Assembly (NCBI RefSeq): GCF_000023885.1
Contig: NC_013165.1
Location: 2,046,001-2,110,000 of the forward strand
From: Slackia heliotrinireducens DSM 20476
GTDB taxonomy: Bacteria > Actinomycetota > Coriobacteriia > Coriobacteriales > Eggerthellaceae
Length of the DNA: 64,000 nucleotides
Reading direction: 5' to 3'
The notes beneath the pieces were generated by a model, which saw only the letters and a list, made by a program, of their open reading frames with translations, was not told where the DNA came from and made no database searches. Positions 1 through 64,000 of this stretch are shown one piece after another (within the stretch, counting starts at the first letter, position 1; the number at the start of each line of letters is the position of its first letter). The translations under genes and the position numbers were made by a program.

Positions 1-2
1 TC

Positions 3-575
3 CGTGCGCTGGCCGAATTCTTCGAGGGCCGCGACGACGCCCCCATGATCGGCGTGTCCAACCACAACCTGGCCGAAATCAAGGAGGCCGACGCCATCCT
101 GCGCGAGCACGGCCTGAAGCTGGGCGCGGTGCAGAACCACCTGAGCCCGATCAACCGCAGTTCCATCGACTCGGGCATTCTGGACTGGTGCAGGGAAAAC
201 GACGTCGTGTTCTTCTCTTATATGGTGCTTGAACAGGGCGCGCTGTCCGGTAAGTACGACACCAAGAACCCCATGCCCGAAGGCTCCGCACGCGCAGCCA
301 CGTACAACCCCGTGTTGGACAAGCTGGAGGTTCTCAACGCCAAGCTGGCCGAGGTGGCCGAAGCGCACGGCGTCGGAATCGCACAGGTGCCGGTTGCCTG
401 GGCCATCGCCAAGGGCACGCTTCCTATCGTGGGCGTGACCAAGGAACGCCACGTGGCCGACGCCGCGGCGGCAGCGGCCGTCGAACTGACCGACACCGAG
501 GTGCGCGAGCTGGAAGAGCTGGCGGATTCGCTGGGCATCAACGCCATCCGCTTCTGGGAAAAGGTCATGGACTAA
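3..575 (+). CDS. Aldo/keto reductase, 5'-truncated by the window edge
   Basis: C-terminal about 190 residues of an NAD(P)H-dependent aldo/keto reductase (TIM barrel, cytosolic). The frame is open from base 3, so the start lies outside the window. The stretch GVSNHNLAEI followed by QNHLSPINR is the classic strand-7 region of the family, and GTLPIVGVTKERHV followed by an LTDTEVRELEEL helix is the cofactor-binding C-terminus. A flavoprotein gene follows 15 bases downstream on the same strand, so it is probably the first visible gene of a redox operon running to about 3735. Substrate cannot be read from sequence. Confidence 0.9.
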   Translation, partial: RALAEFFEGRDDAPMIGVSNHNLAEIKEADAILREHGLKLGAVQNHLSPINRSSIDSGILDWCRENDVVFFSYMVLEQGALSGKYDTKNPMPEGSARAATYNPVLDKLEVLNAKLAEVAEAHGVGIAQVPVAWAIAKGTLPIVGVTKERHVADAAAAAAVELTDTEVRELEELADSLGINAIRFWEKVMD

Positions 576-590
576 GAAAGGCGGCACATC

Positions 591-1142
591 ATGAAGAACG
601 TACTCATCGTTTCCGGCCATCCCAATTTGGAAGGCGACTCCGTTGCCAACAAGGCAATGGTGGAAGCATTCGCAGGGCTTGAGGGCTACACCGTCGATCG
701 CCTCGACCTGCTTTACCCGGACTACAAGATCGACGTTGCCGCCGAACAGGCGAAGCTCGTTGACGCCGACGTCATCGTGCTGCAGTATCCGGTGTTCTGG
801 TACGGCATGCCGGCGCTTCTGCAGAAGTGGATGGAGGACGTGTTCGCACACGGCTTCTCCCACGGCAGCCAGGGCAAGGCGCTCGTCGGCAAGAAGCTCG
901 TGCTGTCCATGACCATCGGCGCACCCGAAGAGGCATATGGCGAAGGTGCTGCGGTGCATGTTGAGGACCTGCTGGTACCGGCGAAGGGAGCTTGCGCGCT
1001 TACAGGGATGGAATTCTCAGGCTGCGAGTACACCTTCGGCGTCTCCTACGCGAGCCGTGTGGACGATGCCGCCCGCAAGGCGATTGCGGATGCAGGCCGC
1101 AACCAGGCAGCACGCGTGGCCAAGCTGATCGAGGAACTCTAG
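591..1142 (+). CDS. NAD(P)H-quinone-oxidoreductase-like flavoprotein (KefF/MdaB fold)
   Basis: 183-residue protein of the flavodoxin-2 family (NQO1/KefF/MdaB type), which binds FMN or FAD and transfers two electrons from NAD(P)H to quinones or similar acceptors in the cytosol. N-terminal VLIVSGHPN is the phosphate-binding loop region and LQYPVFWYGMPALLQKW (about residues 64-80) is the highly conserved flavin-contacting segment. Length is normal for the family. It sits between an aldo/keto reductase and a MerR regulator whose start is 4 bases past this stop, so translation is probably coupled. Exact acceptor unknown. Confidence 0.88.
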   Translation: MKNVLIVSGHPNLEGDSVANKAMVEAFAGLEGYTVDRLDLLYPDYKIDVAAEQAKLVDADVIVLQYPVFWYGMPALLQKWMEDVFAHGFSHGSQGKALVGKKLVLSMTIGAPEEAYGEGAAVHVEDLLVPAKGACALTGMEFSGCEYTFGVSYASRVDDAARKAIADAGRNQAARVAKLIEEL

Positions 1143-1145
1143 ACG

Positions 1146-1604
1146 ATGGAGAAGATGTACACCATCGGCGATGCGGCGGCTGAGCTGGGGATGCCGGCGT
1201 CGACCATTCGCTTCTACGAGAAGAACGGGCTCATCCCCAACCAGCGCCGCTCAAGCGACGGCCGTCGTCTGTTCGACGAGGACGACCTGGAATGGATGCG
1301 CTTTGTGGAGCGTTTGAAGGTCTCGGGCATGCCCATCAAGGAGATTCGCGAGTACATTCGGCTGTACATCGAAGGCGATTCCACCATCGAGGAGCGCCGC
1401 CGCATCGTCTACGAGCGTCAGGCCGCCATCGACGCGCAGATCGAGGAGCTGAAGCTGGCGCGCGATTTCATCCACTACAAGTGCTGGTTCTACGACGTGG
1501 CACGTGAGTCGGGCACCTGTGACACGCCGCGCAACATGCCCTTCGACGAGCTGCCCGACGATATCAAACGCATCAAATCGAAGTGTCGGATCAACAGGTA
1601 CTAA
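1146..1604 (+). CDS. MerR-family transcriptional regulator
   Basis: 152-residue MerR-type regulator. The N-terminal winged helix-turn-helix is clear: YTIGDAAAELGMPASTIRFY, then ENGLIPNQRRSSDGRRLF and a DLEWMRFVERLKVSGMPIKEI second wing, followed by the long dimerising coiled coil (about residues 75-115). The C-terminus has three cysteines (residues near 104-125) that might sense a ligand, but there is no metal-binding pattern I recognise. Two ATG starts are possible (1146 and 1155). It lies inside the redox gene cluster and probably controls it; no dyad operator was identified with confidence. Confidence 0.9.
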   Translation: MEKMYTIGDAAAELGMPASTIRFYEKNGLIPNQRRSSDGRRLFDEDDLEWMRFVERLKVSGMPIKEIREYIRLYIEGDSTIEERRRIVYERQAAIDAQIEELKLARDFIHYKCWFYDVARESGTCDTPRNMPFDELPDDIKRIKSKCRINRY

Positions 1605-1660
1605 CGCTACGCCGCCCGAAACAACGTCGGGCGGCGCACGATTGAACAGGAGAATCGAAC

Positions 1661-2134
1661 ATGAGCAAAACACTGGTTGCATACTTCAGCGCAAGCGGAA
1701 CCACCGGACGCGTGGCAAAGGACCTGGCAGACGCCGCAGGCGCCGACCTGTTCGAGATTGCGCCCGAGCAGCCCTACACACGCGCCGACCTGAACTGGCA
1801 GGACAAGTCGAGCCGCACGACCTTCGAGATGAACGACGAATCGTGCCGCCCGGCCATTGCGAAAACGGTTGCGAACATGGCCGATTACGACACGGTGTTC
1901 GTGGGCTTCCCCGTATGGTGGTACGTCGAGCCGCGCATCATCGACACGTTCCTGGAGGCGTACGATTTCGCCGGCAAGACGGTTGTGCCCTTCGCCACCA
2001 GCGGCGGAAGCGGCCTGGGCCAGGCGCCGAAGCGCATGCAGTCGCTGGTGCCGGACGCCAAGGTGCTGCCGGGACGCCTGTTGAACGGCCGTCCTTCAAA
2101 GTCCGAGCTTGCTAACTGGGCAAACTCTCTGTAG
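1661..2134 (+). CDS. Flavodoxin
   Basis: 157-residue flavodoxin-like electron carrier. The N-terminal TLVAYFSASGTTGRVAKDLA contains the FMN phosphate-binding loop SASGTTG; the motif GFPVWWYVEPRIIDTFLE (about residues 85-102) and FATSGGSGLG near residue 110 are typical of the flavodoxin_4 subfamily common in gut anaerobes. A good ribosome site (AGGAG) precedes the ATG. The next gene, an aldo/keto reductase, starts 15 bases after the stop, suggesting a shared transcript and possibly shared redox chemistry. A paralogue is present at 24615-25139. Confidence 0.9.
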   Translation: MSKTLVAYFSASGTTGRVAKDLADAAGADLFEIAPEQPYTRADLNWQDKSSRTTFEMNDESCRPAIAKTVANMADYDTVFVGFPVWWYVEPRIIDTFLEAYDFAGKTVVPFATSGGSGLGQAPKRMQSLVPDAKVLPGRLLNGRPSKSELANWANSL

Positions 2135-2149
2135 GAGGCATCAAACCTT

Positions 2150-3205
2150 ATGGAATACATCAAGCTTGGCACAAGCGACCTGAACGTTTCGCGCATCTGC
2201 CTGGGCTGCATGGGCTTCGGCAACCCTCAGACGGGACAGCACACCTGGACCGTCGGCGAGGACGACACGCGCGCCATCGTGAAGCGGGCGCTGGATGCCG
2301 GAATCAACTTCTTCGACACGGCTATCGCCTACCAAAACGGCACGTCGGAGGAGTATTTAGGACGAGCCCTGCGCGATTTTTCGCGCCGCGACGACGTGGT
2401 GGTGGCCACGAAATTCCTGCCGCGCACGGCCGACGAAATCGCAGACGGCGTGACGGGCCAGCAGCACATCGCCAACAGCATCGACACCAGCCTAACGCAC
2501 CTGGGCATGGACCATGTGGACCTGTACATCTACCACATGTGGGATTACAACACGCCGCTTCACGACATAATGGAAGGGCTGTCCCAGGTGGTGGCCTCCG
2601 GCAAGGCACGCTACATCGGCATCGCCAACGTGTACGCCTGGCAGCTGGAGAAGGCCAACGCCCTGGCCGAGCGCGAAGGCTTCCCGAAGTTCGTGAGCGT
2701 GCAGAACCACATGAACCTGATCTTCCGCGAGGATGAGCGTGAGGTGGCACCGTGCTGTGCCGAAGAAGGCATCGCACTTACGCCCTATAGCGCGCTTGCA
2801 AGCGGACGTTTGTCCCGCCGACCTGGGGAAACCAGCACACGTCTGGAGCAGGACTCCTACGCCAAGTTCAAGTACGACGCCACCGCCGAAGCCGACGCCC
2901 GCGTAATCGAGCGCGTGGCCGAAGTGGCCGATTCGCATGGCGTGTCGATGACCGAGGTATCGCTGGCATGGCTGTTGACCAAGGTGGCTTCGCCCATCGC
3001 CGGGGCCACGAAGTTGCATCATGTGGACGGTGCGGCAGCAGCCGTTGATTTGAAGCTTTCCGCAGATGAAGTAGCCTATCTTGAAGAGCCCTACGTGCCG
3101 CACGCAATCGTCGGCGTCATGGCGCAGAACAAGCCCGCCGACGCCGGCAAGGAGCATGTGTGGTTGACCAACGCTAAATACCTGAAAGAAGAACAGCAGC
3201 GATGA
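2150..3205 (+). CDS. Aldo/keto reductase
   Basis: 351-residue complete aldo/keto reductase of the YajO/Tas-like group (cytosolic, NADPH-dependent carbonyl reduction). Supporting segments are SDLNVSRICLGCMGFG at the N-terminus, catalytic Asp/Tyr in FFDTAIAYQNGTSEEYLG, the catalytic Lys in VVVATKF, HVDLYIYHMWD, and a C-terminal PIAGATKLHHVDGA cofactor loop. Its stop codon overlaps the next start by four bases (ATGA), indicating translational coupling to the FMN-reductase-like gene. Strong similarity in type to the truncated gene at 3-575, so two reductases bracket the flavoproteins. Confidence 0.93.
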   Translation: MEYIKLGTSDLNVSRICLGCMGFGNPQTGQHTWTVGEDDTRAIVKRALDAGINFFDTAIAYQNGTSEEYLGRALRDFSRRDDVVVATKFLPRTADEIADGVTGQQHIANSIDTSLTHLGMDHVDLYIYHMWDYNTPLHDIMEGLSQVVASGKARYIGIANVYAWQLEKANALAEREGFPKFVSVQNHMNLIFREDEREVAPCCAEEGIALTPYSALASGRLSRRPGETSTRLEQDSYAKFKYDATAEADARVIERVAEVADSHGVSMTEVSLAWLLTKVASPIAGATKLHHVDGAAAAVDLKLSADEVAYLEEPYVPHAIVGVMAQNKPADAGKEHVWLTNAKYLKEEQQR

Positions 3206-3735
3206 GAATCCTTGTATTGCAAGGCAGCCCCAACACGAACGGATCGACGGCCATGCTGGCCGGCGAGTTCGCCCGCGGAGCGCGGGAAGCGGGGCATGCC
3301 GTGGACATCGTCGACGTGGACGGCCTGGACATAGCCCCCTGCACAGGATGCGTGGCCTGCGGATTCGGCGGGCCATGCGCATTGTCGGACGACATGGACG
3401 ACCTGCGGAAGCGCATCCTAGGCTCTGACATGCTGGTGTTCGCCACGCCTCTCTATTACTTCGGCATGACCGCCCAGCTGAAGATCGTCGTGGACCGGTT
3501 CTGTTCCGCCAACCCGTCCATTTCCGGTAGACATCTGAAATCGGCGCTGCTTACCGTCGCCTGGAACGACGACGATCGGACCTTCAAGGCCCTGGAGGCG
3601 CACTACGACACGCTCGTCGGCTACCTGAACATGCGCGACTGCGGCCGCGTTATCGGCGGCGGATGCGGCACTCCGGCCATGACCCGACGATCGCGCCATC
3701 TCAAAGAGGCCTACGACCTGGGAAGAAGCCTTTAG
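3202..3735 (+). CDS. NADPH-dependent FMN-reductase-like flavoprotein
   Basis: 177-residue protein of the NADPH-dependent FMN reductase / iron-sulfur flavoprotein group. RILVLQGSPNTNGSTA is the flavin phosphate loop; APCTGCVACGFGGPC (about residues 50-64) is the cysteine-rich loop typical of this group, and FATPLYYFGMTAQLKIVVDR is the conserved flavin-contact helix. It ends somewhat short after GGCGTPAMT, which matches the family. It is the last gene of the redox cluster and is followed by a hairpin terminator. Confidence 0.88.
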   Translation: MRILVLQGSPNTNGSTAMLAGEFARGAREAGHAVDIVDVDGLDIAPCTGCVACGFGGPCALSDDMDDLRKRILGSDMLVFATPLYYFGMTAQLKIVVDRFCSANPSISGRHLKSALLTVAWNDDDRTFKALEAHYDTLVGYLNMRDCGRVIGGGCGTPAMTRRSRHLKEAYDLGRSL

Positions 3736-3772
3736 CGAAACGGCCCTTCCCCATATCCGAACCCACCCATGT

Positions 3773-3808
3773 ACGGGACGCGCTCTTTGCGCGCCCCGTT
3801 TCTTTTTG
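3773..3808 (+). terminator. Intrinsic terminator after the redox cluster
   Basis: An 11-base-pair stem with one mismatch (3773-3783 with 3789-3799), five-base loop, followed by TTTCTTTTT. It closes the aldo/keto reductase and flavoprotein operon before the metal-transport promoter. Confidence 0.7.
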
Positions 3809-3870
3809 TGGCGGCTCGGTGCAGAAACTTCCGTTCGCGGCGATGTCGTCCTCCCCTTCGCGTATTATAT

Positions 3871-3887
3871 TTGAGAATCGTTCTCAA
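3871..3887. promoter_or_regulatory. Fur-family operator (Fur/Zur-type box)
   Basis: Perfect 7-3-7 inverted repeat TTGAGAATCGTTCTCAA, 33 bases upstream of the first gene of the metal ABC transporter operon. Sequence shows the dyad directly; TGAGAA-N3-TTCTCA is the kind of site recognised by Fur-superfamily repressors (Fur, Zur, Mur). Because the operon encodes a ZnuA-like binding protein, Zur-type zinc control is the simplest reading, but iron or manganese control cannot be excluded. Confidence 0.75.
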
Positions 3888-3919
3888 TTTCGAAACGAAG
3901 GGCACCGTCTGGAATCTGC

Positions 3920-4273
3920 ATGATGAGCACCGGCCTTGCAACATCCAAGCGCACCGCGCACTCCCGCATCTTCACGCTGGCGGTGGCGATCATCGCCGCC
4001 GCCAGCATGGTGGCCGTCGAAGCTTTGCATGGGCATGCCTGCACCGGCGACGGCTGCGTGCTGTGCTTGGCTGCCGGATGCGCGCAGGCCATGTTGGGGC
4101 TGTGCATCGGCATCACGGTTGCGCGCCCCGTCCTGCGCATCGTTTGGAACCTTCAGCCCGCAAGCGCAACGGTATCGCCCATCCACAACACGCATACCAT
4201 CCTGTCATGCCAGGTCAGCTTCGTGCGCTCAGCCCAGACGCCCGTCTCGTTGGGAACGATGCTGCGCATCTGA
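3920..4273 (+). CDS. Small membrane protein with His/Cys-rich loop, in metal-transport operon
   Basis: 117-residue protein that I cannot assign to a named family. It has a hydrophobic segment at about residues 17-35, a His/Cys cluster HGHACTGDGCVLCLAAGC just after it, and a second hydrophobic segment to about residue 72. The His/Cys cluster would suit transient metal binding at the membrane surface. It is the first gene after the Fur-type box and precedes the zinc-binding lipoprotein by 91 bases, so it is co-regulated with metal uptake. ATG at 3923 is an equally good start. Function is inference only. Confidence 0.7.
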   Translation: MMSTGLATSKRTAHSRIFTLAVAIIAAASMVAVEALHGHACTGDGCVLCLAAGCAQAMLGLCIGITVARPVLRIVWNLQPASATVSPIHNTHTILSCQVSFVRSAQTPVSLGTMLRI

Positions 4274-4364
4274 TACGCACTCCGCAGCGGACGCCCGAAC
4301 GTCCGCCACCATGTTTCCAGAACAATCGAATGCGGCCGCCCAGGCCGTAAAGGAGTGCATCATC

Positions 4365-5408
4365 ATGAAACACATCGTGAACGCCGCCCTCGCGGCGGCA
4401 ATGCTTTGCATCGGGCTGCTCGTCGGATGCACCGGCACTGACAGCCAAAACGCAGACAAGAACCAAGGCGACACCATCCGAATCGTGTGCGCCACCTTCC
4501 CAGCCTACGACTGGGTCAACCAGGTGATAGGCGAAAACGCCGAGAACTACGAGGTCACCTATCTCATGGGCAGCGGCGTGGACCTGCACAGCTACCAGCC
4601 CACGGTCGAAGACATCGCCAAAATCGCCGACGCGGACCTGTTCGTCTACGTGGGCGGCGAGTCCGACGAATGGGCCGCCGACGCCGTCGAAGCCGCGAAC
4701 AACCCGGATTTGCACACCGTGAACATGCTCGAAGCGATAGGCGACGCCGCGGTTGAAGAGGAAATCGTCGAAGGCATGGAGGCCGAAGAGCACGACCATG
4801 GCCATGAGCACGGCGAAGCCGACCATGAGGAAGGCGCCGAGCATGACCACGAGCACGAGCATGGCGAAGCAGAGCTTGACGAGCACGTGTGGCTGTCCCT
4901 CAAGAACGCCCAGGTGCTGGTGGGCGCCATCGCCGACGAGCTTGCCGAGATCGACCCCGCAAACGCCGACGCCTACGCCGCCAACGCCGAAGCCTACAAC
5001 GCCCAGCTTTCCGATCTGGACAGCCGTTATGCCGAAACCGTAAACGCCGCCGCCAAGGACACCGTGGTGTTCGCGGACCGCTTCCCCTTCCGCTACCTTG
5101 TGGATGACTACGGCCTGAACTACTACGCCGCCTTCGTCGGCTGCTCCGCCGAAACCGAAGCCAGTTTCGACACCATCGCGTTTCTGGCCCAGAAGGTAGA
5201 CGAGCTGGGCCTTGAAACCGTACTCGTCATCGAGAACTCGGAAGAGACCATCGCCCAGACGGTCGTCCAGAACACGGGCGGCAAGGACCAGCAGATACTG
5301 GTGATGGATTCGCTGCAGTCCACCACCGACGCAGACGTCGCCGCCGGCAAAACCTACCTGTCCGCCATGGAAGCCAATCTGGACGTCCTGACCCAAGCCC
5401 TGGCTTAA
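4365..5408 (+). CDS. znuA: Metal ABC transporter substrate-binding lipoprotein (zinc/manganese)
   Basis: 347-residue ZnuA/AdcA-like (cluster A-I) solute-binding protein. The start at 4365 is chosen because AAAGGAG lies 10 bases upstream and a lipoprotein signal follows at once, ending in LLVGC; the longer open frame upstream has no signal peptide. VCATFPAYDWVNQVIG, the metal ligand His in GVDLHSYQPTVED, a long His/Glu-rich loop (about residues 140-170: HDHGHEHGEADHEE and more), a ligand loop DEHVWLSL, and FADRFPFRYLVDDYGL follow in the family order. The His-rich loop favours zinc. Extracellular, lipid-anchored. Confidence 0.93.
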   Translation: MKHIVNAALAAAMLCIGLLVGCTGTDSQNADKNQGDTIRIVCATFPAYDWVNQVIGENAENYEVTYLMGSGVDLHSYQPTVEDIAKIADADLFVYVGGESDEWAADAVEAANNPDLHTVNMLEAIGDAAVEEEIVEGMEAEEHDHGHEHGEADHEEGAEHDHEHEHGEAELDEHVWLSLKNAQVLVGAIADELAEIDPANADAYAANAEAYNAQLSDLDSRYAETVNAAAKDTVVFADRFPFRYLVDDYGLNYYAAFVGCSAETEASFDTIAFLAQKVDELGLETVLVIENSEETIAQTVVQNTGGKDQQILVMDSLQSTTDADVAAGKTYLSAMEANLDVLTQALA

Positions 5409-5417
5409 GGAGCACGC

Positions 5418-6098
5418 ATGGCCTACCTCACCTGCACAGCGCTGTCCGTCGGACATGCGGGGACCCCCGTGGCCCGCGACATCTCGTTTTCCGTCGGAGC
5501 GGGAGACGCCCTGTTCGTCGTCGGCGAGAACGGCGCAGGCAAAACAACCCTCCTCAAGACCATCCTGGGGTTGCAGCCTCCCCTGGCAGGAGATGTCGCA
5601 TTCGGAGACGAAGCGGCCGCAGGCGAGGTGGGCTACCTGCCCCAAAAGGGAGAATCCCAACGCGACTTCCCGGCTTCTGTCTGGGAGGTCGCCTTGTCGG
5701 GCCGGGCTTCCCGCCTGGGAAAACGGCCTTTCTACTCGCGGGCCGACAAGTCGGCTGCCGCCGAGGCACTGCACCGCGTCGGCGCCTGCGAGCTGCGCGA
5801 CATGCCCTTCGGCAGCATTTCCGGCGGCCAGCAGCAGCGCGTTCTGCTGGCGCGCGCTCTGGCCTCTTACCCCAAGCTGCTGGTGCTGGACGAACCTACC
5901 ACCGGCCTTGACCCCGAAGCCGCCGAATCCCTCTACCGCACCATCGACGAGCTGAGGGCAAGCGGCGTGGGCGTGCTTGCCGTAACCCACGATGTGGCCG
6001 CGGCGCTCCCCCACGCCACCCAGGTGCTGGAAGTGCGGGATAAGACAGCAAAGCTTCACCCCGCGTCAGCCTGGGTAACGCAAGGAGGTACCGTATGA
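5418..6098 (+). CDS. znuC: Metal ABC transporter ATP-binding protein
   Basis: 226-residue ATPase of the same importer. Walker A GENGAGKTT (about residues 37-45), Q-loop GYLPQKGE, signature ISGGQQQRVLLARAL, Walker B LLVLDEPTTGLD and the switch His in AVTHDV are all intact. Starts 9 bases after the binding-protein stop and overlaps the permease start by four bases (ATGA), so the three subunits are translationally linked. Acts on the cytosolic face of the membrane. Confidence 0.94.
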   Translation: MAYLTCTALSVGHAGTPVARDISFSVGAGDALFVVGENGAGKTTLLKTILGLQPPLAGDVAFGDEAAAGEVGYLPQKGESQRDFPASVWEVALSGRASRLGKRPFYSRADKSAAAEALHRVGACELRDMPFGSISGGQQQRVLLARALASYPKLLVLDEPTTGLDPEAAESLYRTIDELRASGVGVLAVTHDVAAALPHATQVLEVRDKTAKLHPASAWVTQGGTV

Positions 6099-6946
6099 GT
6101 TCGTTTGCCCAACTGGCGGAATACCTTAGCTACCCCTTCGTCGTGAACGCCATCATCGTGGGCGCGCTTGTGGCCCTGTGCTCGTCGCTTCTGGGAACGA
6201 CCCTCGTGATGAAACGTCTCTCCTACATCGGTGACGGCCTGTCGCATGTGGCCTTCGGCGCTTACGCCGTTGCTGCGGTTGCGGGCACCACGCGGGAAAT
6301 GCTGTTCATCGCGCCGGTAACCGTCATCGCCGCCGTCCTGCTGCTGCGGCGCGGCCAGTCTTCCAAAGTGAAAGGAGATGCGGCGATCGCCATGATGTCG
6401 GTTACCGCCGTCGCCGCAGGTTACCTGATCATGAACGTGTTCGGCACAAAATCCAACGTGTCCGGAGACGTGTGCTCGACGCTGTTCGGCTCCACTTCCA
6501 TCCTCACGCTGACCGCCTTCGACGTGGGTGTGTGCGGCGTTATGTCCGTTGCCGTGGTGGGCGGTTTCGCACTGTTGTACAACCGTATTTTCGCGGTCAC
6601 GTTCGACGAGGCGTTCTCCCAGGCCATCGGCCTGCCCGTAGCCCGATACAACCTGGCCGTCGCCATCATGATCGCCTTCGTCATCGTGGTGGGCATGAAT
6701 CTGGTTGGCGCGCTTCTGCTTTCCGCCCTTGTGGTGTTTCCGGCGCTGTCCGCCATGCGGGTGTGCCGGACCTTCCGAAGCGTGACCGCTCTGGCCGCCG
6801 CCATCGGCGTGGTGTGCGCCCTTATCGGCATTCTGGCATCCATCCTGTTCAGCACGCCGGTCGGCTCCACCATCGTGCTGTTCGACGCCGTCGCCTTCAC
6901 CCTTTTCTGCCTGGTCGGAAAGCTGTCCGGAAGCAAAGCCGTATAA
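6095..6946 (+). CDS. znuB: Metal ABC transporter permease
   Basis: 283-residue integral membrane permease of the ZnuB/MntB family. It has about eight hydrophobic segments and the family features LVMKRLSYIGDGLSHVAFGA near residue 40 and NLVGALLLSALVVFPALSAM near residue 200. Start overlaps the ATPase stop. Together with the upstream lipoprotein, ATPase, and the Fur-type box it forms a complete high-affinity divalent-metal importer, most likely for zinc. Confidence 0.94.
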   Translation: MSSFAQLAEYLSYPFVVNAIIVGALVALCSSLLGTTLVMKRLSYIGDGLSHVAFGAYAVAAVAGTTREMLFIAPVTVIAAVLLLRRGQSSKVKGDAAIAMMSVTAVAAGYLIMNVFGTKSNVSGDVCSTLFGSTSILTLTAFDVGVCGVMSVAVVGGFALLYNRIFAVTFDEAFSQAIGLPVARYNLAVAIMIAFVIVVGMNLVGALLLSALVVFPALSAMRVCRTFRSVTALAAAIGVVCALIGILASILFSTPVGSTIVLFDAVAFTLFCLVGKLSGSKAV

Positions 6947-7092
6947 AGCACGTAGCGCAATGCCGAGCCGACACCCCCTTTGCGCCTGCTCCGCTGAACG
7001 CACCGGCAGGCCGGTATGGCATAATGGGCTTGCCGCCGGTTGCAGCGCCCCAGCTTCATCCGGCATGTTCCTCATGCGTCGAAAGGACCGCC

Positions 7093-7890
7093 ATGGCCGA
7101 CGGATTGCAGCCGCAGCCCATCCCCCAGCAGCGCATCGTCGAGAAGCTTGACGAATACATGAGCCGCAACGACTACACAGGAGCCGAGCGGCATCTGCTG
7201 TACTGGCTGGAAGAGGCGCTGGCCTCAGGAGACCAGCGCGGCGAGCTTCTGGTCCGCAACGAGCTGGTCGGACACTTCCGCAAGACCGGGGACAAGGACT
7301 CCGCCCTCACCCACGGGCGCGAAGCCATCCGGCTCATTCACGACCTGGGCTTCGAAGACACCATCAGCGCAGGCACCACCTACACCAACGTGGGTACGGC
7401 CTGCAACGCCTTCGGCGAGAACGAACGGTCTTTGGAGCTGTTCCAAGCGGCCGCCGAAATCTACGAAGGCAACCAGGGCACCCGACCCGATCTCTTGGGC
7501 GGGCTGTACAACAACATGGCTCTGACCTGCGTCGCTCTGGGTCGCTTCGACGAAGCGGACGCTTTGTACGCCCGGGCGCTTTCCAGTATGGAACAAGTCG
7601 AGCACGGCGAGCTCGAGCAGGCGATCACATATCTCAACATGGCCGACGCCGTGGTGGCCCGCAGCCAGGCCGAATCCGGAAGCGACGAACCCATGGATGC
7701 GGATTGCGAAGCCACCGTCGAGACGCTGCTCGATGTCGCCCTCGAACTGTTGAACACGCCATCCGTTCCGCGTGACGGCTATTACGCCTTCGTGTGCGAG
7801 AAGTGCGCGCCTACGTTCGCCCACTACGGGTATTTCCTCGTAGACGGCGACTTGCGGCAGCGCGCGCAGGACATCTACGCGAAAAACTGA
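7093..7890 (+). CDS. Tetratricopeptide-repeat protein
   Basis: 265-residue soluble protein. Start at 7093 chosen because GAAAGGA precedes it; the frame is open far upstream but overlaps the permease gene. Helical repeats of TPR type are visible: a unit around TYTNVGTACNAFGENERSLELF, another around GLYNNMALTCVALGRFDEAD, and a third ending QAITYLNMADAVV. No enzymatic motif. Likely a protein-interaction module; homologues in Firmicutes/Actinobacteria are commonly paired with a DUF4037-type protein, as here (next gene, 53 bases on), which suggests a shared but unknown role. Confidence 0.8.
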   Translation: MADGLQPQPIPQQRIVEKLDEYMSRNDYTGAERHLLYWLEEALASGDQRGELLVRNELVGHFRKTGDKDSALTHGREAIRLIHDLGFEDTISAGTTYTNVGTACNAFGENERSLELFQAAAEIYEGNQGTRPDLLGGLYNNMALTCVALGRFDEADALYARALSSMEQVEHGELEQAITYLNMADAVVARSQAESGSDEPMDADCEATVETLLDVALELLNTPSVPRDGYYAFVCEKCAPTFAHYGYFLVDGDLRQRAQDIYAKN

Positions 7891-7943
7891 TTCGGCGTAT
7901 TTTGCGGCGGCTTCTCTATATATAGAAAGGACACGGGCGGTTT

Positions 7944-8885
7944 ATGCAGGGCCTTGAAATCTCGAAGGCGTATTTCGACGAGTACGGCATGCCGATGCTT
8001 CGCGAGCAGTTCGGCGATTTGATGCCGCACCTGGCAGCTGGCCTGTTCGGCAGCGGGTCGGAATGCTTCGGATTCGACGACGAGTTGTCCCGCGACCACG
8101 ATTTCGATCCGGGGTTCATGTTGCTGCTGCCCGGCGAAGACGTCATCGACCGTAAGCAGGAGTTCGCCTTAGAGCGCGCCTACGCCAAGCTGCCCAAGGA
8201 GTTCATGGGCGTGAAGCGGCCGATGCTCGCCCCGGTTGGCGGCGCCCGCCGAGGCGTGCTGCGCGCCGCGGACGTGTTTAGGGAGAAGACGGGAAGCCCC
8301 GACGGTATCCTCACCGTTGAGCAGTGGCTCACGACCCCTTCCCACGCGCTGGCCGAAGCCGTCAACGGGCGTGTCTTCTTCGACGGGTCGGGCGAGGTCA
8401 CCCGCATCCGCCAGCGTCTTTCCCGCTACCCCGAGGACATCCGCCGCAAAAAGCTGGCGGGACACTTGCTTTCCGCAGGTCAAGCGGGGCAATACAACTA
8501 CCGCCGCTGCCTGGACCATGGCGAGTCCGCAGCAGCCCAGCTGACGGTTTTTTCCTTCGTGCAAAGCGCCATGGAGACCGTCTTTCTGCTTAACAACGTC
8601 TACCAGCCCTTCTACAAGTGGCGGTTCCGCGCAATGCGGGCCCTGCCGAAACTGGCGTTGGATGCGGAGCTTTTCGAATACCTGCTCACCACCCACAACG
8701 ATGGCGACCTTGCCGAAGAGAAACTCCAGGTCATAGAGGGTATAGCTGCCGACCTTATCGAAGAGCTGCAGGCCCAAGGCCTCACTCGGGCAACCTGTGG
8801 CGATTTGGAGAAGCATGCGTATTCCGTCAACGACGGAATCGTCGACGGGGATATCCGCAACCTGCACATCCTGGCTGGTGTATAA
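7944..8885 (+). CDS. DUF4037 protein with nucleotidyltransferase-like N-terminus
   Basis: 313-residue protein. The N-terminal region GLFGSGSECFGFDDELSRDHDF reads like the GS...DxD core of nucleotidyltransferase folds, and the overall layout (SRDHDFDPGF, then a C-terminal all-helical part with NNVYQPFYKWRFRAM) is what I know as DUF4037. The substrate of this family is not established. Preceded by AGAAAGGA and by the TPR gene; probably one transcript. The C-terminal helical half resembles substrate-binding domains of aminoglycoside-type nucleotidyltransferases, but that is inference. Confidence 0.8.
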   Translation: MQGLEISKAYFDEYGMPMLREQFGDLMPHLAAGLFGSGSECFGFDDELSRDHDFDPGFMLLLPGEDVIDRKQEFALERAYAKLPKEFMGVKRPMLAPVGGARRGVLRAADVFREKTGSPDGILTVEQWLTTPSHALAEAVNGRVFFDGSGEVTRIRQRLSRYPEDIRRKKLAGHLLSAGQAGQYNYRRCLDHGESAAAQLTVFSFVQSAMETVFLLNNVYQPFYKWRFRAMRALPKLALDAELFEYLLTTHNDGDLAEEKLQVIEGIAADLIEELQAQGLTRATCGDLEKHAYSVNDGIVDGDIRNLHILAGV

Positions 8886-8927
8886 AGGAACACGACGCTT
8901 ACCGTTCGGCACGAGGGGAGCCGCATC

Positions 8928-9623
8928 ATGAGAATTCAAGGCCTGCAGAAGATGACGTTGCTCGACTACCCGGGACGCGTTGCGTGCACGGTGTTTCTGG
9001 GCGGCTGCGACTTCCGCTGCCCCTTCTGCCACAATTTCGAGCTGGTGGTGGGGCCTTTGCCCGTCGCCATGGAGGACGAAGAGTTCTTCGCGTTTCTGGA
9101 CAAGCGCCACGGCCTGCTTGACGGCGTAGCCATCACCGGCGGCGAACCCTGCCTGCGCCGCGACCTGCCCGAATTCATCAAGAAGATCCGAGACGCCGGC
9201 TTTCCCGTGAAGCTGGACACCAACGGCTACCACCCCGAAATGCTCAAGCATCTGCTGGACGAGAAGCTGGTGGACTACGTGGCCATGGATGTGAAGAACT
9301 CGCCCGCCAAATACGCCAGGACCATCGGGCTTGAAACCATCGATACCGAACGCATCACCGAGAGCATCAACCTGCTCATGCATTCCGGTATCGACTACGA
9401 ATTCCGTACCACCGTGGTGCGCCAGTTCCACGAGGCGCAGGATTTTGAAGAGATAGGGGCCTGGATCGCCGGAGCCGAGCGGTATTTCCTGCAGCCGTTC
9501 ACATTCCGCGACACGGTCCCCGACCCTACGCTTTCCGCTCCCGACCCCTCTGAACTGCAGAATTACCGCGACATCGCCGCCCGTTACGTCACGTTGGCCG
9601 AAATCAGAGGAATGGACTCGTAG
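8928..9623 (+). CDS. nrdG: Anaerobic ribonucleotide reductase activating protein (radical SAM)
   Basis: 231-residue radical SAM enzyme that installs the glycyl radical on NrdD using S-adenosylmethionine. GGCDFRCPFCHN (about residues 22-33) is the 4Fe-4S cluster motif (CxxxCxxC), and GVAITGGEPCLRRDL is the SAM-binding GGE motif. The context, directly upstream of nrdD, supports the assignment over a generic pyruvate-formate-lyase activase. Length is in range for the NrdG2-type activases found beside thioredoxin-dependent class III reductases. Confidence 0.9.
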   Translation: MRIQGLQKMTLLDYPGRVACTVFLGGCDFRCPFCHNFELVVGPLPVAMEDEEFFAFLDKRHGLLDGVAITGGEPCLRRDLPEFIKKIRDAGFPVKLDTNGYHPEMLKHLLDEKLVDYVAMDVKNSPAKYARTIGLETIDTERITESINLLMHSGIDYEFRTTVVRQFHEAQDFEEIGAWIAGAERYFLQPFTFRDTVPDPTLSAPDPSELQNYRDIAARYVTLAEIRGMDS

Positions 9624-9624
9624 C

Positions 9625-9640
9625 ACTAAATATATTGGTT
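9625..9640. promoter_or_regulatory. Candidate NrdR box 1
   Basis: Sixteen bases ACTAAATATATTGGTT match the NrdR consensus ACACWATATATWGTGT at 12 of 16 positions with a perfect AATATATTG core. It overlaps the start of the nrdG-nrdD gap. A second similar box starts 30 bases downstream, close to the three-helical-turn spacing usual for paired NrdR boxes. Confidence 0.55.
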
Positions 9641-9654
9641 TTCGTTTGGAGACG

Positions 9655-9670
9655 ACACAACATATTGATA
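9655..9670. promoter_or_regulatory. Candidate NrdR box 2
   Basis: ACACAACATATTGATA matches the NrdR consensus at 12 of 16 positions, including the full ACAC left end. Placed 14 bases after box 1 and 85 bases before the nrdD start, where a repressor pair would control the nrdD promoter. No nrdR gene is in the window. Confidence 0.55.
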
Positions 9671-9755
9671 CCAATCCTTCCAAGCTGTTACATTGATGCC
9701 CATCCGCATTTAGAGAGTGAATTGCAGGCATCTGTTCAGTTTGAAGGGAACGAAC

Positions 9756-12206
9756 ATGTACCAGGTTGTCAAACGAGACGGTAAAATCGTCGATTTCTCC
9801 ATCGACAAGATCAGTGTGGCCATCACGAAGGCGTTCGACGCGCTCAACAAGCAGTACCACCCCAGCGTCATCGAGCTCATCGCGCTCCATGTCACCTCCG
9901 ACTTCGAGGATAAGATCGTCGACGACAAGATCACCGTCGAAGACATCCAGGACAGCGTGGAGAAGGTGCTTTCCGAGTCCGGTTACGCCGACGTAGCCAA
10001 GGCTTACATCCTGTATCGCCGCCAGCGCGAAAAGGTGCGCAACGTCAACTCCGCACTGCTCAACTACAAAGACCTGGTCGACAACTACCTGAAGATCAAC
10101 GACTGGCGCGTCAAGGAGAACTCCACCGTCACCTACTCCGTCGGCGGCCTCATCCTTTCGAACTCTGGCGCCATCACCGCCAACTACTGGCTGTCCGAGG
10201 TCTACGACGACGAAATCGCCGAGGCCCATCGCAGTGCCGCCATCCATCTGCATGACCTGTCCATGCTCACCGGCTACTGCGCCGGCTGGAGCTTAAAGCA
10301 GCTCATCCAGGAGGGTCTGGGCGGCGTCCCGGGCAAGATCACCTCTTCGCCGGCCAGCCACCTGTCCACCCTGTGCAACCAGATGGTCAACTTCCTGGGC
10401 ATCATGCAGAACGAGTGGGCCGGCGCCCAGGCGTTCTCTTCCTTCGACACCTACCTGGCCCCCTTCGTCAAGGTAGACAACCTGTCCCAGAAGGAAGTCA
10501 AGCAGTGCATCCAGTCGTTCATCTACGGCGTCAACACCCCCAGCCGTTGGGGCACCCAGGCACCCTTCTCCAACATCACGTTGGACTGGACGGTCCCCAA
10601 CGACCTGAAGAACCTCAACGCCATCGTCGGCGGCAAGGAGATGGACTTCACCTACGGCGAATGCCAGCACGAGATGGATATGGTCAACAAGGCGTTCATC
10701 GACATCATGATCGAAGGCGACGCCAACGGCCGCGGTTTCCAGTATCCCATCCCCACGTACTCCATCACCCGTGATTTCAACTGGGACGAGACCGAGAACA
10801 ACAAGCTGCTGTTCGAGATGACGGCCAAGTACGGCACGCCCTACTTCAGCAACTACATCAACTCCGACATGGAACCCTCCGACGTGCGTTCCATGTGCTG
10901 CCGCCTGCGCCTTGACCTGCGCGAACTGCGTAAGAAGTCCGGCGGCTTCTTCGGCAGCGGCGAATCCACCGGATCGATCGGCGTCGTGACCATCAACCTG
11001 CCCCGCATCGCCTACCTGGCAACCGACGAGGCCGACTTCTACGCACGCCTCGACCACCTGATGGACGTGGCCGCCCGCAGTCTCAAGACCAAGCGCGCGG
11101 TCATCACCACGCTGCTGGACAAGGGCCTGTACCCCTACACCAAGCGCTACCTGGGCACCTTCGAAAACCACTTCTCCACTATCGGCCTTATCGGCATGAA
11201 CGAAGTGGGCCTGAACGCCAACTGGCTGCGCGCCGACCTGACCGACGAGCGCGTGCAGCGCTTCGCCCGTGACGTGCTCAACCACATGCGTAACCGCCTG
11301 TCCGACTACCAGGAGATGTACGGCGACCTGTACAACCTGGAAGCCACGCCGGCCGAGTCCACCACGTACCGTTTCGCCAAGCACGACAAGGAGAAGTACC
11401 CCGACATCATCACGGCCAACATGAACGGCACGCCGTATTACACCAATTCCAGCCACCTGCCCGTGGGCTACACCGAGGACGTCTTCAGCGCGCTGGACAT
11501 CCAGGACGACCTGCAGACCCTCTACACCTCCGGCACGGTGTTCCATGCGTTCCTCGGCGAGAAGCTGCCCGACTGGAAGGCGGCCGCCAACCTGGTGCGC
11601 AAGATCGCCGAGAACTACAAGCTGCCCTACTACACCATGTCGCCCACCTATTCGGTGTGCAAGGACCACGGCTACCTGACCGGCGAGCAGTTCACCTGCC
11701 CGCACTGCGGCGCCAAGACCGAGGTCTACAGCCGCATCACCGGCTACTACCGTCCGGTCCAGAACTGGAACGACGGTAAGGCCCAGGAGTACAAGGACCG
11801 CAAGGTGTACAACATCGGGCACTCCACCCTTACGCATCAGGGTCCGAACCCGGCGCCTGTGGACGACGTCATCTGGGAAGCCGCCCAGGAGCGCGGCTGC
11901 TGCGAGCCCGCACAGGTGCTCATGACGCCCGAGGCCGAGCCCGAGGTCGAATCCGCACCCGCACCCGCTGCCGACAATCCGCAGATCATCCTGTTCAAGA
12001 CCCCCACATGCCCCAACTGCAGGGCCGCAGGTGCGCTTCTGGACAAGGCCGGCATCGCCTACCAGGCGGTCAACGCCGACGAATCCAAGGAGCTCGTCGA
12101 GAAGTACGGCGTCAAGCAGGCCCCGACGCTGGTGGTCCTGAAGGACGACGGCTTCGAGAGCTATCGCAACGTCTCGAACATCAAGGGCTGGATCAAGGAG
12201 CGCTAA
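9756..12206 (+). CDS. nrdD: Anaerobic (class III) ribonucleoside-triphosphate reductase fused to a thioredoxin-like domain
   Basis: 816-residue oxygen-sensitive RNR that makes deoxynucleotides. Start at 9756 (MYQVVKRDGKIVDF) follows GAAGGGAA; the frame also opens at a GTG at 9717 without support. N-terminal ATP-cone, then the catalytic barrel with the active-site cysteine region SMCCRLRL (Cys381/382), a zinc-site CPHC (648-651) and the glycyl-radical loop RITGYYRPVQNWNDGK (Gly663). After an acidic/Pro-Ala linker (about 720-742) comes an extra domain, IILFKTPTCPNCRAAG (Cys752-Cys755) to the end, a glutaredoxin/thioredoxin fold. Thioredoxin reductase is the next gene, so the fused domain is probably the built-in electron donor. 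Confidence 0.94.
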   Translation: MYQVVKRDGKIVDFSIDKISVAITKAFDALNKQYHPSVIELIALHVTSDFEDKIVDDKITVEDIQDSVEKVLSESGYADVAKAYILYRRQREKVRNVNSALLNYKDLVDNYLKINDWRVKENSTVTYSVGGLILSNSGAITANYWLSEVYDDEIAEAHRSAAIHLHDLSMLTGYCAGWSLKQLIQEGLGGVPGKITSSPASHLSTLCNQMVNFLGIMQNEWAGAQAFSSFDTYLAPFVKVDNLSQKEVKQCIQSFIYGVNTPSRWGTQAPFSNITLDWTVPNDLKNLNAIVGGKEMDFTYGECQHEMDMVNKAFIDIMIEGDANGRGFQYPIPTYSITRDFNWDETENNKLLFEMTAKYGTPYFSNYINSDMEPSDVRSMCCRLRLDLRELRKKSGGFFGSGESTGSIGVVTINLPRIAYLATDEADFYARLDHLMDVAARSLKTKRAVITTLLDKGLYPYTKRYLGTFENHFSTIGLIGMNEVGLNANWLRADLTDERVQRFARDVLNHMRNRLSDYQEMYGDLYNLEATPAESTTYRFAKHDKEKYPDIITANMNGTPYYTNSSHLPVGYTEDVFSALDIQDDLQTLYTSGTVFHAFLGEKLPDWKAAANLVRKIAENYKLPYYTMSPTYSVCKDHGYLTGEQFTCPHCGAKTEVYSRITGYYRPVQNWNDGKAQEYKDRKVYNIGHSTLTHQGPNPAPVDDVIWEAAQERGCCEPAQVLMTPEAEPEVESAPAPAADNPQIILFKTPTCPNCRAAGALLDKAGIAYQAVNADESKELVEKYGVKQAPTLVVLKDDGFESYRNVSNIKGWIKER

Positions 12207-12240
12207 GCGCGACGGCAACCCGACTACCGTAAGCTTCAAC

Positions 12241-12273
12241 CGGGCGGACATGGCTGCATGTTCGCCCGCTTTT
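12241..12273 (+). terminator. Hairpin terminator between nrdD and trxB
   Basis: Twelve-base-pair stem (12241-12252 with 12257-12268, one G-T pair), four-base loop, followed by CTTTT. It would reduce but perhaps not abolish read-through from nrdD into the thioredoxin reductase gene. Confidence 0.65.
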
Positions 12274-12288
12274 CGCAAGGAGAGAATC

Positions 12289-13200
12289 ATGCATGACATC
12301 ATCGTGGTGGGTGCAGGCCCCGCAGGCATGACGGCGGCCCTGTATGCGCTCAGGAACGGCAAGAGCGTCCTGATCATCGAGAAGGAAGGCTTCGGCGGGC
12401 AGATGACCCTGTCCCCCAAGATCGAGAACTACCCCGGCACGGTGCAGATCTCCGGCATGGAGCTTGCCGACCAGATGATGAACCAGATCATCGAGCAGGG
12501 CGTGGATTTCGAGATCGAAGAGGTGACGGGCATCACGCAGGAAAACGGCACCTTCACCGTAAGCACCGATGACGGAGAGCATCAGGCGAAAGCCGTCATC
12601 ATCGCGACCGGCGTCAAGCACCGCATGCTGGGGCTTGAAGGCGAAGACGACCTGGTTGGCGACGGCATCTCGTTCTGCGCGGTGTGCGACGGCGACTTCT
12701 ACACCGACAAGGTAGTCTGCGTGGCCGGCGGCGGCAACTCCGCCCTGCAGGAAGCCGTGCTTCTGGCCACCAAGTGCAAAGAGGTCATCATGCTGCAGGA
12801 CCTGGAATTCTTCACCGGCGAAGAGCGCCTGCAGGAGGTGCTGTTCGCAAACGAGAACGTAAGCGCCCACACGAACACCCTCATCAAATCGCTGGTCACC
12901 GGCAAAGACGGTCTGCGCGGCGTCGAGATCGCCGACCGCACCACCGGCGAATCCCAGGTCGTGGGCTGCGACGGCCTGTTCGTGGCCATCGGCCTGATTC
13001 CCGACAACATCCCCTACGCCGAGCTTGCCGACCTGAACGACTGGGGTTATTTCGACTCGGACGAGAACTGCACCACCAAGACGCCGGGTCTGTTCGTGGC
13101 CGGCGACTGCCGCAGCAAGTCCATCCGTCAGATTACCACGGCCTCCGGCGACGGCGCCGTAGCAGCGCTTGCCGCCTGCCGCTACATCAATCTGAGCTAA
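12289..13200 (+). CDS. trxB: Thioredoxin reductase
   Basis: 303-residue FAD- and NAD(P)H-dependent disulfide reductase. Start at 12289 follows AAGGAGAG; an in-frame ATG 39 bases earlier falls in the terminator stem and is rejected. FAD motif VVGAGPAGMTAAL at the N-terminus, redox-active Cys130-Ala-Val-Cys133-Asp, NAD(P)H motif CVAGGGNSALQEA, and the C-terminal FAD contact LFVAGDCRSKSIRQI are intact. The CAVC active site is a variant of the usual CATC/CAVC. Adjacent to the RNR with its fused CPNC domain, it likely recycles that domain; it may also serve general thioredoxins. Confidence 0.92.
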   Translation: MHDIIVVGAGPAGMTAALYALRNGKSVLIIEKEGFGGQMTLSPKIENYPGTVQISGMELADQMMNQIIEQGVDFEIEEVTGITQENGTFTVSTDDGEHQAKAVIIATGVKHRMLGLEGEDDLVGDGISFCAVCDGDFYTDKVVCVAGGGNSALQEAVLLATKCKEVIMLQDLEFFTGEERLQEVLFANENVSAHTNTLIKSLVTGKDGLRGVEIADRTTGESQVVGCDGLFVAIGLIPDNIPYAELADLNDWGYFDSDENCTTKTPGLFVAGDCRSKSIRQITTASGDGAVAALAACRYINLS

Positions 13201-13230
13201 GGGCAAAGCGCATACCCGCAGCCGACAATC

Positions 13231-13269
13231 AAACAGGGCCGGTTCCCTCGTTCGGAACCGGCCCTGTTT
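13231..13269. terminator. Bidirectional terminator between trxB and the URO-D gene
   Basis: Perfect 16-base-pair inverted repeat (13231-13246 with 13254-13269) with a seven-base loop, and T-rich/A-rich ends on both strands. It lies between convergent genes and can stop transcription from both sides. Confidence 0.85.
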
Positions 13270-13295
13270 CGTTTGACGCATGCGGGCATGGCGGC

Positions 13296-14372
13296 TTAGA
13301 CAGCGCTTCCCTTCTGGCCGATACGGACCGAACCGTACTCGCGCACGGCATCCATGAACGCCACCACGTTCTCCAAAGGTGTATTGACAGGAAGGTCACA
13401 CCCGGTCGAGACGATGTATCCGCAGGGCGAATCGACGCAATCCTCGATATTTCGCAGCACGTTTTCGCGCACCTCGTCGGGCGTGCCCAGCATCATGACG
13501 TCCATGGGGTCGACGTTGCCGATGATCGGCACCTTGTCGCCGCCCATCTCTTTCGCGAAGGTCAGCGGCACCTTCGCGTCCACACTCAGCATGTCGCAGC
13601 CCGATTCCAGCATAGCTCCCGTGATCTTGTTGGTGTTGCCGCAGATGTGGTAACCCATGGCCACGTTGTGCTTATGGATGACAGGCGCCAGCTCCTGGGT
13701 GTAGGGCAGCACCCATTCGCGATAGGTCTTCTCGTTGATGATGTCGCCCGATGCCACCGGGTCGCAGATGAAGATGTCCACGCCCAGGCTTGCGAACTGG
13801 TCGCTCACCAGCTTGAGAGCGTCGGTCGAGAACCGGATGAGCTTGCGGGCAAGCTCGGGTTTCTTGCGGGTGGCCACCAGTAGGTCGCGCATGGGAAGAA
13901 GGCTCGCTGCGGCCGTCAAAGGACCGGTCAGACTAGCCGACGTCCCCACCACATCGCCCATCTGGTCCACCAGCATTTCGCAGGCCGTCATGCACATGTC
14001 GATCCACGGGTCGTTCTTGCGCAGCACGCAGTCCAGATCGAGTCGGTCGACCTGCTCGATGGATTCAAGCACGTGCTTGTCGATGGATGGCGTCCTGTCG
14101 GCCGGATCGTTCAGGACGGTGCCGCAGGCCTGGCCGATGCCGTGCAGACCGTACTCGATAGACAGACCGTCCAATCCCAGCAGGTCGTAGCAGGCCTTCT
14201 GCACTTCCACCTGGTGCTCCGCCGAAAGACGCTTGTAACGCATCTCGTATCCGGCAAGCCTGGGGCCGAAGGAATCGACCATCGGCATGGCGGGCAGGCG
14301 GTCCACCTCTTCCCCATCGAAGTACGCCGCCATACGCTCATTCGAGGTCATCTCATCTTTTCTCACCTGCAT
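13296..14372 (-). CDS. Uroporphyrinogen-decarboxylase-family protein (MtaA/CmuA-like methyltransferase)
   Basis: 358-residue URO-D superfamily TIM barrel. In anaerobes this superfamily is mostly corrinoid-dependent methyltransferases rather than haem enzymes. Zinc-ligand pattern His-x-Cys is visible in GYHICGNTNKI and a second Cys in VSTGCDLPVNTP, as in MtaA/MtbA-type proteins; the haem-biosynthetic arginines at the N-terminus are not apparent. Two ATG starts (14372 and 14351) have plausible ribosome sites. Stand-alone: no corrinoid protein or activator is adjacent, so the methyl donor and acceptor are unknown. Confidence 0.85.
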   Translation of the reverse strand: MQVRKDEMTSNERMAAYFDGEEVDRLPAMPMVDSFGPRLAGYEMRYKRLSAEHQVEVQKACYDLLGLDGLSIEYGLHGIGQACGTVLNDPADRTPSIDKHVLESIEQVDRLDLDCVLRKNDPWIDMCMTACEMLVDQMGDVVGTSASLTGPLTAAASLLPMRDLLVATRKKPELARKLIRFSTDALKLVSDQFASLGVDIFICDPVASGDIINEKTYREWVLPYTQELAPVIHKHNVAMGYHICGNTNKITGAMLESGCDMLSVDAKVPLTFAKEMGGDKVPIIGNVDPMDVMMLGTPDEVRENVLRNIEDCVDSPCGYIVSTGCDLPVNTPLENVVAFMDAVREYGSVRIGQKGSAV

Positions 14373-14703
14373 GGTTCGCCCCTTCGCCCATCCGCATCCG
14401 TTCGCCGGTACGTATTTGCTTCAATAGTATCGCAGATACCATAGCTCGCATCGGACTGTGCCGTGTTTTTTACGATGCCTTCTGGCAGGACACGACCCTT
14501 GGGGCAAATGCCACATTGATGACCTTATTGGGATCGGCAGCGCCCCAAACGACATCCTTTCAGCCGCCGAAGGACCCCATTGGACCAGAACCACCACCCG
14601 CATGACGACCAATCGTCCGCAATGCCGATTCCGTACGCCCACGCGGCAGAATAATCCCTAGAATGGCAACTGAAAGCAATCAGGACGCGAAAAGAGGTCT
14701 GAC
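14373..14703. other. Divergent intergenic region, no gene recognised
   Basis: 331 bases between the divergent URO-D-like and nitroreductase genes. Only short, unconvincing frames are open. One 5-3-5 dyad (GTATC-GCA-GATAC, 14427-14439) lies 55 bases upstream of the URO-D start and could be an operator. Nothing else recognised. Confidence 0.5.
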
Positions 14704-15228
14704 ATGGAATTCTTGGAATTGGCAAAACGCAGGTATTCGGAACGTTTCTTCGACAGCAAGCCCATTGAACAGGAGAAACTCGACTTGATTCTGGAAGCGG
14801 GACGCATCGCCCCGACCGCTGCCAACTATCAACCGCAACGGTTCTTCCTCATCCGCAGCGATGAAGCGCTCGCCAAGCTGAAGACCGTCACCAAATTCAC
14901 CTTCAACGCCCCGACGGTTATCCTCGTCTGCTACGACGACGATGAGGCATGGGGCACCTTCAACGACAGGCTCCATCCGAACTACTGCTCCGGCGAGCAG
15001 GATGCGAGCATCGCTGCTGCAAACATGATGTACGAAGCCGAAAATCTTGGCATCCATACCCTCTGGATCAGGGGGTTCGACTCCCAATCCGTCGTGGACA
15101 CGTTCGAGCTGCCCGACACTATGATTCCCGTCATGATGCTGGCGCTGGGCTATCCGAACGACCGCGCGAAACCCAGCCAGGCCCACTTCCAGAGGAAGCC
15201 CATCGAAGACTTCGTGCTCGAACTGTAA
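14704..15228 (+). CDS. Nitroreductase-family protein
   Basis: 174-residue FMN-dependent nitroreductase-like oxidoreductase, homodimeric and cytosolic by family. N-terminal RRYSERFFDSKPI contains the FMN-phosphate-binding arginines, followed by ILEAGRIAPTAANYQPQRFFL, and a C-terminal MMLALGYPNDRAKPS flavin-binding turn. Start preceded by AGAGGTC. A remnant of a second, related gene exists at 17060-17157, sharing the RIA...NxQPQRFFLIR segment, so the neighbourhood once held two copies. Substrate unknown. Confidence 0.9.
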   Translation: MEFLELAKRRYSERFFDSKPIEQEKLDLILEAGRIAPTAANYQPQRFFLIRSDEALAKLKTVTKFTFNAPTVILVCYDDDEAWGTFNDRLHPNYCSGEQDASIAAANMMYEAENLGIHTLWIRGFDSQSVVDTFELPDTMIPVMMLALGYPNDRAKPSQAHFQRKPIEDFVLEL

Positions 15229-15235
15229 CGAAGAA

Positions 15236-15267
15236 GGGCAGATAAGCCCATTTTGGTTTATCCGCCC
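15236..15267. terminator. Hairpin between convergent genes
   Basis: Ten-base-pair stem with one mismatch (15236-15245 with 15258-15267) between the nitroreductase and the peptidase gene. The minus-strand side runs into TTCTTC. Weak terminator candidate. Confidence 0.4.
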
Positions 15268-15353
15268 CTCCAACAGATGCGTTCGGCCTAATTGCGCCTT
15301 ATGTTTTGCGCTGCAACGTGGAATAGCCCAGCCTATCGGCCCATTTGCCAATC

Positions 15354-16427
15354 TTACGCGTACCCCTGCGTCATGAGGTTCCAGCTGCCCTCTCCCTGGG
15401 TGCGGCCGAGTATCCACTGGTAGTCGTTGTAGTCCGCATCGGCCTCGAACACAAGCTCGCCGATTTCCTTGGGCGTATGGAAGTCGGAAAGGAGCACGAG
15501 AGCCTGGTCGAATTCCGCCGCATCGGGCATCTGCGCCTCGCGCAGCTCGTTGACATAGGCTACGTTGTCTTCGCACGTCTGGTCATCGGTAAAGGCGATG
15601 CGCTGCAACGTGACGCCTTCCCAACCGCTGACCATGGCCAGAATCGGATCGAGGGCGCCGTCGATGTCGGTCTCTTCGAATACCTGGGACGTTCCGTAGT
15701 CGACCGTGCAATCCGCCACCATCGGGTCGAGCGCGTCCAGATAGCGCTCGTAGGTAATGCCCTGGTCGGTGATTTCCCGCGCCATGTCGGGATCGTCCAG
15801 GTAGCGGATGTGCCAAGGTTCGTAACTGTACCCGGTCTCGATCTTCTTCTTAGGCAGATAACGCAGGATGAAACCGTGGTCGGCAAGCTTTGCATGGATT
15901 TTCGCCCAGACCTCAGGGTATTGGACCATGTCCTCGTTCATGTACACGTCTTCGCCGTCGATGATCAGATAGAGGTCGAGCGCAAGCCCGGTGTGATGCT
16001 CGGAGTAGCCGGGCGTCGCCACATGCAGCTTGGTGTACTCTTCGCCGTAATCCTTGGTGAAATCATCCCAGATGCGCTGCTGCTCGGCAATGGGGCGGAA
16101 TGCGGAATCCAGGTCCACATACACGCCGTCGGCCTCCAAATCCGCCTTAAGCTCCAGGTAGGCGGCATAGGCCTTCTTCTCGACATCGACGTCCCATCCT
16201 GCGGTGTTGGTGAAATGCTCAAGTTCGATGGCCTCTTCCCAACCATCCGGAAGCTTGTTCTGCTTGTTGACGAGCACCGTGTAGTCGATGCCGTCGGCCT
16301 CCGCAGAATCAGCTTTATCGTCAGCGGCCTCGTCACCGGTTTTCCCAGAGCAGCCCGCCAGCGCCGCAGCGCCCAACGACACGCCCATGAGCGAAACGAA
16401 CGTTCTTCTGCTAAAAAAGTTAATCAT
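15354..16427 (-). CDS. D-Ala-D-Ala carboxypeptidase-like lipoprotein (M15, VanY/DacB type)
   Basis: 357-residue exported peptidase. Start at 16427 is supported by GGAAAGG upstream. The signal SRRTFVS is a twin-arginine motif followed by a hydrophobic stretch and lipobox ALAGC, so it is a Tat lipoprotein. The peptidase core shows SAFRPIAEQ, PGYSEHHTGLALDL (zinc-ligand His and Asp), and EPWHIRY (third zinc ligand His), the M15B signature. A C-terminal extension of about 130 residues after the catalytic domain is unusual and I do not recognise it. Role: trimming peptidoglycan stem peptides at the cell surface. Confidence 0.9.
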   Translation of the reverse strand: MINFFSRRTFVSLMGVSLGAAALAGCSGKTGDEAADDKADSAEADGIDYTVLVNKQNKLPDGWEEAIELEHFTNTAGWDVDVEKKAYAAYLELKADLEADGVYVDLDSAFRPIAEQQRIWDDFTKDYGEEYTKLHVATPGYSEHHTGLALDLYLIIDGEDVYMNEDMVQYPEVWAKIHAKLADHGFILRYLPKKKIETGYSYEPWHIRYLDDPDMAREITDQGITYERYLDALDPMVADCTVDYGTSQVFEETDIDGALDPILAMVSGWEGVTLQRIAFTDDQTCEDNVAYVNELREAQMPDAAEFDQALVLLSDFHTPKEIGELVFEADADYNDYQWILGRTQGEGSWNLMTQGYA

Positions 16428-16604
16428 GCCACAACCTTTCCCCATGGGTTAACTCAGGCAGATTATACTCAAACGCCCCATTCCGCGAAACTCGAAGCGT
16501 TCGGGGGCTCAAGCGGCTGTTCGAATGCGGTCGACACGGATGAAAACCGACGTCGTCTCGGGAAGTTCGGCAGACGCGCCGAGCAAAGCGATTCCCCAGA
16601 AACG

Positions 16605-16955
16605 CTACTCGGAAGCCGCGGTATAGAGTTCGGGCCTGTAAGCCACAGCCCAATCCCGCAGCTTGCAAAGTATGGGAACCAAGCTTTCACCGGCTTCGGA
16701 CAGGCAGTATTCCACCTTCACGGGCATAGTGTCATACATGGTGCGCACGACCAGACCATCTTCCTCAGGCTCCCGAAGCGAGGATGCGAGCATGGTAGGG
16801 CTTACGCAGGCCACCAAGCAGGACCTTCTGGACGCTTCGGCCGACGACATGGTGACGATGCAGCCGTTGGGCTGTGCATCGGCACGGGCCGTGGCGAACA
16901 CAACTGCGTCCACTTTTGCGAACAGCTCCTGGGCTTCTTCCGGGGTTTTTGCCAT
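16605..16955 (-). pseudogene. Chimeric ORF: pyridoxamine-oxidase-like N-terminus joined to HxlR regulator C-terminus
   Basis: 116 codons starting at 16955 after AAGGAG. The first about 36 residues (TPEEAQELFAKVDAVVFATA and on to NGCIVTM) read as the N-terminus of a pyridoxamine 5'-phosphate oxidase-like protein. From residue 48 it becomes VSPTMLASSLREPEEDGLV then VKVEYCLSEAGESLVPIL, the winged-helix wing and C-terminal helix of an HxlR-family regulator. The recognition-helix half of the regulator and the rest of the oxidase are missing. The simplest account is an in-frame deletion between two adjacent minus-strand genes. Whether the product does anything is unknown. Confidence 0.65.
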
Positions 16956-16978
16956 CCGTCGAAACTCCTTAGCAATAC

Positions 16979-17056
16979 GAATTCCGTACCAACAATGGCA
17001 CACGGATTACAAGGCTGGCTTAATTAGGCAGTTTAACTGGATATGGTACGGAATTC
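16979..17056. repeat. Inverted repeat pair GAATTCCGTACC / GGTACGGAATTC
   Basis: Twelve-base arms at 16979-16990 and 17045-17056, 54 bases apart, flank the upstream region of the chimeric ORF. The left arm overlaps the promoter side of that ORF. They may be paired operators of the lost HxlR regulator, or the scar of the rearrangement. Confidence 0.5.
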
Positions 17057-17059
17057 CGT

Positions 17060-17157
17060 AGCGCATCGCCGCCGCCAACCATCAGCCGCAACGGTTCTTC
17101 CTCATCCGCGGCGAAAGCGATAGGGGCTGCATCTCCAAACTTGCCGAACTTCTAACC
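17060..17157 (+). pseudogene. Nitroreductase gene remnant
   Basis: About 32 codons reading RIAAANHQPQRFFLIRGES then a degraded SKLAELLTV, without start or stop of their own. This matches residues around 33-66 of the intact nitroreductase at 14704-15228 (RIAPTAANYQPQRFFLIRSD ... LAKLKTV), and the DNA identity is visible over CCGCAACGGTTCTTCCTCAT. The rest of the gene is gone; the LysR gene on the other strand ends inside it. Confidence 0.6.
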
Positions 17158-18087
17158 GTTGCGTTCGACGGCAGAATCGTCTTGCAGGACGCTCGGCGAC
17201 TCACCGCTGATGGATTCCTGGGCATACGCATCTTGCGCTATCTCGAGAAAGCGCGGGACCAATCCCCCGCGCTTGACGTTGCGAACGAACGCCCCGTAAG
17301 TAGCCTGGGGACTGTTCCGCCAGATGAGCGCCTTCTGGTGCGGATCGGGCATGGTCTCGACGGCGGGTATGAGCGCGTACCCGAAACCTGCATCCACCAG
17401 GCAGAACGCTTCGGTCGTCGTCGAGCAGACAATGGTTTGGGACTGGCTGGTTTCAGGAAACGTGCCCTGGGCCAGCGAGCCTTTCCTGCGGATGTTCGCA
17501 GGAAGGCATATAACCTGCGAAAACCCCTCTACCTCCTCGTGTCCGACCTCGTCGTATTCGGCCAGGGGAGAATCCTTGCGCACAACGCAGCTGAGTCCGC
17601 TCGTATGCAGCGGCCGAAACAGGATTCGCTCCGACTCCGCCGCATCGCTCTTGAAACCGAGCACGATGTCGAGCTGCTCCCGCAGAAGACGGTCGATGTT
17701 GGCATCGCGGGGGCCAAGGCTCAGTGTCACATGGAACCCTTCGTAATCCTTGCGAAGCATGTCAAGCACAACGGACAAGCGCATCAGCTCGTTGGGGTCG
17801 GAGTATCCTATGGCCAGTTCCACACCTTCGGCCTTCTTGCGTGCCCGCTCCGCGGCGGCATAGGTCATGCGCAGGATCTCACGGGCATCGGGCAAAAACG
17901 AAACGCCGAGCGGCGTCAGCAGCACCTCTCTGGTCGACCGGGTGAACAGGGCCCCGCCTAGCTCATCCTCCAACGATGCGACCTGCTTCGATACCGTCGG
18001 CTGCGACAAATGAAGCTCATCGGCCGCACGCCGGAAGTTCAGGTTGTCGGCCACCTGCACGAAGCATTCCAATTGGGTTGTGTTCAT
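17152..18087 (-). CDS. LysR-family transcriptional regulator
   Basis: 311-residue LysR regulator. ATG at 18087 is preferred to a GTG two codons upstream because AAGGTG is correctly spaced from it. N-terminal helix-turn-helix: LECFVQVADNLNFRRAADEL then LSQPTVSKQVASLEDELG; the rest is the usual periplasmic-binding-protein-like effector domain (SVVLDMLRKDYEGFHV onward). It is divergent from the RiPP precursor at 18220, with a perfect dyad between them, so it is the likely regulator of that locus. Confidence 0.93.
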   Translation of the reverse strand: MNTTQLECFVQVADNLNFRRAADELHLSQPTVSKQVASLEDELGGALFTRSTREVLLTPLGVSFLPDAREILRMTYAAAERARKKAEGVELAIGYSDPNELMRLSVVLDMLRKDYEGFHVTLSLGPRDANIDRLLREQLDIVLGFKSDAAESERILFRPLHTSGLSCVVRKDSPLAEYDEVGHEEVEGFSQVICLPANIRRKGSLAQGTFPETSQSQTIVCSTTTEAFCLVDAGFGYALIPAVETMPDPHQKALIWRNSPQATYGAFVRNVKRGGLVPRFLEIAQDAYAQESISGESPSVLQDDSAVERNG

Positions 18088-18124
18088 ATTCACACCTTAC
18101 CAACGATTTATTCTATAATCGCAT

Positions 18125-18141
18125 CAATGATAGCATCATTG
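18125..18141. promoter_or_regulatory. Dyad operator between lysR and the RiPP precursor
   Basis: Perfect 7-3-7 palindrome CAATGATAGCATCATTG, 37 bases upstream of the divergent LysR start and 79 bases upstream of the precursor start. It contains the T-N11-A pattern expected of LysR binding sites. Its position suits joint control of both directions. Confidence 0.6.
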
Positions 18142-18219
18142 ACATTCTCTTTCGAGTCCGAACACCGCATACTGGGTTCAGGCGCGGAAAGTACCGCGCA
18201 CGACAGAAAGAAGGAAATC

Positions 18220-18441
18220 ATGTCCCTCGACCGTTTCGCATCCTGGAACAATGCCCGTTCCGCCTCTTCCGCATGCGGCGCTTCTGATGGCCGCAGCGCA
18301 TGCGGTGCCTCCGACGGCCGCAGTGCCTGCGGTGCTTCGGATGCCTTCAGCTCCGCCTGCGGCGCCAACGACCTGCGCCCCTCCGCTTGCGGCGCATCCG
18401 ACGGCCGCAGCTCCGCCTGTGGCGCATCCGACCGCTTCTAA
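18220..18441 (+). CDS. RiPP precursor peptide with six Cys-X3-Asp repeats (ACGX-repeat type)
   Basis: 73-residue peptide, start at 18220 after AAGGAA. A short leader (MSLDRFASWNNARSASS) is followed by six near-identical repeats ACGASDGRS / ACGASDGRS / ACGASDAFSS / ACGANDLRPS / ACGASDGRSS / ACGASDRF. Cys at 19, 28, 37, 47, 57, 67 and Asp at 23, 32, 41, 51, 61, 71, so every Cys is followed by X3-Asp. A radical SAM/SPASM enzyme follows 66 bases downstream. I recall such pairs being named the ACGX system in NCBIfam. The C-X3-D spacing equals that of freyrasin, where PapB links Cys sulfur to the Asp beta carbon; six thioethers are therefore predicted here. No double-glycine cleavage site is seen. 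Confidence 0.88.
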   Translation: MSLDRFASWNNARSASSACGASDGRSACGASDGRSACGASDAFSSACGANDLRPSACGASDGRSSACGASDRF

Positions 18442-18458
18442 ACGAAGCACACCAGACA

Positions 18459-18491
18459 AGGGCGCCCTCTTCAAGAAGGGCGCTCTTTTTC
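18459..18491 (+). terminator. Attenuating hairpin between precursor and radical SAM gene
   Basis: Ten-base-pair stem (18459-18468 with 18477-18486, one G-U pair), eight-base loop, then CTTTTT. Placed right after the precursor, it would make precursor mRNA more abundant than mRNA for the modifying enzyme, the usual stoichiometry in RiPP operons. Confidence 0.7.
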
Positions 18492-18507
18492 GAAAGGAAA
18501 CCACCGT

Positions 18508-19662
18508 ATGGCACGTCCGACCTTCTCGTTTCAGTGGCACCTCCTCGACGACTGCGACCAGCGCTGCAAGCACTGCTACATCTTCTCGGGGGACGAAAAC
18601 GAGGAACTCAACCGAATGAGCTTCGAGCAGATGCAGCAGACGCTCTCCAATATCGAGGATTTCTGCGAGACCTTCGGGCGCGAGCCGTACCTCTACATCT
18701 CCGGCGGCGACCCCATCCTGCATCCCGACTTCTGGAATCTGATGGACCTGCTCAAAAGCAAGGGTATCCGATTCACTATCATGGGCAACCCGTTCCATCT
18801 GACAGACGAGGTGTGCGAACGCCTGCATGACAGCGGCTGCGTGCGCTATCAGATGTCGATCGACGGCAACCGCCAAACCCACGATTGGTTCCGAAAGCCT
18901 GGATCGTACGACGAGACGCTGGCACGCATCCCCATGCTTGCCCGCCACGGCATCCGTTCCATCATCATGACGACGGTTTCCGACGTGAACGCCGCCGAGC
19001 TGCCCGAAATCATCGACGCCGTGGTCGAAGCGAAGGCAAACGCGTTCGCCTTCTCGCGTTACGTTCCGACCTTGGGCGAAAACATGGACGGCCTCTCCCC
19101 TCTCGAATACCGCGCCGTGCTCGACCGCGCCCACAAGAAGTTTACGGCCTACGAGGAATCGGGCTGCGAAACCTATTTCAACCGCAAAGACCACTTGTGG
19201 CGCCTTTACGAATGGGAAGAAGGGCTCTGGTCGATTCCGGGCAATGCCGAAGAAGGCATCATCTACGACGGGTGCAACTGCGGAAGCGGACATCTGACCA
19301 TCCTTCCCACCGGCGACGTATACGCCTGCAGGCGCGTGGCCGACTCCAAGGTGGGAAACGCCTACGAAAATCGCCTTGCCGACATTTGGCTGAACTCCAT
19401 GGAAGACTACCGCCAGATCGATGAGTTCTCCAAGTGCAGCCGATGCGAGCTTTTGGCCTGGTGCCGCGGATGCCCGGCCGTGGCCCGCGGAACCGACGGA
19501 AGCTTCTACGGCGAAGACCCGCAATGCTGGCATGAGGTTCCCGAAACGGGCGATCGCAGGCCCGTGCTGCAGATGCCGGCCGAAACGTCCGGTTGCGCCT
19601 GCGGCGCCGTGGACCGCATGGTCGCCAACATCGAAGCGGCACTCGAAAGGACGGTGGCGTAG
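18508..19662 (+). CDS. Radical SAM/SPASM peptide maturase
   Basis: 384-residue radical SAM enzyme predicted to modify the adjacent Cys-X3-Asp peptide. The SAM-cluster motif is Cys16-DQR-Cys20-KH-Cys23; YLYISGGDPILHPDF is the GGE-equivalent (here GGD) motif. The C-terminal SPASM region carries auxiliary-cluster cysteines in YDGCNCGSGHLTILPTGDVY, then ACRRV, CSRCELLAWCRGCPA and a later CW. A last CACG near residue 368 is extra. Start follows GAAAGGAAA. By analogy with PapB it would form sulfur-to-carbon thioether bonds; that chemistry is inference. Confidence 0.9.
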   Translation: MARPTFSFQWHLLDDCDQRCKHCYIFSGDENEELNRMSFEQMQQTLSNIEDFCETFGREPYLYISGGDPILHPDFWNLMDLLKSKGIRFTIMGNPFHLTDEVCERLHDSGCVRYQMSIDGNRQTHDWFRKPGSYDETLARIPMLARHGIRSIIMTTVSDVNAAELPEIIDAVVEAKANAFAFSRYVPTLGENMDGLSPLEYRAVLDRAHKKFTAYEESGCETYFNRKDHLWRLYEWEEGLWSIPGNAEEGIIYDGCNCGSGHLTILPTGDVYACRRVADSKVGNAYENRLADIWLNSMEDYRQIDEFSKCSRCELLAWCRGCPAVARGTDGSFYGEDPQCWHEVPETGDRRPVLQMPAETSGCACGAVDRMVANIEAALERTVA

Positions 19663-20646
19663 ATGCCTTCCGAAACCATGCGCGCACTCGTGATCGAAGA
19701 CGTCACGCCGGCGGCGGCCGCGCGCCTTTCCACCGTGCCCGTTCCCGAGGTCAAGCCTGGCTGGGCGCTCGTCCGCGTCCGCGGCTTCGGCATGAACCAT
19801 TCCGAACAGGTCGTGCGGCTGGAAGAAATCAAGCACGACTACATAAAACATCCGGTCATCCCAGGCATCGAGCTTGTCGGCGAAGTCGAGGTCCCTTCCG
19901 ATTCGGGGCTTGCCAAAGGGCAGAAGGTCTGCGCGCTCATGGGAGGCATGGGTCGCAGTTGGGACGGCTCGTACGCCGAATACTGCCTCGTGCGCACCAA
20001 CCGCTTGTTCGCAATTCCCGACTCGGCCCGCGAACTTCCCTGGTCGAAGCTGGCAGCCGTTCCCGAAACGTTCTTTACGGCCTGGGGGTCGCTTTTCGAA
20101 GGGCTGCAGATCTGCCCCGACGACCGCCTGCTCATCCGCGGCGCGTCCTGCGGCTTGGGCTATGCTGCAATTCAGCTGGCGCACGCGCTCGGGTGCACGG
20201 TCGTCGCGACCACGCACAGGGAGAAGTACCGCGCAACCCTCGAACGCTTCGGCGCGGACACGGTTATCGTCGATAGCGAAGGATCCCTTGCTGAACAGGG
20301 CATACAGTCCGACAAGGTGCTCGAGCTGATCGGGGCTGCCACGCTGCGCGATTCGCTGGGCCTGCTCGCTCCAAAAGGCATCTGCTGCCACACGGGCATC
20401 TTGGGCGGAGCGGAGCAGCTCGAAGGGTTCGACCCCATAAAAGACATCCCCAACGGAAGGTATCTGACCGGCTTCTTCTCAAACTACCCGACGCAGGAAA
20501 CTATAACCGCCATCTTCGAGTTCGTGGTGGAACACGGCATCGAGCCGTACGTCGCCGAGGTCTTCAGCTTCGACCGTCTGACTGACGCAATCGCCCTTCA
20601 GGACGAAGGCGGTTTCCAGGGCAAGCTTGTGGTCGTGGACGAATAG
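19663..20646 (+). CDS. Medium-chain (quinone-oxidoreductase-like) dehydrogenase in RiPP locus
   Basis: 327-residue MDR-superfamily NADPH-dependent oxidoreductase; start abuts the maturase stop. Segments GFGMNHSEQVVRLEEI, HPVIPGIELVGEVE, and the Rossmann loop RGASCGLGYAAIQLAHALG (normally GASGGVG) fit the family; structural zinc cysteines are absent. ATG at 19678 is an alternative start. Immediate adjacency to the maturase suggests co-transcription, but a role in peptide maturation is not established; it may use a small molecule. Confidence 0.85.
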   Translation: MPSETMRALVIEDVTPAAAARLSTVPVPEVKPGWALVRVRGFGMNHSEQVVRLEEIKHDYIKHPVIPGIELVGEVEVPSDSGLAKGQKVCALMGGMGRSWDGSYAEYCLVRTNRLFAIPDSARELPWSKLAAVPETFFTAWGSLFEGLQICPDDRLLIRGASCGLGYAAIQLAHALGCTVVATTHREKYRATLERFGADTVIVDSEGSLAEQGIQSDKVLELIGAATLRDSLGLLAPKGICCHTGILGGAEQLEGFDPIKDIPNGRYLTGFFSNYPTQETITAIFEFVVEHGIEPYVAEVFSFDRLTDAIALQDEGGFQGKLVVVDE

Positions 20647-20658
20647 CGAGGTGCGCCC

Positions 20659-21546
20659 ATGGGTGTCGAGTCGAAAACGCTGTTCAAGGTGGACGTGGAC
20701 CGCTGCATCCGCTGCGGGCGGTGCGTGAACGTCTGCTCGGGCATGGTGCTCGAGCGAGGTCGGGACCAAACGCCGCACATGCTGCCCTTCGAACGCTTCG
20801 GCTGGAAAGGCTGTTGGCGGTGCGAGCATTGCCTTGCCGTGTGCCCCGTGGGGGCCATCTCGATATTCGGGAAGGACCCGTCCGACTCGTCGTCGCCCGC
20901 CCCGCCTGAGGCCGCCGATCATCTGGAACGGCTGGTGGCCAACCGCAGAACCTGCAGGCGCTACCTGGACAAAGACGTGGACCCGACCATCGTCGACAGC
21001 ATTCTGGACGCCATGCAGAACGTGCCCGCCGGCGGAAACGCCCAAAACACCGAATACACCGTGATCGATTCGAAAGAACGGATGGACCGCATTCGAGAAA
21101 GCGCCTATGCCGCCATGGAGCAGGCGGCGGCAGAAGGCCGCTATACTTCGAGCTTCGACGCGTTCTATTACCGCAAGATGAAACAGTCGGAGGCAACGGT
21201 GCGCAAAGGCGACCTGCTTTTCTGCGGAGCTCCGCACCTGTTCGTAGCGCACGCGAAGGCCACGGGCCGCTGGGCCGACGATTACGCCGTCAACTGCAAT
21301 CTGGCCACAGCCTATTTCGAGCTTTTGGCCAACGCCCACGGCTTGGGCACCGCCATCATGAGCTATCCGTCCGACGTGCTCAACGAGCTTGCGCCCGAAG
21401 CTCGCGCCATGCTTGGCATTCCCGCCGACCACTACATGAAGCCTGTCGTCGGGTTCGGTTACCCCGAGATCCCCTATGCCCGCGGCGTGCGGAAAAACCG
21501 CCGCAAAGTGCATCGGTGGTCGAAGTACGCCGAATCGGGCATCTAA
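20659..21546 (+). CDS. Ferredoxin-nitroreductase fusion protein
   Basis: 295-residue fusion. Residues 1-75 are a two-cluster 4Fe-4S ferredoxin domain with Cys16-IR-Cys19-GR-Cys22-VNV-Cys26 and CWRCEHCLAVCPVG; residues about 90-295 are an FMN nitroreductase domain (LVANRRTCRRYLDKDVDPTI, GGNAQNTEYTVI, and ELLANAHGLGTAIM). Such fusions move electrons from low-potential carriers to flavin in anaerobes. It lies 12 bases after the dehydrogenase, so the order is peptide, maturase, dehydrogenase, ferredoxin-flavoprotein; it could feed electrons to the maturase clusters, though that is inference. Confidence 0.9.
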   Translation: MGVESKTLFKVDVDRCIRCGRCVNVCSGMVLERGRDQTPHMLPFERFGWKGCWRCEHCLAVCPVGAISIFGKDPSDSSSPAPPEAADHLERLVANRRTCRRYLDKDVDPTIVDSILDAMQNVPAGGNAQNTEYTVIDSKERMDRIRESAYAAMEQAAAEGRYTSSFDAFYYRKMKQSEATVRKGDLLFCGAPHLFVAHAKATGRWADDYAVNCNLATAYFELLANAHGLGTAIMSYPSDVLNELAPEARAMLGIPADHYMKPVVGFGYPEIPYARGVRKNRRKVHRWSKYAESGI

Positions 21547-21600
21547 GCCCCGTGCGGCTCGACAGCATACGCCAAGTTATCTTCGGACGCCTGACCCCGC

Positions 21601-22602
21601 CTAGCGAATCTTCAGGATGGTTTTGCCTTTGGACCCGCCTGCGGCCACCTTGCCCATTGCAGCGTTCACCTGGTCCAACTCGAAGACGCCGTCCACAGAG
21701 GCCACAATCCTCCGCTCGCCGAGGATGCCCGGCAAGCTTTCGAGCCCCGCGCCGTCCTCGTGCACGAACACGAAGCGGTAGCTCTGGCCGCGCTTGGCGG
21801 CCATCTTGTCGTACTTGCCGCCGACCATGCGGAATCCCAGACGTTTCCACGCGGCAAGCCCCGCGCGCTTCGCGAATTCGCCGTTGGGCAGCCCCCGCAA
21901 CGAAACGAGCATGCCGCCCGGTTTGAGAACGGAAAACTCCTTTTCCAGCTCGCGGTCCCCCAGGGTGTCGAGCACATAATCGACGTCATGCAGCACGTCC
22001 GCATAATCCTGCTTGCGGTAGTCGATAAACGTGGAGGCGCCCAGGCTCAGCATGCGCTGCTCCGAAGCCCCGTTGCCGTTGGTGGCCACCTTCAGCCCGA
22101 GTCCTGCGGCAATGGGAACCGCCATGGCGCCGAGGCTTCCCGTTCCGCCCGAAATGAAGATGGATTCGCCGGCTTTCGCACCCATGAGCTCCAGCGACTG
22201 TAAGGCCGTCAACGCCGTAAGCGGCACGCAGGCCGCCTCCTCGTCGGAGAGGCAATCGGGCACTTTCGCCAGCGCCGTCGTGCTGACGGCCGCATATTCG
22301 GCGAACGCACCGATTTTCGAAAGCGGCATGCGGCCGTACACGCGGTCGCCCACAGCAAAGCGGCTCACGCCGGCGCCCAGCTTCTCCACCGTGCCCACAA
22401 GCTCGTTGCCCATGACCAGCGGGAAACGGTACGGCACGATGAGCTTGACCTCGCCCCGCACGATCATGTTGTCGAGCGGGTTCACGCCCGCTGCGCTCAC
22501 CTTAACCAGGACCTCACCTGCAGCGGGTTCCGGCATCGGCATGTCCCGCACCGCAAGTTCGCTTCCGTTCTTGTTGTAGCCGTCAAGCACTGCCGCCTTC
22601 AT
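21601..22602 (-). CDS. Zinc-independent MDR dehydrogenase / quinone oxidoreductase
   Basis: 333-residue NADP-dependent oxidoreductase of the quinone-oxidoreductase group. It shows VLVKVSAAGVNPLDNMIVRG, PLVMGNELVGTVEKLG, and the cofactor loop FISGGTGSLGAMAVPIAAG. No catalytic-zinc cysteine-histidine set. Its ATG directly follows the stop of the Rrf2 regulator gene (22603), so the two form a tight operon in which the regulator is upstream. It converges on the RiPP locus and may be functionally separate from it. Confidence 0.9.
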   Translation of the reverse strand: MKAAVLDGYNKNGSELAVRDMPMPEPAAGEVLVKVSAAGVNPLDNMIVRGEVKLIVPYRFPLVMGNELVGTVEKLGAGVSRFAVGDRVYGRMPLSKIGAFAEYAAVSTTALAKVPDCLSDEEAACVPLTALTALQSLELMGAKAGESIFISGGTGSLGAMAVPIAAGLGLKVATNGNGASEQRMLSLGASTFIDYRKQDYADVLHDVDYVLDTLGDRELEKEFSVLKPGGMLVSLRGLPNGEFAKRAGLAAWKRLGFRMVGGKYDKMAAKRGQSYRFVFVHEDGAGLESLPGILGERRIVASVDGVFELDQVNAAMGKVAAGGSKGKTILKIR

Positions 22603-23061
22603 TTAGGCCTCCTCTTCCTGAAGATACTCATCGCCCGTCTTTTTCGCATCCTCACGCAGAAGCGCGATGCAGTCCGCCAGCGTCCGACCCTCCAGCGCAC
22701 GCATAGCCGCCTCGTCCACGTCGGCGAACAGATCGCCGATGACCGGACGTATGTGTCGGCCGACTATGCACTTGTCGCTGGGATTTCGGTGCGCGTCGAA
22801 AACGCGGACCGTCTCCTGGCCGCAGGCGGCGCGATACACGTCGAGCAACGTGAGCTCATCGGCAGGAACAGCCAGGACGAATCCTGTCCGTCCAGGGCGG
22901 CTTGCGATGATGCCGGCGCCCCGTAGCGCCGTCGCAAGCCTGCGCACCCAGCTCGGATTCGTGCCGATGCTCTCGGCAATCTGCGCCGAAGACATCGGGG
23001 TCTGCGCCTCCGAAACAAGTATGAGCAGGTGCACCGCCGACGAGAACCTTACGTCGTTCAA
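22603..23061 (-). CDS. Rrf2-family transcriptional regulator
   Basis: 152-residue Rrf2-type winged-helix regulator. The start is TTG at 23061, supported by AAGGGGAT. FSSAVHLLILVSEAQTPMSS and QIAESIGTNPSWVRRLATAL form the helix-turn-helix, and the wing GIIASRPGRTGFVLAVPADELTL is typical. The three cysteines (in RAACGQET, SDKCIVG, LADCIALL) do not follow the IscR/NsrR cluster spacing exactly, so Fe-S binding is uncertain. Likely controls the adjoining dehydrogenase. Confidence 0.87.
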   Translation of the reverse strand: MNDVRFSSAVHLLILVSEAQTPMSSAQIAESIGTNPSWVRRLATALRGAGIIASRPGRTGFVLAVPADELTLLDVYRAACGQETVRVFDAHRNPSDKCIVGRHIRPVIGDLFADVDEAAMRALEGRTLADCIALLREDAKKTGDEYLQEEEA

Positions 23062-23218
23062 GCGTATCCCCTTCTTTAACCTGTTACTATTGCAGATACA
23101 TCTTAAGGAAAAGGAGGTGTTTCGTCAAGCGCCGCTCGGCGATTGCGGCTTGAAGGTGCGTTGCCGAACCCATGCAGGCAAGGCGTCTTACCCGCATTCG
23201 AACCCCATGAAAAAGAAA

Positions 23219-23238
23219 GCCGGGGAAACATCCCCGGC
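23219..23238 (-). terminator. Terminator of the XRE-regulator gene
   Basis: Eight-base-pair GC-rich stem (23219-23226 with 23231-23238) with AACA loop; on the minus strand it is followed by TTTCTTTTT. Lies 54 bases past the stop of the regulator at 23292. The remaining gap to the Rrf2 start shows nothing recognisable. Confidence 0.8.
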
Positions 23239-23291
23239 ATCGAGAAGCCGCTCTGTTGCGGAAAGCCAATCGCAGCATGCCGTGCGACGGC

Positions 23292-23741
23292 TTAGTCCTT
23301 CTTCCACCGTTTGAGGTTGGGCAGCATTGCCCCCATGAGCGAAACGGCCTGGTCGTGGCTCATGCCGGTGTGCTCGGCCATATACGGAGCGCAGCTTTCG
23401 ATCATGTTGTCCAAATCGGTCTCGTAAGTGTAGGAACCGTCCTGATAGCACCACTTGCAGTAGTCGCCAGAGGGGCTTCCGTCGGCCTCGGTACCTTGGA
23501 TGGCGGGGTCCGCTATGGGCATGCCGCAGCTCTGGCAGAAGTGCTCGGGCATTTCCAGAAGCACTCCCACAGGAACCCCGAGCGTGACGGCGAGCAGCTT
23601 GATCATGTCCACGTTCGGCGTCGTTTCGCCCGTCTCCCATCGGCTCACCGCCTGGCGGGTGACGTATAGTTTGTTCGCAAGTTCCTGCTGCGTAAGGCCG
23701 CGATCCGAGCGCAATTGGGGAAGGATATCTTTTATCGCCAT
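23292..23741 (-). CDS. XRE-family regulator with C-terminal zinc ribbon
   Basis: 149-residue protein; ATG at 23741 is preferred, with AAAGG upstream. Residues about 1-70 are a Cro/CI-type HTH (LRSDRGLTQQELANKLYVTR, QAVSRWETGETTPNVDMI). Residues about 75-115 hold a zinc-ribbon: CQSCGMPI ... DYCKWCYQDG. The tail contains a helical segment ending in MLPNLKRWKKD. This HTH-plus-zinc-ribbon arrangement is common in gut anaerobes; the signal sensed is unknown. Confidence 0.88.
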   Translation of the reverse strand: MAIKDILPQLRSDRGLTQQELANKLYVTRQAVSRWETGETTPNVDMIKLLAVTLGVPVGVLLEMPEHFCQSCGMPIADPAIQGTEADGSPSGDYCKWCYQDGSYTYETDLDNMIESCAPYMAEHTGMSHDQAVSLMGAMLPNLKRWKKD

Positions 23742-23851
23742 GGTGGCCGCCTTTCTGTCGCGTTGCAACGAATCGAGGTAAGTGTACCTGCTGGGCTAGG
23801 CGCGGTCGAGCAACATCCTGTTGCCTTGCCGTCCGGCCGCCCCCACCGTGC

Positions 23852-24490
23852 CTAGCGAGCAGCGCCTTCGATGCACAGGTGCACGAAGTCGGCGTAGGCA
23901 GCTTCGAACGTGCCTTGCGTCTCGGGGATGCCGGCCGCGCGCATGGCCTGCTTGGTCGTTTCCGAGAAATGGAAGTGGTCCCAAAGCCCTGGCGCTTGGT
24001 AAAGCAGGCGCAGATACAGGTCGAGTGCTGCAGGCTCTTCGATACCGCACTGGCGCGACAGGACGGCAGCCACAGGCTTCACCATGTCCGTGAACCCGCG
24101 CTTGAAAGCGGTCAGCCGCTCCAATGTGACGTTGCTTTCGATAATGGACACGAGAATACCCTGATAGCGCAGGAACGCTGCATGCCGCCCCGTGGTTTCG
24201 GCCCATATGCGGGCGAATTCGGCCGAGCTGAGCGGCGCATCCTCAAGGTTGGCGGAAAGATCTTCGAGCCAGGCGCGGTTCTTCTGCGCGTGCAGCTCCA
24301 GGAAGATCTCCTCCTGCGTGGCTGCGTATTTATAGAGGTTCGAACGCGACCATCCCAGATGCTCGGCAATCGTGCCCATCGTTATCTGATGATAGGGCCT
24401 ACCCGCAAACAGCTCGTCGGCCGCCTGCATGATCGCCGCCATGCGCTCTTGCTTGTGTTCAGGAGAGCGCGCCCGTATGTAATCGCCCAT
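23852..24490 (-). CDS. TetR-family transcriptional regulator
   Basis: 212-residue TetR regulator. HTH at the N-terminus: AAIMQAADELFAGRPYHQIT then MGTIAEHLGWSRSNLYKYAA. The C-terminal ligand domain is all-helical and unassigned. It is divergent from the flavodoxin operon at 24615; two related GACAWSTTGTC dyads occupy the gap, so it most likely represses that operon and itself. Confidence 0.9.
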   Translation of the reverse strand: MGDYIRARSPEHKQERMAAIMQAADELFAGRPYHQITMGTIAEHLGWSRSNLYKYAATQEEIFLELHAQKNRAWLEDLSANLEDAPLSSAEFARIWAETTGRHAAFLRYQGILVSIIESNVTLERLTAFKRGFTDMVKPVAAVLSRQCGIEEPAALDLYLRLLYQAPGLWDHFHFSETTKQAMRAAGIPETQGTFEAAYADFVHLCIEGAAR

Positions 24491-24549
24491 GGGATCTCCG
24501 TTCGGTTTCGTGTTCGCGACGTGAATTCTAACAAAGGACTTGCTTTCGT

Positions 24550-24594
24550 GACAAGTTGTCGCTTATACTCTCCACAGCTAAGAGACATCTTGTC
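24550..24594. promoter_or_regulatory. Paired TetR-type operators
   Basis: GACAAGTTGTC at 24550-24560 is a perfect 5-1-5 dyad; GACATCTTGTC at 24584-24594 matches 9 of 11, and both are followed by GCT. They lie 34 bases apart between the divergent tetR and flavodoxin genes. Confidence 0.65.
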
Positions 24595-24614
24595 GCTAAT
24601 TGAAAGGACACATC

Positions 24615-25139
24615 ATGGCAAACCTCATCGTGTACTACTCCCGCAAGGGCGAGAACTACTGGGCCGGCGGCATCAAGAACATCGCCAAAGGCAACACCGA
24701 GCGCGTGGCCGAGTTCGTGCAGGAGGCCGTGGGCGGCGACCTGTTCGAGATCGAGACCGAAAAGACCTATTCGGCCAGCTACATGGAATGCATCGACGAC
24801 GCCAAGGCCGAGCTGCAGGCCGACGCCCGCCCGGAGCTGAAGCGCTATCTTGAAGATGCAGGCCTGAACATGGACGACTACGACACCATCTTCCTGGGCT
24901 ACCCCAACTGGTGGGGCACGTGCCCCATGTGCGTTTTCACGTTCCTGGAGCACTACGACCTGGCCGGCAAGCGCATCGTGCCCTTCTGCACCAACGAAGG
25001 TTCCGGCATGGGCGGAAGCGAAAAGCACCTGAAAAAGGTTTGCCCGGCCGCGAAGATCGAGCGCGGCCTGTCCATCACCGGCAACCAGGCCGCCCAGTCC
25101 AAGGACAAGGCTCAGGCCTGGGCACGCAAGTTCGCGTAA
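24615..25139 (+). CDS. Flavodoxin
   Basis: 174-residue flavodoxin-4-type protein. Start at 24615 is chosen for its GAAAGGA site. ANLIVYYSRKGENYWAGGIK contains a variant FMN loop; IFLGYPNWWGTCPMCVFTFL and FCTNEGSGMGGSEKHL are the other flavin contacts. First gene of a four-gene operon (SDR, SnoaL-like, cupin) under an apparent TetR operator. Distinct from the flavodoxin at 1661, with which it shares family only. Confidence 0.9.
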   Translation: MANLIVYYSRKGENYWAGGIKNIAKGNTERVAEFVQEAVGGDLFEIETEKTYSASYMECIDDAKAELQADARPELKRYLEDAGLNMDDYDTIFLGYPNWWGTCPMCVFTFLEHYDLAGKRIVPFCTNEGSGMGGSEKHLKKVCPAAKIERGLSITGNQAAQSKDKAQAWARKFA

Positions 25140-25157
25140 TTCGAAAGAGGCTTCATC

Positions 25158-25997
25158 ATGACCAACGAAGCGGTTCTCTGGACGGGCGCGGGGCAGATAG
25201 GCATGGCCATCGCCCGCCGCGTCGGCTACGGCAAGAAGATCCTCGTGGGCGACAAATCCATCGCCAACGCGAACGCCATCGCCAAGATCATGAACGAAGC
25301 CGGCTTCGACGTTGAGCCCTACGAGATGGACCTGTCAAGCCGCGAATCGATCCTGGGCATAATCGCACGGGCGCAGGAGCTGGGAGAAATAACCACGCTC
25401 ATCAACGCGGCGGGCGTCTCGCCCAGCCAGGCCCCGATCGAAACCATCCTGAAGGTGGACCTGTACGGCACCGCCGTGCTGCTGGAGGAAGTCGGCAAGG
25501 TCATAGCCCCCGGCGGCGTGGGCGTCACCATAAGCAGCCAGTCGGGCAAGCGCATGCCGCAGCTCACGCCCGAAGAGGACCGCGCGCTGGCCTGCACCCC
25601 CACCGAGGAGTTGCTCGACCTGCCGCTGCTCCAGCCCGAAAACGTGCGCGACACGCTGCACGCCTACCAGCTGGCCAAGCGTTGCAACGAGAAGCGCGTC
25701 ATGTTCGAGGCCTGCCGCTGGGGCGAAAAGGGCGCGCGCATCAACTCGATCAGCCCGGGCATCATCGTGACGCCGCTTGCGATTGACGAGTTCAACGGCC
25801 CGCGCGGCGACTTCTACAAGAACATGTTCGCCAAATGCCCGGCGGGGCGTCCCGGCACAGCCGACGAGGTGGGCGCGCTCGCCGAACTGGTGATGGGTCC
25901 GCAAGGCGCGTTCATCAGCGGCAGCGACTTCCTCATCGATGGCGGGGCCACCGCAAGCTACTACTACGGCCCGCTTCAACCCGAGAAGCAAGAATAG
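25158..25997 (+). CDS. Short-chain dehydrogenase/reductase
   Basis: 279-residue SDR. The N-terminal Rossmann motif is atypical: VLWTGAGQIGMAIARRVGYG instead of TGxxxGxG, with GAGQIG. INAAGVSPSQ replaces the usual NNAG, and the catalytic triad region is divergent (ISSQSGKRMPQL then a distant YQLAKRCN giving Tyr-x3-Lys). A C-terminal GAFISGSDFLIDGGATASYY is classic. Starts 18 bases after the flavodoxin stop. Substrate unknown. Confidence 0.9.
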   Translation: MTNEAVLWTGAGQIGMAIARRVGYGKKILVGDKSIANANAIAKIMNEAGFDVEPYEMDLSSRESILGIIARAQELGEITTLINAAGVSPSQAPIETILKVDLYGTAVLLEEVGKVIAPGGVGVTISSQSGKRMPQLTPEEDRALACTPTEELLDLPLLQPENVRDTLHAYQLAKRCNEKRVMFEACRWGEKGARINSISPGIIVTPLAIDEFNGPRGDFYKNMFAKCPAGRPGTADEVGALAELVMGPQGAFISGSDFLIDGGATASYYYGPLQPEKQE

Positions 25998-26050
25998 ACC
26001 GCACGCGTCGCACCGAAAGAAAACCTCTCGGTGCGTTTTAGGAGGAACCG

Positions 26051-26425
26051 ATGACCGACGAAGAGGCCTGCGCGCAGCTCTACCGCGACCTGTGCGACGC
26101 ATCCATGCGAAAGGACGCCGAGGGCATGGCGGCAGTGCTCGCCGACGACTATGCGCTGGTGCACATGACGGGCATGAGGCAGCCCAAGCGCGCATACATC
26201 GCCTCGGTGGTCGACGGCACGCTGAACTACTATTCGACGGAGCACGATTCCATCGAGGTGAGCATCGACCCCGACGGCAAGCACGCTTCCATCCGCGGGC
26301 GCTCGCGCGTGAACGCGGCCGTGTTCGGTGGCGGCCGCCATACCTGGCGCCTGCAGCAGGACCTTCAAGCCGAAAAACGGGACGGCGTATGGCTTCTGAC
26401 GGAATCGTATGCCTCGACGTATTAA
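26051..26425 (+). CDS. SnoaL/NTF2-like (DUF4440-type) protein
   Basis: 124-residue cone-shaped alpha+beta-barrel protein of the nuclear-transport-factor-2 superfamily. The pattern DLCDASMRKDAEGMAAVLAD then DYALVHMTGMRQPKRAYI and a C-terminal LTESYASTY fits DUF4440/SnoaL-like_3 proteins, which act as small-molecule isomerases/hydrolases or binding proteins. AGGAGGA precedes the start. Third gene of the TetR-controlled operon. Confidence 0.85.
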   Translation: MTDEEACAQLYRDLCDASMRKDAEGMAAVLADDYALVHMTGMRQPKRAYIASVVDGTLNYYSTEHDSIEVSIDPDGKHASIRGRSRVNAAVFGGGRHTWRLQQDLQAEKRDGVWLLTESYASTY

Positions 26426-26447
26426 ACAACCAGCACAGGAGGAAACC

Positions 26448-26879
26448 ATGAGCACAACAACGGACAAGGCGGAGTTCGAACGCATCGACGCATTCGGCGT
26501 CGGCGAGCCGAACCCCTACGGTGCGTATTTCACCGGCGAGTCGTACCTGAACGTGTTGACCCCCCAAGGCTACGCCCCAGGCGTCGTGAACGTGACGTTC
26601 GAACCGGGCTGCCGCAACTTCTGGCACATCCACCACGCAAGCAAGGGCGGCGGGCAGCTTCTGCTGTGCACCGCAGGTGAGGGATGGTATCAGGAATGGG
26701 GCAAGCCTGCCCAGCGGCTCGTGCCGGGCACGGTCGTGTGCATCCCGCCGGAAGTGAAGCACTGGCACGGTGCGGCGGCCGACAGCTGGTTCAGCCACCT
26801 TTCGGTCGAAGTTTCCGGAGAGAACTCGTCCACCGAGTGGCTCGAGCCGGTTTCCGACGAGGAATACGCGGCGCTGTAG
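26448..26879 (+). CDS. Cupin-domain protein
   Basis: 143-residue cupin; start at 26448 after AGGAGGA. Metal-ligand His residues are visible in NFWHIHHASKGGGQLLLC (cupin motif 1: HxH...E region) and in GTVVCIPPEVKHWHGAAAD (motif 2: P...H). Often found together with carboxymuconolactone-decarboxylase or SDR genes as small redox/isomerase operons in anaerobes. Last gene of the operon, with a terminator 24 bases downstream. Confidence 0.9.
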   Translation: MSTTTDKAEFERIDAFGVGEPNPYGAYFTGESYLNVLTPQGYAPGVVNVTFEPGCRNFWHIHHASKGGGQLLLCTAGEGWYQEWGKPAQRLVPGTVVCIPPEVKHWHGAAADSWFSHLSVEVSGENSSTEWLEPVSDEEYAAL

Positions 26880-26902
26880 GCCGCCCCGCAACGATCCGAC
26901 GC

Positions 26903-26940
26903 AAACCCCGTTAAGCGCTTAACTGCGGGGTTTTCCTTTA
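26903..26940 (+). terminator. Terminator of the flavodoxin-SDR-cupin operon
   Basis: Outer arms AAACCCCG (26903-26910) and CGGGGTTT (26926-26933) enclose an inner TTAAGCGCTTAA palindrome, followed by TTCCTTT. Also lies downstream of the convergent MocR gene. Confidence 0.7.
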
Positions 26941-26963
26941 CGCATCGGCTTCGCAAAGCCGAA

Positions 26964-28430
26964 CTACCGGCGCCAAGCGCGCGCGAGGGCTTCCACCCCG
27001 GCGGGAATGTCTTCGGGTTTGATGGACGAGAACCCCACCATCAGGCTTTCCTCAGGTGCGGAGCGCGAAAACCACATACGCTGCGTCCCGTAGACCGCCG
27101 CCCCTTCCCGTCTGGCGCTCGAAATGAGCTCCTGCTGCGTCATGCCGTTGGGAACGGACACGTACAGATGCATGCCAGAATGCTGCCCGGATATGCGTAT
27201 GCTGTCGCCGAACGCGTCCGTAAGCCCGGACAGAAGCGCGTCGTGGCGCTTGCGCATGAGCTTCGTCATGCGGCGAATGTGCTGGTCCCAGTATCCTTCG
27301 GCCATGAACCGCGCCAGCACCTCCTGCTCCAGCCACGGAATGCTGGGGTGGGCGTAGTTGAACAGACGGAAATAGCGCCCCAGAAGCTTGGGCGGCAGCA
27401 CCAGATAGGCCACGCGCATGCTGGGCGACAGGACCTTCGAAACGTTGCACATATATATGACGCGGCTGTAGGCGTCGAGGGACTGCAGGCTGGGTATGGG
27501 CGCGGTCTCGTAGCGGTACTCGTTGCAGCTGTCGTCCTCGATGATGTACGCGTTGTTCTGCTGCGCCCACTTCAGAAGGCGTGTTCGGGCGTCGATCGCC
27601 ATGATGCGCCCCGTGGGGAACTGGTGCGACGGCGTGCAGAACACGATCTTCGGGCGGTAACGCTCCAGCGCCTCGAAATAGGCGTCCATGCCGCAATCGG
27701 ACGGCAGCGGCACCAGACCGAACCCCATGCGCTGGGCCACTTCGCTAACCGTGGCGTAGCCAGGCTCCTCCAACCCTACCGTGTGGTGCTCCCGCGAGAA
27801 CAGCTGGAACACCGTGGCCAGCGACCCGTCGGTACCCGATTGAGGAATCACCTGCTCAGGCACGCAATCGACGCCTCTTGCCCGCTTGAGGTACGCACAT
27901 ATCTGTCGGCTGAGCTCGTTGGGTTCGGAAGTGTAGGCATAACGTCCCAGCTCGGGTATGACCGACGAGTGGAGCATCTCCCCCACCAGCCGGTACCACG
28001 TTTTCACAGGGAACGAATCATCGGGAAGGTTCGCATAGGAGAAATCGTAGAGAGCCTGTCCGCCTTGGAGGTTCTCGGCGAAAAAAGCATCCTGGCTGCG
28101 CGATTCGACCGACCGCTGCACGTTCTTCTCGATGGTAGAATCTCGCGTCATCTGCAGAAACCCGGTATCCAGCTTTTCGACCACATACCCGCTGCGCGCC
28201 ATGTTGCGCACGTACCCTTCGACGGCGAGCTGGAGGTAGGCCTGCTCCACCGTGGTGTGCGACACCCCCAGATGCCCGCAGAGCTTGCGTATCGAAGGCA
28301 GCCGATCGCCCGCAGCCAACGACCCGTCGACGATGGCACCGCTCACCTGCCGGTAAATCTGGCGGTACAGAGGCTCCAACGACCCCTCGTCGACCGAAAG
28401 CATGATTTCGCGCTGTTTCGAACGTGCCAT
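26964..28430 (-). CDS. MocR/PdxR-type regulator (GntR HTH fused to aminotransferase)
   Basis: 488-residue fusion regulator. Residues about 1-75 are a GntR winged helix (LYRQIYRQVSGAIVDGSLAA, RLPSIRKLCGHLGVSHTTVE). The remainder is a fold-type-I aminotransferase domain with IPQSGTDGSLATVFQLFSRE, VFCTPSHQFPTGRIM, YIIEDDSCNEYRYE, and the PLP lysine in CNVSKVLSPSMRVAYL. Such proteins bind PLP and a small effector rather than catalyse. Divergent from the molybdoenzyme operon, with direct repeats between, so it may control that operon. Confidence 0.93.
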   Translation of the reverse strand: MARSKQREIMLSVDEGSLEPLYRQIYRQVSGAIVDGSLAAGDRLPSIRKLCGHLGVSHTTVEQAYLQLAVEGYVRNMARSGYVVEKLDTGFLQMTRDSTIEKNVQRSVESRSQDAFFAENLQGGQALYDFSYANLPDDSFPVKTWYRLVGEMLHSSVIPELGRYAYTSEPNELSRQICAYLKRARGVDCVPEQVIPQSGTDGSLATVFQLFSREHHTVGLEEPGYATVSEVAQRMGFGLVPLPSDCGMDAYFEALERYRPKIVFCTPSHQFPTGRIMAIDARTRLLKWAQQNNAYIIEDDSCNEYRYETAPIPSLQSLDAYSRVIYMCNVSKVLSPSMRVAYLVLPPKLLGRYFRLFNYAHPSIPWLEQEVLARFMAEGYWDQHIRRMTKLMRKRHDALLSGLTDAFGDSIRISGQHSGMHLYVSVPNGMTQQELISSARREGAAVYGTQRMWFSRSAPEESLMVGFSSIKPEDIPAGVEALARAWRR

Positions 28431-28495
28431 CTACCCCCCCAAAGGTGACGAACCGCGGCATTTCCCTCTTTGGAACTCGCGAAAGTATAGCAAAT

Positions 28496-28532
28496 TGTCC
28501 GTATCGGTTTAAACCCATCTGTCCGTACCGTA
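28496..28532. promoter_or_regulatory. Direct-repeat operator candidate (MocR type)
   Basis: TGTCCGTATCGGT (28496-28508) and TGTCCGTACCGTA (28520-28532) are direct repeats sharing TGTCCGTAYCG, 24 bases apart, in the gap between mocR and the molybdoenzyme gene. MocR-family proteins commonly bind spaced direct repeats, so this is the best operator candidate here. Confidence 0.5.
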
Positions 28533-28591
28533 TTTTCTCAGCGCTCAATAAAATGCAGGGCACCGGAAGATACGGAAAGGAAGGAAGACAG

Positions 28592-30883
28592 ATGGAGAGA
28601 TCTCATCTCAGCACGCTCAGCCGCCGCGGCTTCATGAAGGGCTCGGCGCTGGCAAGCTTGGGCCTGGGGGTTGGCCTGAGCGGACTGACCGGTTGCGCAC
28701 CCACCGAGGCGCCGAAGGCCGATCAGCCTGCCGCCGAGACGACCGACGCAGCCACCAGCGGCTACCAGTACGAGCCCGAGACGTCCGAGGGCGAATGGAT
28801 CCACACCGCATGCCAACGCAACTGCTTCGACACCTGCATGATTCTGGCGAAGGTGGTCGACGGCACCCTGGTCAAGGTCAAGGGCGACCCCGACAACCCC
28901 TACACCGCAGGCGGCCTGTGCGTGAAGACGCAGAGCTACGTGGACTGGACCTACAGCGAGGAGCGCATCCTGTACCCGCTGCGCCGCACCGGCACCAAGG
29001 GCCCCGGCTGCACGTTCGAGCGCATCAGCTGGGATGACGCCATCGAGGAGATCACCACCAAGTGGAAGGACATCATCGACCAGTACGGCGGAGAGGCCAT
29101 CACCTGGAGCCGCTACCAGGGCAACCAGGGCAGCCTGAACCGCCGCGTGCTCGAGCCCCTGTTCTTCAAGATGGGCGCCACCTACTGCGAAGGCTCCATG
29201 TGCAACAACGGCTACGTGCACAGCCTCCCCTACACCACGGCCGGCGTTCCCGTGATGCGCGCCGAGGCCATCGCCGAGAAGAGCCTTTACATCAGCTGGG
29301 CGCATAACCCGGCGGCCACGTCGCTGCACACCATGAAGTTCATCAAGGAGATGAACAAGAACGGCGGCAAGATCGTGGTCATCAACCCCGTCGCCACCGT
29401 CGAGACCATGTGGGCAGACGTGTTCGTGCAGCTGAAGGCCGGCACCGACGTGGCCTTCGCCCTGGGCATCGGCAAGTATCTGCTCGACAACGACATGTAC
29501 GACGCCGAATGGATCGAGCAGTGGGCGCAGGGTCTGGACGACTACAAGGCCGAATGCGACGAGTGGCCCGCAGACCGCGTGGCCGAGGTGTGCGGCGTTC
29601 CCGCCGAGCAGGTGGCCCAGGTGGCCGAGCTTCTGTGGGAGAACCGCGAGAACGCATGCCTGAAGACCGGCCTGTGCCTGGGCCGTCGCCTGAACGGCGG
29701 CATGAGCCACATCTCCATCAAGTGCCTGTCCGGCCTGGTGGGCCATCCCGAAATGTACTTCAACATGACCAGCTCCGGCGGCCTGCAGCTGTTCAGCAAC
29801 GGCGCACCTGCCATGCAGGACACCATGTTCGAAGGCAAACTTCCCAGCGAGGCCGAGCCCGTGGGCACCGTGCGCAACTACTCCAGCCCCGACCTGGGCA
29901 AGGTTCTGACCAGCCAGAACTACGGCGAGGATCACAACTTCGCCGACAACCCGATTCGTTCCATCATGTTCTTCGGCAACAACGCCATGGTCAGCCACCC
30001 CAACCTGAACCTGGTGAAGGAAGGTCTCATGCGCGAAGACCTGTTCACGGTGGTGCACGACCTGTTCATGACCGACACCTGCGACTACGCCGACATCATC
30101 CTGCCTGCGCCGACGAACTTCGAGTACGAGGAGTTCAACGGCGGTTACGGCCACAACTACGCCGTCCACAACCAGCCGGTCATCGAGACCATGGGCGAGT
30201 GCGTGGCCAACTGGGATCTGTGCAACCGTTTGGGCCAGGCCATGGGCTTCGACGACGAGGCCTTCCATCGCGACGAGCAGTGGTTCCGCGACCTGTTCAT
30301 GACCGACAAGCCCTTCACCTACGAAGAGTTCGTCGAGAAGGGATGGATCGACTGCGAGCCCAAGACCTTCGACGAGGCCGTTTACAACGGAGAAGGCTTC
30401 AAGACCCCCAGCGGCAAGTTCCAGTTCGCAAGTGACGAGCTTGAGCACGACCACGGCACGCGCGCCCCGCACTACGTGGACGACCCCGAGAGCCTGCAGG
30501 GCGACCCGGAGCTTCTGGCGAAGTATCCTCTGGCGCTCATCTCCGCAAGCGCTAAGGAATACCTGAACGGCATGTTCGGCAACATGCCCGACAACAACCT
30601 TCTGTTCGAGGAGAACTACCTGTACATCGATGCCGAAGAGGCCGAGGAGCGCGGCATCGCCGACGGCGACGAGGTCATCGTGCGCAATGACCGCGGCGAG
30701 CTGCACCGCATCGCCCGCGTGCTTGAGAACCGCATCGCCGAGCACACCGTGTACACCTACCCCAGCACCTGGGACAAGTTCGCCAACTACCAGACGGTGA
30801 ACTTCCTGACCACCGACGCCCGTGCAGACATCGGCCGCGGCGTGTCGTTCCAGAGCTGCCTGGTGGAAGTCGAAAAGGCATAA
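28592..30883 (+). CDS. Tat-exported molybdopterin oxidoreductase (DMSO-reductase family)
   Basis: 763-residue catalytic subunit. Start at 28592 after GGAAGGAAG; the longer frame upstream lacks a signal. Tat signal LSRRGFMKG is followed by a hydrophobic stretch and LTGC, so a lipoprotein-like anchor is possible. The 4Fe-4S ligands are TACQRNCFDTCMIL and a later GGLCVK. Molybdopterin domains follow: ITWSRYQGNQGSLNRR, a probable metal-ligand area YCEGSMCNNGYVH, LFMTDTCDYADIILPAPTNF, and a C-terminal DGDEVIVRNDRGEL. Related enzymes in this bacterial group reduce or dehydroxylate diet- and host-derived small molecules. Substrate and metal ligand not assigned. Confidence 0.92.
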   Translation: MERSHLSTLSRRGFMKGSALASLGLGVGLSGLTGCAPTEAPKADQPAAETTDAATSGYQYEPETSEGEWIHTACQRNCFDTCMILAKVVDGTLVKVKGDPDNPYTAGGLCVKTQSYVDWTYSEERILYPLRRTGTKGPGCTFERISWDDAIEEITTKWKDIIDQYGGEAITWSRYQGNQGSLNRRVLEPLFFKMGATYCEGSMCNNGYVHSLPYTTAGVPVMRAEAIAEKSLYISWAHNPAATSLHTMKFIKEMNKNGGKIVVINPVATVETMWADVFVQLKAGTDVAFALGIGKYLLDNDMYDAEWIEQWAQGLDDYKAECDEWPADRVAEVCGVPAEQVAQVAELLWENRENACLKTGLCLGRRLNGGMSHISIKCLSGLVGHPEMYFNMTSSGGLQLFSNGAPAMQDTMFEGKLPSEAEPVGTVRNYSSPDLGKVLTSQNYGEDHNFADNPIRSIMFFGNNAMVSHPNLNLVKEGLMREDLFTVVHDLFMTDTCDYADIILPAPTNFEYEEFNGGYGHNYAVHNQPVIETMGECVANWDLCNRLGQAMGFDDEAFHRDEQWFRDLFMTDKPFTYEEFVEKGWIDCEPKTFDEAVYNGEGFKTPSGKFQFASDELEHDHGTRAPHYVDDPESLQGDPELLAKYPLALISASAKEYLNGMFGNMPDNNLLFEENYLYIDAEEAEERGIADGDEVIVRNDRGELHRIARVLENRIAEHTVYTYPSTWDKFANYQTVNFLTTDARADIGRGVSFQSCLVEVEKA

Positions 30884-30906
30884 CGGCTCCGCGCCGAGCA
30901 AGCAAT

Positions 30907-30936
30907 GCGGGGCGCAGGCCTGCAACTGCGCCCCGC
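30907..30936 (+). repeat. Intercistronic hairpin
   Basis: Perfect 10-base-pair stem GCGGGGCGCA / TGCGCCCCGC without a T-run, between the catalytic and Fe-S subunit genes. Likely an mRNA-stabilising or partial-attenuation element. Confidence 0.6.
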
Positions 30937-31005
30937 CCCTAACCAGATGATCCCAACCTGCGGACGAACCGCGACCCGCAGGGTTTTCGAAAAAGGAGAA
31001 GAACA

Positions 31006-31527
31006 ATGAGCCAGATGGGATTCCTGCTCGATCAGAAATACTGCATCGGCTGCCAGACCTGCCAGCATGCCTGCCGCGTGCGCCACGGCTTGGAGCCGGG
31101 AACCTACCCGCGCAAGGCCACCAGCAGCCAGATTCAGGTCGTCGGCCCGTTTTTGAGCATGGCCTGCAACCACTGCACCGCCCCGGCATGCGTGGCCGTC
31201 TGCCCCGTAGGCGCTCTCACCAAGCGCGAGGATGACGGCATCGTCGTCCACGACCCTGAGATCTGCATCGGATGCCTTTCCTGCCAGCAGGCCTGCCCCT
31301 ACGACCACCCGCAGCTGAACACCATCACCGGCAAGATGGTCAAATGCGACATGTGCGCCGCCCTGCAGGACAAGGGCGAAACCCCTGCCTGCGTTGAGGC
31401 TTGCCCCGTCAAGGTGCTCACCGTGGGCACCATCGAGGATTTGGAAGCCCAGGGCGGAGTAAAGGAAGGCGTCGATTTCACCTACGCCGAAACCGAGCCC
31501 AACTTCCGCTTCATCCCCATCGATTAA
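31006..31527 (+). CDS. 4Fe-4S electron-transfer subunit (DmsB/NrfC-like)
   Basis: 173-residue ferredoxin-like subunit with four 4Fe-4S cluster motifs: CIGCQTCQHACRV, CNHCTAPACVAVCPVG, CIGCLSCQQACPY, and a fourth set KCDMCAALQ with CVEACPV. This is the DmsB/PsrB layout. It would pass electrons between the molybdoenzyme and a membrane partner. Start follows AAAAGGAGAA. No signal peptide, so it is probably co-exported with the Tat-bearing catalytic subunit. Confidence 0.93.
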   Translation: MSQMGFLLDQKYCIGCQTCQHACRVRHGLEPGTYPRKATSSQIQVVGPFLSMACNHCTAPACVAVCPVGALTKREDDGIVVHDPEICIGCLSCQQACPYDHPQLNTITGKMVKCDMCAALQDKGETPACVEACPVKVLTVGTIEDLEAQGGVKEGVDFTYAETEPNFRFIPID

Positions 31528-31540
31528 CCCCTCAACCTGT

Positions 31541-31579
31541 GCCGGCGGCCTTGTCCCCTCCCAGCCGCCGGCGCGTTTT
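31541..31579 (+). terminator. Hairpin terminator after the Fe-S subunit
   Basis: Nine-base-pair stem GCCGGCGGC / GCCGCCGGC (31541-31549, 31564-31572) followed by GCGTTTT. May lower expression of the chaperone and membrane genes relative to the enzyme subunits. Confidence 0.6.
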
Positions 31580-31645
31580 GCAAACCTCGATTCCGCAATC
31601 GAGCCACCCCGCGTCCATCCGCCAGAACCGTACCAAGGAGCAACC

Positions 31646-32338
31646 ATGACCGGCATCAACACACCGTTCGAGAACAACGCCGAATACGCCGACTTCGCCC
31701 TGTATCGTTCGCAGATGTACGCTGCTGCATCGGCCGCATTCACCACCGAACCGACCTGCGAGGAACTGCAGACCCTGGTGGAAGCCGCCTGTGCATCCGA
31801 CGGCTCCGACTGCCTTCGCGATTGCGAACTCAACCTGTTCGAGCACCTGCAGACCTACCGCGACGAGGATCCCTCTGAACTGCGGACCCGCGTGGCGACG
31901 GAATATGCCGAGCTGTTCGTAGGACCGCGCCCTCCGCTGGCCCCCTTGTACGAGTCGGTCTACGTCGGCGCCGTGAAACGGCTGAACACCGATGTGACCA
32001 TGCAGGTGCGCAGGTTCTACGAGAACCACGGGTTCACGGCGGTCAACCGCAACAGGGTGCCCAACGACCATATCGGCCTTGAGCTTGAATTCATGGCGCG
32101 GCTCTGCGCGCTGGAGGCCGAAGCCGCGATGCGCGACGACCATGCCGAATGCGACCGGCTTCGCCATGTGCAGCTGGAGTTTTTGGCACTGCACCTGTCC
32201 GCCTGGGTGGACCTGTTCGCTTCCCGCCTGTCCCAGGCGTGGTGTGCGGATTACTACGACGCATGGGCGCGCTTCGTCCAGAGCTTCATAAAAGAGGACG
32301 ACGCCTACCTGAGCGCATCTTTGGGCATTGCCGCCTAG
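31646..32338 (+). CDS. TorD/DmsD-family molybdoenzyme chaperone
   Basis: 230-residue all-helical cytosolic chaperone that holds the apo-catalytic subunit and its Tat signal until cofactor is inserted. The segment YAELFVGPRPPLAPLYESVY and PNDHIGLELEFMARLCALE (containing the family's E-P-D-H-like PNDHIG) are diagnostic. It also has a C-terminal SAWVDLFASRL. Context with the Tat-exported molybdoenzyme confirms the role. Confidence 0.92.
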   Translation: MTGINTPFENNAEYADFALYRSQMYAAASAAFTTEPTCEELQTLVEAACASDGSDCLRDCELNLFEHLQTYRDEDPSELRTRVATEYAELFVGPRPPLAPLYESVYVGAVKRLNTDVTMQVRRFYENHGFTAVNRNRVPNDHIGLELEFMARLCALEAEAAMRDDHAECDRLRHVQLEFLALHLSAWVDLFASRLSQAWCADYYDAWARFVQSFIKEDDAYLSASLGIAA

Positions 32339-32391
32339 CGGCGAGCCGCCCCTGCCGACATCCCCACAGAACAACGATTGGAGCGACGTTC

Positions 32392-33081
32392 ATGGAGGTC
32401 ATCCTCTGTCTGATTGTCACCTCGATCGCCGTCTGGCTGCTGCGAAAACCCATTGCGAAGGCCCCTTGGGCCTTCTATATAGCAGCCGCGGCGTTGAGCC
32501 TGGCGTTCGGAACCGGTCTTGTTTCAAACTTGAGCTATCAAGCCGCCATGTTGCTCACGCCCGTCATGAGACGCTGCGAGCTTGCCTTCGCGCTGCTGGC
32601 CGTCGTCATGTTCACAGGCATCCTTCCCAAGGACTCGAAACTGCGCCTGCAGCTTGTCCCCATCCGCGGGTATTTGGCCATCATCGCGGCAATTCTGGCA
32701 TCCTGCCACATCTTCCTGTATGGAAGGGCCTACCTTGCGAAAGTCGGGGTGGCCTTCGGCGGGTTGAACACCGCCACCTATGCCGCCCTCGCCTTCGCCG
32801 TCGCGTTGGCGGTGCTGCTGGCCGTGCTCTCCGTAACGTCGGTGCGCATGGTGCGCCACCGCATGAGCCCACAATCTTGGCGCACGTTGCAGAAGGCGTC
32901 GTACGTGTTCTTCCCTCTGATCGGCGTGCATGCGCTGCTCATGATCGGACCCGCAGCGCTTGCGGGAGGCCCGTCGGCCGGCAACGCCTTGGCGTATCTG
33001 GTCGTCATCGTCGCCTACATCGCCGCACGGCTCGCCCGAGCGGCCGCGGACAGACGCGGGGTCTGCGACGACGCACGGTAG
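32392..33081 (+). CDS. b-type cytochrome-like membrane protein (ferric-reductase/MsrQ-like)
   Basis: 229-residue integral membrane protein with about six hydrophobic segments. Candidate haem-ligand histidines occur in ILASCHIFLY (near residue 105) and FFPLIGVHALLM (near residue 180); WRTLQKASYVFFPLIGVHAL resembles the YedZ/MsrQ helix. It would oxidise menaquinol and hand electrons to the Fe-S subunit. Start at 32392 is preferred but has only a weak ribosome site (GGAGCG). Last gene of the molybdoenzyme operon. Confidence 0.78.
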   Translation: MEVILCLIVTSIAVWLLRKPIAKAPWAFYIAAAALSLAFGTGLVSNLSYQAAMLLTPVMRRCELAFALLAVVMFTGILPKDSKLRLQLVPIRGYLAIIAAILASCHIFLYGRAYLAKVGVAFGGLNTATYAALAFAVALAVLLAVLSVTSVRMVRHRMSPQSWRTLQKASYVFFPLIGVHALLMIGPAALAGGPSAGNALAYLVVIVAYIAARLARAAADRRGVCDDAR

Positions 33082-33085
33082 AACC

Positions 33086-33114
33086 TTGACAAGAGCTGCC
33101 CACCCCGTTATAAA
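33086..33114 (+). promoter_or_regulatory. Sigma-70-type promoter of the riboswitch-MATE unit
   Basis: TTGACA (33086-33091) and TATAAA (33109-33114) with exactly 17 bases between. Expected transcription start is near 33121, where the riboswitch P1 stem begins. Confidence 0.8.
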
Positions 33115-33120
33115 GAAACG

Positions 33121-33240
33121 GTTTTATAGGGTTCCGCAGCGAAAGCTGGCCTGGTCCGAGATAAAACGGGTCGGACGAACATACCGGCCTAACACGGAAG
33201 GACAAAAGCCTGGGAGATTGTACAGTCTCCCAGGCTTTTT
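33121..33240 (+). ncRNA. ykkC-class (guanidine-I-like) riboswitch with expression-platform terminator
   Basis: The leader contains the ykkC landmarks in order: AGGGTTCCG (33128-33136), a CAGC-GAAA-GCTG hairpin (33137-33148), CTGGTCCGAGA (33151-33161), and the 3' core ACGGAAGGACAAAAGCC then TGGGAGA. P1 is closed by GTTTTAT (33121-33127) with ATAAAAC (33161-33167). The 3' core overlaps the left arm of an intrinsic terminator, so ligand binding should prevent termination and turn the gene on. Class 1 (guanidine) is favoured by the downstream exporter gene; the ppGpp and PRPP subtypes carry other gene types. Confidence 0.85.
33204..33240 (+). terminator. Riboswitch-controlled terminator
   Basis: Perfect 14-base-pair stem (33204-33217 with 33226-33239) with an eight-base loop and terminal T-run. 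Its left arm is the conserved AAAAGCC-TGGGAGA end of the ykkC aptamer. Confidence 0.9.
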
Positions 33241-33260
33241 ATGTACGAGGCGGCGATAAC

Positions 33261-34568
33261 ATGTACCAAGGTTCGGCGGCAAAGGTGTTCGCACGATACG
33301 CTATTCCGCAGATGATCGGTCTGCTCTTCAATTCGGTGTACATAATCGTCGACGGCGTGTTCATCGGCAACCGGCTCGGCAGCATGGCCTTAGCGGCAAC
33401 CGGCGTCGCCGTGCCCGTGGTCGAGCTGCTCATCGCGTTGAGTATGGCCGTGACCGCCGGGGCGGGCGTGGTGGTTTCGACGCGCATCGCAAAGCGCGAG
33501 CACGAACAGGCGGTCAGAGCCTTCCATACCTGCCTGGTGCTCCAGGGAATAATCGGGCTGTCCGTCGTCATCCTGGGCAACCTGTTCATCCACCCCTTGG
33601 CGAAGCTTCTGGGCGCCACTCCTGACATCCAGGCCATGACGGTAACCTACCTTCGCTACGTCCTGTCTTTCGCACCGTTTTTGCTGTTCGGCTACCTGCT
33701 CGGCGGCCTTGCCAGAAACGACGGCAAACCGAAGCTGGCCATGGTGGCGCTGTCGGCAGGCTCGCTTTCGAACATCCTTCTCGACTACGTGTTCATGTAC
33801 CCTTTGAACATGGGCATCGCAGGCGCGGCGCTGGCAACAGGCATCGGCCCCATCGTCAGCATGGCCATCCTGCTCCCCCACTTCTTCGCGGGAAAGGGCG
33901 TGCTGCGCTTCCAAAAGACTGCGCTTTCCGGCAACGACGCGCGAAGCTTCCTGCGGCTCGGCCTTCCGTCATTCGTCATGGAGTTCAGCATCGGCATGGT
34001 CACGTTCCTCATGAACTTCGGCATCGTCCGCTACGGCTTCGGCGAAAACGGGCTGGCGGCATACCTCATCATAGGCTACCTGATGCTCATCGTGTTCACG
34101 CTGTTCCTGGGGATGGCAGAGGGACTCCAACCTGCGTTCAGTTACCTGCATGCGGCGGGCGACCACACCAAGCTCAAGGCCCTGCTGCGCTTCGCCGCCT
34201 GCGTGTTCACGGCCGTAGGCGTAGTGTCGTACGTCCTGGTGCTGTTCTTCTCCATCCGGTTCTATTCGATTTTCACGCCCGAGGCCCACGAAGTGGCCGT
34301 CATGGCCGCTCAGAAGAGTACCTGGTATTTCTGCGGATTGGCCTTCGCGGGCATCAACATCCTGTCGATTTCCTATTACCAAGCCACCGCCCAAACAGGA
34401 AACGCCCTGCTTATCTCGTCTCTCAGGGGCTTCGTGCTCCCGGCGCTGCTCATTCTTATCTTGCCGGCGGCATGCGGCCCGGAGCTGCTCTGGATCTGCC
34501 ATTCGACCGCCGAAATTATGACCACGCTCGTCTGCCTCGCATGCGCCACCCACCTTCTCCGCCGCTAG
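33261..34568 (+). CDS. MATE-family efflux transporter
   Basis: 435-residue multidrug and toxic-compound exporter with about 12 hydrophobic segments. FARYAIPQMIGLLFNSVYII, VDGVFIGNRLGSMALAATG, and a repeat of this pattern in the second half (PSFVMEFSIGMVTFLMNFGI) are typical. It begins 21 bases past the riboswitch terminator, with a weak GAGGCGG ribosome site. Being behind a guanidine-I-like switch, it is a candidate guanidinium exporter; its family name alone would not reveal the substrate. Confidence 0.92.
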   Translation: MYQGSAAKVFARYAIPQMIGLLFNSVYIIVDGVFIGNRLGSMALAATGVAVPVVELLIALSMAVTAGAGVVVSTRIAKREHEQAVRAFHTCLVLQGIIGLSVVILGNLFIHPLAKLLGATPDIQAMTVTYLRYVLSFAPFLLFGYLLGGLARNDGKPKLAMVALSAGSLSNILLDYVFMYPLNMGIAGAALATGIGPIVSMAILLPHFFAGKGVLRFQKTALSGNDARSFLRLGLPSFVMEFSIGMVTFLMNFGIVRYGFGENGLAAYLIIGYLMLIVFTLFLGMAEGLQPAFSYLHAAGDHTKLKALLRFAACVFTAVGVVSYVLVLFFSIRFYSIFTPEAHEVAVMAAQKSTWYFCGLAFAGINILSISYYQATAQTGNALLISSLRGFVLPALLILILPAACGPELLWICHSTAEIMTTLVCLACATHLLRR

Positions 34569-34658
34569 TGTGACAATCTCCCGAACCTTTTTTGTCACAT
34601 TCCGAATATGGCGGAAGGAACCGCTGCACGCACCCGCAAACTTCTTTCGAAAAGGGTA

Positions 34659-34689
34659 TTGACCCTTACGTTACGTCATGGTTTATCGT
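34659..34689 (+). promoter_or_regulatory. MerR-type promoter with long spacer
   Basis: TTGACC (34659-34664) and TATCGT (34684-34689) separated by 19 bases that include the partly symmetric CCTTACGTTACGTCATGG. The over-long spacer with a dyad is the hallmark of promoters activated by MerR proteins, and the next gene is a MerR regulator. Confidence 0.65.
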
Positions 34690-34718
34690 ATCCGCAGAGA
34701 CGGAAAGGAGAGCAGGCC

Positions 34719-35453
34719 ATGCGAACGGTACACGAGGTTAGCGACCTGTCAGGCATCAGCATCCGCACGCTGCAGTACTACGACAGAATAGGGCTTCTGC
34801 ACCCCACCGAACGCACACAGGCAGGTTACCGCCTGTACAGCGACGACGACCTGGCGCGGCTTCAGCAGATACTGCTGTTCCGCGAGCTGGAGTTTCCGCT
34901 CAAAGACATCAAAAGGATAATCAACAGCCCGGATTTCGACCGGTCGAAGGCCTTGGAGCAGCAGATCGAGCTTTTGGAGCTGCAACGCAGCCGCATCGCC
35001 CGCCTGATCGCACTGGCCCGGGAATTGAAAGAGAAAGGAACCGGCATGCCGACATTCGAACCGTTCGACACGAAGAAAATCGACGAATACGCCGCACAGG
35101 CGAAGGCTTCGTGGGGCTCCACCCCCGAGTGGAAGGAATACGAAAGCAAATCGGCCGGACGCACGGACGAGGAGGAGCGATCGATGGGCGAAGAGCTGCT
35201 GTCCCTGTTCAAGCCCTTCGGGCAAATGGCGGCCGAAGGTGCGGACCCTGCAAGCGAGAAGGCCCGCGAACAGGCGAAACGCATCCAGGATTACATCACC
35301 GAACACTTCTATACCTGCACGGACGAAGTGTTCCTGCAGCTGAGCCGGGCCTACGGCGCAGGCGGCGAGTTCACGCGCAACATCGATGCCCACGCAGGCT
35401 CCGGAGCTGGTGCGTTCGCCATGCATGCGATCGAGGCGTATATCGAAGGCTAG
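34719..35453 (+). CDS. MerR-family regulator with TipAS-like ligand domain
   Basis: 244-residue TipA-type regulator. Start at 34719 after AAAGGAGAG. N-terminal winged helix [20 protein letters not shown] then [20 protein letters not shown] and [14 protein letters not shown]; coiled coil about 75-110; C-terminal helical domain with [19 protein letters not shown] and [20 protein letters not shown], matching TipAS drug-binding domains. Probably auto-activates from the adjacent 19-base-spacer promoter and responds to a cationic or peptide toxicant; target genes beyond itself are unclear (the MATE gene is upstream, same strand). Confidence 0.9.
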
Positions 35454-35601
35454 TCGCGGCTCTCCGGCGCCTATCGCCCGAATGCTGGCGCAACGCGAGC
35501 CGCACAGCCGCCGAAATGCCTTACACTGCTTGTGTAAGTTGATTCTCTTTTGCATGCAGCTGGGCAGCCTGGCCCGCATGTGCGAACGGAGGTACGACGC
35601 C

Positions 35602-37161
35602 ATGCTGGAAAAGAACGACGGCTCGACCATTGATTTTCTCTCCGCATCACGTGAAATTCAGAGCATGAAGCTCGAAGGCGACGGCACCCGATGGAAAGCA
35701 GACCCGCAACGCGAATACGGACGCTCCCGCAAGACCCCCTTCCCTCCGAGCGTGGGACTTCACCGCGGGGCGCTAGCGGGACTCACTTGGGAAGAGCGCG
35801 AGAAAGCCGTAAAGGAAAGCAGCGGTTGGGAATCGTTTCGTTCTGAAATTGATTCGGCCATACAATCGCACTACGACACTGCCTGGAACGCAGCGCTTGA
35901 CGACGCGGTCCATCTTAAGCCTGTCGAAAGCATCCAGGAGCTCATGACCGAGATGGGCGACAAGGGCGGCAGCATCTCCAAAAAAAGCTTTTTGGACAGC
36001 CTCTATCGCAGCCAGAACCCGCAGCTATCCGCGATGGGCGACGCCCTGAGCGAAAAGCCCGACGAGTTCTTCGCCGACTTGGCCTTGAGCGCCGCCCGAA
36101 GTTATACCCTGGGCGATCTGACGAAGGATTTGGACGCCGCCTATCCTGAAGTTTTCGACCTGATGAAGCGTCTTGCCGCCTCGGGCTACCGCCTGGACTT
36201 CGAAAAGAGGCCGGAAGCCTTCGCGCTGCGGGAAACCATCCATGATGCCGCTCCGTTCGTCCGGAGCTTCAACCATGATGGCACCCTTACTGTGATCCTG
36301 ATGGAAGAATACCGCGACATCTTCGACGAGGTTGATTGGGATGAGCAGGACAGACGCCGAAGCGCTGTTGAGCACGCGATTCAATGCGCCGGGTCGATGG
36401 CGTTCTTCTGCGGAATCGCCCCAGTCAGCGACGTGCACAAGCAGTTCCGCGCATGGTATCCGGACGAAGACCTGTGGACCGACGAATCGGATTTCCTCCA
36501 ACTGCTGCATTCCTTGTGCGTACAACGCGACATTGCGGATACAGGATTCGTCTGCAGCAAGACCGGCGGGGAGCTTCCGCCATCAATCGTATCCTACGGC
36601 GTGATGGAAGCCTGCGGCGCCTTCGACGAGAACATGAGCGACCAGCAGATCGAAGACGAAATCGACGAGTACATCGCCATTCTGACACCAAGGCGCGAAA
36701 CCGTCGGGTTCAACGGGCTTCCCAATGGCGCCAAGGGCAAAGATCCTTTCGAGTACTGCTACGAGCTGCCGCAGGTACGACGTATGGTCGCCTTCCTGGA
36801 TGCGCACGTACCCGACGACGATGACGACTACGAGTACGCAGACCGCACGACAGACATGCTGCTGATGCTGACGATATCGAACCTCGGAAGCCCGCAGGAT
36901 GTGTTGCGCACCGTTCTGGACAGCGAACTCGTCGTAATCGAAACGCAAGGCGAGCTCAGGGAGTTCAGCGATTGCTTCATGACCATGTCGAACGCCCTCC
37001 CCTGTTGGATGAACTACGGCCGGTCCGCTTACGATCTGAACGACCTCGCCACCGGGCAGAAGTCGTTCTACGACGAGTTCGGCCGCAAGATCAAGGTCGG
37101 ACGCAACGACCCATGCCCGTGCGGAAGCGGAAAGAAGTACAAGAAGTGCTGCGGCAGATAG
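35602..37161 (+). CDS. SEC-C-motif protein of unknown function
   Basis: 519-residue protein; ATG at 35602 has ACGGAGGT at the right distance, though the frame is open further upstream. The only recognised element is the C-terminal SEC-C zinc motif [20 protein letters not shown], as at the end of SecA. The preceding 490 residues are acidic and helix-rich, with no enzyme motif that I can identify. SEC-C modules bring proteins to ribosomes or SecB; the function of this one is open. Confidence 0.8.
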
Positions 37162-37221
37162 GACGACCCTAGCTTCAAGCTGGAACCCACTGCGCGGACG
37201 TCAAACCAGAACCGCACGAAA

Positions 37222-37266
37222 AAGGCCGCCGACTCGGAGGAATTGCCAGGGCGGCGGCCTTGTTTT
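37222..37266 (+). terminator. Terminator of the SEC-C gene
   Basis: Ten-base-pair stem AAGGCCGCCG / CGGCGGCCTT (37222-37231, 37252-37261) followed by GTTTTC. Confidence 0.7.
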
Positions 37267-37478
37267 CAGGATTGCCGGGTTTCGCCTACGCTTCCATCGA
37301 CATTTTAGACGAGACCGGCGCCATGACGCTTCAAGTCGAAGGCGGCTCGCACCTGTCCGACGACCCCGGGAAGGACGCGATGATCTCCCGTATCGAAAGC
37401 CACGACGGGGCGCACCTGCTCGACTATGCCGAGTCGCTGGGACTTGGAAGCCAGACCTACGAGCTGATTCCCGTTTAG
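37263..37478 (+). pseudogene. Probable gene remnant, unrecognised
   Basis: About 71 codons reading GFAYASIDILDETGAMTLQV and on to YELIPV-stop with coding-like composition, but no ATG or GTG start, and its 5' end lies in the terminator stem of the upstream gene. It looks like the C-terminal tail of a lost gene. I cannot name the family. Confidence 0.35.
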
Positions 37479-37550
37479 GAGTCCGAAACTCGAAAGGACC
37501 CGCGAGAACTTCACGGGCCCCAAACCACCTGCAGGCGATGCGTGCCGAAG

Positions 37551-38327
37551 CTAACGGTTCATGCGCATGGCGAACTTACGGGCGACCGAACGAGGGACGA
37601 GCCGCGATGCAAAGGCAAGCCGCTTCGTGACAGCACCCTGCATGCTGACGGCCTTGCCCTTCAGCATGGCTTCGCAGCCGCGCTTGGCCACCGTTGCGGC
37701 GTCATCCGCATGGCGGAACATCGTCGAACCGGCGCCCATGTCGGCGGCCGCTTCGAATCCGGTGGCCGTGGGACCAGGGCAAAGCGCGGTTACTGTAACG
37801 CCTGTGCCCGCAAGCTCCTCATACAGGGCCTCGGAGAAACTGAGCACGAACGCCTTGCTTGCATAATAGATAGACATATAGGGTCCCGCACAGAACGCGG
37901 CGACGGATGAAAGGTTCATAACCATGCCGGCGCCGCGTTCGACCATATGCGGCACCAACAGATGCGTAAGCTGCATCAGGGCGACGACGTTCACCTGCAC
38001 CATGTCGCGCTGACGGCTCCAGTCAGCCTCGTGGAAAGTCCCCGAGTCGCCGAATCCGGCGTTGTTCACTAAGATGTCGATGCGCAGCTCGCGCTCAAGC
38101 ACGAAATCGTACACATCGAGCGCAGCATCTTCCTGCGCAAGGTCGCTTGCGAATACGTGTGCCGTTACGTGGTAGCGGTCCTCGAGCTCGTTTTTGAGGG
38201 CGAAAAGCTTGCCTTCGCTACGGGCGACAAGCACAAGGTCGAAACCCTCCTGCGCGAGCACGCGGGAAATCTCGGCCCCAAGGCCGCTCGATGCGCCTGT
38301 GACCAGGGCGGTCGGCTTTGCGTTCAC
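37551..38327 (-). CDS. Short-chain dehydrogenase/reductase
   Basis: 258-residue classical SDR. GTG at 38327 is chosen: AAGGAGGTG precedes it by four bases, and the protein then begins directly with the Rossmann strand ALVTGASSGLGAEISR. NNAGFGDSGTF, catalytic Ser in VMNLSSVAAF, and YxxxK in IYYASKAFVLSF are intact, and PGPTATGF is typical of the DltE/YqjQ group. It starts 11 bases after the lactonase-like gene stop, so they are one operon. Confidence 0.92.
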   Translation of the reverse strand: MNAKPTALVTGASSGLGAEISRVLAQEGFDLVLVARSEGKLFALKNELEDRYHVTAHVFASDLAQEDAALDVYDFVLERELRIDILVNNAGFGDSGTFHEADWSRQRDMVQVNVVALMQLTHLLVPHMVERGAGMVMNLSSVAAFCAGPYMSIYYASKAFVLSFSEALYEELAGTGVTVTALCPGPTATGFEAAADMGAGSTMFRHADDAATVAKRGCEAMLKGKAVSMQGAVTKRLAFASRLVPRSVARKFAMRMNR

Positions 38328-38338
38328 TTCGCACCTCC

Positions 38339-39187
38339 TTACAGCTCGATGACGTGCGGTTCGATATCGGGATCGTGGTTTGCCAGCGACTCCACGCACA
38401 ACGGGTCGAGGCTCTGTTCGCGGATCCACGCGAGCGACCTTTTCTGCTTGGCCTTGTCGGCAGCGATGCCGCTCGTGATCTGCTCCTCCCAGCTTTTGCG
38501 GGCATAGCCTCCGTCGCTGAAAAGCAGCACGAACTTACCTTCGCCATTGGTAACCTTCACGGCGAACAAGCCGTCAGCGTGCCCCGGGATGTTGATAAGC
38601 TGGATGGAGCCGTCGCCCAGAAGGTCGAAGGACTTGCCGAAGGGACCCAAAGCGCCGTTCCATTCGACCGCGTCAAGCTCGACCATCCCCCACCAATCCT
38701 TGTTGTACCGCACGCGGCTGCTCGCCTTGCTGGCGAATCGGACCTCGTCGGCCGCCACCACGAAGCGCTTGGCGTCGGCCACCTGTGCGATTCCGTTCGC
38801 ATGGTCGCAGTCCAGATGGGTGAGCAGCACCGCATCGATGTCGCTCGTCGCGACACCCATGGCCGCCAGCTGTTCGTCGATGCATTCCCCCATGCCGATG
38901 CGCCCCTGGTTCACCTTGTAAAGGACCCATGAGCCGAGCGACTTGATCTGCGCCTTCTTATCGAATACCCCCTCTGGGCTCATGGCGCGCGCCCAGCCGG
39001 TATCCACGAGGAAGAGGCCTTTTGGGTGCTCGATAAGGTAAGCGGACACGGGCAGCCACAGACGGTCCTCCTTCTTGCCGAAGATGCCGGACGCCTTCAC
39101 GGCGGTGCAGTTGTCGCCGCCGAAGGGCAGGTCGGGTGCCACGCACACTTCGCCGGTATGGAACACATGGATTTTGATATCGGACAT
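38339..39187 (-). CDS. Metallo-beta-lactamase-fold hydrolase (lactonase-like)
   Basis: 282-residue MBL-fold enzyme; start at 39187 after AGGAAGG. The zinc motif THLDCDHANGI (HxxxDH) at about residue 120, the bridging and third His in INIPGHADGLFAV, and a late LANHDPDIEPHVIEL match the AHL-lactonase/YtnP group (HxDH~H~D~H). These cytosolic hydrolases open lactones; substrate here unknown. First gene of a two-gene operon with the SDR. Confidence 0.9.
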   Translation of the reverse strand: MSDIKIHVFHTGEVCVAPDLPFGGDNCTAVKASGIFGKKEDRLWLPVSAYLIEHPKGLFLVDTGWARAMSPEGVFDKKAQIKSLGSWVLYKVNQGRIGMGECIDEQLAAMGVATSDIDAVLLTHLDCDHANGIAQVADAKRFVVAADEVRFASKASSRVRYNKDWWGMVELDAVEWNGALGPFGKSFDLLGDGSIQLINIPGHADGLFAVKVTNGEGKFVLLFSDGGYARKSWEEQITSGIAADKAKQKRSLAWIREQSLDPLCVESLANHDPDIEPHVIEL

Positions 39188-39326
39188 GGGATGCCTTCCT
39201 CTCGCTGGTCCGCGATATGCTTCATTACAAACCATTCAACACGAACGAAGCGATCGGAAACACTACACGGAAGCCGAAAGTGTTCGCTTTTTCCCGCATG
39301 CCGGCGATTCCCGTCAGCCGCGCGCC

Positions 39327-39869
39327 CTAGATGGATGCCATGATCGCTGCAAGCGTCCGGTCGATGAGGTGTTTGGCGTCTTCCACGTTGGAAGCGTCGG
39401 GATGTTCCATCCAATACGTGTAAGCGCCGATGACTGCCGAGGCGCCCATCTCGGCGAGCAGGCCCCAATTGGGCTGCATGCAGGCGGCGGGATAGCGACG
39501 AGAGAAATTCCTTTTCACGGCGCTCTTCCATTTCGTGATGAAGCGCATGTCGGGCTGTACGACGAGCAGCGCCCGGAAATCCGACCAGTTCGCCTTGATG
39601 AAACCGAAGGTCTCGTCAAGAAACACGCCGAAATCCATATGCGGAAGGTTCCCGCCCGAGACGCGCTCTGTGATTTCGGCCAACCCGGAAAGCAGCCTGT
39701 CCTCCACATCTTCCAGAACATCGTCGACGTTGCGGTAGTGGGAGTAGAACGTGGTACGGGCTACCGGCACGGCCGCGCAGAGGCCCTTCACGGTAATGCA
39801 ATCCATCCGTTCCTTGGCGTATGCGCGCATGAATTCCGAACGAATGGATTCTTCGATGCTGTTCGCCAT
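39327..39869 (-). CDS. TetR/AcrR-family regulator
   Basis: 180-residue TetR regulator; start at 39869 after GGGAGGC, because the 65 codons further upstream have no domain. N-terminal HTH: SEFMRAYAKERMDCITVKGL then CAAVPVARTTFYSHYRNVDD. C-terminal domain resembles TetR_C_33-like proteins (WKSAVKRNFSRRYPAACM). Upstream of the lactonase/SDR operon, which it may control. Confidence 0.88.
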   Translation of the reverse strand: MANSIEESIRSEFMRAYAKERMDCITVKGLCAAVPVARTTFYSHYRNVDDVLEDVEDRLLSGLAEITERVSGGNLPHMDFGVFLDETFGFIKANWSDFRALLVVQPDMRFITKWKSAVKRNFSRRYPAACMQPNWGLLAEMGASAVIGAYTYWMEHPDASNVEDAKHLIDRTLAAIMASI

Positions 39870-40069
39870 GTTGCCTCCCGTGCTCCAGACGAGACCGACA
39901 GGCTGCGGACTGCCCGTCGATTGATTCCAACGGCAATTGAAACTCAAAAACGGACGCAATTCAAGAAAGGGCGCGTCCGTTTTGAAACCAGCGTTCCCGA
40001 TGCTGCAGCATATCGCGGCAGATCTGGATCCTGCTGCAGAAAGCGCATTCTTGGGCTGAGGCACGCTGC

Positions 40070-40339
40070 TTATGTAAGTGACGTGTGCGGCGCCATGGCA
40101 CCGCCAGCCCGATGGACAGTTTGATGGGCGGATGCCGCATTGTTCAGGAATGCCTTGCGGGCCAGATCCTCCATGCTCTCGTAATGATAATAGAACGAGT
40201 TGCGGTTGATGCCGGCCGCCTGAGATATGCGCCTCACGGTTATCTCGGAGTATCCGACTTCCTCCAAAAGCCTCCAGAATGCAGCCTCGATTCTGGACGT
40301 GGCGGCCGACTGCGGGTCGTCCTTCCTCGGTCGCGGCAT
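40070..40339 (-). pseudogene. Truncated TetR regulator (HTH domain only)
   Basis: 89 codons. Residues 1-65 are a good TetR HTH (SRIEAAFWRLLEEVGYSEIT, VRRISQAAGINRNSFYYHYE) but the frame ends after about 20 more residues, against about 190 in the family, so the ligand domain is missing. It is divergent from the HXXEE gene, and paired dyads lie between them. Could still bind DNA, since the recognition helix is intact. Confidence 0.6.
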
Positions 40340-40372
40340 ACGGCCTCCCTGCTGACGACTGTCATTCGAAAC

Positions 40373-40418
40373 TAGACACTTTGCCTAATAAAGACCGTTT
40401 TATTGTACCACGTGTCTA
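40373..40418. promoter_or_regulatory. Nested inverted repeats upstream of the HXXEE gene
   Basis: Outer arms TAGACAC (40373-40379) and GTGTCTA (40412-40418) enclose an inner AATAAA / TTTATT pair (40387-40392, 40399-40404). Located between the divergent truncated tetR and the membrane-protein gene; operator candidate. Confidence 0.5.
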
Positions 40419-40465
40419 TTTACAGTAGAACCATAAGAAACAAGCATGAGGCAAGGAGGTCCACG

Positions 40466-41152
40466 GTGTTGAAGAGCCTGGTCAACCATTGGCACGAGGT
40501 ATCCGTTTTCCTGGCAGGAGCAGTGGCTGTCTGCGCGATTCTGCTGGTCGAGGACCCTGTGCAGAAATGCCTGCTCGCCGCCATCGTAGCGATGCTGTTG
40601 CACTTCTTTGAGGAGTTCGGCTTCCCCGGCGGCTTTCCGCATATGGGAGTGAAGGCGCTGTTGGGAAGCGACGAGCCCGACTCCACGAAATGGCACTGCA
40701 ACAACCTGAATTCCATGTTCGGCAACTGGACCGCGCTGCTGCTGCTCTACATCGTGCCGTTGCTTTTGCCGGGGGTGCGGTTCCTGACGCTGTCGGCCAT
40801 GATGTTCCTGTTCGCCGAGGTGCTCATGCATCTGGTGCTGTTCAACATGCGGCAGAAAAGCCTCTACAACCCTGGCATGGTGACGGGCGTCGTGCTCATG
40901 GGCGCTATCGGCATATACTACTTCACTTCCGTGTTCGATGCATCGGCGGTCGTGTGGTGGGACTGGGCGCTGGCAGTCGTATGGTTCGTCGCGGTATTCG
41001 TGCTCTGCTTCCGCTCGCCTTTGTACTGGAAGCTTGGCGACAAGCCTGGATTCCCCTTGACGCAGCAGACCGCATTCGGCCTTGCAGCCAGGTCCGTAGA
41101 CGGCGAGGCCGGCAGGGCATCAAACATTGCCTTTGCCGAGAGCCGCGAATAA
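40466..41152 (+). CDS. HXXEE-domain membrane protein
   Basis: 228-residue integral membrane protein with about six hydrophobic segments. The naming motif HxxEE is in LLHFFEEFGFPGGFPHMG near residue 50. Start is GTG at 40466 or TTG at 40469, both served by AAGGAGGT. HXXEE proteins are membrane proteins of unknown function that are frequently paired with TetR regulators, as here. A strong hairpin follows the stop. Confidence 0.85.
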   Translation: MLKSLVNHWHEVSVFLAGAVAVCAILLVEDPVQKCLLAAIVAMLLHFFEEFGFPGGFPHMGVKALLGSDEPDSTKWHCNNLNSMFGNWTALLLLYIVPLLLPGVRFLTLSAMMFLFAEVLMHLVLFNMRQKSLYNPGMVTGVVLMGAIGIYYFTSVFDASAVVWWDWALAVVWFVAVFVLCFRSPLYWKLGDKPGFPLTQQTAFGLAARSVDGEAGRASNIAFAESRE

Positions 41153-41158
41153 CCCGAA

Positions 41159-41202
41159 CAGGCTCCGAATCGCCTCCTCAGACGGAGGAGATTCGGAGCC
41201 TG
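41159..41202 (+). terminator. Hairpin after the HXXEE gene
   Basis: Thirteen-base-pair outer stem (41159-41171 with 41190-41202) with a nested CCTCC / GGAGG stem; no clear T-run, so termination strength is uncertain. Confidence 0.55.
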
Positions 41203-41236
41203 CCATAATGGCCGCATGAAGCAACCCAGCCGTTTC

Positions 41237-41392
41237 TCATTCGGGACCCATGCGCACGATTACCGCGTCGAAGACGCCCTTCTCGTTGCCCTTGTCGCCG
41301 CCGTAGGCCTTGACCGCGGCCTCCATCTTCGCCTGCAGCGCCTCGTCCTCGCGCAGGAGCTTCTCGAACTTGCTCGCATTCTCTACCGCCAT
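41237..41392 (-). pseudogene. Truncated Nif11-type leader peptide
   Basis: 51 codons from ATG 41392: AVENASKFEKLLREDEALQA and AAVKAYGGDKGNEKGVFDA match residues 1-43 of the intact Nif11-type precursor at 48603-48971 (ENVKEFEKLLRSDEELQTK ... GDKGDEKAVFDA). It then ends after RMGPE, losing the second leader half, the double-Gly site and any core peptide. Probably a decayed RiPP precursor; alternatively only the leader helix is kept. Confidence 0.65.
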
Positions 41393-41652
41393 GATGGCTC
41401 TTTCGGTTAATTTCTTGTCGGTTCCCTTTACCTTTTCACTCCTTATACGAGCGACCTGCGGGATCCGTCCCGCAATTTGTACACAAAGTTGTTGACGGTT
41501 TGGCAAGGGAGGAGAAGTGCGTCTTCGTCAAGGCGGTGCCGATCGCATCCATGGCATTGAAGATGGGTGAGCATGGTGCTCCCCTAAAACGCGGCGGCCT
41601 GCCATCTTGCGAGCATGCTTCCATTCCGTGCGCCCCGTTCGCGTTTCTCACG

Positions 41653-41683
41653 AAAAAGGGAGGCCCAAATCAGGGGCCTCCCT
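41653..41683 (-). terminator. Terminator of the large secreted protein gene
   Basis: Ten-base-pair stem (41657-41666 with 41674-41683); on the minus strand the stem is followed by TTTTTC. Lies 24 bases past the stop at 41707. Confidence 0.8.
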
Positions 41684-41706
41684 AGGGTGCTGTCGGTACT
41701 GCCGAA

Positions 41707-44700
41707 CTAGGAGATGAGCCTTCCGCTGCTGGCGAACGTGTACCATTTGCCGTTGATCTGGTAATCGCCGGTTACCATGCGCCCGGAGCCGTCCTTGAGG
41801 TAGTACCAAAAGCCGTCTACCTTCTGCCAGCCGGTCAGCATCTTGCCGGTTGTCGGATTCAGGTAGTACCAGTAGCCGTCTACCTTCTGCCAGCCGGTCG
41901 TCATCTGGCCGGTTCCAGGCTTGAGGTAGTACCAATATCCGTTGACCTTCAGCCAGCCCGTAATCATGCAGCCGGTGTTGCTGTCTCCGGGGGTGCCCAG
42001 GTAGAACCATTTGCCCGCGTACTTCCCGTTCGTCTCCTTGAACCAGCCGTGGTCCATGACGTTGTTGGTGAAGTGGTACCACTTGCCGTTGGGGAGCTTC
42101 TGCCACCCGTTGACGGCGTTGCCGGCGGAGTAGTACTTCCAGCTGCCATTCTCTTTGACCCAGCCGTTCTTGGTGGGTGCGAGCTTGTCGATGGGCTCGG
42201 TCTTGGTCTCGCCGCACCTCTTGCAGGTGTAGGTCATCTCGCCTTCGGAGGTTGCCGTGGGCTCCACGGTAACCTTGCCCTCGTCCCAGTCGTGGCCGAG
42301 GGCCGGGACGGGCTCCTGGGCCACGAGGACCTCGCCGCAGACGGAGCAGTGGCTGCCCTCGGTCAGCCCGTCCTCGGTGCAGGTGGCAGGGACGGCCTCG
42401 TCGGTGACGGGCGTGTGGCCCGTGGCCGGGATAACGACCTCCTGGGTCTGCTCCTCGAAGGCGGTGTTGGAGAACGTGGCCGTGTACGTGCCGGTCCCCG
42501 CGGCCACGCAGGTTGCGGGCTCGGTCACGGCGTAGGTCGCGTCGACGGTCTCGGCGATGTTCTTGTCGGGATCCTCGTTGCATTCCATGAGGGCGGAGCA
42601 GGAGAGGCCGTCCTCGGTCTCGGCCCATTCGTATACGGGGGCCTTCCACGTGTACCCCGTTGCGGGGATGGTGACCACCTTGGTGCCCTCGTAGGTCTCG
42701 TCGTCCGGGCCGGTGACGGATGCGGTGAAGGTCTTGCTGCCGTTGGTTTCCGGGGTGGCGTCAACGACGACGACGTCGATCTCGGAATCGGTTGCCGTGA
42801 TCGTGTGGGTCGGGTCGTTGGCGCAGGTGAACGTGGCGGTCGCTTCGGTGTAGCCCGCCTCGTCGCTGCCGGTCCACTCCCACGTGGGCTCGCCCCAGTC
42901 GTGGCCCGTGGCCGGGACGGGCTCCTGGGCCACGAGGACCTCGCCGCAGACGGAGCAGTGGCTGCCCTCGGTCAGCCCGTCCTCGGTGCAGGTGGCAGGG
43001 ACGGCCTCGTCGGTGACGGGCGTGTGGCCGGTGGCCGGGATCTCGGTGTAGGTCGTGTAGTCGCAGCGGCTGCACTCGTCGTAGGCCTCCCAGCCGGGCT
43101 CGGTGCACGTCGCGGCCTTCGCGTCGTGGTGGACCAGGTCGTGGCCGAGGGCCTCGGTCTCGGAATCGGTGTAGCTGTCGCCGCAGCGGCTGCAGGTGTG
43201 GGTCGTGTACCCGCCCTCGGTGCAGGTGGGCTCGGTCACGGTGGCCTGGTAGTCGTGGCCCGTGGCCGGGACGGGCTCCTGGGCCACGAGGACCTCGCCG
43301 CAGACGGAGCAGTGGCTGCCCTCGGTCAGCCCGTCCTCGGTGCAGGTGGCCGGGACGGCCTCGTCGGTGACGGGGGTGTGGCCGGTGGCCGGGATAACGA
43401 CCTCCTGGGTGGCGGTGTACGACTGGTCGCCGAACTCTACGGTGGCGGTATAGACCGTCGACCCATCATCGGTGCAAGTTGCCGAGGTGGTTGTCGTTTC
43501 GAGCTCGCTGTCGGTGACGTCCTTGGTGAACTCGGCCTCGCCGTCTTTGGTGGCGAAAGTGGCGGTGGCGGCGGTGTAGCCGTTCTCGTCATCGCTGGCC
43601 CACGTCCATGTGGGCTCGCCGTAGGTGCGCGGGGTCTGGTCGTAGGTAGCCGTGTAGGTTGCTTCGCCGATTACCTCTGCGGGGGCGGGGGTCCACCCAG
43701 AGAACGTGTAGATGTAGTCTGCGTCAGCTGCCCTGGTCGGCGTAGTGCCGGCGTACTCGGGCATCTCGCCGCGGGGGAACTCGGAGCTCTGCAGCTCGGC
43801 GCCATCGTAGTCCACGAAGGTGATGAGGAAGTTGTTCTGAAGCGGCACGGCCTCGAACTGCGCAACGTACGTCACGGGGCCGGTGACTGCAGGAAGGGCG
43901 TCGTTCGGGCCATAGACGATCTGGCCGCCGTCGGAGGACCATCCGATGAACGTGTAGGAATACTGCTCGGAATCGGCTCTCGTCGGGGTGGCGCCGCTGT
44001 AGACGGGAATCTCGCCTGCCGCATACTTGCCCGACTGGTAGTTCACGCCGGCGGTGGTGAACTGCACGATGTACTTGAAGTTGAAGACGGTCGACCTTTC
44101 GAAGATGCGGACTTGGGCGGCGCTGGAGCCCGACGTGTTGAGGCCGAAGGTGCCGTTGCTGTTGGTCAGGTAGTAGGTACTGTTGCTATAAGACATGGAG
44201 AGGCGCTGATTGGAATTGTCGTAGGTGACGGCGCTACCCCTGCTGCTGGAGCGGGGCACGTAGGGGCTACTGCTGCTCCTGGACAGGTACCTGCTGTTGT
44301 TGGTCAGGTACCTGCTGGAGTTGTAGTTCCAGACGGCGCTGGTGTTGTTGGTGACGATGTAAGCGGGCTCGTCGCCGCTCGCGGCGACGTATTCGCCCTC
44401 GCCAAATGTGACGGTGCCGGTGTCTGCGGAGGAGGAGCCGCCGACGTTTTCAATGGCGTAAACGCTGGCGCCATCCTTGGTCACACCGACGATGTAGTCC
44501 TTGCCGGTGGAGAGGGCGTCGGTCTCGATGTAGCGAACCTCAGCCTGGTTGCCGGGGTCGATCATCGTGCTGGACTCGCCGGTGGACCTGACGGTGAACA
44601 GGTTCAGCGAGGCGGAGGCGGACCCTTCCTCGTGGGTTATGTACTTGTCGGCGTTGGCGCTGTGCAGCGTGCTGCCGGAGACGGCGTTCAGGTACTGGCC

Positions 44701-46938
44701 GTCCTGGCTTTTGATGTAGTAGCCGCCTTCGGTGGGCTCGATGAGCCAGAGGATTTCGCTGGTGGGCTCGGTGTTGCCGTCATACAGGACGCCGGTCAGG
44801 CCCTCGTAGCGGTAGTTCGTGCTGTTGACGAGAACGTCGGAAGACGGCTCGGCCGACAGCGCATAGTCGCCGATGGTGATGATGTAGCCGATTCCGGGCG
44901 CGGAGCTCGGGGTGACCGTCACCTCGCAGGTGCCGGTGTATCCGCCGTCGTTGGTGGTGGCGGTGATGGTGGCGGGGCCGACGGAGACGCCCTTGACGCG
45001 GCCGGAGTTGCTTACCGTCGCGACGGATTCGTCGCTGCTCGTCCAGGTGACGGTCTTGTCGTCCGCCTCAGCGGGCAGCACGTTGGCGGTCAGGGCGATG
45101 GACTTGCCTGCCTCGATTTCGAGGGTGGCGGGCTCCACTTCGACGCCCGTGACAGCCACGGGTTCAACGGTGGCATCGGGCTCGACCAGCTTGCTGGTCT
45201 TGTAGTTGCTGGAGGAGCCGACCGTGAAGAAGTCGACGCTGTTGTTGGACGCCCTGGTGGTTAGGTAGATGTCGGCGGGTCTGGGGTTGTCGCTGGCGTT
45301 GGTGCTCTTCAGGTAGCTTCCGTTGCCCTGCCAGGCCTCCAGGCCGCCATCGACGACCCAGACATCCTGGGTGTCGCCGACGGTGAGCGTGCCGGTGTAG
45401 CCGCTTCCGCTGCCCCTCACGTAGGTCGCGCTCAGGTAGTCGCCGTTATAGCTCTTAATGTAGTACCCGTTCTCGACGCCGTCCACTTCCTCAAGAGTCC
45501 AGAGAGTCGACCAGGGAGCGGCATCGTTCGCATTGTACGTGATTGCCTCAAGGCCGTGGTACTCGTAGCCGGAGCTGTTGGACGTCATCTCAGACGACGG
45601 GTTGGAGGTCAGGGCGTAATTGTCGATCGTGATGACGAAGTACTGCTCCACGGAGCTGCGGGGAGTTACCGTGACTTCGATGCCGTCGGTGAAGATCGCA
45701 CTGGTATCGGTGTCGCCCGCCGTCACGGTGATTGTGGCGGTGCCTTGAGCGACGCCTCTGACCCTGCCGTCGGAGCTGACCGTCGCGATGGAGGTGTCGC
45801 TGCTTGCCCAGGATACGGCCTTATTGGTGGCGTCCGCCGGCTCGACCGTGGCGGTGAGCTTGGTGGTCTTGCCCACCTCAACGCTAGCGGAGGTCTGGTT
45901 GATGGAGACGCCCGTCACGGCTACGGGATCCTGCTCGGTGAATGCGGTTCCCTGTCCGTCGGTGCCGTTCTCCGTTACGTTGTTGGCGAATTCGTCGTAG
46001 TACGCGAACGACAGCTGGTTCTTGTGGTTGATTGTGAGGAGGAGGGCTTTGCCCTTGACGCTTTCGCTACCAGAGCCATATTCCTTGCCGCTCATGCAGC
46101 CAGCGGCGGCGTAGTAGAAGTTGAATTCCTTCGTGTCGCTGCTGGAGCTGCCCCATTGGATTACGGATCCAGGCTCGAAAACCTCGTCGTAGTTGGTGTC
46201 GCTCTGGGAGTGGTTGTGACCCCACAGCAGGACGATCTTCTTTCCGGATGCCGTGGCGGCGTTCAGGACGTCGATGACGCCATCGGCATTGGCCGTCGTG
46301 CGGCCTCCCCAATAGCCGCTGCTTCCCCAATGGTGCAGGGGGAAGTGCGTCAGGATGATGACGACCTTGTCGTTGTCGATGCCTGCCAGGTAGTTCTGGA
46401 GCGCCGATATCTGTGCGGCGGTGTAATTGTCGCTGTTGTTGTTCCAGTTGTCCGTACCCAGGCAGTAGATGCGGTAGTTGCTGCCCACCATCGCCTCGCC
46501 GTCTTTTATGAAGTTGTTCTTGACGGAGTTGGTGGTGGTGTTGTACTTGCCGTTGTAGAATTCGTGGTTGCCGGTGGTGTAGACGCCTGTTATGCCGTTC
46601 TGATCGACCGCGGTCATGACCGATTGCGTGTAGGTCCAGAACTGGCTCTCGTTGGCCGAGGCGCTGCCCATGTCGCCGCAGAAGCCGAAGAGCTCGATGT
46701 CGCTCTTGCTGATGCCCGCCTTATCCCCGACGTTGGTGAGCCAGGTGTTGAGGCGGTTCTTGGCCGTGTCGTCGGATGAGTTGTGGATGTCCGACGTGAA
46801 TGCCAGCACGCTCGTGCCGGATTCGTCTGCGTAAGCCTTGCTCATGGCGTTCGGCACGAGGAGGGAAGCCCCGCCTATCATGAACGCCAAAGCTATGGCG
46901 AACAAAAGGCCCGATACTCGTCTCAGTGATTTGGTCAT
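41707..46938 (-). CDS. Giant secreted metallophosphoesterase with Ig-like domains and cell-wall-type repeats
   Basis: 1743-residue exported protein; start at 46938 after AAGGAGGC, with signal peptide SGLLFAIALAFMIGGASLLV. Residues about 40-310 form a calcineurin-like phosphoesterase with every metal motif: FTSDIHN, GFCGDMG, TTGNHEF, ILTHFPLHH, LLWGHNHSQ. Two BIG2 Ig-like domains follow (VAVTGVSINQTSASVEVGKT and VAVTGVEVEPATLEIEAGKS), then further beta-rich modules, MucBP-like repeats, and three HxxCxxCG-type repeats (TPVTDEAVPATCTEDGLTEG, HCSVCGEVLVAQ). The C-terminal 150 residues are choline/glucan-binding-type repeats (GWQKVDGYWYYLN, GWLKVNGYWYYLK). No LPxTG. Likely non-covalently wall-bound; substrate unknown. 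Confidence 0.92.
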   Translation of the reverse strand: MTKSLRRVSGLLFAIALAFMIGGASLLVPNAMSKAYADESGTSVLAFTSDIHNSSDDTAKNRLNTWLTNVGDKAGISKSDIELFGFCGDMGSASANESQFWTYTQSVMTAVDQNGITGVYTTGNHEFYNGKYNTTTNSVKNNFIKDGEAMVGSNYRIYCLGTDNWNNNSDNYTAAQISALQNYLAGIDNDKVVIILTHFPLHHWGSSGYWGGRTTANADGVIDVLNAATASGKKIVLLWGHNHSQSDTNYDEVFEPGSVIQWGSSSSDTKEFNFYYAAAGCMSGKEYGSGSESVKGKALLLTINHKNQLSFAYYDEFANNVTENGTDGQGTAFTEQDPVAVTGVSINQTSASVEVGKTTKLTATVEPADATNKAVSWASSDTSIATVSSDGRVRGVAQGTATITVTAGDTDTSAIFTDGIEVTVTPRSSVEQYFVITIDNYALTSNPSSEMTSNSSGYEYHGLEAITYNANDAAPWSTLWTLEEVDGVENGYYIKSYNGDYLSATYVRGSGSGYTGTLTVGDTQDVWVVDGGLEAWQGNGSYLKSTNASDNPRPADIYLTTRASNNSVDFFTVGSSSNYKTSKLVEPDATVEPVAVTGVEVEPATLEIEAGKSIALTANVLPAEADDKTVTWTSSDESVATVSNSGRVKGVSVGPATITATTNDGGYTGTCEVTVTPSSAPGIGYIITIGDYALSAEPSSDVLVNSTNYRYEGLTGVLYDGNTEPTSEILWLIEPTEGGYYIKSQDGQYLNAVSGSTLHSANADKYITHEEGSASASLNLFTVRSTGESSTMIDPGNQAEVRYIETDALSTGKDYIVGVTKDGASVYAIENVGGSSSADTGTVTFGEGEYVAASGDEPAYIVTNNTSAVWNYNSSRYLTNNSRYLSRSSSSPYVPRSSSRGSAVTYDNSNQRLSMSYSNSTYYLTNSNGTFGLNTSGSSAAQVRIFERSTVFNFKYIVQFTTAGVNYQSGKYAAGEIPVYSGATPTRADSEQYSYTFIGWSSDGGQIVYGPNDALPAVTGPVTYVAQFEAVPLQNNFLITFVDYDGAELQSSEFPRGEMPEYAGTTPTRAADADYIYTFSGWTPAPAEVIGEATYTATYDQTPRTYGEPTWTWASDDENGYTAATATFATKDGEAEFTKDVTDSELETTTTSATCTDDGSTVYTATVEFGDQSYTATQEVVIPATGHTPVTDEAVPATCTEDGLTEGSHCSVCGEVLVAQEPVPATGHDYQATVTEPTCTEGGYTTHTCSRCGDSYTDSETEALGHDLVHHDAKAATCTEPGWEAYDECSRCDYTTYTEIPATGHTPVTDEAVPATCTEDGLTEGSHCSVCGEVLVAQEPVPATGHDWGEPTWEWTGSDEAGYTEATATFTCANDPTHTITATDSEIDVVVVDATPETNGSKTFTASVTGPDDETYEGTKVVTIPATGYTWKAPVYEWAETEDGLSCSALMECNEDPDKNIAETVDATYAVTEPATCVAAGTGTYTATFSNTAFEEQTQEVVIPATGHTPVTDEAVPATCTEDGLTEGSHCSVCGEVLVAQEPVPALGHDWDEGKVTVEPTATSEGEMTYTCKRCGETKTEPIDKLAPTKNGWVKENGSWKYYSAGNAVNGWQKLPNGKWYHFTNNVMDHGWFKETNGKYAGKWFYLGTPGDSNTGCMITGWLKVNGYWYYLKPGTGQMTTGWQKVDGYWYYLNPTTGKMLTGWQKVDGFWYYLKDGSGRMVTGDYQINGKWYTFASSGRLIS
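42303..42430 (-). repeat. About 128-bp coding direct repeat, copy A
   Basis: Near-identical to copies at 42912-43040 and 43266-43394 inside the secreted protein gene; encodes the ATGHTPVTDEAVPATCTEDG and CSVCGEVLVAQEPVPA module. Confidence 0.85.
42912..43040 (-). repeat. About 128-bp coding direct repeat, copy B
   Basis: Second copy of the cysteine-containing module; 609 bases from copy A. High DNA identity suggests recent duplication or gene conversion. Confidence 0.85.
43266..43394 (-). repeat. About 128-bp coding direct repeat, copy C
   Basis: Third copy, 354 bases from copy B. Unequal crossing-over between copies would change protein length in frame. Confidence 0.85.
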
Positions 46939-47165
46939 GGCGCCTCCTTCGCGTTGCAGTACGTTTCTGGATGGTGCTATGTTGTCCATTATGGGGGCGA
47001 GACGAATCGTTTCTTTCTACAAATGCAATGAATTCGGTGGACGTATTTAAGAATTTGTCTAAACAGTGCGTTCGGAAGACGCTTCTCCTTATAGCAAACG
47101 AGTGTCGTGGACGACGGCATTGTTGTTATGGTTTGCAAACGTTATGTTCGCGTCGTCGATGGTGA

Positions 47166-48380
47166 TCAGCGTCGCCCACCGCGCGTTATCAGCATTGAGG
47201 ATATGAGCGCTGTCAGGGGGATGGCCAATATCATGCCGATGCTTGACGAAAGGCCGGCTATCGTCTCCAAGGCCACGAAAGCGGTTGAGAACATATGGTA
47301 GAACGAGAGGTCGCGCGCATACAGGAAGATCATCAGGGTAAGCTCGCCGCCGAGGAAGGCGAGGATCAGCGTGTTGGTCATCGTGCCCGCCATGTCGCGG
47401 CCGACGTTCATGCCCGACTTGAAGAGCTCCTTCTGCGTGAGCTTCGGGTTCGCCGCGTGAATTTCCTCGAGCGCCGAGGCGATGCTCATGGCCACGTCCA
47501 TCACCGCGCCGAGTGCGCAGATGATGATGCTCGCTACAAGGAGGCCTTCCATGTCAATCGGGATGCCGTCGTACACTGCCAGCTGGTACAGTGGCTCGGC
47601 GTCTTCGAGCCTAAGGCCGTTGATCTTCCCGAAGAACTGCGCACCGAGGCCGAACACCATGGCGAGGAACGTGCCCGCCACCGTGCCGAGGAAAGCGCCG
47701 ACGGTCTTCCTATGCACTCCGCCTAGAATCGTGAAACACACAAGCGAGATGTAGGCGCACATGACGAACGTCGTGAGGATGGTGGGGGCTCCCTTAAGGA
47801 TCAGGGGTATCAGTATCGCAAACAGGCAGACGCAGGTGAACGCCAGGCCTATCAGCGATTGCAGTCCCGTGAGGCTTCCGACCAGCACGACCACGATGAA
47901 GAACAGTATCAGGAACCCGATGAGGAACGGGATTCGGTTGAGCTCGTACACCGTGGCGGTAACATCGCCGTCCGCGTGGGTCTTGATGGTCAGCGTCACG
48001 CTGTCGCCCACTTCGACGGGGTGTCCGCTGATAGGTCCGAAGGAGTTGTAGGCCGTCAGCTGCGTGCCGGCATAGGTTCCGGTGTCGATGGTGACGGCCA
48101 GCTCCTGGCTGCCGGCGTACGACCCTTCGGTGGCTTCGTCGATGGACATGTCCTCGCTGACGATTTCATTGACGGTAGCCGTGTCGAAGTCGATCGTCTC
48201 GGTGCCGTACGCCCAGAACAGCGATCCAGTGTCTTTAGCCTCTCCGGAATGCGCCACGAAGAGAGCGGCCACGAAGAGGGCGGCGGAAATCGCCAGCACG
48301 ATGACGGTGCTCGCCTCCTTCCTTAGAGGCGGCAGCTTCGGCAGCTGGGGCGTCTTGGGCTTTTCAGGCGTCTTCTTCAT
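47166..48380 (-). CDS. YibE/F-like membrane protein
   Basis: 404-residue protein with one N-terminal hydrophobic segment (TVIVLAISAALFVAALFVAH), an extracytoplasmic beta-rich domain (about residues 50-150), then about seven membrane spans including FLIGFLILFFIVVVLVGSLT and GLLVASIIICALGAVMDVAM. The GAVMDVAMSIASALEEI stretch is characteristic of YibE/F. Function of the family is not established (transport is suspected). It precedes the secreted phosphoesterase by 227 bases on the same strand. Confidence 0.88.
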   Translation of the reverse strand: MKKTPEKPKTPQLPKLPPLRKEASTVIVLAISAALFVAALFVAHSGEAKDTGSLFWAYGTETIDFDTATVNEIVSEDMSIDEATEGSYAGSQELAVTIDTGTYAGTQLTAYNSFGPISGHPVEVGDSVTLTIKTHADGDVTATVYELNRIPFLIGFLILFFIVVVLVGSLTGLQSLIGLAFTCVCLFAILIPLILKGAPTILTTFVMCAYISLVCFTILGGVHRKTVGAFLGTVAGTFLAMVFGLGAQFFGKINGLRLEDAEPLYQLAVYDGIPIDMEGLLVASIIICALGAVMDVAMSIASALEEIHAANPKLTQKELFKSGMNVGRDMAGTMTNTLILAFLGGELTLMIFLYARDLSFYHMFSTAFVALETIAGLSSSIGMILAIPLTALISSMLITRGGRR

Positions 48381-48602
48381 CGTGACCTTCTGTTGCTAGG
48401 CTGCGGGCGGCCCCGCGCTCATCAAACGACTGCGATCCAGCATAGTATACAACCGCACACTACGAATGCGCCCCGCAGACGAAATCGCCTGTGGGACACT
48501 GCGTTACGGGTGCTGTGGTCGTTGGCTCGGATTCCGGCCCTCGCTTACGACCCTGTCAAATCGATCCGTGCATACTCTGCGCGAAGCGACCCGCTTTCCT
48601 TT

Positions 48603-48971
48603 TTAGTAGTAGGCGAGTCCGATGCCGACGTATTCGCAAGTGCCGAAGCCCGTCACACCCGCGCCGTTCTCCGTTTCAACGGTGTTCGAGTCGCTGTCGT
48701 GGCCGCCGCCGATAATGAGGCACCACGACCCGCCGGCCACGGCTTTCAGCTCGTCGTCGTCCAGCTCGCGGGCCTGGGTCGACTCCACGGCCTCCTCGAA
48801 GGTGTAGGGCAGGCCGGCCTCGGCGGCAAGCGGCGCGACGGTTGCGTCGAAGACCGCCTTCTCGTCGCCCTTGTCGCCGTCGAAAGCCTTGAGCGCTTCC
48901 TGCAGCTTTGTCTGCAGCTCCTCGTCGCTGCGAAGCAGCTTCTCGAACTCCTTGACATTCTCCTGTGCCAT
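48603..48971 (-). CDS. Nif11-type RiPP precursor peptide
   Basis: 122-residue precursor. Residues 1-81 are a Nif11-derived leader (ENVKEFEKLLRSDEELQTKL, GLPYTFEEAVESTQARELDD, ELKAVAGG) ending at the double-Gly cleavage site Gly80-Gly81. The predicted core, residues 82-122, begins SWCLIIGGGHDSDSNTVETE and ends GTCEYVGIGLAYY with Cys84 and Cys112, and is rich in Gly, Ser/Thr and acidic residues. GGAGAAA precedes the start. No modifying enzyme or peptidase-transporter is within the window, so the maturation chemistry is unknown; a disulfide or a lanthionine are possible. Confidence 0.85.
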   Translation of the reverse strand: MAQENVKEFEKLLRSDEELQTKLQEALKAFDGDKGDEKAVFDATVAPLAAEAGLPYTFEEAVESTQARELDDDELKAVAGGSWCLIIGGGHDSDSNTVETENGAGVTGFGTCEYVGIGLAYY

Positions 48972-49269
48972 AGTTTCTCCTTTCGTGCGCTTGCGCGAAT
49001 TGCGTGACTGCGTTTATCGCGTCTTACGTCCTGATACGCAACAGGCTGCTTGGCCGTCTCACAACAATGGACACTATGCCGTGGCGCGGCACTCGACCCG
49101 CCAAACCGCGCCCTTGCAAAAATAAGAGCACGTATTCCGAAGAAATCTGAAGAATGGTTTGGTGGTATTCGTGGCCGTAGGCGACGGCGACTCAGGCGAG
49201 CTCCTCACATTCGCTCTGTCCGTTCGCCAGCCGGGCTTCGGGAGCTTATCGACGGATTTGCAGACGCGC
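48972..49269. other. Intergenic region, no gene recognised
   Basis: 298 bases between the Nif11-type precursor start and the membrane-protein stop. Short open frames lack starts with ribosome sites. It must hold the precursor promoter, but no convincing consensus boxes were found. Confidence 0.4.
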
Positions 49270-49938
49270 TTATGATCGTTCTTTCTTTGCGTACATATAC
49301 AGGAACAGCACCATGAACAGTTCGCCGAACATGCTGATAAAGAAGATCAGATCGGCATTGCCTGTCGCAGGTCCGAGCGCCGAAAAGACAAACATCAGGA
49401 ATCCGGACAGAAACAGATGAGGCGTTTTCTGCCTGATCCAGACAGCCACGCCGGCGATCATCATCGGAATGACCGTACCGAACGAGAGGATTTTGCTGAC
49501 CGTATCGGCCCAGTTCGGCGTATCCGCGCTCGATACAAACCGGACCACGCCGGCAATCTCTTTCGGCTCAAGCACTGTGCTGAACGCCTGTGCCACGCCT
49601 GCCACCATAAGCACTGCGGCAAGAATCCATATTGCCCGCAGGGCGGGCTTTTTGAAATCCAGCGCATATCCGCAGATCGGAAACAGAAGTGGAATCAGCA
49701 TGCCATGCGCGACGAAACGTACGGAACTGATCGCCTTAAGCACTTCCGGCTGCATCAAAGAACCCAGCCCGATGATGACGGCATCAAGAATCAGTCCCGC
49801 CGAAACAAGGAACGTCAGAAGCGCAAGCATCTGTTTCGTTTTGTTCCATTGGATGAACAGCAATGCTGCGACGATGAGCTCACAGACAACGATTGCCCAG
49901 ATGGCAGCGGGACAGATGCTCAGCAGAATACCACGCAT
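49270..49938 (-). CDS. Hypothetical membrane protein
   Basis: 222-residue protein with six or seven hydrophobic segments, such as AAIWAIVVCELIVAALLFI, MLALLTFLVSAGLILDAVII and SFGTVIPMMIAGVAVWI, ending with a positively charged YAKKERS. Start has GGAGG. Not recognised. It lies in a patch of visibly lower GC together with the CotH-like gene upstream on the same strand (106-base gap), which suggests shared ancestry or recent acquisition. Confidence 0.7.
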   Translation of the reverse strand: MRGILLSICPAAIWAIVVCELIVAALLFIQWNKTKQMLALLTFLVSAGLILDAVIIGLGSLMQPEVLKAISSVRFVAHGMLIPLLFPICGYALDFKKPALRAIWILAAVLMVAGVAQAFSTVLEPKEIAGVVRFVSSADTPNWADTVSKILSFGTVIPMMIAGVAVWIRQKTPHLFLSGFLMFVFSALGPATGNADLIFFISMFGELFMVLFLYMYAKKERS

Positions 49939-50043
49939 GGATACGCCTCCGTATTGTTTCGCTTCCTACCGGCCGATCCGCAACACCGGCGCCACGGTTT
50001 CATCTTTAGCCGAATGACGCGGTAAAACGCCATCGGCCAAAAC

Positions 50044-51501
50044 TCATTGCAGATCCCGGTCGGACCCCATGTCCTCGATGGACATATCGGAAGCATCCAC
50101 CTTGTCCGCATCGTCCTGCGAATCCGACCTGGTCGCGAGCTTGCCATCCAGTTGCTTCGTTATGCTTTCCGCCCTCAGCTCCGTGAACATCAGGAGCGTC
50201 TGATAGGCCGTATCGTGTTTTTCCGGCGAGAAGAATGCTTTCGGATCCTCTTCGATATAGGGAGCTATGAGCGCGTGGACCCTTTCCGATTCCGCTTTGA
50301 AATCTCCGGAATCAATGATATCCGTCACGTCCGAAAGCGCGTCATGATACTCCGCGAGATACCGTTCGTCGGACAGTATCCAGTTCCACATCGGGCGTTC
50401 TTCATCGGGAACGATTCCCAACGGGGAATCGATGCCCGCGTTGACGACGGCGCCGCTGTCTATTTTCTGGCCCACCTGCGCATCCGCCGGGAAGCTGCCG
50501 AACGCTATGTCATAGTCCCATGGCAACAGAGCGAGCCTGCCGTCTTTTTCATACAGCAGATAGTTGTGGAGCATCGGTCCCGTATAGCTGTCATAGGACA
50601 CCAGAAAGTTATGGACTGCGAAGTATCTTATGATCTCTTCCGTATTCAGGTGTTGCTCCAACTCTTCTCCCTCGGAGAGAGCCTTCAGCGCCATTATTAT
50701 CCGCTCACGCGTTTCCGCGTCGTCGGGGGTTTCCGCATTCTCAAAGATGTCGGGGTAGCTCTCTTCGTTGTCGTCCTTGTATGCCAGATCCGCGCCGCCC
50801 CCGTTGTTATGGGCCGCGCTTTCTCCGTTTTGGATCCGCTTCATTTCCTCATCGGTCAGGGCCATGTCGCCGTCTTCGGGTTTGTAAAGCGCCCCTTCCC
50901 CGTCTTGCGTTCTCTCGAGGAAGCTCTCTTCGACTCCCTCGACAGCGGTGTAAAGCCCCTGGACCTCACCGTTTACCGTCAGCCACACGTATGACGTCAA
51001 CGGCGCATCCACGCCCATTCTGTCGAACAGCCAGTATGCCATGTGCTCCTTCATCGCAGACCCGTCCGTGAAGTTGTTCTGAAGGTTCAGCTTGTCCAAG
51101 CCGTGATAGGTCTGACCGTCCACGTACTTTCCGAAATCGATCCCGTAACTGAATTTGTCCTTGCCGGCATCCGCCACGAAGAACAGGCTGGAATTGCCCT
51201 TCGTGCTGAAGGCGACGTCTTCGACTTCTTCCCCATCGATCACCGCGGTCACCTTGTATTTGGTCTTCTCCTTCGGATTCGAAGGCTGGTTGGTCCTGTC
51301 CTCTTCCGTCATTTCGATGTCGACGGTATGGACGCGGGTGCCATCGAATATGAGGCTCGCGTAGGCGGAGGCCTCTGCCCCGCCGTCCTCGTCTTTATCG
51401 GCGGAGTGACAGCCGGTGAAAACCAGCAGGCAAACAACCAGGAACGCTGTCGCCAAAAGAAAGGCTTGACGACTGGATAGCTTCAGGGTTGATTCCTTCA
51501 T
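50044..51501 (-). CDS. CotH-kinase-family lipoprotein
   Basis: 485-residue protein; start at 51501 with AAAGGGTGG upstream. Lipoprotein signal LLATAFLVVCLLVFTGC. CotH-type kinase elements are present: DVAFSTKGNSSLFFV, YGIDFGKYVDGQTYHGLDKL, VWLTVNGEVQGLYTAVEGVE, the catalytic-region NFLVSYDSYTGPMLHNYLLY and LLPWDYDIAFGSF (metal-binding DxD-like). CotH proteins phosphorylate spore-coat or secreted proteins; the bacterial exported forms are poorly characterised. Base composition is lower in GC than the flanks. Confidence 0.87.
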   Translation of the reverse strand: MKESTLKLSSRQAFLLATAFLVVCLLVFTGCHSADKDEDGGAEASAYASLIFDGTRVHTVDIEMTEEDRTNQPSNPKEKTKYKVTAVIDGEEVEDVAFSTKGNSSLFFVADAGKDKFSYGIDFGKYVDGQTYHGLDKLNLQNNFTDGSAMKEHMAYWLFDRMGVDAPLTSYVWLTVNGEVQGLYTAVEGVEESFLERTQDGEGALYKPEDGDMALTDEEMKRIQNGESAAHNNGGGADLAYKDDNEESYPDIFENAETPDDAETRERIIMALKALSEGEELEQHLNTEEIIRYFAVHNFLVSYDSYTGPMLHNYLLYEKDGRLALLPWDYDIAFGSFPADAQVGQKIDSGAVVNAGIDSPLGIVPDEERPMWNWILSDERYLAEYHDALSDVTDIIDSGDFKAESERVHALIAPYIEEDPKAFFSPEKHDTAYQTLLMFTELRAESITKQLDGKLATRSDSQDDADKVDASDMSIEDMGSDRDLQ

Positions 51502-51927
51502 TTTTGTTCCACCCTTTCGGATCCCAAGTCCTATTTCCGCCACCCGCCTGAAGCCTCCATTTATGCTTCAGCAGCCAGTCCGATAAATTGTGGGCTGCAA
51601 TGCCTTCACGGTCGTGGGTCGCACGTCTGGTATTGACCATGACTGTTTTTTGCGACAATCAATGTAATCCATGACGTCACTTCCGAAATCGAAACATTCT
51701 TTAAGTTCAGCACCTGCATTCACAGCTTACGCAGAGATTTATATGCTTGTCGATGTGGAATGGACGTCTGCTCGCTGCGGGAATGCAGTTCGCAAACGCC
51801 TATAGTCAACGTGATATTCCATGGAGAGTAGTCACAGGTCCTTCGGAAGTAATCAAAACCGCAGGTGGTTATAGGGAAGCATTGCTCACTTATCCGAGGT
51901 GAGTACGCGTTCGTAACGTTTGCTTAG
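51502..51927. other. Low-GC intergenic region, no gene recognised
   Basis: 426 bases between the CotH gene and the frameshifted acetyltransferase. Composition is more AT-rich than the window average. One minus-strand frame (to 51658) overlaps the CotH start and has no recognisable protein character. Nothing else seen. Confidence 0.5.
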
Positions 51928-52415
51928 TTAGTCCAGCTCGATGATCATCAACCACTCGGTTTCGTCCGCGCCATTGCCCACGATGCGGAAGCCCAGACGC
52001 TTGTAAAGGCGAAGGGCCGGGTTCTCCTTCTGGACCGAGAGGGATGCGCGGGCGTAACCGGCACCTCGCAGCTCGTCGAGCATCGCGCGCATCATGGCGG
52101 TGCCCATGCCCGACCCCGGTACGGCTTGTAGAGCGATACGGAGAACGAGGGCGTCTCGTCGTCGATGTGGCCGTACTCGTCAGTCGTGCGCACCCAGCAG
52201 GCGCCCACGACTTCGCCGTCGACGGTAGCGACCACGGCGCGGTCGTCAGGGAGCGTGCCGAAGCCCTGGAAGGCCGCGCGGCACTTCGGATCGTCGTAGA
52301 TGACCGAGCGAGGCACCTCGCCCTCGAAGCCCTCCGGGACGAATATCGCCTCGTAGAGGAAGTCCTCGAGCAGCGGCCACTCGTTTGGTTTCATGCGCCT
52401 GATTTCGTAATCCAT
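51928..52415 (-). pseudogene. GNAT acetyltransferase with a frameshift
   Basis: The first 100 codons from ATG 52415 (DYEIRRMKPNEWPLLEDFLY ... VGACWVRT ... [11 protein letters not shown]) are a GNAT N-terminus, after which the frame ends at GRAWAPP. In the next frame the fold continues perfectly: [20 protein letters not shown] (acetyl-CoA-binding loop), [40 protein letters not shown] and a stop at 51928. One G appears to be missing in a GGGGTCGGG stretch near 52115. True mutation or sequencing error cannot be told apart. Confidence 0.85.
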
Positions 52416-52436
52416 CCGAGGCCCCTCTTAAAGATG

Positions 52437-53738
52437 CTATCCCCAAAGCTCCCTGCAGGAGATGGCGTACAGGGGCACGTTGCGCATCCAGTCCTGCTCG
52501 CGGTAGCCCGAGAGGCTGAAGCGGACCGCCCGGACCTCGGGATGCGCGTCTTTGAACGCCCTCAGGCTCTTGGCGCGCAGGTTCTCCTCGGCCTTCACCT
52601 CCATGGCGAAAACGCTGCCGCCGTCCTGGACGAGGAAGTCGATCTCGCCGGAGGAGTTCTCCGCCGACCAGTAGTAGGGCGAAAGGCCGCACTCGGATAT
52701 GAGCTGCTGGCAGACGTACTGCTCGGTGAGCGCGCCTTTGAACTCCGTGAAGACCTTGTTGCCGTCGACGACGTCCCGCGGCTCCAGGCCGCTCATGGCG
52801 CCGAGGAGCCCCACGTCCACCATGAAGACCTTGAACGCGCTCATGCTGCAATAGCTCGGCAGCGGCACGTGCGGCTTGCTCACGCGGCGCACCTTGCAAA
52901 TCAGGCCTGCCTGCTGGAGCCACGCGAGGCTCTCCTCGAAGTCGGCCGCGCGGGCGCCCTTGCGCACCTGCCCGAAGATGAACTTCTTGTTCTCCTGCGA
53001 CAGGTGTCCCGGGATCGACTGCCAGGCGAGCATGGTGCGCGCGAGCAGGCGGGGCGGTATGTGCTTCGCGAAATCGCTCACGTATCCGTTCAGGATCTCT
53101 TGTTGGACTGCCCGTGCGGCGCGCACGTCCTGCTCGGCAACATAAGCATTCACCGCCTCGGGCATGCCTCCCACAACGTAGTATTGCTTGAGGAGCTCGG
53201 AGAGCTTGCCCGAGAAGGCGTTCATCATCTCCGCGTCGCCCGATCCTATGAGCTTTCCGAACCTTTCGTTTCCCGTCGCGTCGAGGAACTCGGTGAAGCT
53301 CAGCGGGTAGAGGTCGAGCGTGTTGACCTTGCCGACGGGATAGCCGGTTCCTTCGGTTGCCGATATCCCCAGAAGCGATCCGGCTGCGGCAACGGCGTAC
53401 TCGGGGGCGTTCTCGCAGAAGTACTTGAGGGACGTGATGGCCTTGGGGCAGGCCTGGACCTCGTCGAGGACGATGAGCGTTTCCCCCGGCCGTATCTCCA
53501 TGTCGAGCTCGAGCGCGAGCGAGGCGATGATCCTTGCGATGTCGAAGCCGGACTCGAAGTAGCCGCGCGCGAGCGAATCGTTATCGAGGCTGACGTAGGC
53601 GACGTTTTCGAAGTGGAGTCTCCCGAACTCCTTGAGCAGCCACGTCTTGCCAACCTGCCTGGCGCCGTTGAGAATGAGTGGCTTGCGGCGCGAGCTGTCC
53701 TTCCAGGCGACCAGCTTCTCCATGAGGGCTCTTTCCAT
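52437..53738 (-). CDS. DUF4143-type AAA ATPase
   Basis: 433-residue ATPase; ATG at 53738 with GGGAGGG is preferred to a TTG five codons earlier. Walker A GARQVGKTW (about residues 25-33), Walker B TLIVLDEVQACP, and sensor-like AAAGSLLGI; the C-terminal half is DUF4143 with a PD-(D/E)xK-like ENSSGEIDFLVQD ... VFAMEVKAEE core. These proteins are widespread in gut anaerobes, often as multi-copy families; proposed roles include toxin or defence functions, none proven. A strong inverted repeat overlaps its promoter region. Confidence 0.9.
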   Translation of the reverse strand: MERALMEKLVAWKDSSRRKPLILNGARQVGKTWLLKEFGRLHFENVAYVSLDNDSLARGYFESGFDIARIIASLALELDMEIRPGETLIVLDEVQACPKAITSLKYFCENAPEYAVAAAGSLLGISATEGTGYPVGKVNTLDLYPLSFTEFLDATGNERFGKLIGSGDAEMMNAFSGKLSELLKQYYVVGGMPEAVNAYVAEQDVRAARAVQQEILNGYVSDFAKHIPPRLLARTMLAWQSIPGHLSQENKKFIFGQVRKGARAADFEESLAWLQQAGLICKVRRVSKPHVPLPSYCSMSAFKVFMVDVGLLGAMSGLEPRDVVDGNKVFTEFKGALTEQYVCQQLISECGLSPYYWSAENSSGEIDFLVQDGGSVFAMEVKAEENLRAKSLRAFKDAHPEVRAVRFSLSGYREQDWMRNVPLYAISCRELWG

Positions 53739-53757
53739 ATGACTCCCTCCCAAATAG

Positions 53758-53803
53758 ATTACGTCCCTATTATAGCGTCGATAAGCAATAATAGGAACGT
53801 AAT
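53758..53803. promoter_or_regulatory. Long inverted repeat upstream of the DUF4143 ATPase
   Basis: Sixteen-base arms ATTACGTCCCTATTAT (53758-53773) and ATAATAGGAACGTAAT (53788-53803), 15 of 16 complementary, 14-base spacer. A third partial copy AGGACGTAAT lies just downstream near 53827. Placed 20 bases upstream of the ATPase start; a likely operator. Confidence 0.6.
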
Positions 53804-53835
53804 AGTGTTTCAGTCTACAATTTTAAGGACGTAAT

Positions 53836-53853
53836 TATTCCCACTCGATGATT
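53836..53853. other. Candidate attachment site core (guaA 3'-end sequence), left
   Basis: On the minus strand this reads ATCGAGTGGGAATAA, encoding Ile-Glu-Trp-Glu-stop, the invariant C-terminus of GMP synthase (guaA), with no guaA gene attached. The 3' end of guaA is a known integration target of tyrosine recombinases. A matching sequence is at 63537-63552. Interpreted as one boundary of a genomic island. Confidence 0.5.
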
Positions 53854-53951
53854 CCGATTCCGTCCGTTTTTGTGTCCTCGTTGCTTTTCATGCGGCCTCG
53901 TCTCACCCGTGCCGTTTCGTTATAGGTGAGTATTCACTTTCGGGCTTTCTG

Positions 53952-54192
53952 TTGGAACTCACTTGGAACTCAGCCGGGTGAGTTCCGGCTGGAACTCACC
54001 TATGGGGAGTATTTTGCCCGATATGGGGAGTATTGCCCTTGAACTGCGGTTTTGCCACTACATCATGGTCAAGTGAGTTCCAACCCGTCTTCCAGGCGTT
54101 CCGTCCGATACGGGGAGTATTGTTTTCCGATATGGAAATGATGCGGTTTACCCGCGGAAACGTCATCTTCTCCTCTTACGGGTGAGTTCCAA
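53952..54192. repeat. Array of GTGAGTTCC / GGAACTCAC words and GGGGAGTATT motifs
   Basis: Six copies of the nine-base word, three in each orientation: 53954, 53965, 53991 (GGAACTCA-type) and 53978, 54073, 54182 (GTGAGTTCC-type). Three copies of ATAYGGGGAGTATT near 54001, 54021 and 54108 are interspersed, and TACCCGCGGAAACG occurs at about 54149. Noncoding, 100 bases to the right of the guaA-like core. The layout resembles arm-type integrase and excisionase binding sites. Locus 63614-63913 has the same layout with a different word. Confidence 0.75.
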
Positions 54193-54215
54193 GGAGCTTT
54201 TCGAGTGCCGTGCGC

Positions 54216-54863
54216 CTAATCCGTTTCAATTATTGTCAGGTACTTAGCCGGCACGTGCTTAGTCAACCAGACTCCGTTCTTCGAAAGGAAGAACTCGAAA
54301 CCTTCTTCGTGCATAGCGCACGTATCGACCTTCAGTATTACGGGGCTTCCATGGCGACTCCCAACTTTGATCGCCGTTTCTCCGTCTGAAGAAAGATGGA
54401 CATAAAGACGACCCTTGGGAAGAAGCCCCTGTTTCATTATCGAACCCAGGAACCTCTGCGCCGTACCGTGGTAGAGCGCCTCGGGAGGATCTTTAGGCTC
54501 GAGCTCGACGTCGACATCGACCGAGTGTCCCTGGTTGGCGCGGACGAGAGAATGGTCTTCGTTGAACGAGTACCTGCCCTTAGAGTCTGTGGCGACGATT
54601 TCTTCCAGCATCTCAAGGGTGAAGGGACGCAGGGAAGCGATGCCCTTGACGAGCTCGTCGACGTTTGCCCATCCGTGCTCGTGGGCACGTACCTGCTCGA
54701 CGAGCGCGTCCCAAGCAGGGCCTACCTCCCCTGTCCCGTCGTTTCCGTCGGGACCGACGAAGACGGAAAACTTATGGTCGTCGTCGGTCCCGAATAGGCC
54801 GCAAATGGCAGGGACTGCAAGCGCGGGAGAACGGATCGGCGCGGCAGTAAGGCGCGCCCGCAT
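54216..54863 (-). CDS. KptA/Tpt1-like RNA 2'-phosphotransferase, N-terminal motif missing
   Basis: 215-residue protein. From about residue 64 it matches KptA/Tpt1: HGWANVDELVKGIASLRPFT, LEEIVATDSKGRYSFNED, VRANQGHSVDVDVEL, PEALYHGTAQRFLGSIMKQG, LYVHLSSDGETAIKVGSRHG, NGVWLTKHVPAKYL. The family's N-terminal LRH motif, which supplies the first Arg-His pair of the catalytic tetrad, is absent and replaced by about 60 residues I cannot assign. The 5' end also overlaps an XRE gene remnant on the other strand. It may be inactive, or the true N-terminus has been lost by recombination. Confidence 0.75.
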   Translation of the reverse strand: MRARLTAAPIRSPALAVPAICGLFGTDDDHKFSVFVGPDGNDGTGEVGPAWDALVEQVRAHEHGWANVDELVKGIASLRPFTLEMLEEIVATDSKGRYSFNEDHSLVRANQGHSVDVDVELEPKDPPEALYHGTAQRFLGSIMKQGLLPKGRLYVHLSSDGETAIKVGSRHGSPVILKVDTCAMHEEGFEFFLSKNGVWLTKHVPAKYLTIIETD

Positions 54864-55031
54864 CCACCGCGGACGGGCCCAGCGAGACCTTGCCGACTGC
54901 TGGGGCTGTCCTCACATGCGCACGTCGCCGCCATTGAGAGCGGCCGCGTCAGCGTCGGCTTCGACACGCTGTGCCGGATAGCCGACGCCCTTGGCGTCAA
55001 GGTCGGCGACCTGCTTCCCCCGCTGGGCTGA
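54805..55031 (+). pseudogene. XRE-family regulator with a frameshift
   Basis: From ATG 54805: AGTASAGERIGAAVRRARIH, RGRAQRDLAD, then a one-base frameshift near 54897-54905, after which LLGLSSHAHVAAIESGRVSV and GFDTLCRIADALGVKVGDLL run to a stop at 55031. Together they make a complete Cro/CI-type HTH of about 75 codons. The 227-base length is not a multiple of three, confirming the shift. It sits between the kptA-like gene and the convergent end of the defence-like operon. Confidence 0.75.
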
Positions 55032-55052
55032 CGGGGGAAGCGCGCAGGGACG

Positions 55053-57251
55053 CTACTCCGAGCCTCCTGGCGCCTGCATCCACTGCCATTCGCGCAGGTG
55101 CTTGAACGGCAGAGGCAGCACCGTCGCGTCCCTGATGCGCACGACCGGGACGAGCAGGGTGCCCAAGAGGCTCGAAAACGACGGCTCGCCGCCGTCCGCG
55201 GAGCGGACGCGCCTGATGGTCATGCCCCTTTTCCATCCTGCGTTCGGAAGCCCTCCGAACGCACCCACCCAGTAGCAGATCCCGTCCGGCCTGCGGTAGC
55301 ACTGCAGGCCCACAAGCGACTCGAGTTCGCCCGCCCTGTTCTCCTTGCCGCGCGGCACGCTCGTCGAAAGGCGTTTCGCGAACATCTCCTCGAGCTGGTC
55401 CGAGATAGCGTTCTTGACCGTTCTCGCGAGCGTCGTTCCGCCCTGGGACCTGCCGACGTCCTTCACGATCCCGTACAGCTGGGCCGACGTCACGGCCTCG
55501 CCCGGCAGGTCCTCGACCGCCTCGCAGACGGCCGCCCTCGCCCCGTCGACAAGGGGCTCGTCGCTCGCCGTCGAGAGCGCCGCCAGGACGTCGTCCTTTG
55601 GCATGGTCCAGTCGAAGGCGCGAATCTGCTCCTCGACCACCTCGAGATCCGGCACGGGGAAGCCCTCGGTCCTTTCGATGACGTCGACCTCGCCGTTGTC
55701 GCCGATAACGAACCCTTCCACCACCGAGGCGCCGGAAAGCCCGTACTCCGCCGCCAGGTCCCCGGCCAGGACGTCCCATCGGCCGCCGCCCAGCGCATCG
55801 TCCGCGCACCCCGCGTGAAACGACAGCGAGCCTTCGGGCGTGACCTCGGCGAACGAGTAGCGCGTCGGCGGCTCCCCGGGCTTGCGTGACTCCCTCTCGG
55901 CGTCCGTCTCCGGCCCCGGCAGCGCAAACGTCACCGGCCCGGAAAGTCCCAGCGACGTCCAGTCGAATACGCCCATGCGCCCCGCGAGGACGTCGTTCTT
56001 GATCGCGAGCTCCATGAGGCACTTCTCGAGGATCGCCTTGAGCGCCGACGTCTTCTTACCGTCCTTGTCTACCGCCGCCTTCGCCGCCTGCAGCCTCTCG
56101 ATCGTGAGGTGCTGGCACGGGGCCTCGGCGCCTGCGGAGCCGCCGTACGGGTCCGGCGTGCCGGAGTCGCGGTAGAACTCGGGCGCGTGCACCACGACGA
56201 TGTTTCGCGCCCCCTCGCCCGGCTCGCCGGCCACCTCGACGTCCGCATTAGCCCCGAGAAGCCCCAGTCCCTTCAGCTGCTGCGCGACGTAGCGGCAGGC
56301 CGACTCGCCGTCCTCGTCCTTCGCGGCGTTCACGACCCGGTAGCCGTGCCCCGAAAAGCCCGCGCCCGCCCCGGGCTTCGCCAGGCGCCCCTCGAACGCC
56401 ACGCGCCCGGCCCTGTCCTCCTCGGCGAACGCGACGTGTGCAATACCTTCGTACCTCTTGTTGAACGTCGAGACGAACTCCGACATCACCCCGCACTTCG
56501 AGTCCCTGTACGCGTCCCTCGACCTGAACGAAAGGAAGTCGACGGAGTTCTTGCTCCCCTCGTACGTCCTGCGGACGAACACGCTGTCCGCGCCCGGCCT
56601 CTCGCCGGGCATGACGCGCCTCATGGTCGGGCCGCCGAGGTCCACCACGTACCTCGCGTACTGCTCCTTGCGGTACTTGCCGTACTTGACCCCGGGCTCG
56701 TCGGGACGGGTGAAGGTGCACACGTCGGCGCACAGGAGCATCCCCTCCGTCACCCTCAGCTCAAGCGCCCAGACTTGGTAGGGCTTCTTCTCTCCCCTTC
56801 GCTTCCTGCTCCAGGACGGCCTGACGCAGTACAGGTGGCCCGTCACGTTCTGAAGGCCCGTCCCCGCGCCCCCCGCGCCGAGCGCGTTCACCATGAGCTG
56901 CACCAGGACGTGCGCGGGCACTTTGCCGCCTTCGACCCTGCGCGGCAGGAGCATGAGCCCCACGTCGTCGGGGTCCACATCCTCGCCCTCCACCTTGCCG
57001 CAGAGCGCGCTCTCGAAGTGCCCCCTCAGCCCCTTCGCGTCGGTCGCCCCTTTGCCCGTCAGGATGTAGAACGGCTTTCCGCTCCCCTGACCGAGCACCG
57101 CCTCGATGAAGGGCGCGCCGCCCGGCTCGAAGGCGCGCGAGCTCCACGAGAGCCTGCCCTCGCCCTGCTTCTCGACCTCGTACACGTCGAACGCCTCGTC
57201 GAACCCCGCCAGGTCCACCGACGCGTCAAGCCTGTTCGTGAGAACCGTCAT
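55053..57251 (-). CDS. Unrecognised 732-residue partner of the helicase-nuclease
   Basis: Large soluble protein that I cannot place in a family. Features: an N-terminal region with FYILTGKGATDAKGLRGHFE; a basic segment PSWSRKRRGEKKPYQVWALE; then CTFTRPDEPGVKYGKYRKEQ and FVRRTYEGSKNSVDFLSF; a middle IVVVHAPEFYRDSGTPDPYG ... CQHLTIERLQ; and a C-terminal VGLQCYRRPDGICYWVGAFG. The alternation of beta strands and conserved acids in the middle could be an RNase-H/PIWI-like fold, but I do not see a convincing catalytic set. Its ATG lies 6 bases after the helicase stop, so the two are one operon. Confidence 0.75.
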   Translation of the reverse strand: MTVLTNRLDASVDLAGFDEAFDVYEVEKQGEGRLSWSSRAFEPGGAPFIEAVLGQGSGKPFYILTGKGATDAKGLRGHFESALCGKVEGEDVDPDDVGLMLLPRRVEGGKVPAHVLVQLMVNALGAGGAGTGLQNVTGHLYCVRPSWSRKRRGEKKPYQVWALELRVTEGMLLCADVCTFTRPDEPGVKYGKYRKEQYARYVVDLGGPTMRRVMPGERPGADSVFVRRTYEGSKNSVDFLSFRSRDAYRDSKCGVMSEFVSTFNKRYEGIAHVAFAEEDRAGRVAFEGRLAKPGAGAGFSGHGYRVVNAAKDEDGESACRYVAQQLKGLGLLGANADVEVAGEPGEGARNIVVVHAPEFYRDSGTPDPYGGSAGAEAPCQHLTIERLQAAKAAVDKDGKKTSALKAILEKCLMELAIKNDVLAGRMGVFDWTSLGLSGPVTFALPGPETDAERESRKPGEPPTRYSFAEVTPEGSLSFHAGCADDALGGGRWDVLAGDLAAEYGLSGASVVEGFVIGDNGEVDVIERTEGFPVPDLEVVEEQIRAFDWTMPKDDVLAALSTASDEPLVDGARAAVCEAVEDLPGEAVTSAQLYGIVKDVGRSQGGTTLARTVKNAISDQLEEMFAKRLSTSVPRGKENRAGELESLVGLQCYRRPDGICYWVGAFGGLPNAGWKRGMTIRRVRSADGGEPSFSSLLGTLLVPVVRIRDATVLPLPFKHLREWQWMQAPGGSE

Positions 57252-57257
57252 GCCGTC

Positions 57258-60200
57258 CTACCTCTCTTCCTCGATGAAGTCCCTGATCTCGCCTATCGCC
57301 CGCACGTCGTACGAGAGGTCCGGGGCGACCAGGGCGGGGACCACCAGCAGCCCGCGGCCATCCCCGTCCCGGTATCGGCGCGCGACGAGCCTCCTGCCGT
57401 CGGGCGGGAGGACGTTCGCGACGACCGCGCGCTCGGCTCCGACGTCGCGCATCTTCTCGAACGCCCACCTGCGGTATTCCTCGGACTCGGCGCCCAGCTT
57501 GTCCGACGGCGCCTTCCAGTGCTTGAAGTCGACGTAGGCCGCGCGCCCGCCCCCTGCGGCGGAGAAGGTGAAGTCGAACTTCTCGAACTCGAGCGGGTCG
57601 TCGATGCCGGCGACCTCGAACCCGCACGCTTCGAGGATCGTTCGGCCGCAGACCTCGCCCAGGCGCCCCTTGTATATGCTCTGGAACACCACGGGCGTCA
57701 TGAACCACTCCGACGCGCGCCACTCGGTCGCGTACCCGCTCCTTTCGAACTCCTCGCGCACGCCGGGTATGCGGAGAAGCTCTTCGAGGCGGGCGTCCGC
57801 CGAGCTCACCGCGAAGGACGGCCTCCCGCCCGCACCCGGCCCGTCGAGCACCTCCACCTGGGCGAAGTCGCCCTCCGAGCGGTACCGGAGCTCCATCGAC
57901 GGGCGGGGCGCGCGCAGGTAGTAGCTGCGCAGCAAGTGGGCGGGCACGTCGCCGTCGCCTGACGGCTTCGGGTTCTTGAGCACGCACTCGCCGAGGGCGC
58001 GCCAGGCCTCGATCGCGTTCCTTCGCCAGCGCGAGCCCAGCAGCGACCCGATGGCGGTCTTCGAGCGTGCGCAAGCGCGCTGCTGCTCGAGCGCAAGCCT
58101 CTTGGCCTCTTTCCTCGCGGCGCATCCCTCGGCGGGCGCCCGGCGGGCCTCGAAGTGCTCGACGATGGCCTGGAACTCGGGCGTGAACGTGACGCCGCAG
58201 CCTTCCAGCTCCTCGAGGGAGACCCCGTCGAGCAGCCCCGCGTCCACGAAAAGCCGTATGACGGGCATCTTCATGTTCGTGCGGTTCAGGCGGCCGCAGG
58301 CCTGGTACACCTCCTTCGCGGCGTACATCTGCACGCTCTCTAGCCCATCCTTCATGAAGCCGTAGTCCTTCGCGGCGCCCTTGGTCGCCGTCAGCGCGCT
58401 TTCCGCGGAGCTCAGGAGCTTGGCGTAGGAGATTTCGCCGTTCTCGTACAGGTACTCGCACCCCAGGATGTGTTCCATGGCGCGCTCCCGGCCGATGGGG
58501 CACTCGCCGGTGATCGACGGCGACATGTGCGTCGGGCGCTCCAGGTAGCAGCAGTCGATGTCCATCTCGCCCGTGGCTGGGAACCCGTTGATCTTCACGG
58601 GGGAAACGCCCTCGGGCACGGGGTACTGGAGATTCTGGCCGGCGCCCGCCGACGCGTACGTCGTGACAAGGAAAAGCTTCTCCCCCGCCGCGAGTCGCGC
58701 GAGGGCGTCCCGCTTGCGTTCCTCGAAGTCGTCCCCGCCGAGGACCGCGTAGGTCGCGCGCGGCGGGACGCCGGAGCCGAGCTCAGCGAGGATGGCCCCG
58801 AACAGGCCTTCGAGCAGCTCGAGGCCGAAGTCCCCGTCGCCCGGCTTGGGCAGCCTGTTCAGCACGCAGAGCATGGCGCGAGAGTCCTCGTCGGCGAAGA
58901 AGCGCCGGTAGGCGGTGCAGACCTTGAGGATGCGCTGCTGGCGGAACGTGCCCCCGCCCTCCGGCAGCGACATCTCCACCTCGTTGCAGGCGCGCCGTGC
59001 GGCGGACGGGTCCGCGAAAACGGATTCCCATGCCTTTGGGCCGTACTCGCCGTTGTCGTCGACGCCGGAGACGCTTTCGACCTCGATCCTCACGCGGTCG
59101 TAGCCGTCCACGCTCTCGCGGTAGTCGGCCTCGATGAGCGACTTCTGCGCGTCCGTGAACCTGAGCCTTCGGTCGCCGAGCGCGTCGTCGACGTAGCCCA
59201 TGTCGTAGTTGCCGAGCACCGACCGGATGTCGAGCGTGGCCGACACGCCGACCACCAGGTTCCGGCCGCACAGGTCCAGAAGTACCTTTTCCGCGGTGCA
59301 CGGCAACTCGCAGCGCTCCATGCGCACGGTGGTGTCATGGGAGGGCGACCGTTCCAGCGAATGGTAGCGGAATCCCGTGCCGTGGATGCTCAGGTCCTCG
59401 GGGCCAGCGTATTCTCCCGCCGCACCCGCGTGCCAGTGCCCGCGCCTTCCGCGGACCAGGGCGATCAGGCGCTCGCGCGTGGGGTTCGGCGTTCCGTCGA
59501 CCTCGTCGAGCACGTTGAGCTCGGCGAGCACGGTGCCTATCGCCTGCTCGACGCTGATCTCGGGGCGCAGGCCCTTCTCCGCGTCGGCGGCGACGGCCCT
59601 CGCATAGTTCTCCGCGACCTTCCCGATCCAGTCCAGCGACCATCCCAGAACACCCTCGACCCTCTTGAGCGCGAGGTGCAGGGCGTAGGTCTCCCCGACC
59701 GCCGGGAACAGGTTCTTCTGATCGTGGCGGCTGAACGGCTCATGCCCGCGGACGATGTCGACCGTGTTCCGATTCTGCTCGAACCGCAGCGCCGCCCACA
59801 GCTTGCGCGCGCCGCCCTCGGCCCCCTCCCCGCCCGACGTGGGAGCCTCGCGGCAGACGACCGTCGTTCGGAAGTCCTCGAACAGGAACGGGCGGGCGGA
59901 GCGGGCGACGTCGTCCGACAGCCGGAACTGCCTTTCCAGGCGCAGGGCCGCGTACACGTCGTCGCTCGCCTCGACGAGCTTCCCGCGCTCCTGCAGCAGG
60001 GCCTCTCCGCGCTCCTTCGACGAATCGGGGCTTCGGAAGAGGTCCGCCGTGAGCTGCCTGCCCCTGACCTCGGACGCCCTTCGGGCGCGCTCGTCGGCAT
60101 AGGGCCTGACCGAGCGCGGCGAAGCGTCTGTGCCGCTCGGAGCCTCGAAGAGCCTGCGGCCTTCCTGGGACGGGCCGTGCAGCGTGCGGAGCAGGCTCAC

Positions 60201-61157
60201 GGCGTCGGACATCGTGTTCGTCGCCTCCTCTATCAAGGCTCGGTTGATGACGCGCTTGGAGAGCTCGAACTCGTCGATGAAGAGCACCGACCCGCGAAGG
60301 AGGTCGCTCCCCAGAAGGGGCTCAGACGGCTCGACGATCGGCGTCGACGCGGCCAGGAGCTTGCTCACGCTCATGAACACCGCGCGGGCCCGGTACGCGA
60401 ACACGGACGGGTAGAGAACGCCGAGCCACTTCCACGCCGGATCGCCCTCGAGCACCCTTCGCTTCTCCTTCAGCGTCATGAACCTGCAGCGGCCGCCCTT
60501 GTCGACGCCCATCTCGCGGAACACCCCCGAGATGCGCCTGCGGAAGGCGCGCTCCGCCTCTTCGAACCGGCTCTCGGCGGCCTCGATCGCATCCCTGCGG
60601 ACGGCCGGGTCCTTGATGCTGGCGCCCTTCGCGCCCTTGAGGCTCGCCAACGCCCTCGTCGCGCGGTCAAGCTCGGGCAGGGCCCTGACGTCGAGCTCCT
60701 TGCTCTCGCTGGACCACGTGCCCGTGCCGCCGTCGCGCTTGCCGCGCGTGACGTACCGGACGGGCTTTTGGCCCATGAGCGCCGTCGCGGCGTCGATGTT
60801 GCGCTCGAACATGCCCGCATTCGAGTCGTAGAACAGGACGTACTCCGAAAGCTCCGGGCGTCCGCGCTCGGCGAGCATCCCGTTCAGGCGGCCCGCCGGC
60901 AGGTTGCGCTTGACGTCGGTCGCGAACACGAAGCGCCGGCTTTCCCCGCCGTGCTCAACCAGGCTGTCGGCGATGAGCTCGAGCACCGAGTGCGTCTTGC
61001 GCTCGCCCGTCGGCGCCGACACGGTGAGAAGCCCGCACTGGCCCGGGTCCTGCGAGACCGCCTCCCTCAGGGCGAGCAGGATCCCCGGCTCCCTCCCCTC
61101 TTCGCACATGCGCCCCACTGGCCCTTCTCCTTGCGTCCGCTGCACCAGATCCGTCAT
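57258..61157 (-). CDS. Superfamily-2 helicase fused to a PD-(D/E)xK nuclease domain (candidate defence protein)
   Basis: 1299 residues from ATG 61157, chosen for AAGGAGGG ten bases upstream. Motif I is SAPTGERKT (about residues 47-55), where Arg replaces the usual Gly before Lys; motif II SVLFIDEFE (near 290); motif III VGVSATLD (near 640); motif V LVTTYASAGAGQNLQYP (near 830); motif VI YQACGRLNRTNMK (near 956). The long insertion between II and III is unusual. The C-terminus has a nuclease-like core EFEKFDFTFSAAGGGRAAY then VDFKHW (near 1210), as in restriction-type enzymes. With the 732-residue partner it forms a two-gene operon in an apparent genomic island. Antiviral function is inference. 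Confidence 0.82.
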   Translation of the reverse strand: MTDLVQRTQGEGPVGRMCEEGREPGILLALREAVSQDPGQCGLLTVSAPTGERKTHSVLELIADSLVEHGGESRRFVFATDVKRNLPAGRLNGMLAERGRPELSEYVLFYDSNAGMFERNIDAATALMGQKPVRYVTRGKRDGGTGTWSSESKELDVRALPELDRATRALASLKGAKGASIKDPAVRRDAIEAAESRFEEAERAFRRRISGVFREMGVDKGGRCRFMTLKEKRRVLEGDPAWKWLGVLYPSVFAYRARAVFMSVSKLLAASTPIVEPSEPLLGSDLLRGSVLFIDEFELSKRVINRALIEEATNTMSDAVSLLRTLHGPSQEGRRLFEAPSGTDASPRSVRPYADERARRASEVRGRQLTADLFRSPDSSKERGEALLQERGKLVEASDDVYAALRLERQFRLSDDVARSARPFLFEDFRTTVVCREAPTSGGEGAEGGARKLWAALRFEQNRNTVDIVRGHEPFSRHDQKNLFPAVGETYALHLALKRVEGVLGWSLDWIGKVAENYARAVAADAEKGLRPEISVEQAIGTVLAELNVLDEVDGTPNPTRERLIALVRGRRGHWHAGAAGEYAGPEDLSIHGTGFRYHSLERSPSHDTTVRMERCELPCTAEKVLLDLCGRNLVVGVSATLDIRSVLGNYDMGYVDDALGDRRLRFTDAQKSLIEADYRESVDGYDRVRIEVESVSGVDDNGEYGPKAWESVFADPSAARRACNEVEMSLPEGGGTFRQQRILKVCTAYRRFFADEDSRAMLCVLNRLPKPGDGDFGLELLEGLFGAILAELGSGVPPRATYAVLGGDDFEERKRDALARLAAGEKLFLVTTYASAGAGQNLQYPVPEGVSPVKINGFPATGEMDIDCCYLERPTHMSPSITGECPIGRERAMEHILGCEYLYENGEISYAKLLSSAESALTATKGAAKDYGFMKDGLESVQMYAAKEVYQACGRLNRTNMKMPVIRLFVDAGLLDGVSLEELEGCGVTFTPEFQAIVEHFEARRAPAEGCAARKEAKRLALEQQRACARSKTAIGSLLGSRWRRNAIEAWRALGECVLKNPKPSGDGDVPAHLLRSYYLRAPRPSMELRYRSEGDFAQVEVLDGPGAGGRPSFAVSSADARLEELLRIPGVREEFERSGYATEWRASEWFMTPVVFQSIYKGRLGEVCGRTILEACGFEVAGIDDPLEFEKFDFTFSAAGGGRAAYVDFKHWKAPSDKLGAESEEYRRWAFEKMRDVGAERAVVANVLPPDGRRLVARRYRDGDGRGLLVVPALVAPDLSYDVRAIGEIRDFIEEER

Positions 61158-61222
61158 CGTCGTTTCGCCCTCCTTCTTGAGGCTGTTCGGCATATAGCCG
61201 CCGTTTAAAGTCCGTTGCACGA

Positions 61223-61251
61223 ATTGTAGCATCAATTATGCCTTATGTGTA
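61223..61251 (-). promoter_or_regulatory. Weak promoter candidate for the helicase operon
   Basis: On the minus strand TACACA (61246-61251) and TACAAT (61223-61228) are 17 bases apart, about 66 bases upstream of the helicase start. The -35 matches consensus at only four of six bases. An AATTG/CAATT dyad overlaps the -10. Confidence 0.35.
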
Positions 61252-61340
61252 CGATTTTTGGGACACCTGCCACTCGAGCCGCCTTCCCGGACGGGCCCGG
61301 GGGCGGGGCGGCCCGGCCGAGTGCGGGGCGGCGGCGTGCG

Positions 61341-61861
61341 TCAGCTGGCGGCGCCCTCGGCCCTGCGCACCGCCACCTTGAGCTCGCGCAGGGCCCACGT
61401 TCGGGTCCCTGCGTCGAGCTCGAAGAACTCCTGGAAGTAGCGCAGGGCCACGTCGTCCTTCGGGTCGAGCCCGCCGAGCGACGCCGGGCGCACGCCGTCC
61501 TTGCGCCGGAACGTGCTTGCCTCCTCGAAGGGAGAGCCGCAGACCCGCGTGATGTGCTTGCCCGTCGCCAGCTCGCCGACCATGAACTCGATGGGGCTGC
61601 CCAACCGGCCATCGACAACCTTGGAGCCCTGGACGCGGGGCCAGGGGCACGCTCCCTCCCCCGGGCTTTCGCCCTCGCCGTCGAACATGACCAGAAGCTC
61701 CAGGATCCCCCCCCCAGAGTCTGGTCCTCCTCGGAAAACCACCCTGCGAGGAAGCACGCCACCGCCAGAGCGAGGCCGAGCACGCCCTCGCGCATCGCCG
61801 CCTCAAGCGCACCCGGGGCGGGGTCTGGGTACAGGGCGCGCGCCAGAAGGCCCTTCGCCAC
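61341..61861 (-). pseudogene. Unrecognised ORF interrupted at a nine-G tract
   Basis: A frame from GTG 61861 (AKGLLARALYPDPAPGALEA, AMREGVLGLALAVACFLAGW, FSEEDQTLGG) breaks in a run of nine G (minus strand; C-run 61707-61715 on plus). In the next frame it continues as ILELLVMFDGEGESPGEGAC, then SPIEFMVGELATGKHITRVC, and ends LKVAVRRAEGAAS at 61341. Joined, it gives about 170 residues with one hydrophobic segment. I do not know the family. A homopolymer this long can slip, so this may be a phase-variable gene, a dead gene or a sequencing error. Confidence 0.55.
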
Positions 61862-62061
61862 CTGCGAGGGGGTCTCGTAGTCGCCGGAGGCCCTGATCGA
61901 CGCGAAACACGCGCAGGGACGCAGGGCCGAACGGCGCGGGGCCCTCCGCCCCTCCGAGGACCGATGCGCTCCTCGGGTCGATCATCCAGCCCACGAACCG
62001 CGTCCCCAACCGCCTCATTCCCTTCTCGAAAGCGATCGGCTGCAAAGACTTCGACCAGTGG

Positions 62062-62547
62062 GTGCACTTCTACGAATTCGACTACCTCTTCGAGAGGGTC
62101 TGGCGCGACCCGAGGCGTTACCTGCCCATCTTGAGGCGCTTCAACGGCGTCATCCTGCCCGACTTCTCCGTCTACCGCGACATGCCGCTCGTGATGCAGC
62201 TGTGGAATATCTACCGCAGCCGCGCGATCGGCTTCTGGCTGCAGGCCAACGGGGTCGAGGTCATCGTCAACGTGCGCTGGGGCGACCGCCGCACCTACCG
62301 CGTCTGCTGCGACGGGGCACCCAAGGGCGGCGTCATCGCGGTGGGCACGGTAGGCGCAGTCCAGTCCACCGAGGACAGGCTCTTCTTCGCGGAAGGCCTC
62401 GCCGTGGTCGTCAGGCGCCTCGACCCCAAGGCCATCGTCGTCTACGGCAGCGCGCCCGAGGAGATCTTCGGCAGGTACCGCGAGGCGGGCATCGAGATCG
62501 TCCAGTTCGCCAGCGAGACCTCCTGTGCGCACGGGGAGGTGGCGTGA
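62062..62547 (+). CDS. DUF4417-like protein, 5' end uncertain
   Basis: 161 residues from a GTG at 62062 (HFYEFDYLFERVWRDPRRYL, GVILPDFSVYRDMPLVMQLW, NIYRSRAIGFWLQANGVEVI, VRWGDRRTYRVCCDG, VAVGTVGAVQ, VVYGSAPEEIFGRYREAGIE). This is the DUF4417 pattern known from phage and mobile-element proteins. Coding similarity continues upstream without a start (SIIQPTNRVPNRLIPFSKAI) to a stop at 61896, so the true 5' end is missing or frameshifted. Its stop overlaps the next start (TGATG). Function unknown. Confidence 0.72.
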   Translation: MHFYEFDYLFERVWRDPRRYLPILRRFNGVILPDFSVYRDMPLVMQLWNIYRSRAIGFWLQANGVEVIVNVRWGDRRTYRVCCDGAPKGGVIAVGTVGAVQSTEDRLFFAEGLAVVVRRLDPKAIVVYGSAPEEIFGRYREAGIEIVQFASETSCAHGEVA

Positions 62548-62993
62548 TGGGCACCGGCGAGCACGGCGGGTTCGGCTACACCTCTGGGTCGGGCAAGTCG
62601 AAGACCTTCACGCGGGTTTGGTACGAAGGCACCGTAACAGTTGGCGACGAGGTGCGCGACGTGAGCCGCAGGGTCTACCAACGAAATGACATTGATTTCA
62701 ACTACGTCGACCCCGATTCTGGGAAAACGAATCTTCAGCTCATGGAAGGGGGCAATGCTCCAATCGGAAACGATGGCAAGCCCGTCCAGCTGCACCATGT
62801 CTTGCAAAAAGAAAGCGGACCCATGGCTGAGGTCAGGGAAATCACGCACGAGGAGTATCATCGTATTCTGCACGGCTTGGTGAGTGACGGTAACAGTTTC
62901 AGGCACGATGAGGATCTCAAGAAGCAGTACGAAAACTTCAGGCGAAAGTACTGGCGTTGGCGTGCTCGTGAATACAAGAAAGGCGGCAACTAA
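62547..62993 (+). CDS. Orphan LHH-type nuclease toxin (polymorphic-toxin tip)
   Basis: 148-residue protein with GGGGAGGTGG upstream and a one-base overlap with the DUF4417 stop. The core GNAPIGNDGKPVQLHHVLQK, followed by MAEVREITHEEYHRILHGLV, is the LHH motif of HNH/endonuclease-VII-type toxin domains that normally form the C-terminal tip of large polymorphic toxins. Here it is free-standing: only a Gly-rich N-terminus (GTGEHGGFGYTSGSGKSKTF) and no delivery domain. An SMI1/KNR4-type immunity gene follows immediately. Confidence 0.82.
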   Translation: MGTGEHGGFGYTSGSGKSKTFTRVWYEGTVTVGDEVRDVSRRVYQRNDIDFNYVDPDSGKTNLQLMEGGNAPIGNDGKPVQLHHVLQKESGPMAEVREITHEEYHRILHGLVSDGNSFRHDEDLKKQYENFRRKYWRWRAREYKKGGN

Positions 62994-63409
62994 TGAACGA
63001 TAAAATCAAGGAGCTCATCTCAAAGTATGAGGACGAGGGCTTTTTTACGCGGGTGCCTCCTACTCCCGAGATGGTCAAAGAGGCACAGGAGAAGCTCGGT
63101 GTAGAGATCCCCGAGCAGTTCCTGGAATACCTCAACATCTATAGCTATGGAGGAATCAACGGAACCGAGATTTTGGGAATCGGCATGACTGGCAAGATCA
63201 TGTTTCTCGAGGAGACGTTGGAGTATCGTCGCTATGGGCTCCCGAATAATCTCATCGTTGTGGAAAACTGCGACGAATGGGTCTATTGCCTCGATGCGGA
63301 AACTGGAAAGGTGGTCTCTTGGTCGCAGCTGGATGGTCTCAAGGATGAGTATCCGTCATTTGATGACTTCCTACTCGATGAGCTCAACGAAGCTATTGCC
63401 AACTTGTAA
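62993..63409 (+). CDS. SMI1/KNR4-family immunity protein
   Basis: 138-residue SUKH-superfamily protein; the start overlaps the toxin stop (TAATG). KIKELISKYEDEGFFTRVPP, TPEMVKEAQEKLGVEIPEQF, LEYLNIYSYGGINGTEILGI, and WVYCLDAETGKVVSWSQLDG are the expected strands and loops. SUKH proteins neutralise nuclease toxins encoded next to them, which fits the LHH protein upstream. Confidence 0.92.
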   Translation: MNDKIKELISKYEDEGFFTRVPPTPEMVKEAQEKLGVEIPEQFLEYLNIYSYGGINGTEILGIGMTGKIMFLEETLEYRRYGLPNNLIVVENCDEWVYCLDAETGKVVSWSQLDGLKDEYPSFDDFLLDELNEAIANL

Positions 63410-63449
63410 AGCGAGGTTCAACAAGGCCTAGAAAGGCTTACGAGGGTTT

Positions 63450-63497
63450 AATAAGCCCCTCTGCCAAGCGCAGCTCGGCAGAGGGGCTTATTGTGTT
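63450..63497 (+). terminator. Strong terminator of the toxin-immunity unit
   Basis: Perfect 16-base-pair stem (63450-63465 with 63477-63492), 11-base loop, followed by GTGTTT. Lies 40 bases after the immunity gene stop. Confidence 0.8.
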
Positions 63498-63536
63498 TAG
63501 CTGGGGAAATGTGCGCTCCGAGCGGCTTTTCGTCAC

Positions 63537-63552
63537 TCCCACTCTATAGTTC
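63537..63552. other. Candidate attachment site core (guaA 3'-end sequence), right
   Basis: On the minus strand this reads ACTATAGAGTGGGAGTGA, encoding Thr-Ile-Glu-Trp-Glu-stop, matching the C-terminus of GMP synthase without a guaA body. It matches the left candidate site (53836-53853) at 12 of 15 bases, same orientation. Interpreted as a second island boundary. Confidence 0.5.
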
Positions 63553-63613
63553 CCACATTTCCAAATTGTGCTCTCTCGTCCAGCACGTGCTAGCCCGTGC
63601 GGCCACGTTCGGA

Positions 63614-63913
63614 TTTACTCCCCTAAAACCCGTTTTCGGGTGGTAGCCAGTTGGTAGCCAGAAAGTGGCTACCAGAGTGGTAGCCAGCGATGGGGAGTAA
63701 ATGACCGTGGTATGGGGGGTAAACTCATCTACCTGCGGAAACGGGTGGTAGCCAGCCCGCGATTCCGGGCGAGTGGCTACCACCCCCGAAAACGGCCTCC
63801 CGAGGGCGTTTCCCCTCGAATACGGGAGTGAAAGAAATCGGTATGGGGAGTAAATCCATCTACCTGCGGAAATGCTGATTCCGAGATGGGCTTTGGCGTC
63901 CAACTGGCTACCA
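63614..63913. repeat. Array of TGGTAGCCA / TGGCTACCA words and GGGGAGTAAA motifs
   Basis: Seven copies of the nine-base word: TGGTAGCCA at 63641, 63652, 63678, 63746 and TGGCTACCA at 63666, 63774, 63905. Four copies of GGGGAGTAAA-type sequence (one inverted at 63614; others near 63690, 63711, 63842, one with an extra G). ATCTACCTGCGGAAA occurs twice (63727, 63858). Same organisation as 53952-54192, with a different word. Noncoding; the minus-strand open frame here is an accident of the repeats. Confidence 0.75.
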
Positions 63914-63960
63914 GGACGCGCATCCGACCAGATGGGCTTCCGCGTGCGGCGAGGAACCCG

Positions 63961-64000
63961 TCAGAACAGGTCCCCATCCTCCTTCAGAAACTCCATGAGG
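63961..64000 (-). CDS. Possible 3' end of a gene leaving the window
   Basis: Minus-strand frame entering from the right edge reads LMEFLKEDGDLF-stop at 63961. Acidic and coding-like, but only 12 codons are visible, so no product can be named. Confidence 0.3.
   Translation of the reverse strand, partial: LMEFLKEDGDLF

Follow-up and report, generated by a model that had tools for sequence, protein, structure and literature searches.

The acgA-acgM locus

Slackia heliotrinireducens RHS 1T is an anaerobe of the sheep rumen (PMC3035243) with a genome of one contig (3,165,038 bp), from which we analyzed a stretch of 64,000 nucleotides (G000:C1:2046001-2110000; hereafter, the window). A gene for a repeat peptide of 73 residues, acgA (18220..18441, plus strand), is followed there, after an intergenic gap of 66 bases, by a gene for a radical SAM/SPASM maturase of 384 residues, acgM (18508..19662, plus strand). 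The translation of acgA, MSLDRFASWNNARSASSACGASDGRSACGASDGRSACGASDAFSSACGANDLRPSACGASDGRSSACGASDRF, contains six repeat units on the plus strand, at 18271..18288, 18298..18315, 18325..18342, 18355..18372, 18385..18402 and 18415..18432; the fourth reads ACGAND and the other five ACGASD, and in each an Asp lies four residues past the Cys. The initial annotation had described six ACGA(S/N)D repeats in a peptide of 73 residues, encoded just upstream of a radical SAM/SPASM protein, which proved correct to the base, and the Cys-X3-Asp spacing that it reported holds for 6/6 Cys. Its Gly-Arg-Ser spacer stands for three of the five inter-unit spacers (in order GRS, GRS, AFSS, LRPS and GRSS), with AFSS and LRPS departing from the pattern. 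The leader, MSLDRFASW, is short, and its M1, L3 and W9 are invariant in an alignment of four precursors. Neither a double-glycine nor a signal sequence is present in the precursor, the lack of a double-Gly site having been remarked on in the initial annotation as well.

The six-unit array of acgA is not a chance pattern. When the peptide was shuffled 20,000 times with its composition preserved, six C-x3-[DE] motifs were reached 0 times and the maximum was 4. Across the whole genome, a DNA pattern for two adjacent CGxxD units matched the acgA locus only, as five overlapping pairs, and the reversed pattern, used as a control, gave 0 matches. Pairwise codon differences between the units were synonymous in 51 cases vs non-synonymous in 5, indicating that the protein sequence is under selection.

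Between acgA and acgM lies a G+C-rich hairpin with a T run after it (18458..18490, plus strand; fold z -2.4), a structure that a simple terminator scan did not list and that is probably an attenuator or a processing site. Hairpins occupy the equivalent position in two relatives, L006 (z -3.8) and L007 (z -2.9). Given the hairpin and T run between the genes and the similar hairpins in these relatives, the cell probably makes more of the acgA product than of AcgM.

Downstream, a zinc-type (MDR) dehydrogenase/quinone-reductase-like gene (19663..20646, plus strand; PF00107/PF08240) abuts acgM and precedes a 4Fe-4S ferredoxin-nitroreductase fusion (20659..21546, plus strand; PF00881 and Fer4 domains) that is probably the last gene of the operon. 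The order is therefore acgA-acgM-zinc-type dehydrogenase-ferredoxin/nitroreductase, with a divergent gene for a LysR-type regulator (17152..18093, minus strand; PF00126/PF03466), the probable controller of the acg operon, on the other side. Beyond it stands a gene for an HxlR-type regulator (16605..17003, minus strand; PF01638) related to the redox regulators RrpA/RrpB, although its score against NF047367 (43.9 bits) is below the cut-off of 185. Upstream of the ACGX locus lies a gene (15354-16445, minus strand) for a VanY-type D-Ala-D-Ala carboxypeptidase, the N-terminus of which is lipoprotein-like.

Sequence and structure of AcgM

AcgM has the full set of ten cysteines that bind the clusters in a SPASM protein: C16/C20/C23 for the radical SAM cluster and, by alignment, C256/C274/C322 and C310/C313/C319/C340 as putative ligands of the auxiliary clusters AC1 and AC2, respectively. 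C274 opens a C274-R275-R276 motif in which conservation of R276 is at least 90%. The closest solved fold to the AlphaFold model of AcgM (pLDDT 89, pTM 0.85) is CteB (Z 26.4), with anSME and SuiB less than one point behind; matches to CteB, SuiB, SkfB, anSME, ChlB and PqqE fall at Z 21-26. AcgM has no RRE at its N-terminus before the radical SAM domain, the model beginning in the barrel and aligning to CteB from residue 92 on only.

Near the C-terminus of AcgM, in a low-confidence part of the model, the sequence ACGAVD (19597..19614, plus strand) resembles a substrate unit. The tail reads CACGAVD in Slackia, CACGAAD in L007 and, in degenerate form, CACAAAG in L006; it is possibly autoinhibitory or a fused remnant.

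The ACGX family and its distribution

The acgA-acgM pair is a RiPP system of the ACGX family (TIGR04340/TIGR04341), as the initial annotation had it. AcgM scores 659.7 bits against TIGR04340 (cut-off 400), with 340 of 341 positions covered, and residues 1-72 of AcgA score 34.9 bits against TIGR04341 (cut-off 28). The RefSeq gene names acgA and acgM are already used in Roseburia sp. 831b, and the Slackia locus is like the rest of the family in gene order and motif, with no difference in kind; its ACGASD-GRS units are common to two close relatives, L006 and L007. A search for the ACGX family found no paper in the library covered, and the family is not known to have a characterized product.

Close relatives of the Slackia locus occur in two actinobacterial MAGs and in Mitsuokella, and further relatives are carried on plasmids of Roseburia, Subdoligranulum and the archaeon Methanosphaera. 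We found acgM above the cut-off in 28/395 genomes of the order to which the window belongs, none of them another genome of its genus, and in 9/398 genomes of the Mitsuokella phylum; the viral contigs and phage records searched held no ACGX relative. From the plasmid copies and the patchy spread we infer that ACGX is a mobile, patchily distributed system. In a tree of the enzymes, the Slackia acgM groups with those of L006 and L007 at full support, with L084 as nearest neighbor at lower support. One reversed locus, L106 (acgM from about position 8410), has in-frame TAG and TGA stops with a shortened precursor alongside and is in decay.

Two cousins of AcgM lie beside peptides of other kinds. 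In L101 the cousin (41% identity) precedes the gene for an 89-aa peptide with a Nif11-type leader (L101:9404-9670) and the core GGCVCICCAHNCARICAR, a different Cys-rich RiPP candidate; the core CVCICCAHNCARICAR of this Nif11-type peptide is acid-free. The cousin in L121 has downstream of it a gene for a 91-aa Cys-rich peptide (L121:9151-9423), the leader of which has a weak Frankia_peptide-type match below the Pfam cut-off.

A conserved substrate unit

Our set of precursors, 37 in number with 198 Cys in all, is weighted toward Coriobacteriia, and repeats within one peptide cannot be counted as independent. The Cys-x3-acid rule is conserved across the set. The residue following Cys is Gly in 195/198 cases (98%; 37 precursors), and the residue at +4 is acidic in 153/198 (77%; 145 Asp, 8 Glu). 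Among the 45 Cys that lack an acid at +4, 36 come first in a tandem CGxxCGxx[D/E], a unit commonest in Bacillota; the remaining nine comprise seven from Methanosphaera (Glu at +3), one within a leader and a single Asp-to-Ala change. With the first Cys of tandem pairs and the one archaeal precursor set aside, the acid is found at +4 in 153/155 Cys. These counts define the family unit as small residue-Cys-Gly-x-x-acid, and the spacers between units are free to vary (GRS, KPEEKPA, PAP, PKSG and others). We saw no sign of selenocysteine, or of an in-frame TGA, in place of a Cys, either in precursor stop codons or in downstream frames. At the Methanosphaera plasmid locus (L044:6661-8013), where 7/7 units have Glu at Cys+3, acgM is split by a frameshift, and the locus retains genes of the zinc-type dehydrogenase, HxlR-type and 4Fe-4S kinds.

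Recurring neighbors of ACGX loci

We mapped the neighborhoods of 47 AcgM homologues, of which 23 loci formed a full-context set (a precursor, at least 5 kb on each side, 8-kb reach). Within 8 kb, these 23 loci have genes for HxlR regulators (15), zinc-type dehydrogenases (11), PNPOx-4Fe-4S proteins (11), SirTM (9), Zn-macrodomain proteins (9), LysR regulators (8) and nitroreductases (8), and 21/23 have at least one zinc-type dehydrogenase, nitroreductase or PNPOx-4Fe-4S gene. None of these neighbors was found over the same span at homologue loci without an ACGX precursor (0/4). Domain calls at ACGX loci gave HxlR proteins near RrpA/RrpB (below the cut-off), protein-ADP-ribose hydrolase (over the cut-off), nitroreductase, and PNPOx plus 4Fe-4S. 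The Slackia HxlR gene (16605..17003) clusters with HxlR genes of other ACGX loci, and LysR or HxlR adjoins most of these loci. The zinc-type dehydrogenase adjoins acgM in many relatives, those in Mitsuokella and Methanosphaera included, and relatives of the ferredoxin-nitroreductase adjoin a few other ACGX loci.

The sirtuins at ACGX loci carry TQGDY, the His-to-Gln change of the ADP-ribosylating SirTM class, in 15/16 cases. In the window's order, a SirTM relative is present in 26/31 acgM-bearing genomes vs 150/364 others (Fisher P 5e-6, ignoring kinship), and in 12/26 genomes with both, SirTM lies within about 8 kb of acgM. Slackia has its SirTM-type sirtuin at G000:C1:2336786-2337667, approximately 272 kb from acgM, with none beside acgM. 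The genes chained to acgM are mostly those for soluble oxidoreductases, SirTM and the macrodomain; no transporter, protease or immunity gene recurs near ACGX loci, and no gene in the co-directional chains is predicted to encode a transporter. A search of the open frames in ACGX loci for a GcvH-like lipoyl motif found none, and no GcvH-like protein turned up at these loci.

Possible chemistry of AcgM

PapB, the maturase of the ranthipeptide freyrasin, links Cys to Asp or Glu by a thioether within Cys-x3-Asp/Glu units, and it also accepts other spacings (PMC9413430). Given the strict +4 spacing and the acid in ACGX precursors, which support a PapB-like thioether, our leading proposal, in line with the six-fold Cys-to-Asp thioether peptide inferred in the initial annotation, is that AcgM installs one Cys-to-Asp/Glu thioether ring per unit, although by our judgement (this is not a calculation) the chance of its being right falls slightly below one half. 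The occurrence of both Asp (145) and Glu (8) at +4 fits the acceptor range of PapB. The two systems are also alike in having six Cys-x3-Asp motifs in the precursor and a SPASM enzyme with three clusters, but AcgA has a Gly after every Cys whereas the minimal unit of PapA is CSAND. In the enzymes the AC1 spacing is alike (18 residues between C256 and C274 in AcgM; 352-370 in PapB), and R276 of AcgM, two residues past AC1 Cys274, occupies the position of PapB Arg372, which is essential and lies two residues past C370 (PMC9413430, PMC10470005). AhbD/NirJ-type homologues have C-G-Y/F at that AC1 site and not C-R-R. We rejected R276 as proof of an acid acceptor, however: C-R-R is kept in the L101 cousin, beside which lies a candidate peptide whose cysteines have no acid among them, and R276 is therefore not diagnostic. 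It also fits a thioether that the best structural match, CteB, is a thioether maturase, but its lead over anSME and SuiB amounts to a tie.

Should AcgM act like PapB, it would, having no RRE, recognize its substrate through the short MxL(x5)W leader, the repeat unit or both. A 5'-deoxyadenosyl radical would form at C16/C20/C23, and the enzyme would then abstract a hydrogen next to the carboxylate of the acid four residues past each Cys. The Cys sulfur, bound on an auxiliary cluster, would join that carbon to close one thioether ring per unit. We consider these steps, from binding through the radical to ring closure, to be moderately likely.

Several observations sit less comfortably with the thioether. 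Profile comparison of the maturase with the two families that the initial annotation had named placed AcgM over the ACGX cut-off but not in the PapB family, since it scored 66.4 bits against the PapB model NF047865 where the cut-off is 340. The outcome that the initial annotation named as refuting its reading, a maturase in a clade with unrelated substrates, is half borne out, in that AcgM is not of the PapB family and lies nearest, among the other curated families, to SbtM, a maker of thiooxazole. PapB differs from AcgM in having an N-terminal RRE, in the position of its radical SAM Cys (residue 119, vs 16 in AcgM; PMC10470005) and in its AC2 motif, which is CX2CX5CX3C where that of AcgM, CX2CX5CX2C, is one residue shorter; the ACGX loci differ further in their redox neighbors. 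In the precursors, Gly at +1 (195/198) is stricter than the acid at +4 (153/198). Where units are in tandem, the leading Cys of the pair retains its Gly but has no acid at +4, so that a pure thioether leaves such Cys unexplained.

The invariance of Cys-Gly, which extends to the first Cys of tandem pairs and makes the dyad the most invariant feature of the precursors, speaks instead for the idea that AcgM acts like SbtM and converts each Cys-Gly to a thiooxazole, so that the peptide would carry a series of reactive mercapto-heterocycles. On this account AcgA would be the anaerobe's counterpart of the captophorins, copper/oxidative-stress peptides with EGKCG repeats that are products of nonheme-iron MNIO enzymes, and the Asp would set the repeat register or aid metal binding. 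SbtM forms a thiooxazole with the loss of four hydrogens (PMC11002830) and, like AcgM, acts on peptide Cys; AcgM is closer to it (160 bits) than to PapB (66 bits), SbtM being the best-scoring other family (160.4 bits) and one that matches 34/34 members scanned. The captophorin makers offer a parallel: their preferred site is a Cys-Gly dyad, their substrates are repeat peptides linked to metal/oxidative stress, and an Arg in the enzyme recognizes a substrate Glu (PMC12668002). The captophorins/bufferins are like AcgA in their Cys-Gly repeat, the acid in register and the metal/redox-stress link. Their enzyme class (MNIO) is unrelated to AcgM, however, and works with an RRE partner. The score of AcgM against SbtM (TIGR04082) is also below the cut-off of 350 and covers model positions 197-515 only, leaving the first ~196 unmatched, and, in a further difference from the SbtM/SbtA thio(seleno)oxazole peptides, there is no sign here of an in-frame TGA for a Cys. 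AcgM comes almost as close in score to the heme enzymes AhbD and NirJ, so that nearness to SbtM says little about its chemistry. Moreover, such chemistry does not require an obligatory acid at exactly +4, and no metal-transport gene is prominent among the conserved neighbors. A search of 249 genomes of the Mitsuokella phylum gave no SbtM match, but the controls were also unmatched, making the result uninformative. In our judgement a thiooxazole is a serious rival, if an unlikely outcome, a shade less probable than the broad class of other radical modifications, which we likewise hold to be unlikely: a sactionine at the alpha carbon, a thioether to a non-acid residue, epimerization, or a Cys-Cys link in tandem units. 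SPASM enzymes of an AcgM-like fold perform many chemistries and the tandem CGxxCG units need a second rule, but these modifications give no account of D/E at +4 in 153/155 Cys. We favor the thioether over the thiooxazole, while neither is proven. Given the Cys-Gly-x-x-Asp/Glu rule and its tandem CGxxCGxx[D/E] variants, one mass measurement would separate the two.

Possible role of AcgA

The peptide and enzyme of the ACGX family were already known to annotation, and the new information is their intracellular redox context. Many radical SAM RiPPs are exported, and export is the usual fate of a RiPP. The gene neighborhoods, with their oxidoreductases and no transporter, argue for an intracellular redox role and not for an exported antimicrobial, and we infer that AcgA is an intracellular, redox-linked modified peptide. 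The mature peptide would stay in the cell and work with the adjacent flavin/NAD(P)H oxidoreductases in redox/electrophile stress. The precursor carries neither a double-glycine nor a signal sequence, and no transporter, protease or immunity gene recurs near ACGX loci (distant genes may exist); an exported antimicrobial or signaling peptide seems to us very unlikely.

There is precedent for a small modified protein in such a setting. In the streptococcal SirTM operon, a small carrier of an organosulfur cofactor is bound by a flavin oxidoreductase, SirTM ADP-ribosylates it, probably at Asp27, and a macrodomain protein frees it again (PMC4518038). The extended SirTM/Zn-macro operon (GcvH-L, LplA2, OYE, LLM) resembles about a third of ACGX loci in combining a small carrier, flavin oxidoreductases, a SirTM with the His-to-Gln change and a Zn-macrodomain protein; it differs in that no GcvH-like lipoyl motif is found at ACGX loci and that Slackia is without an adjacent SirTM. 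AcgA is possibly the counterpart of lipoyl-GcvH-L of the staphylococcal/streptococcal SirTM operon. The fuller version of this idea, which we regard as improbable though less so than export, is that AcgA is a new intracellular sulfur carrier which would exchange electrons with the adjacent flavin oxidoreductases, be switched off through ADP-ribosylation by SirTM, perhaps on the repeated Asp/Glu, and be switched on again by the Zn-macrodomain protein. In the SirTM class the catalytic His is replaced by Gln, and the targets of SirTM/Zn-macro pairs outside the lipoyl operon are not known (PMC11490716); if the idea is true, AcgA would give such pairs a target. More broadly, the recurrence of the same neighbors across Actinomycetota and Bacillota, and in part on an archaeal plasmid, suggests that ACGX loci are a mobile redox-stress module of the gut and rumen.

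Follow-up and report, generated by a model that had tools for sequence, protein, structure and literature searches.

A guanidine-I riboswitch stands directly before the gene for a MATE family transporter in Slackia heliotrinireducens DSM 20476, and it probably turns this exporter on when free guanidine accumulates. The window analysed here is the whole stretch of 64,000 nucleotides, and all positions refer to it (Table 1). From a transcription start near 33120, the emerging RNA would fold into a ykkC aptamer. When guanidine is absent, the aptamer's 3′ strand would be captured by 33224-33238, giving a terminator that stops transcription at 33236-33240. With guanidinium in the S-turn pocket, the strand would stay in the aptamer, no terminator would form, and the MATE gene would be read. 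The encoded protein is probably a DinF-like MATE antiporter with cation coupling; it would export guanidinium and would stand in for the SMR exporter Gdx, which is absent from the host genome. Switch and gene were probably acquired horizontally, and in the gene lineage guanidine-I would have replaced an ancestral guanidine-IV.

Table 1. Features of the switch locus, in window positions
Feature	Positions	Strand	Basis
Sigma-70-type promoter	33086..33114	+	TTGACA 33086-33091, 17-nt spacer, TATAAA 33109-33114; read from sequence
Guanidine-I (ykkC subtype 1) riboswitch aptamer	33115..33218	+	RF00442, 79.7 bits
Intrinsic terminator	33205..33240	+	Stem 33205-33219 / 33224-33238, loop 33220-33223, T run 33236-33240
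Candidate ribosome-binding site (GAGGCGG)	33247..33253	+	Read from sequence; putative
MATE family transporter, 435 aa, predicted guanidinium exporter	33261..34568	+	PF01554, TIGR00797

Aptamer, terminator and ligand class

The −35 box of the promoter begins 5 positions past the stop codon of the upstream gene, and the TTGACA-17-TATAAA promoter directly precedes the aptamer. It is missing from the output of the automatic promoter scan because the scan demands T as the final base of the second hexamer. The upstream gene, which ends at 33081, is the last of a molybdopterin oxidoreductase-type cluster (28424-33081) comprising a catalytic subunit, a 4Fe-4S subunit, a TorD-like chaperone, and a membrane protein. 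Next after the MATE gene comes a MerR/TipAS regulator gene (34608-35453), which more likely starts at the ATG at 34719, behind TTGACC at 34659-34664, and its promoter spacer contains the repeat ACGTTACGT.

The preliminary description had read ykkC landmarks directly after a consensus promoter and had asked for a covariance-model scan. A cmscan of all 64 kb against Rfam release 15 bears this reading out, with RF00442 (Guanidine-I) matched over the full model (1-107) at E 1.5e-12 and above its curated cut-off of 63 bits. No other Rfam family exceeds its cut-off within the 64-kb window. A permissive Rfam scan of 33050-33300 finds no second riboswitch family, the runner-up (21.3 bits) being far under its cut-off.

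The terminator hairpin (33205-33238) has 15 pairs, a 4-nt loop, and a stability of −24.6 kcal/mol, and it ends in a run of 5 T. None of 1000 dinucleotide-preserving shuffles is as stable. Its left arm overlaps the aptamer 3′ end by 14 bases (33205-33218), in agreement with the earlier view of this arm as the conserved 3′ core, and the shared bases suggest the ON-switch architecture that had been proposed. The expression platform lies in the 5′ UTR, with the terminator end 22 bases from the ATG of the MATE gene. The terminator scan tool reports only an unrelated weak hairpin at 33105, and it probably missed the hairpin at 33205-33238 because the stem takes in part of the T run. A chance promoter-terminator reading of the locus is rejected in view of the RF00442 match and the stability of the terminator relative to the shuffles.

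The S-turn core of the aptamer is ACACGGAAGGACAAAAGCC. It is identical upstream of two of the closest MATE relatives, from Lachnospiraceae MAGs L042 (66% identical in the MATE protein) and L043 (64%), and is one letter off the SMR-linked L127. The purC-linked L089 has the core ACACCTTAGGGATAAAAGCC and, at 59.6 bits, is under the RF00442 cut-off. The comparison of cores was made by regular expression and covers 8 of 15 rows. Across 397 Lachnospiraceae-family genomes, RF00442 gives six matches in 5 genomes. The genes that follow are SMR (L087, L088), an SfLAP-family membrane protein (L086), and purC (L089), where SMR (L088) and purC (L089) were named by reading translations. The fifth match precedes the MATE gene in the genome of L042, on which the search was centred and which alone among the 397 has guanidine-I before MATE, and the sixth, L090 (42.8 bits), has no assignable gene behind it. 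L090 (G167:C70:31988-32090) is a degenerate second Guanidine-I copy with a decayed core, about 9 kb from L086. The element at L089:1501-1592 (minus strand), a sub-threshold RF00442 match before a purC-like gene, is likely a PRPP-type ykkC variant. At L087:2055-2537, a pyridoxamine-phosphate-oxidase-like gene (PF12900) is the second gene after a guanidine-I/SMR pair.

As described in PMC6031431, the ykkC subtypes have a common fold, and subtype 2 is set apart by changes around the S-turn pocket. The common fold, and the Rfam release 15 scan that gives one single ykkC family at the site, could accommodate a subtype 2 aptamer sensing ppGpp, PRPP, or a nucleotide, with a MATE gene of another pathway. 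This is extremely improbable, given that the aptamer scores over the guanidine-I cut-off, that the core ACACGGAAGGA is common to RNAs before SMR genes whereas the purC-linked relative has ACACCTTAGGGA and is under the cut-off, and that the gene encodes a transporter and not an enzyme of purine or branched-chain amino acid biosynthesis. The preliminary description would have yielded to a subtype 2 assignment; the model scan lends that no support, and the core is unlike the PRPP variant. The score over the cut-off and the guanidine-type core make guanidine the expected ligand.

The RNA itself thus belongs to a known class and is ordinary except for its rare partner; what is added is the comparative case for this partner being a guanidine exporter. 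Guanidine-I systems before SMR gdx have the same aptamer, nearly equal core letters, the terminator overlap, and the ON architecture. In contrast to these systems, whose partner is SMR, the partner here is MATE, in a host without an SMR gene. Guanidine-I also controls genes whose products do not export guanidine, such as ctdA (PMC11477304).

The MATE protein and the host transporters

The assignment of the downstream gene to MATE is upheld by PF01554 (113.5 bits, cut-off 24.9), which matches in two stretches corresponding to two repeats. TIGR00797 is just over its cut-off (148.6 versus 147.4 bits). The AlphaFold2 model has a pLDDT of 92.5 and a pTM of 0.89, and the first 39 Foldseek rows for this predicted structure are MATE/MOP transporters, including 5c6n (listed there as protein A). 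The best solved relative by sequence is DinF-BH (4lz6, 5c6n; E 2.8e-39), with a TM-score of 0.88 and about 25% identity. The membrane residue Asp31 aligns with Asp in DinF-BH, whereas Glu55 aligns with Met. Human MATE1 with metformin, a biguanide (9r1f), has the same fold (TM-score 0.82), although it is eukaryotic and 19% identical, and its entry indicates that the fold is able to hold a guanidine-bearing cation.

Several residues distinguish the clade of the window protein. In 36 clade rows against 20 outside rows (L072 and L077 left out), Asp31 occurs in 36/36 versus 14/20, Glu55 in 36/36 versus 5/20, Asp154 in 36/36 versus 7/20, Gln374 in 36/36 versus 2/20, and Phe242 in 36/36 versus 0/20. 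The nearest NCBIfam equivalog models are the multidrug pumps PRK09575, FepA, and MepA, all far under their cut-offs (FepA 196.3 of 900 bits, MepA 96 of 850); GntT, also under its cut-off, reaches 28.5 of 525 bits. These models, and the other genes that follow guanidine-I in most switch-bearing Lachnospiraceae-family genomes, would suit a general multidrug MATE pump that came under the guanidine switch by chance recombination and has no physiological role in guanidine export. Such an origin is improbable: the clade has signature residues such as Glu55, and the switch-MATE pairing recurs in L042 and L043, whose proteins are only 64-66% identical to that of the window, so that the pairing has been kept over a long divergence.

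The SMR family (PF00893) has 0 genes anywhere in the host genome, while the same search is positive in 8 of 14 control genomes. A search of the L042 genome with Gdx as query likewise gives no SMR match at E 1e-15. The window gene, a MATE of 435 aa, does not belong with the SMR exporter Gdx (about 105 aa). The host has five MATE genes, counted from ten domain matches, and only that of the window stands behind a Guanidine-I match. Experimentally known guanidine exporters are SMR proteins (PMC12186494). Since it is the sole host MATE behind Guanidine-I and the host is without SMR, guanidinium is taken, with reasonable confidence, as the most likely export substrate of the window MATE; the main rival is a guanidine-derived or co-occurring compound.

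A probable second guanidine RNA in the MATE lineage

A total of 42 MATE relatives were fetched with their upstream DNA. This figure takes in four rows with no assessable upstream region: L060 and L066, which begin only 6-7 bases inside a contig, and the partial matches L078 and L083. Apart from L042 and L043, the other 40 have no Rfam riboswitch upstream. Many of the relatives instead have a motif composed of a hairpin CCC-GCC-GGGG, followed by GUGUA-GUAGGCC...UACAC inside a terminator. The aligned copies, 21 in number, have two hairpins with complementary loops (GCC and UAGGCC), the second loop lying inside the terminator stem. The stems covary: both sides have changed in 25 cells, a count equalled by none of 500 shuffles, and slid controls are far lower. 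The inner hairpin varies in pairs as GUGU/ACAC, GUGG/CCAC, and GCAU/AUGC.

The element upstream of L046 matches no Rfam 15 model over its cut-off, its permissive matches being other families, and for this reason the model R1 was built from the 21 aligned copies. R1 reaches at least 34 bits upstream of 22 of the 42 MATE relatives. For 21 of them the match is built in, because their sequences went into the model; L073 is independent. A further copy occurs in L053 on the other strand (39.1 bits), and the next best match in 531 kb has 16.7 bits. In 299 Lachnospiraceae-family genomes, R1 matches 4 genomes at E 1e-6 or better: L106 and L107 before MATE, L108 before an unrelated-looking ORF, and L109 without the core. 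The MATE of L107 is identical to that of L065 in the tree. In the class of L073, 14 of 247 genomes yield weak matches, 15 in all and scoring 21-36 bits, which were judged to be chance terminators without the two-loop core. A regular expression for this core hits 91 of 1479 background stretches and therefore does not count as evidence on its own.

The published anatomy of guanidine-IV consists of two loops able to kiss, one of them in the terminator (PMC12186494, PMC9788692). The second-loop letters reported as essential by mutation are G66, U67, and G72 in Lactococcus lactis and G71, U72, and G77 in Clostridium botulinum, with equal spacing (PMC7736828, PMC11611296), and G62 of the L. lactis RNA is also listed among them. 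By spacing, the G66 equivalent is present in 21/21 copies of the sister motif, that of G72 in all or nearly all (L069 has a one-base insertion there), and that of G62 in most. The U67 equivalent is C, facing a loop-1 G, whereas the published U is highly conserved and was tested. In the C. botulinum RNA, the changes A29G/U72C restored the loop pair (PMC7736828, PMC11611296). Elements read by eye as similar precede the SMR genes L131 (ACC/GGU loops) and L132 (GCC/GGC loops). The anatomy and the published positions, rather than an Rfam model, suggest that the sister-clade motif is guanidine-IV, with the C at U67 as the main caution.

The structure of guanidine-IV is unrelated to that of the guanidine-I RNA in the window. 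A search of the window with R1 gives no match at E up to 1, and the two hairpins with a kissing loop, the second in a terminator, are absent there. Upstream of L044 and L045, and of the Planctomycetaceae rows L068, L070, L072, and L077, there is no recognised guanidine RNA, so that not every member of the clade shows the link between RNA and MATE. Neither guanidine-I nor a guanidine-IV-like RNA occurs at MATE loci L003-L010 of the host's family, which lie outside the clade. In the upstream stretches of L049, L061, L078, and L081, close to several MATE genes, a second CCGCCGGGT...TAGGC element is followed by genes whose starts resemble that of the pyridoxamine-phosphate-oxidase-like gene of L087.

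A further transporter-like family, SfLAP (PF11139), seems to be associated with both guanidine RNA classes. One of its membrane proteins lies at L086:1501-2384 after a Guanidine-I match (90.2 bits), and the protein at L053:2667-3233 (minus strand), which has a weak sub-cut-off SfLAP match, comes after an element of the guanidine-IV-like kind (39.1 bits).

In a tree of 58 proteins built by maximum likelihood, the window MATE falls into one clade with L042, L043, L044, and L045 (100/99). The sister of this clade is L055, which carries the guanidine-IV-like motif, with a joint support of 98/91, and both are nested among rows that mostly have this motif. The guanidine-I and guanidine-IV labels change once each on the tree, unlabelled rows not counted. 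A second tree without 18 long or distant rows keeps the nesting (100/99 and 97/88), with L055 and L067 as long branches. L066 was left out of both trees as too short, and the partial L078 and L083 were not translated. The simplest history would be a single replacement of an ancestral guanidine-IV by guanidine-I, followed by loss before L044 and L045.

That one MATE lineage is associated with two classes of guanidine-sensing RNA suggests guanidinium as its substrate. The nesting of the guanidine-I clade in a guanidine-IV-linked MATE clade, together with the lack of SMR in the host, agrees with the preliminary description, in which the MATE was a predicted guanidinium exporter. MATE transporters are often polyspecific, as is human MATE1. 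The switch might thus sense guanidine as an alarm signal while the MATE exports an accompanying compound, such as canavanine, methylguanidine, agmatine, or a plant or drug guanidino compound. In line with this, both guanidine-I and guanidine-IV control ctdA, whose product clears canavanine from tRNA (PMC11477304), and the MATE partners of a guanidine-IV variant were suggested to have other substrates (PMC9788692). This alternative is rather unlikely, as a single MATE lineage is tied to two RNAs that sense guanidine itself, and in a host without SMR an exporter of free guanidine would otherwise be missing.

A proposed role of MATE in guanidine export is already in print. PMC7736828 proposes the MATE genes under guanidine-IV (GGAM-1, mepA motif) as exporters of a new family, so a MATE partner for guanidine riboswitches, as read in the preliminary description, had been put forward before. 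According to the same source, guanidine-I, -II, and -III control such MATE genes never or only in very rare cases. The MATE genes behind the guanidine-IV-like motif are related to that of the window, mostly at 54-57% identity, and have the same predicted job. Searches of the open-licence PMC literature brought up no description of a guanidine-I/MATE pair.

Origin of the cassette and its meaning

The host genome has 1 copy of RF00442. In scans with stricter filters, in which weak matches may be lost, the host itself is the only one of 138 genomes of its family and of 346 genomes of its class with a match. The best MATE match among the other members of the family is 34% identical. The closest relatives, L042 and L043, have Guanidine-I directly before the MATE gene (79.8 and 81.9 bits) and the same promoter-aptamer-terminator layout as the window, with the promoter (TTTACT-17-TACAAT/TATACT) in the same place relative to the aptamer. 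The MATE proteins of L044 and L045, from MAGs labelled Planctomycetaceae, are 65% and 64% identical to that of the window, and Guanidine-I is absent upstream of their genes. The rarity of the switch in the family and class, and the distance of the next MATE in the family, suggest that switch and gene were probably acquired horizontally by the host lineage, with their nearest relatives in Lachnospiraceae.

The cassette DNA has no match among 72,556 plasmid or 50,697 phage records, and a mobile element reading was rejected. The GC content of the MATE gene (60.6%) is like that of the window (61.6%), and a foreign composition signature was likewise rejected. The host-like composition implies that a transfer would not be recent, or that the donor would be G+C-rich. 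A recent transfer is not indicated by composition, and loss elsewhere may be an alternative to acquisition. For the MerR/TipAS neighbour, nothing better than 37% is found in 11 same-genus genomes, and therefore an empty site could not be shown.

The host has a predicted guanidine-responsive switch in a bacterial class where this switch class is found in no other of the 346 searched genomes. The case looks like the replacement of one riboswitch class by another on related genes. The balance tips slightly towards a broader proposal: that the MATE sub-lineage marked by Asp31, Glu55, Asp154, and Gln374 would be a dedicated guanidinium exporter family, a counterpart of Gdx in SMR-less anaerobes, whose genes would have switched riboswitch class from IV to I before horizontal transfer into a gut-type actinobacterium. 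Being tied to two unrelated guanidine-sensing RNAs, the MATE lineage makes a good comparative case for a second type of guanidine exporter, and the window MATE, L042, L043, and L046 are concrete proteins on which transport could be assayed directly.

Follow-up and report, generated by a model that had tools for sequence, protein, structure and literature searches.

The two-gene operon at positions 55,053 to 61,157 of the window, by which we mean the whole 64,000-nucleotide stretch of Slackia heliotrinireducens DSM 20476 (contig NC_013165.1) that was analysed, is very probably a divergent, deep-branching version of the DdmDE system for plasmid elimination, and it forms part of the cargo of a cassette integrated at guaA. 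The assignment rests on sequence, fold and operon architecture. New here is the location of a ddmDE operon in a 9.7-kb cassette that is flanked by copies of the 3' end of guaA (Table 1). The original prediction saw in two genes, encoding proteins of 1299 and 732 residues, a candidate defence module directed at nucleic acids that matched no nameable system. Both ORFs are intact, and coordinates, lengths and general functional class are as it claimed, but the module is assigned here to a system that has been described, an outcome that the prediction itself had named as refuting it.

Table 1. Features of the ddmDE locus and its surroundings (positions in the window)
Feature	Position	Strand	Remarks
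ddmD	57258..61157	(-)	SF2 helicase + C-terminal PD-(D/E)xK nuclease, 1299 aa; PADLOC, PDB, motifs
ddmE	55053..57251	(-)	Argonaute-like partner, 732 aa; PDB sequence/profile, AF2 model, Foldseek
Walker A core GERKT, residues 51-55 of DdmD	60993..61007	(-)	Arg53 (codon cgc) in place of the Gly of relatives
Promoter-like site, 5' of ddmD	61223..61251	(-)	weak: 1 found vs 0.7 expected
Left boundary, guaA 3'-end copy (IEWE-stop)	53835..53849	(-)	1 mismatch in 15
Right boundary, guaA 3'-end copy (IEWE-stop)	63533..63547	(-)	2 mismatches in 15
RNA 2'-phosphotransferase (KptA/Tpt1)	54216..54863	(-)	cassette neighbour
138-aa ORF	61341..61757	(-)	cassette neighbour; no Pfam match
DUF4417	62062..62547	(+)	cassette neighbour
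LHH (HNH/Endo VII) nuclease	62442..62993	(+)	cassette neighbour
SUKH_5 immunity-type protein	62993..63409	(+)	cassette neighbour
AAA_14-DUF4143	52437..53753	(-)	just outside cassette; matches PADLOC candidate model PDC-S01

The larger protein had been read as an SF2 helicase with a C-terminal PD-(D/E)xK-like domain, and its motifs and nuclease residues bear this out. Neither DdmD nor DdmE has a match in Pfam or NCBIfam; DdmD is recognised by the PADLOC DdmD model (E-value 1.6e-31) and, as a single sequence, by the solved DdmD chains in the PDB (3.1e-36 to 1.7e-33). Moreover, a profile of 35 homologues (alignment A4, consisting of 34 full-length DdmD proteins from the 59 related loci considered below and the window protein) matches the DdmD of Lactobacillus casei at 1.4e-164 and that of Vibrio cholerae at about 2e-140, in both cases over nearly the whole chain. 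The SF2 motifs II, III, V and VI are intact (DEFE, SAT, GAGQN and QACGRLNRT), and the C-terminal residues E1168, E1192/D1195 and D1210-F-K1212 fit a PD-(D/E)xK site, with E1168, E1192/D1195, D1210 and K1212 all located in columns that are invariant over the 35 rows. The very long insertion between motifs II and III, noted in the original prediction, is real and amounts to 344 residues, but it is a family trait, since the gap is also long (266-289 residues) in 34 of the 34 aligned relatives; the window protein has about 60 residues more.

The 732-residue partner, formerly taken for a protein of no recognised family, is DdmE by profile as well as by fold. Its match to the PADLOC DdmE model has an E-value of 0.0033 and covers 24 residues only, while the single sequence finds L. 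casei DdmE in the PDB at 3.6e-6. With a profile of 38 homologues (alignment A3) the match to the L. casei DdmE chain improves to 1.3e-67 and covers positions 2-674 of 680. A3 contains 37 DdmE proteins and a second alignment, A5, contains 36, each with the window's own protein added; truncated, split or unmatched proteins and a few near-duplicates were left out of A3, A4 and A5. The AlphaFold2 model of DdmE, made from a 37-row alignment, has a pLDDT of 81.5 and a pTM of 0.84, and the first six Foldseek ranks are all occupied by DdmE chains (3.1e-32 to 2.1e-21). Structure prediction had been suggested for both proteins, and for DdmE the best PDB match is the L. casei protein, with a VIA-align Z of 24.1 (rmsd 5.0, 646 residues); other Argonautes and PIWI proteins reach a Z of about 12-13. 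The PIWI/RNase-H-like fold that had been considered possible is thus present in the form of an Argonaute-like model. All domain and partner matches, whether obtained via PADLOC, the PDB, profiles, Foldseek or VIA-align, fall in DdmDE, and this argues against an undescribed antiphage system with a mechanism of its own; such a system is in our view very unlikely, despite the restriction and candidate antiphage genes among the neighbours.

For a member of the pPIWI-RE family a match to a Pfam PIWI-type model would be expected; a Pfam match was found neither for the window DdmE (at E<=1) nor for any of the 38 DdmE homologues (at 0.01). Within residues 431-732, the expected PIWI region, E721 is the sole column that is acidic in >=90% of the 37 rows, and it sits in a C-terminal PFPFKYLREY motif. 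A single conserved acidic column is consistent with an inactive Argonaute that lacks the PIWI acidic tetrad, where the comparison is one of columns and not one at the residue level. Conservation also extends to Q380 (36 of 37 rows) and K418 (37 of 37), which may form part of a putative guide-end pocket of DdmE; with the MID motif of ApsB, Y[X]3K[X]nQG[X]nK, as reference, no conserved Y-xxx-K column pair was seen by eye ahead of Q380/K418 in the DdmE rows. A helical stretch in the model (residues 548-625) is missing from 12 of the 37 rows, and these 12 proteins all have a length of 577-619 residues. The PADLOC DdmE model, which barely detects the window lineage, matches only 17 of the 38 homologues at E<=0.01, and the DdmDE system may therefore be under-counted.

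The layout of the two genes is that of the family, with ddmE directly downstream of ddmD. An overlap of the two had been claimed; the stop of ddmD (57258) and the start of ddmE (57251) are in fact separated by 6 nt. A search for the pair in other genomes, also proposed with the original prediction, returned the same gene order in 50 of the 59 related loci listed, in bacteria and archaea, where a locus was called paired if the start of a DdmE homologue was located <=400 nt from the end of DdmD and where the 59 loci form a biased sample. The junction in the paired loci listed is mostly a short overlap. Of the nine unpaired loci among those listed, five reach a contig end and four (L003, L005, L036 and L060) have a downstream ORF without a match to the DdmE profile. 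A profile scan of named bacterial and archaeal genomes supplied 55 of the loci, confirmed among the 594 stretches listed and thus a lower bound, and plasmid records supplied four; the genomic ones belong to Bacillota, Cyanobacteriota, methanogenic archaea, Bacteroidota, Fibrobacterota, Spirochaetota and others. The same set bears on a three-gene system in which kptA would be a functional part. The gene shares its strand and the guaA-bounded cassette with ddmDE, but a KptA homologue is found in none of the 59 loci listed, as judged from the sequence stretches at hand, and we consider such a system extremely improbable.

The DdmDE system is characterised by DNA-guided plasmid elimination and an autoinhibited DdmD dimer, and its mode of action is known from published work. 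The system acts on plasmids (PMC12409362). DdmE, a long prokaryotic Argonaute-like protein without catalytic activity, uses DNA guides to bind plasmid DNA; DdmD is recruited by DdmE, loads on the non-target strand, translocates in the 5'-to-3' direction and brings about nuclease-dependent cutting (PMC12409362). By homology, DNA-guided plasmid targeting by DdmE with recruitment of DdmD would be the best-supported mechanism for the window operon. DdmE loaded with guide DNA would base-pair with plasmid DNA and recruit DdmD; DdmD would load on the displaced strand, translocate at the expense of ATP and cut by means of its PD-(D/E)xK domain, and the plasmid would be removed.

The closest known system is that of L. 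casei (PDB 9ix4, 9iw3, 9ixm), which consists of the same two proteins and provides the best PDB match for both genes, although the two DdmE proteins share about 20% identity in structural alignment. The architecture is also shared with V. cholerae DdmDE (DdmD 1.6e-33, DdmE fold Z 23.5), but that system resides on VPI-2, whereas the window operon is located in a guaA cassette and has a deeply divergent sequence. A third relative is ApsAB of E. coli, likewise an antiplasmid pair of an SF2 helicase with PD-(D/E)xK domain and an Argonaute-like partner, and ApsA and DdmD have been described as one broad family (PMC11096173). One might consequently see in the window operon a member of the ApsAB branch, with ApsA and an ApsB partner. 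In the same study, however, ApsB is reported to be without similarity to DdmE (PMC11096173), and the profile search as well as the fold comparison align the window partner with solved DdmE from end to end, which makes an ApsAB assignment highly improbable.

A specific point of doubt concerns the ATPase site. The non-canonical Walker A noted in the original prediction, with Arg before Lys, is genuine: the motif reads APTGERKTH, and the position of Arg53 is occupied by Gly in 34 of the 34 aligned relatives (GxGK), so that GERKT occurs in one of the 35 aligned rows, namely the window protein alone. L. casei DdmD has GTGK where the window protein has GERK. The exchange of Gly for Arg may impair ATP binding, and it provides the strongest grounds for questioning whether the operon is active today, because mutation of the Walker Lys or of DExx abolishes the activity of ApsA (PMC11096173). 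The operon could, in other words, be DdmDE by descent and have become inactive through loss of ATP use. We regard this as unlikely, though by no means negligible, considering that both ORFs have full length, that the P-loop has kept its Lys and Thr and that every other motif is intact; the operon may still be active. As a natural P-loop variant, GERKT offers a means to probe how much ATP-driven translocation DdmD needs.

The window DdmD is at most 33% identical to any DdmD in the tree and forms a long, deep branch. A quick tree grouped it with L. casei DdmD (SH-aLRT 98, 32 rows), a placement that was lost under a mixture model, where it branches off basally, next to an outgroup that is itself very long, with support of 89/81 for the branch that separates it. 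The mixture-model tree was made without the three long rows L003, L005 and L054, and L059 was dropped from the trees as too short. Judged from these comparisons the lineage is deep, and its apparent position is unstable between models. DdmD is present in one of 296 sampled genomes of the host's class, the window's own, and a phylum-wide profile search returned 4 of 396 genomes, being the window's own and three with weak partial matches (49-98 positions, E above 1e-4). Among viral contigs, 294 pattern stretches yielded no confirmed DdmD relative, and a search of phage records found none. In a limited literature search on Actinobacteria and Coriobacteriia, none of the 8 papers listed, out of 3,313, dealt with DdmDE, which we do not take as a claim that the lineage is unreported.

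The genomic context links the operon to guaA, the gene for GMP synthase, which lies outside the window (G000, the host genome, contig C1, 2152206-2153816) and has a tyrosine integrase adjoining its 3' end (2149843-2150973). Copies of the guaA terminus, encoding Ile-Glu-Trp-Glu-stop and all oriented like guaA, are found in the same genome at 2099835 and 2109533 (53835 and 63533 in the window) and at 2113731. The window contains two such repeats against 0.07 expected, a number reached in 0 of 100 shuffles, and none of 40 simulated sequences contained a copy. The repeat is short and degenerate and was found by searching with the guaA terminus; a direct repeat of >=17 nt that would link 2138-2164 kb to 2046-2122 kb is absent. 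A published guaA island repeat shares the core 5'-ACAATNGAGTGGGAATNNTT-3' (PMC7775301). A tRNA as insertion site was also considered, and none was found.

Loci from the relatives G006, G002, G009 and G012 contain two to three guaA-end copies each, guaA's own end counted, and the G007 locus has guaA's own end alone. The DNA beside guaA in G002 aligns to the right end of the cassette (window 62267-63551, 75%), and that in G009 to the gene adjacent to the cassette on the left (window 52437-53738, 70%). The guaA-end copies and these two alignments together place ddmDE in what by sequence is a 9.7-kb guaA-att cassette, in the company of kptA, DUF4417, the LHH nuclease and SUKH_5. The cassette is presumed to be, or to have been, mobile as a whole. 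The island with toxin-immunity genes that the original prediction had suspected thus takes a concrete form, with the LHH nuclease and SUKH_5 adjoining the operon. The G+C fraction of the operon is about 0.69, as compared to 0.53-0.65 in the flanking 1-kb steps.

Between the cassette and guaA lies a module that encodes a relaxase, a coupling protein of the TraG type, a TrbL/VirB6-like protein and the integrase, together with hsdM-hsdS-GmrSD-hsdR, about 30 kb from ddmD. The cassette is thus stacked beside a conjugative element that carries a type I restriction system with embedded GmrSD. V. cholerae VPI-2, too, is described as combining DdmDE with type I restriction genes that enclose a GmrSD-like pair (PMC12409362). 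As a general companion of DdmDE this arrangement is not supported, with GmrSD, HsdM and HsdR each present in one of the 59 loci listed, and the proximity may be due to chance because it is not general among these loci. A more far-reaching scenario, which we consider unlikely, would hold that in this deep DdmDE lineage the altered ATP use of GERKT makes DdmD act more like a guide-recruited nickase than like a processive helicase, and that the module is kept as a weapon between elements, in a small guaA-att cassette stacked on a conjugative element where the plasmid and restriction defences of mobile elements serve to exclude rivals. A scan of 59 ORFs from five guaA loci, which had no control set and implies no claim of enrichment, shows that restriction enzymes of types I and III, AbiE and GmrSD-like proteins are among the genes carried at guaA in the relatives. 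DdmDE can be viewed as one more load of an integration hotspot at guaA that in relatives bears such restriction, AbiE and GmrSD-like genes.

Tandem copies of the 3' end of guaA, the GMP synthase gene, are found at window positions 53835 and 63533, at 2113731 and 2152206 of the contig that holds the window (G000:C1), and also at loci L079-L082; they mark a stacked integration hotspot in the genus Slackia and its family. In relatives, restriction and AbiE genes are among the cargo of this hotspot. The AAA_14-DUF4143 gene lies immediately beyond the left guaA repeat, outside the ddmDE cassette. Since it overlaps the DUF4417 ORF in a different frame, the LHH nuclease ORF may represent a fragment of a toxin. 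The arrangement of the type I restriction locus is similar to the one described for V. cholerae VPI-2, an island with DdmDE.

Positions of selected genes and loci
Feature	Position	Remark
AAA_14-DUF4143 protein	window 52437-53753	PADLOC candidate defence model PDC-S01, 5.7e-173
DUF4417, LHH nuclease, SUKH_5 genes	window 62058-63409	
hsdM-hsdS-GmrSD-hsdR, type I restriction locus with embedded GmrSD gene	G000:C1:2137396-2145323	outside window
DdmD gene	L036:6080-9484	

Among the DdmD-bearing loci of other genomes and plasmids, a short class of DdmE (577-619 aa; L007-L011, L023, L027, L032, L033, L042, L048, L049) lacks the helical insert of the window's DdmE (residues 548-625). Downstream of DdmD in L036 no DdmE match was found, and the next ORF matches HsdM. 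Plasmids themselves carry a DdmD gene followed by a partner-sized ORF in Nostoc (L002), Persicobacter (L003) and Cetobacterium (L005); the DdmE profile matches the Nostoc partner only, with no match to the Persicobacter and Cetobacterium ORFs.

Elsewhere in the window, a surface-type protein of 1760 aa (41707-46989) combines a metallophosphatase with Big_2 and choline-binding repeats, and the 122-aa protein encoded at 48603-48971, which has a Nif11 leader-type domain (3e-5), is possibly a RiPP precursor.
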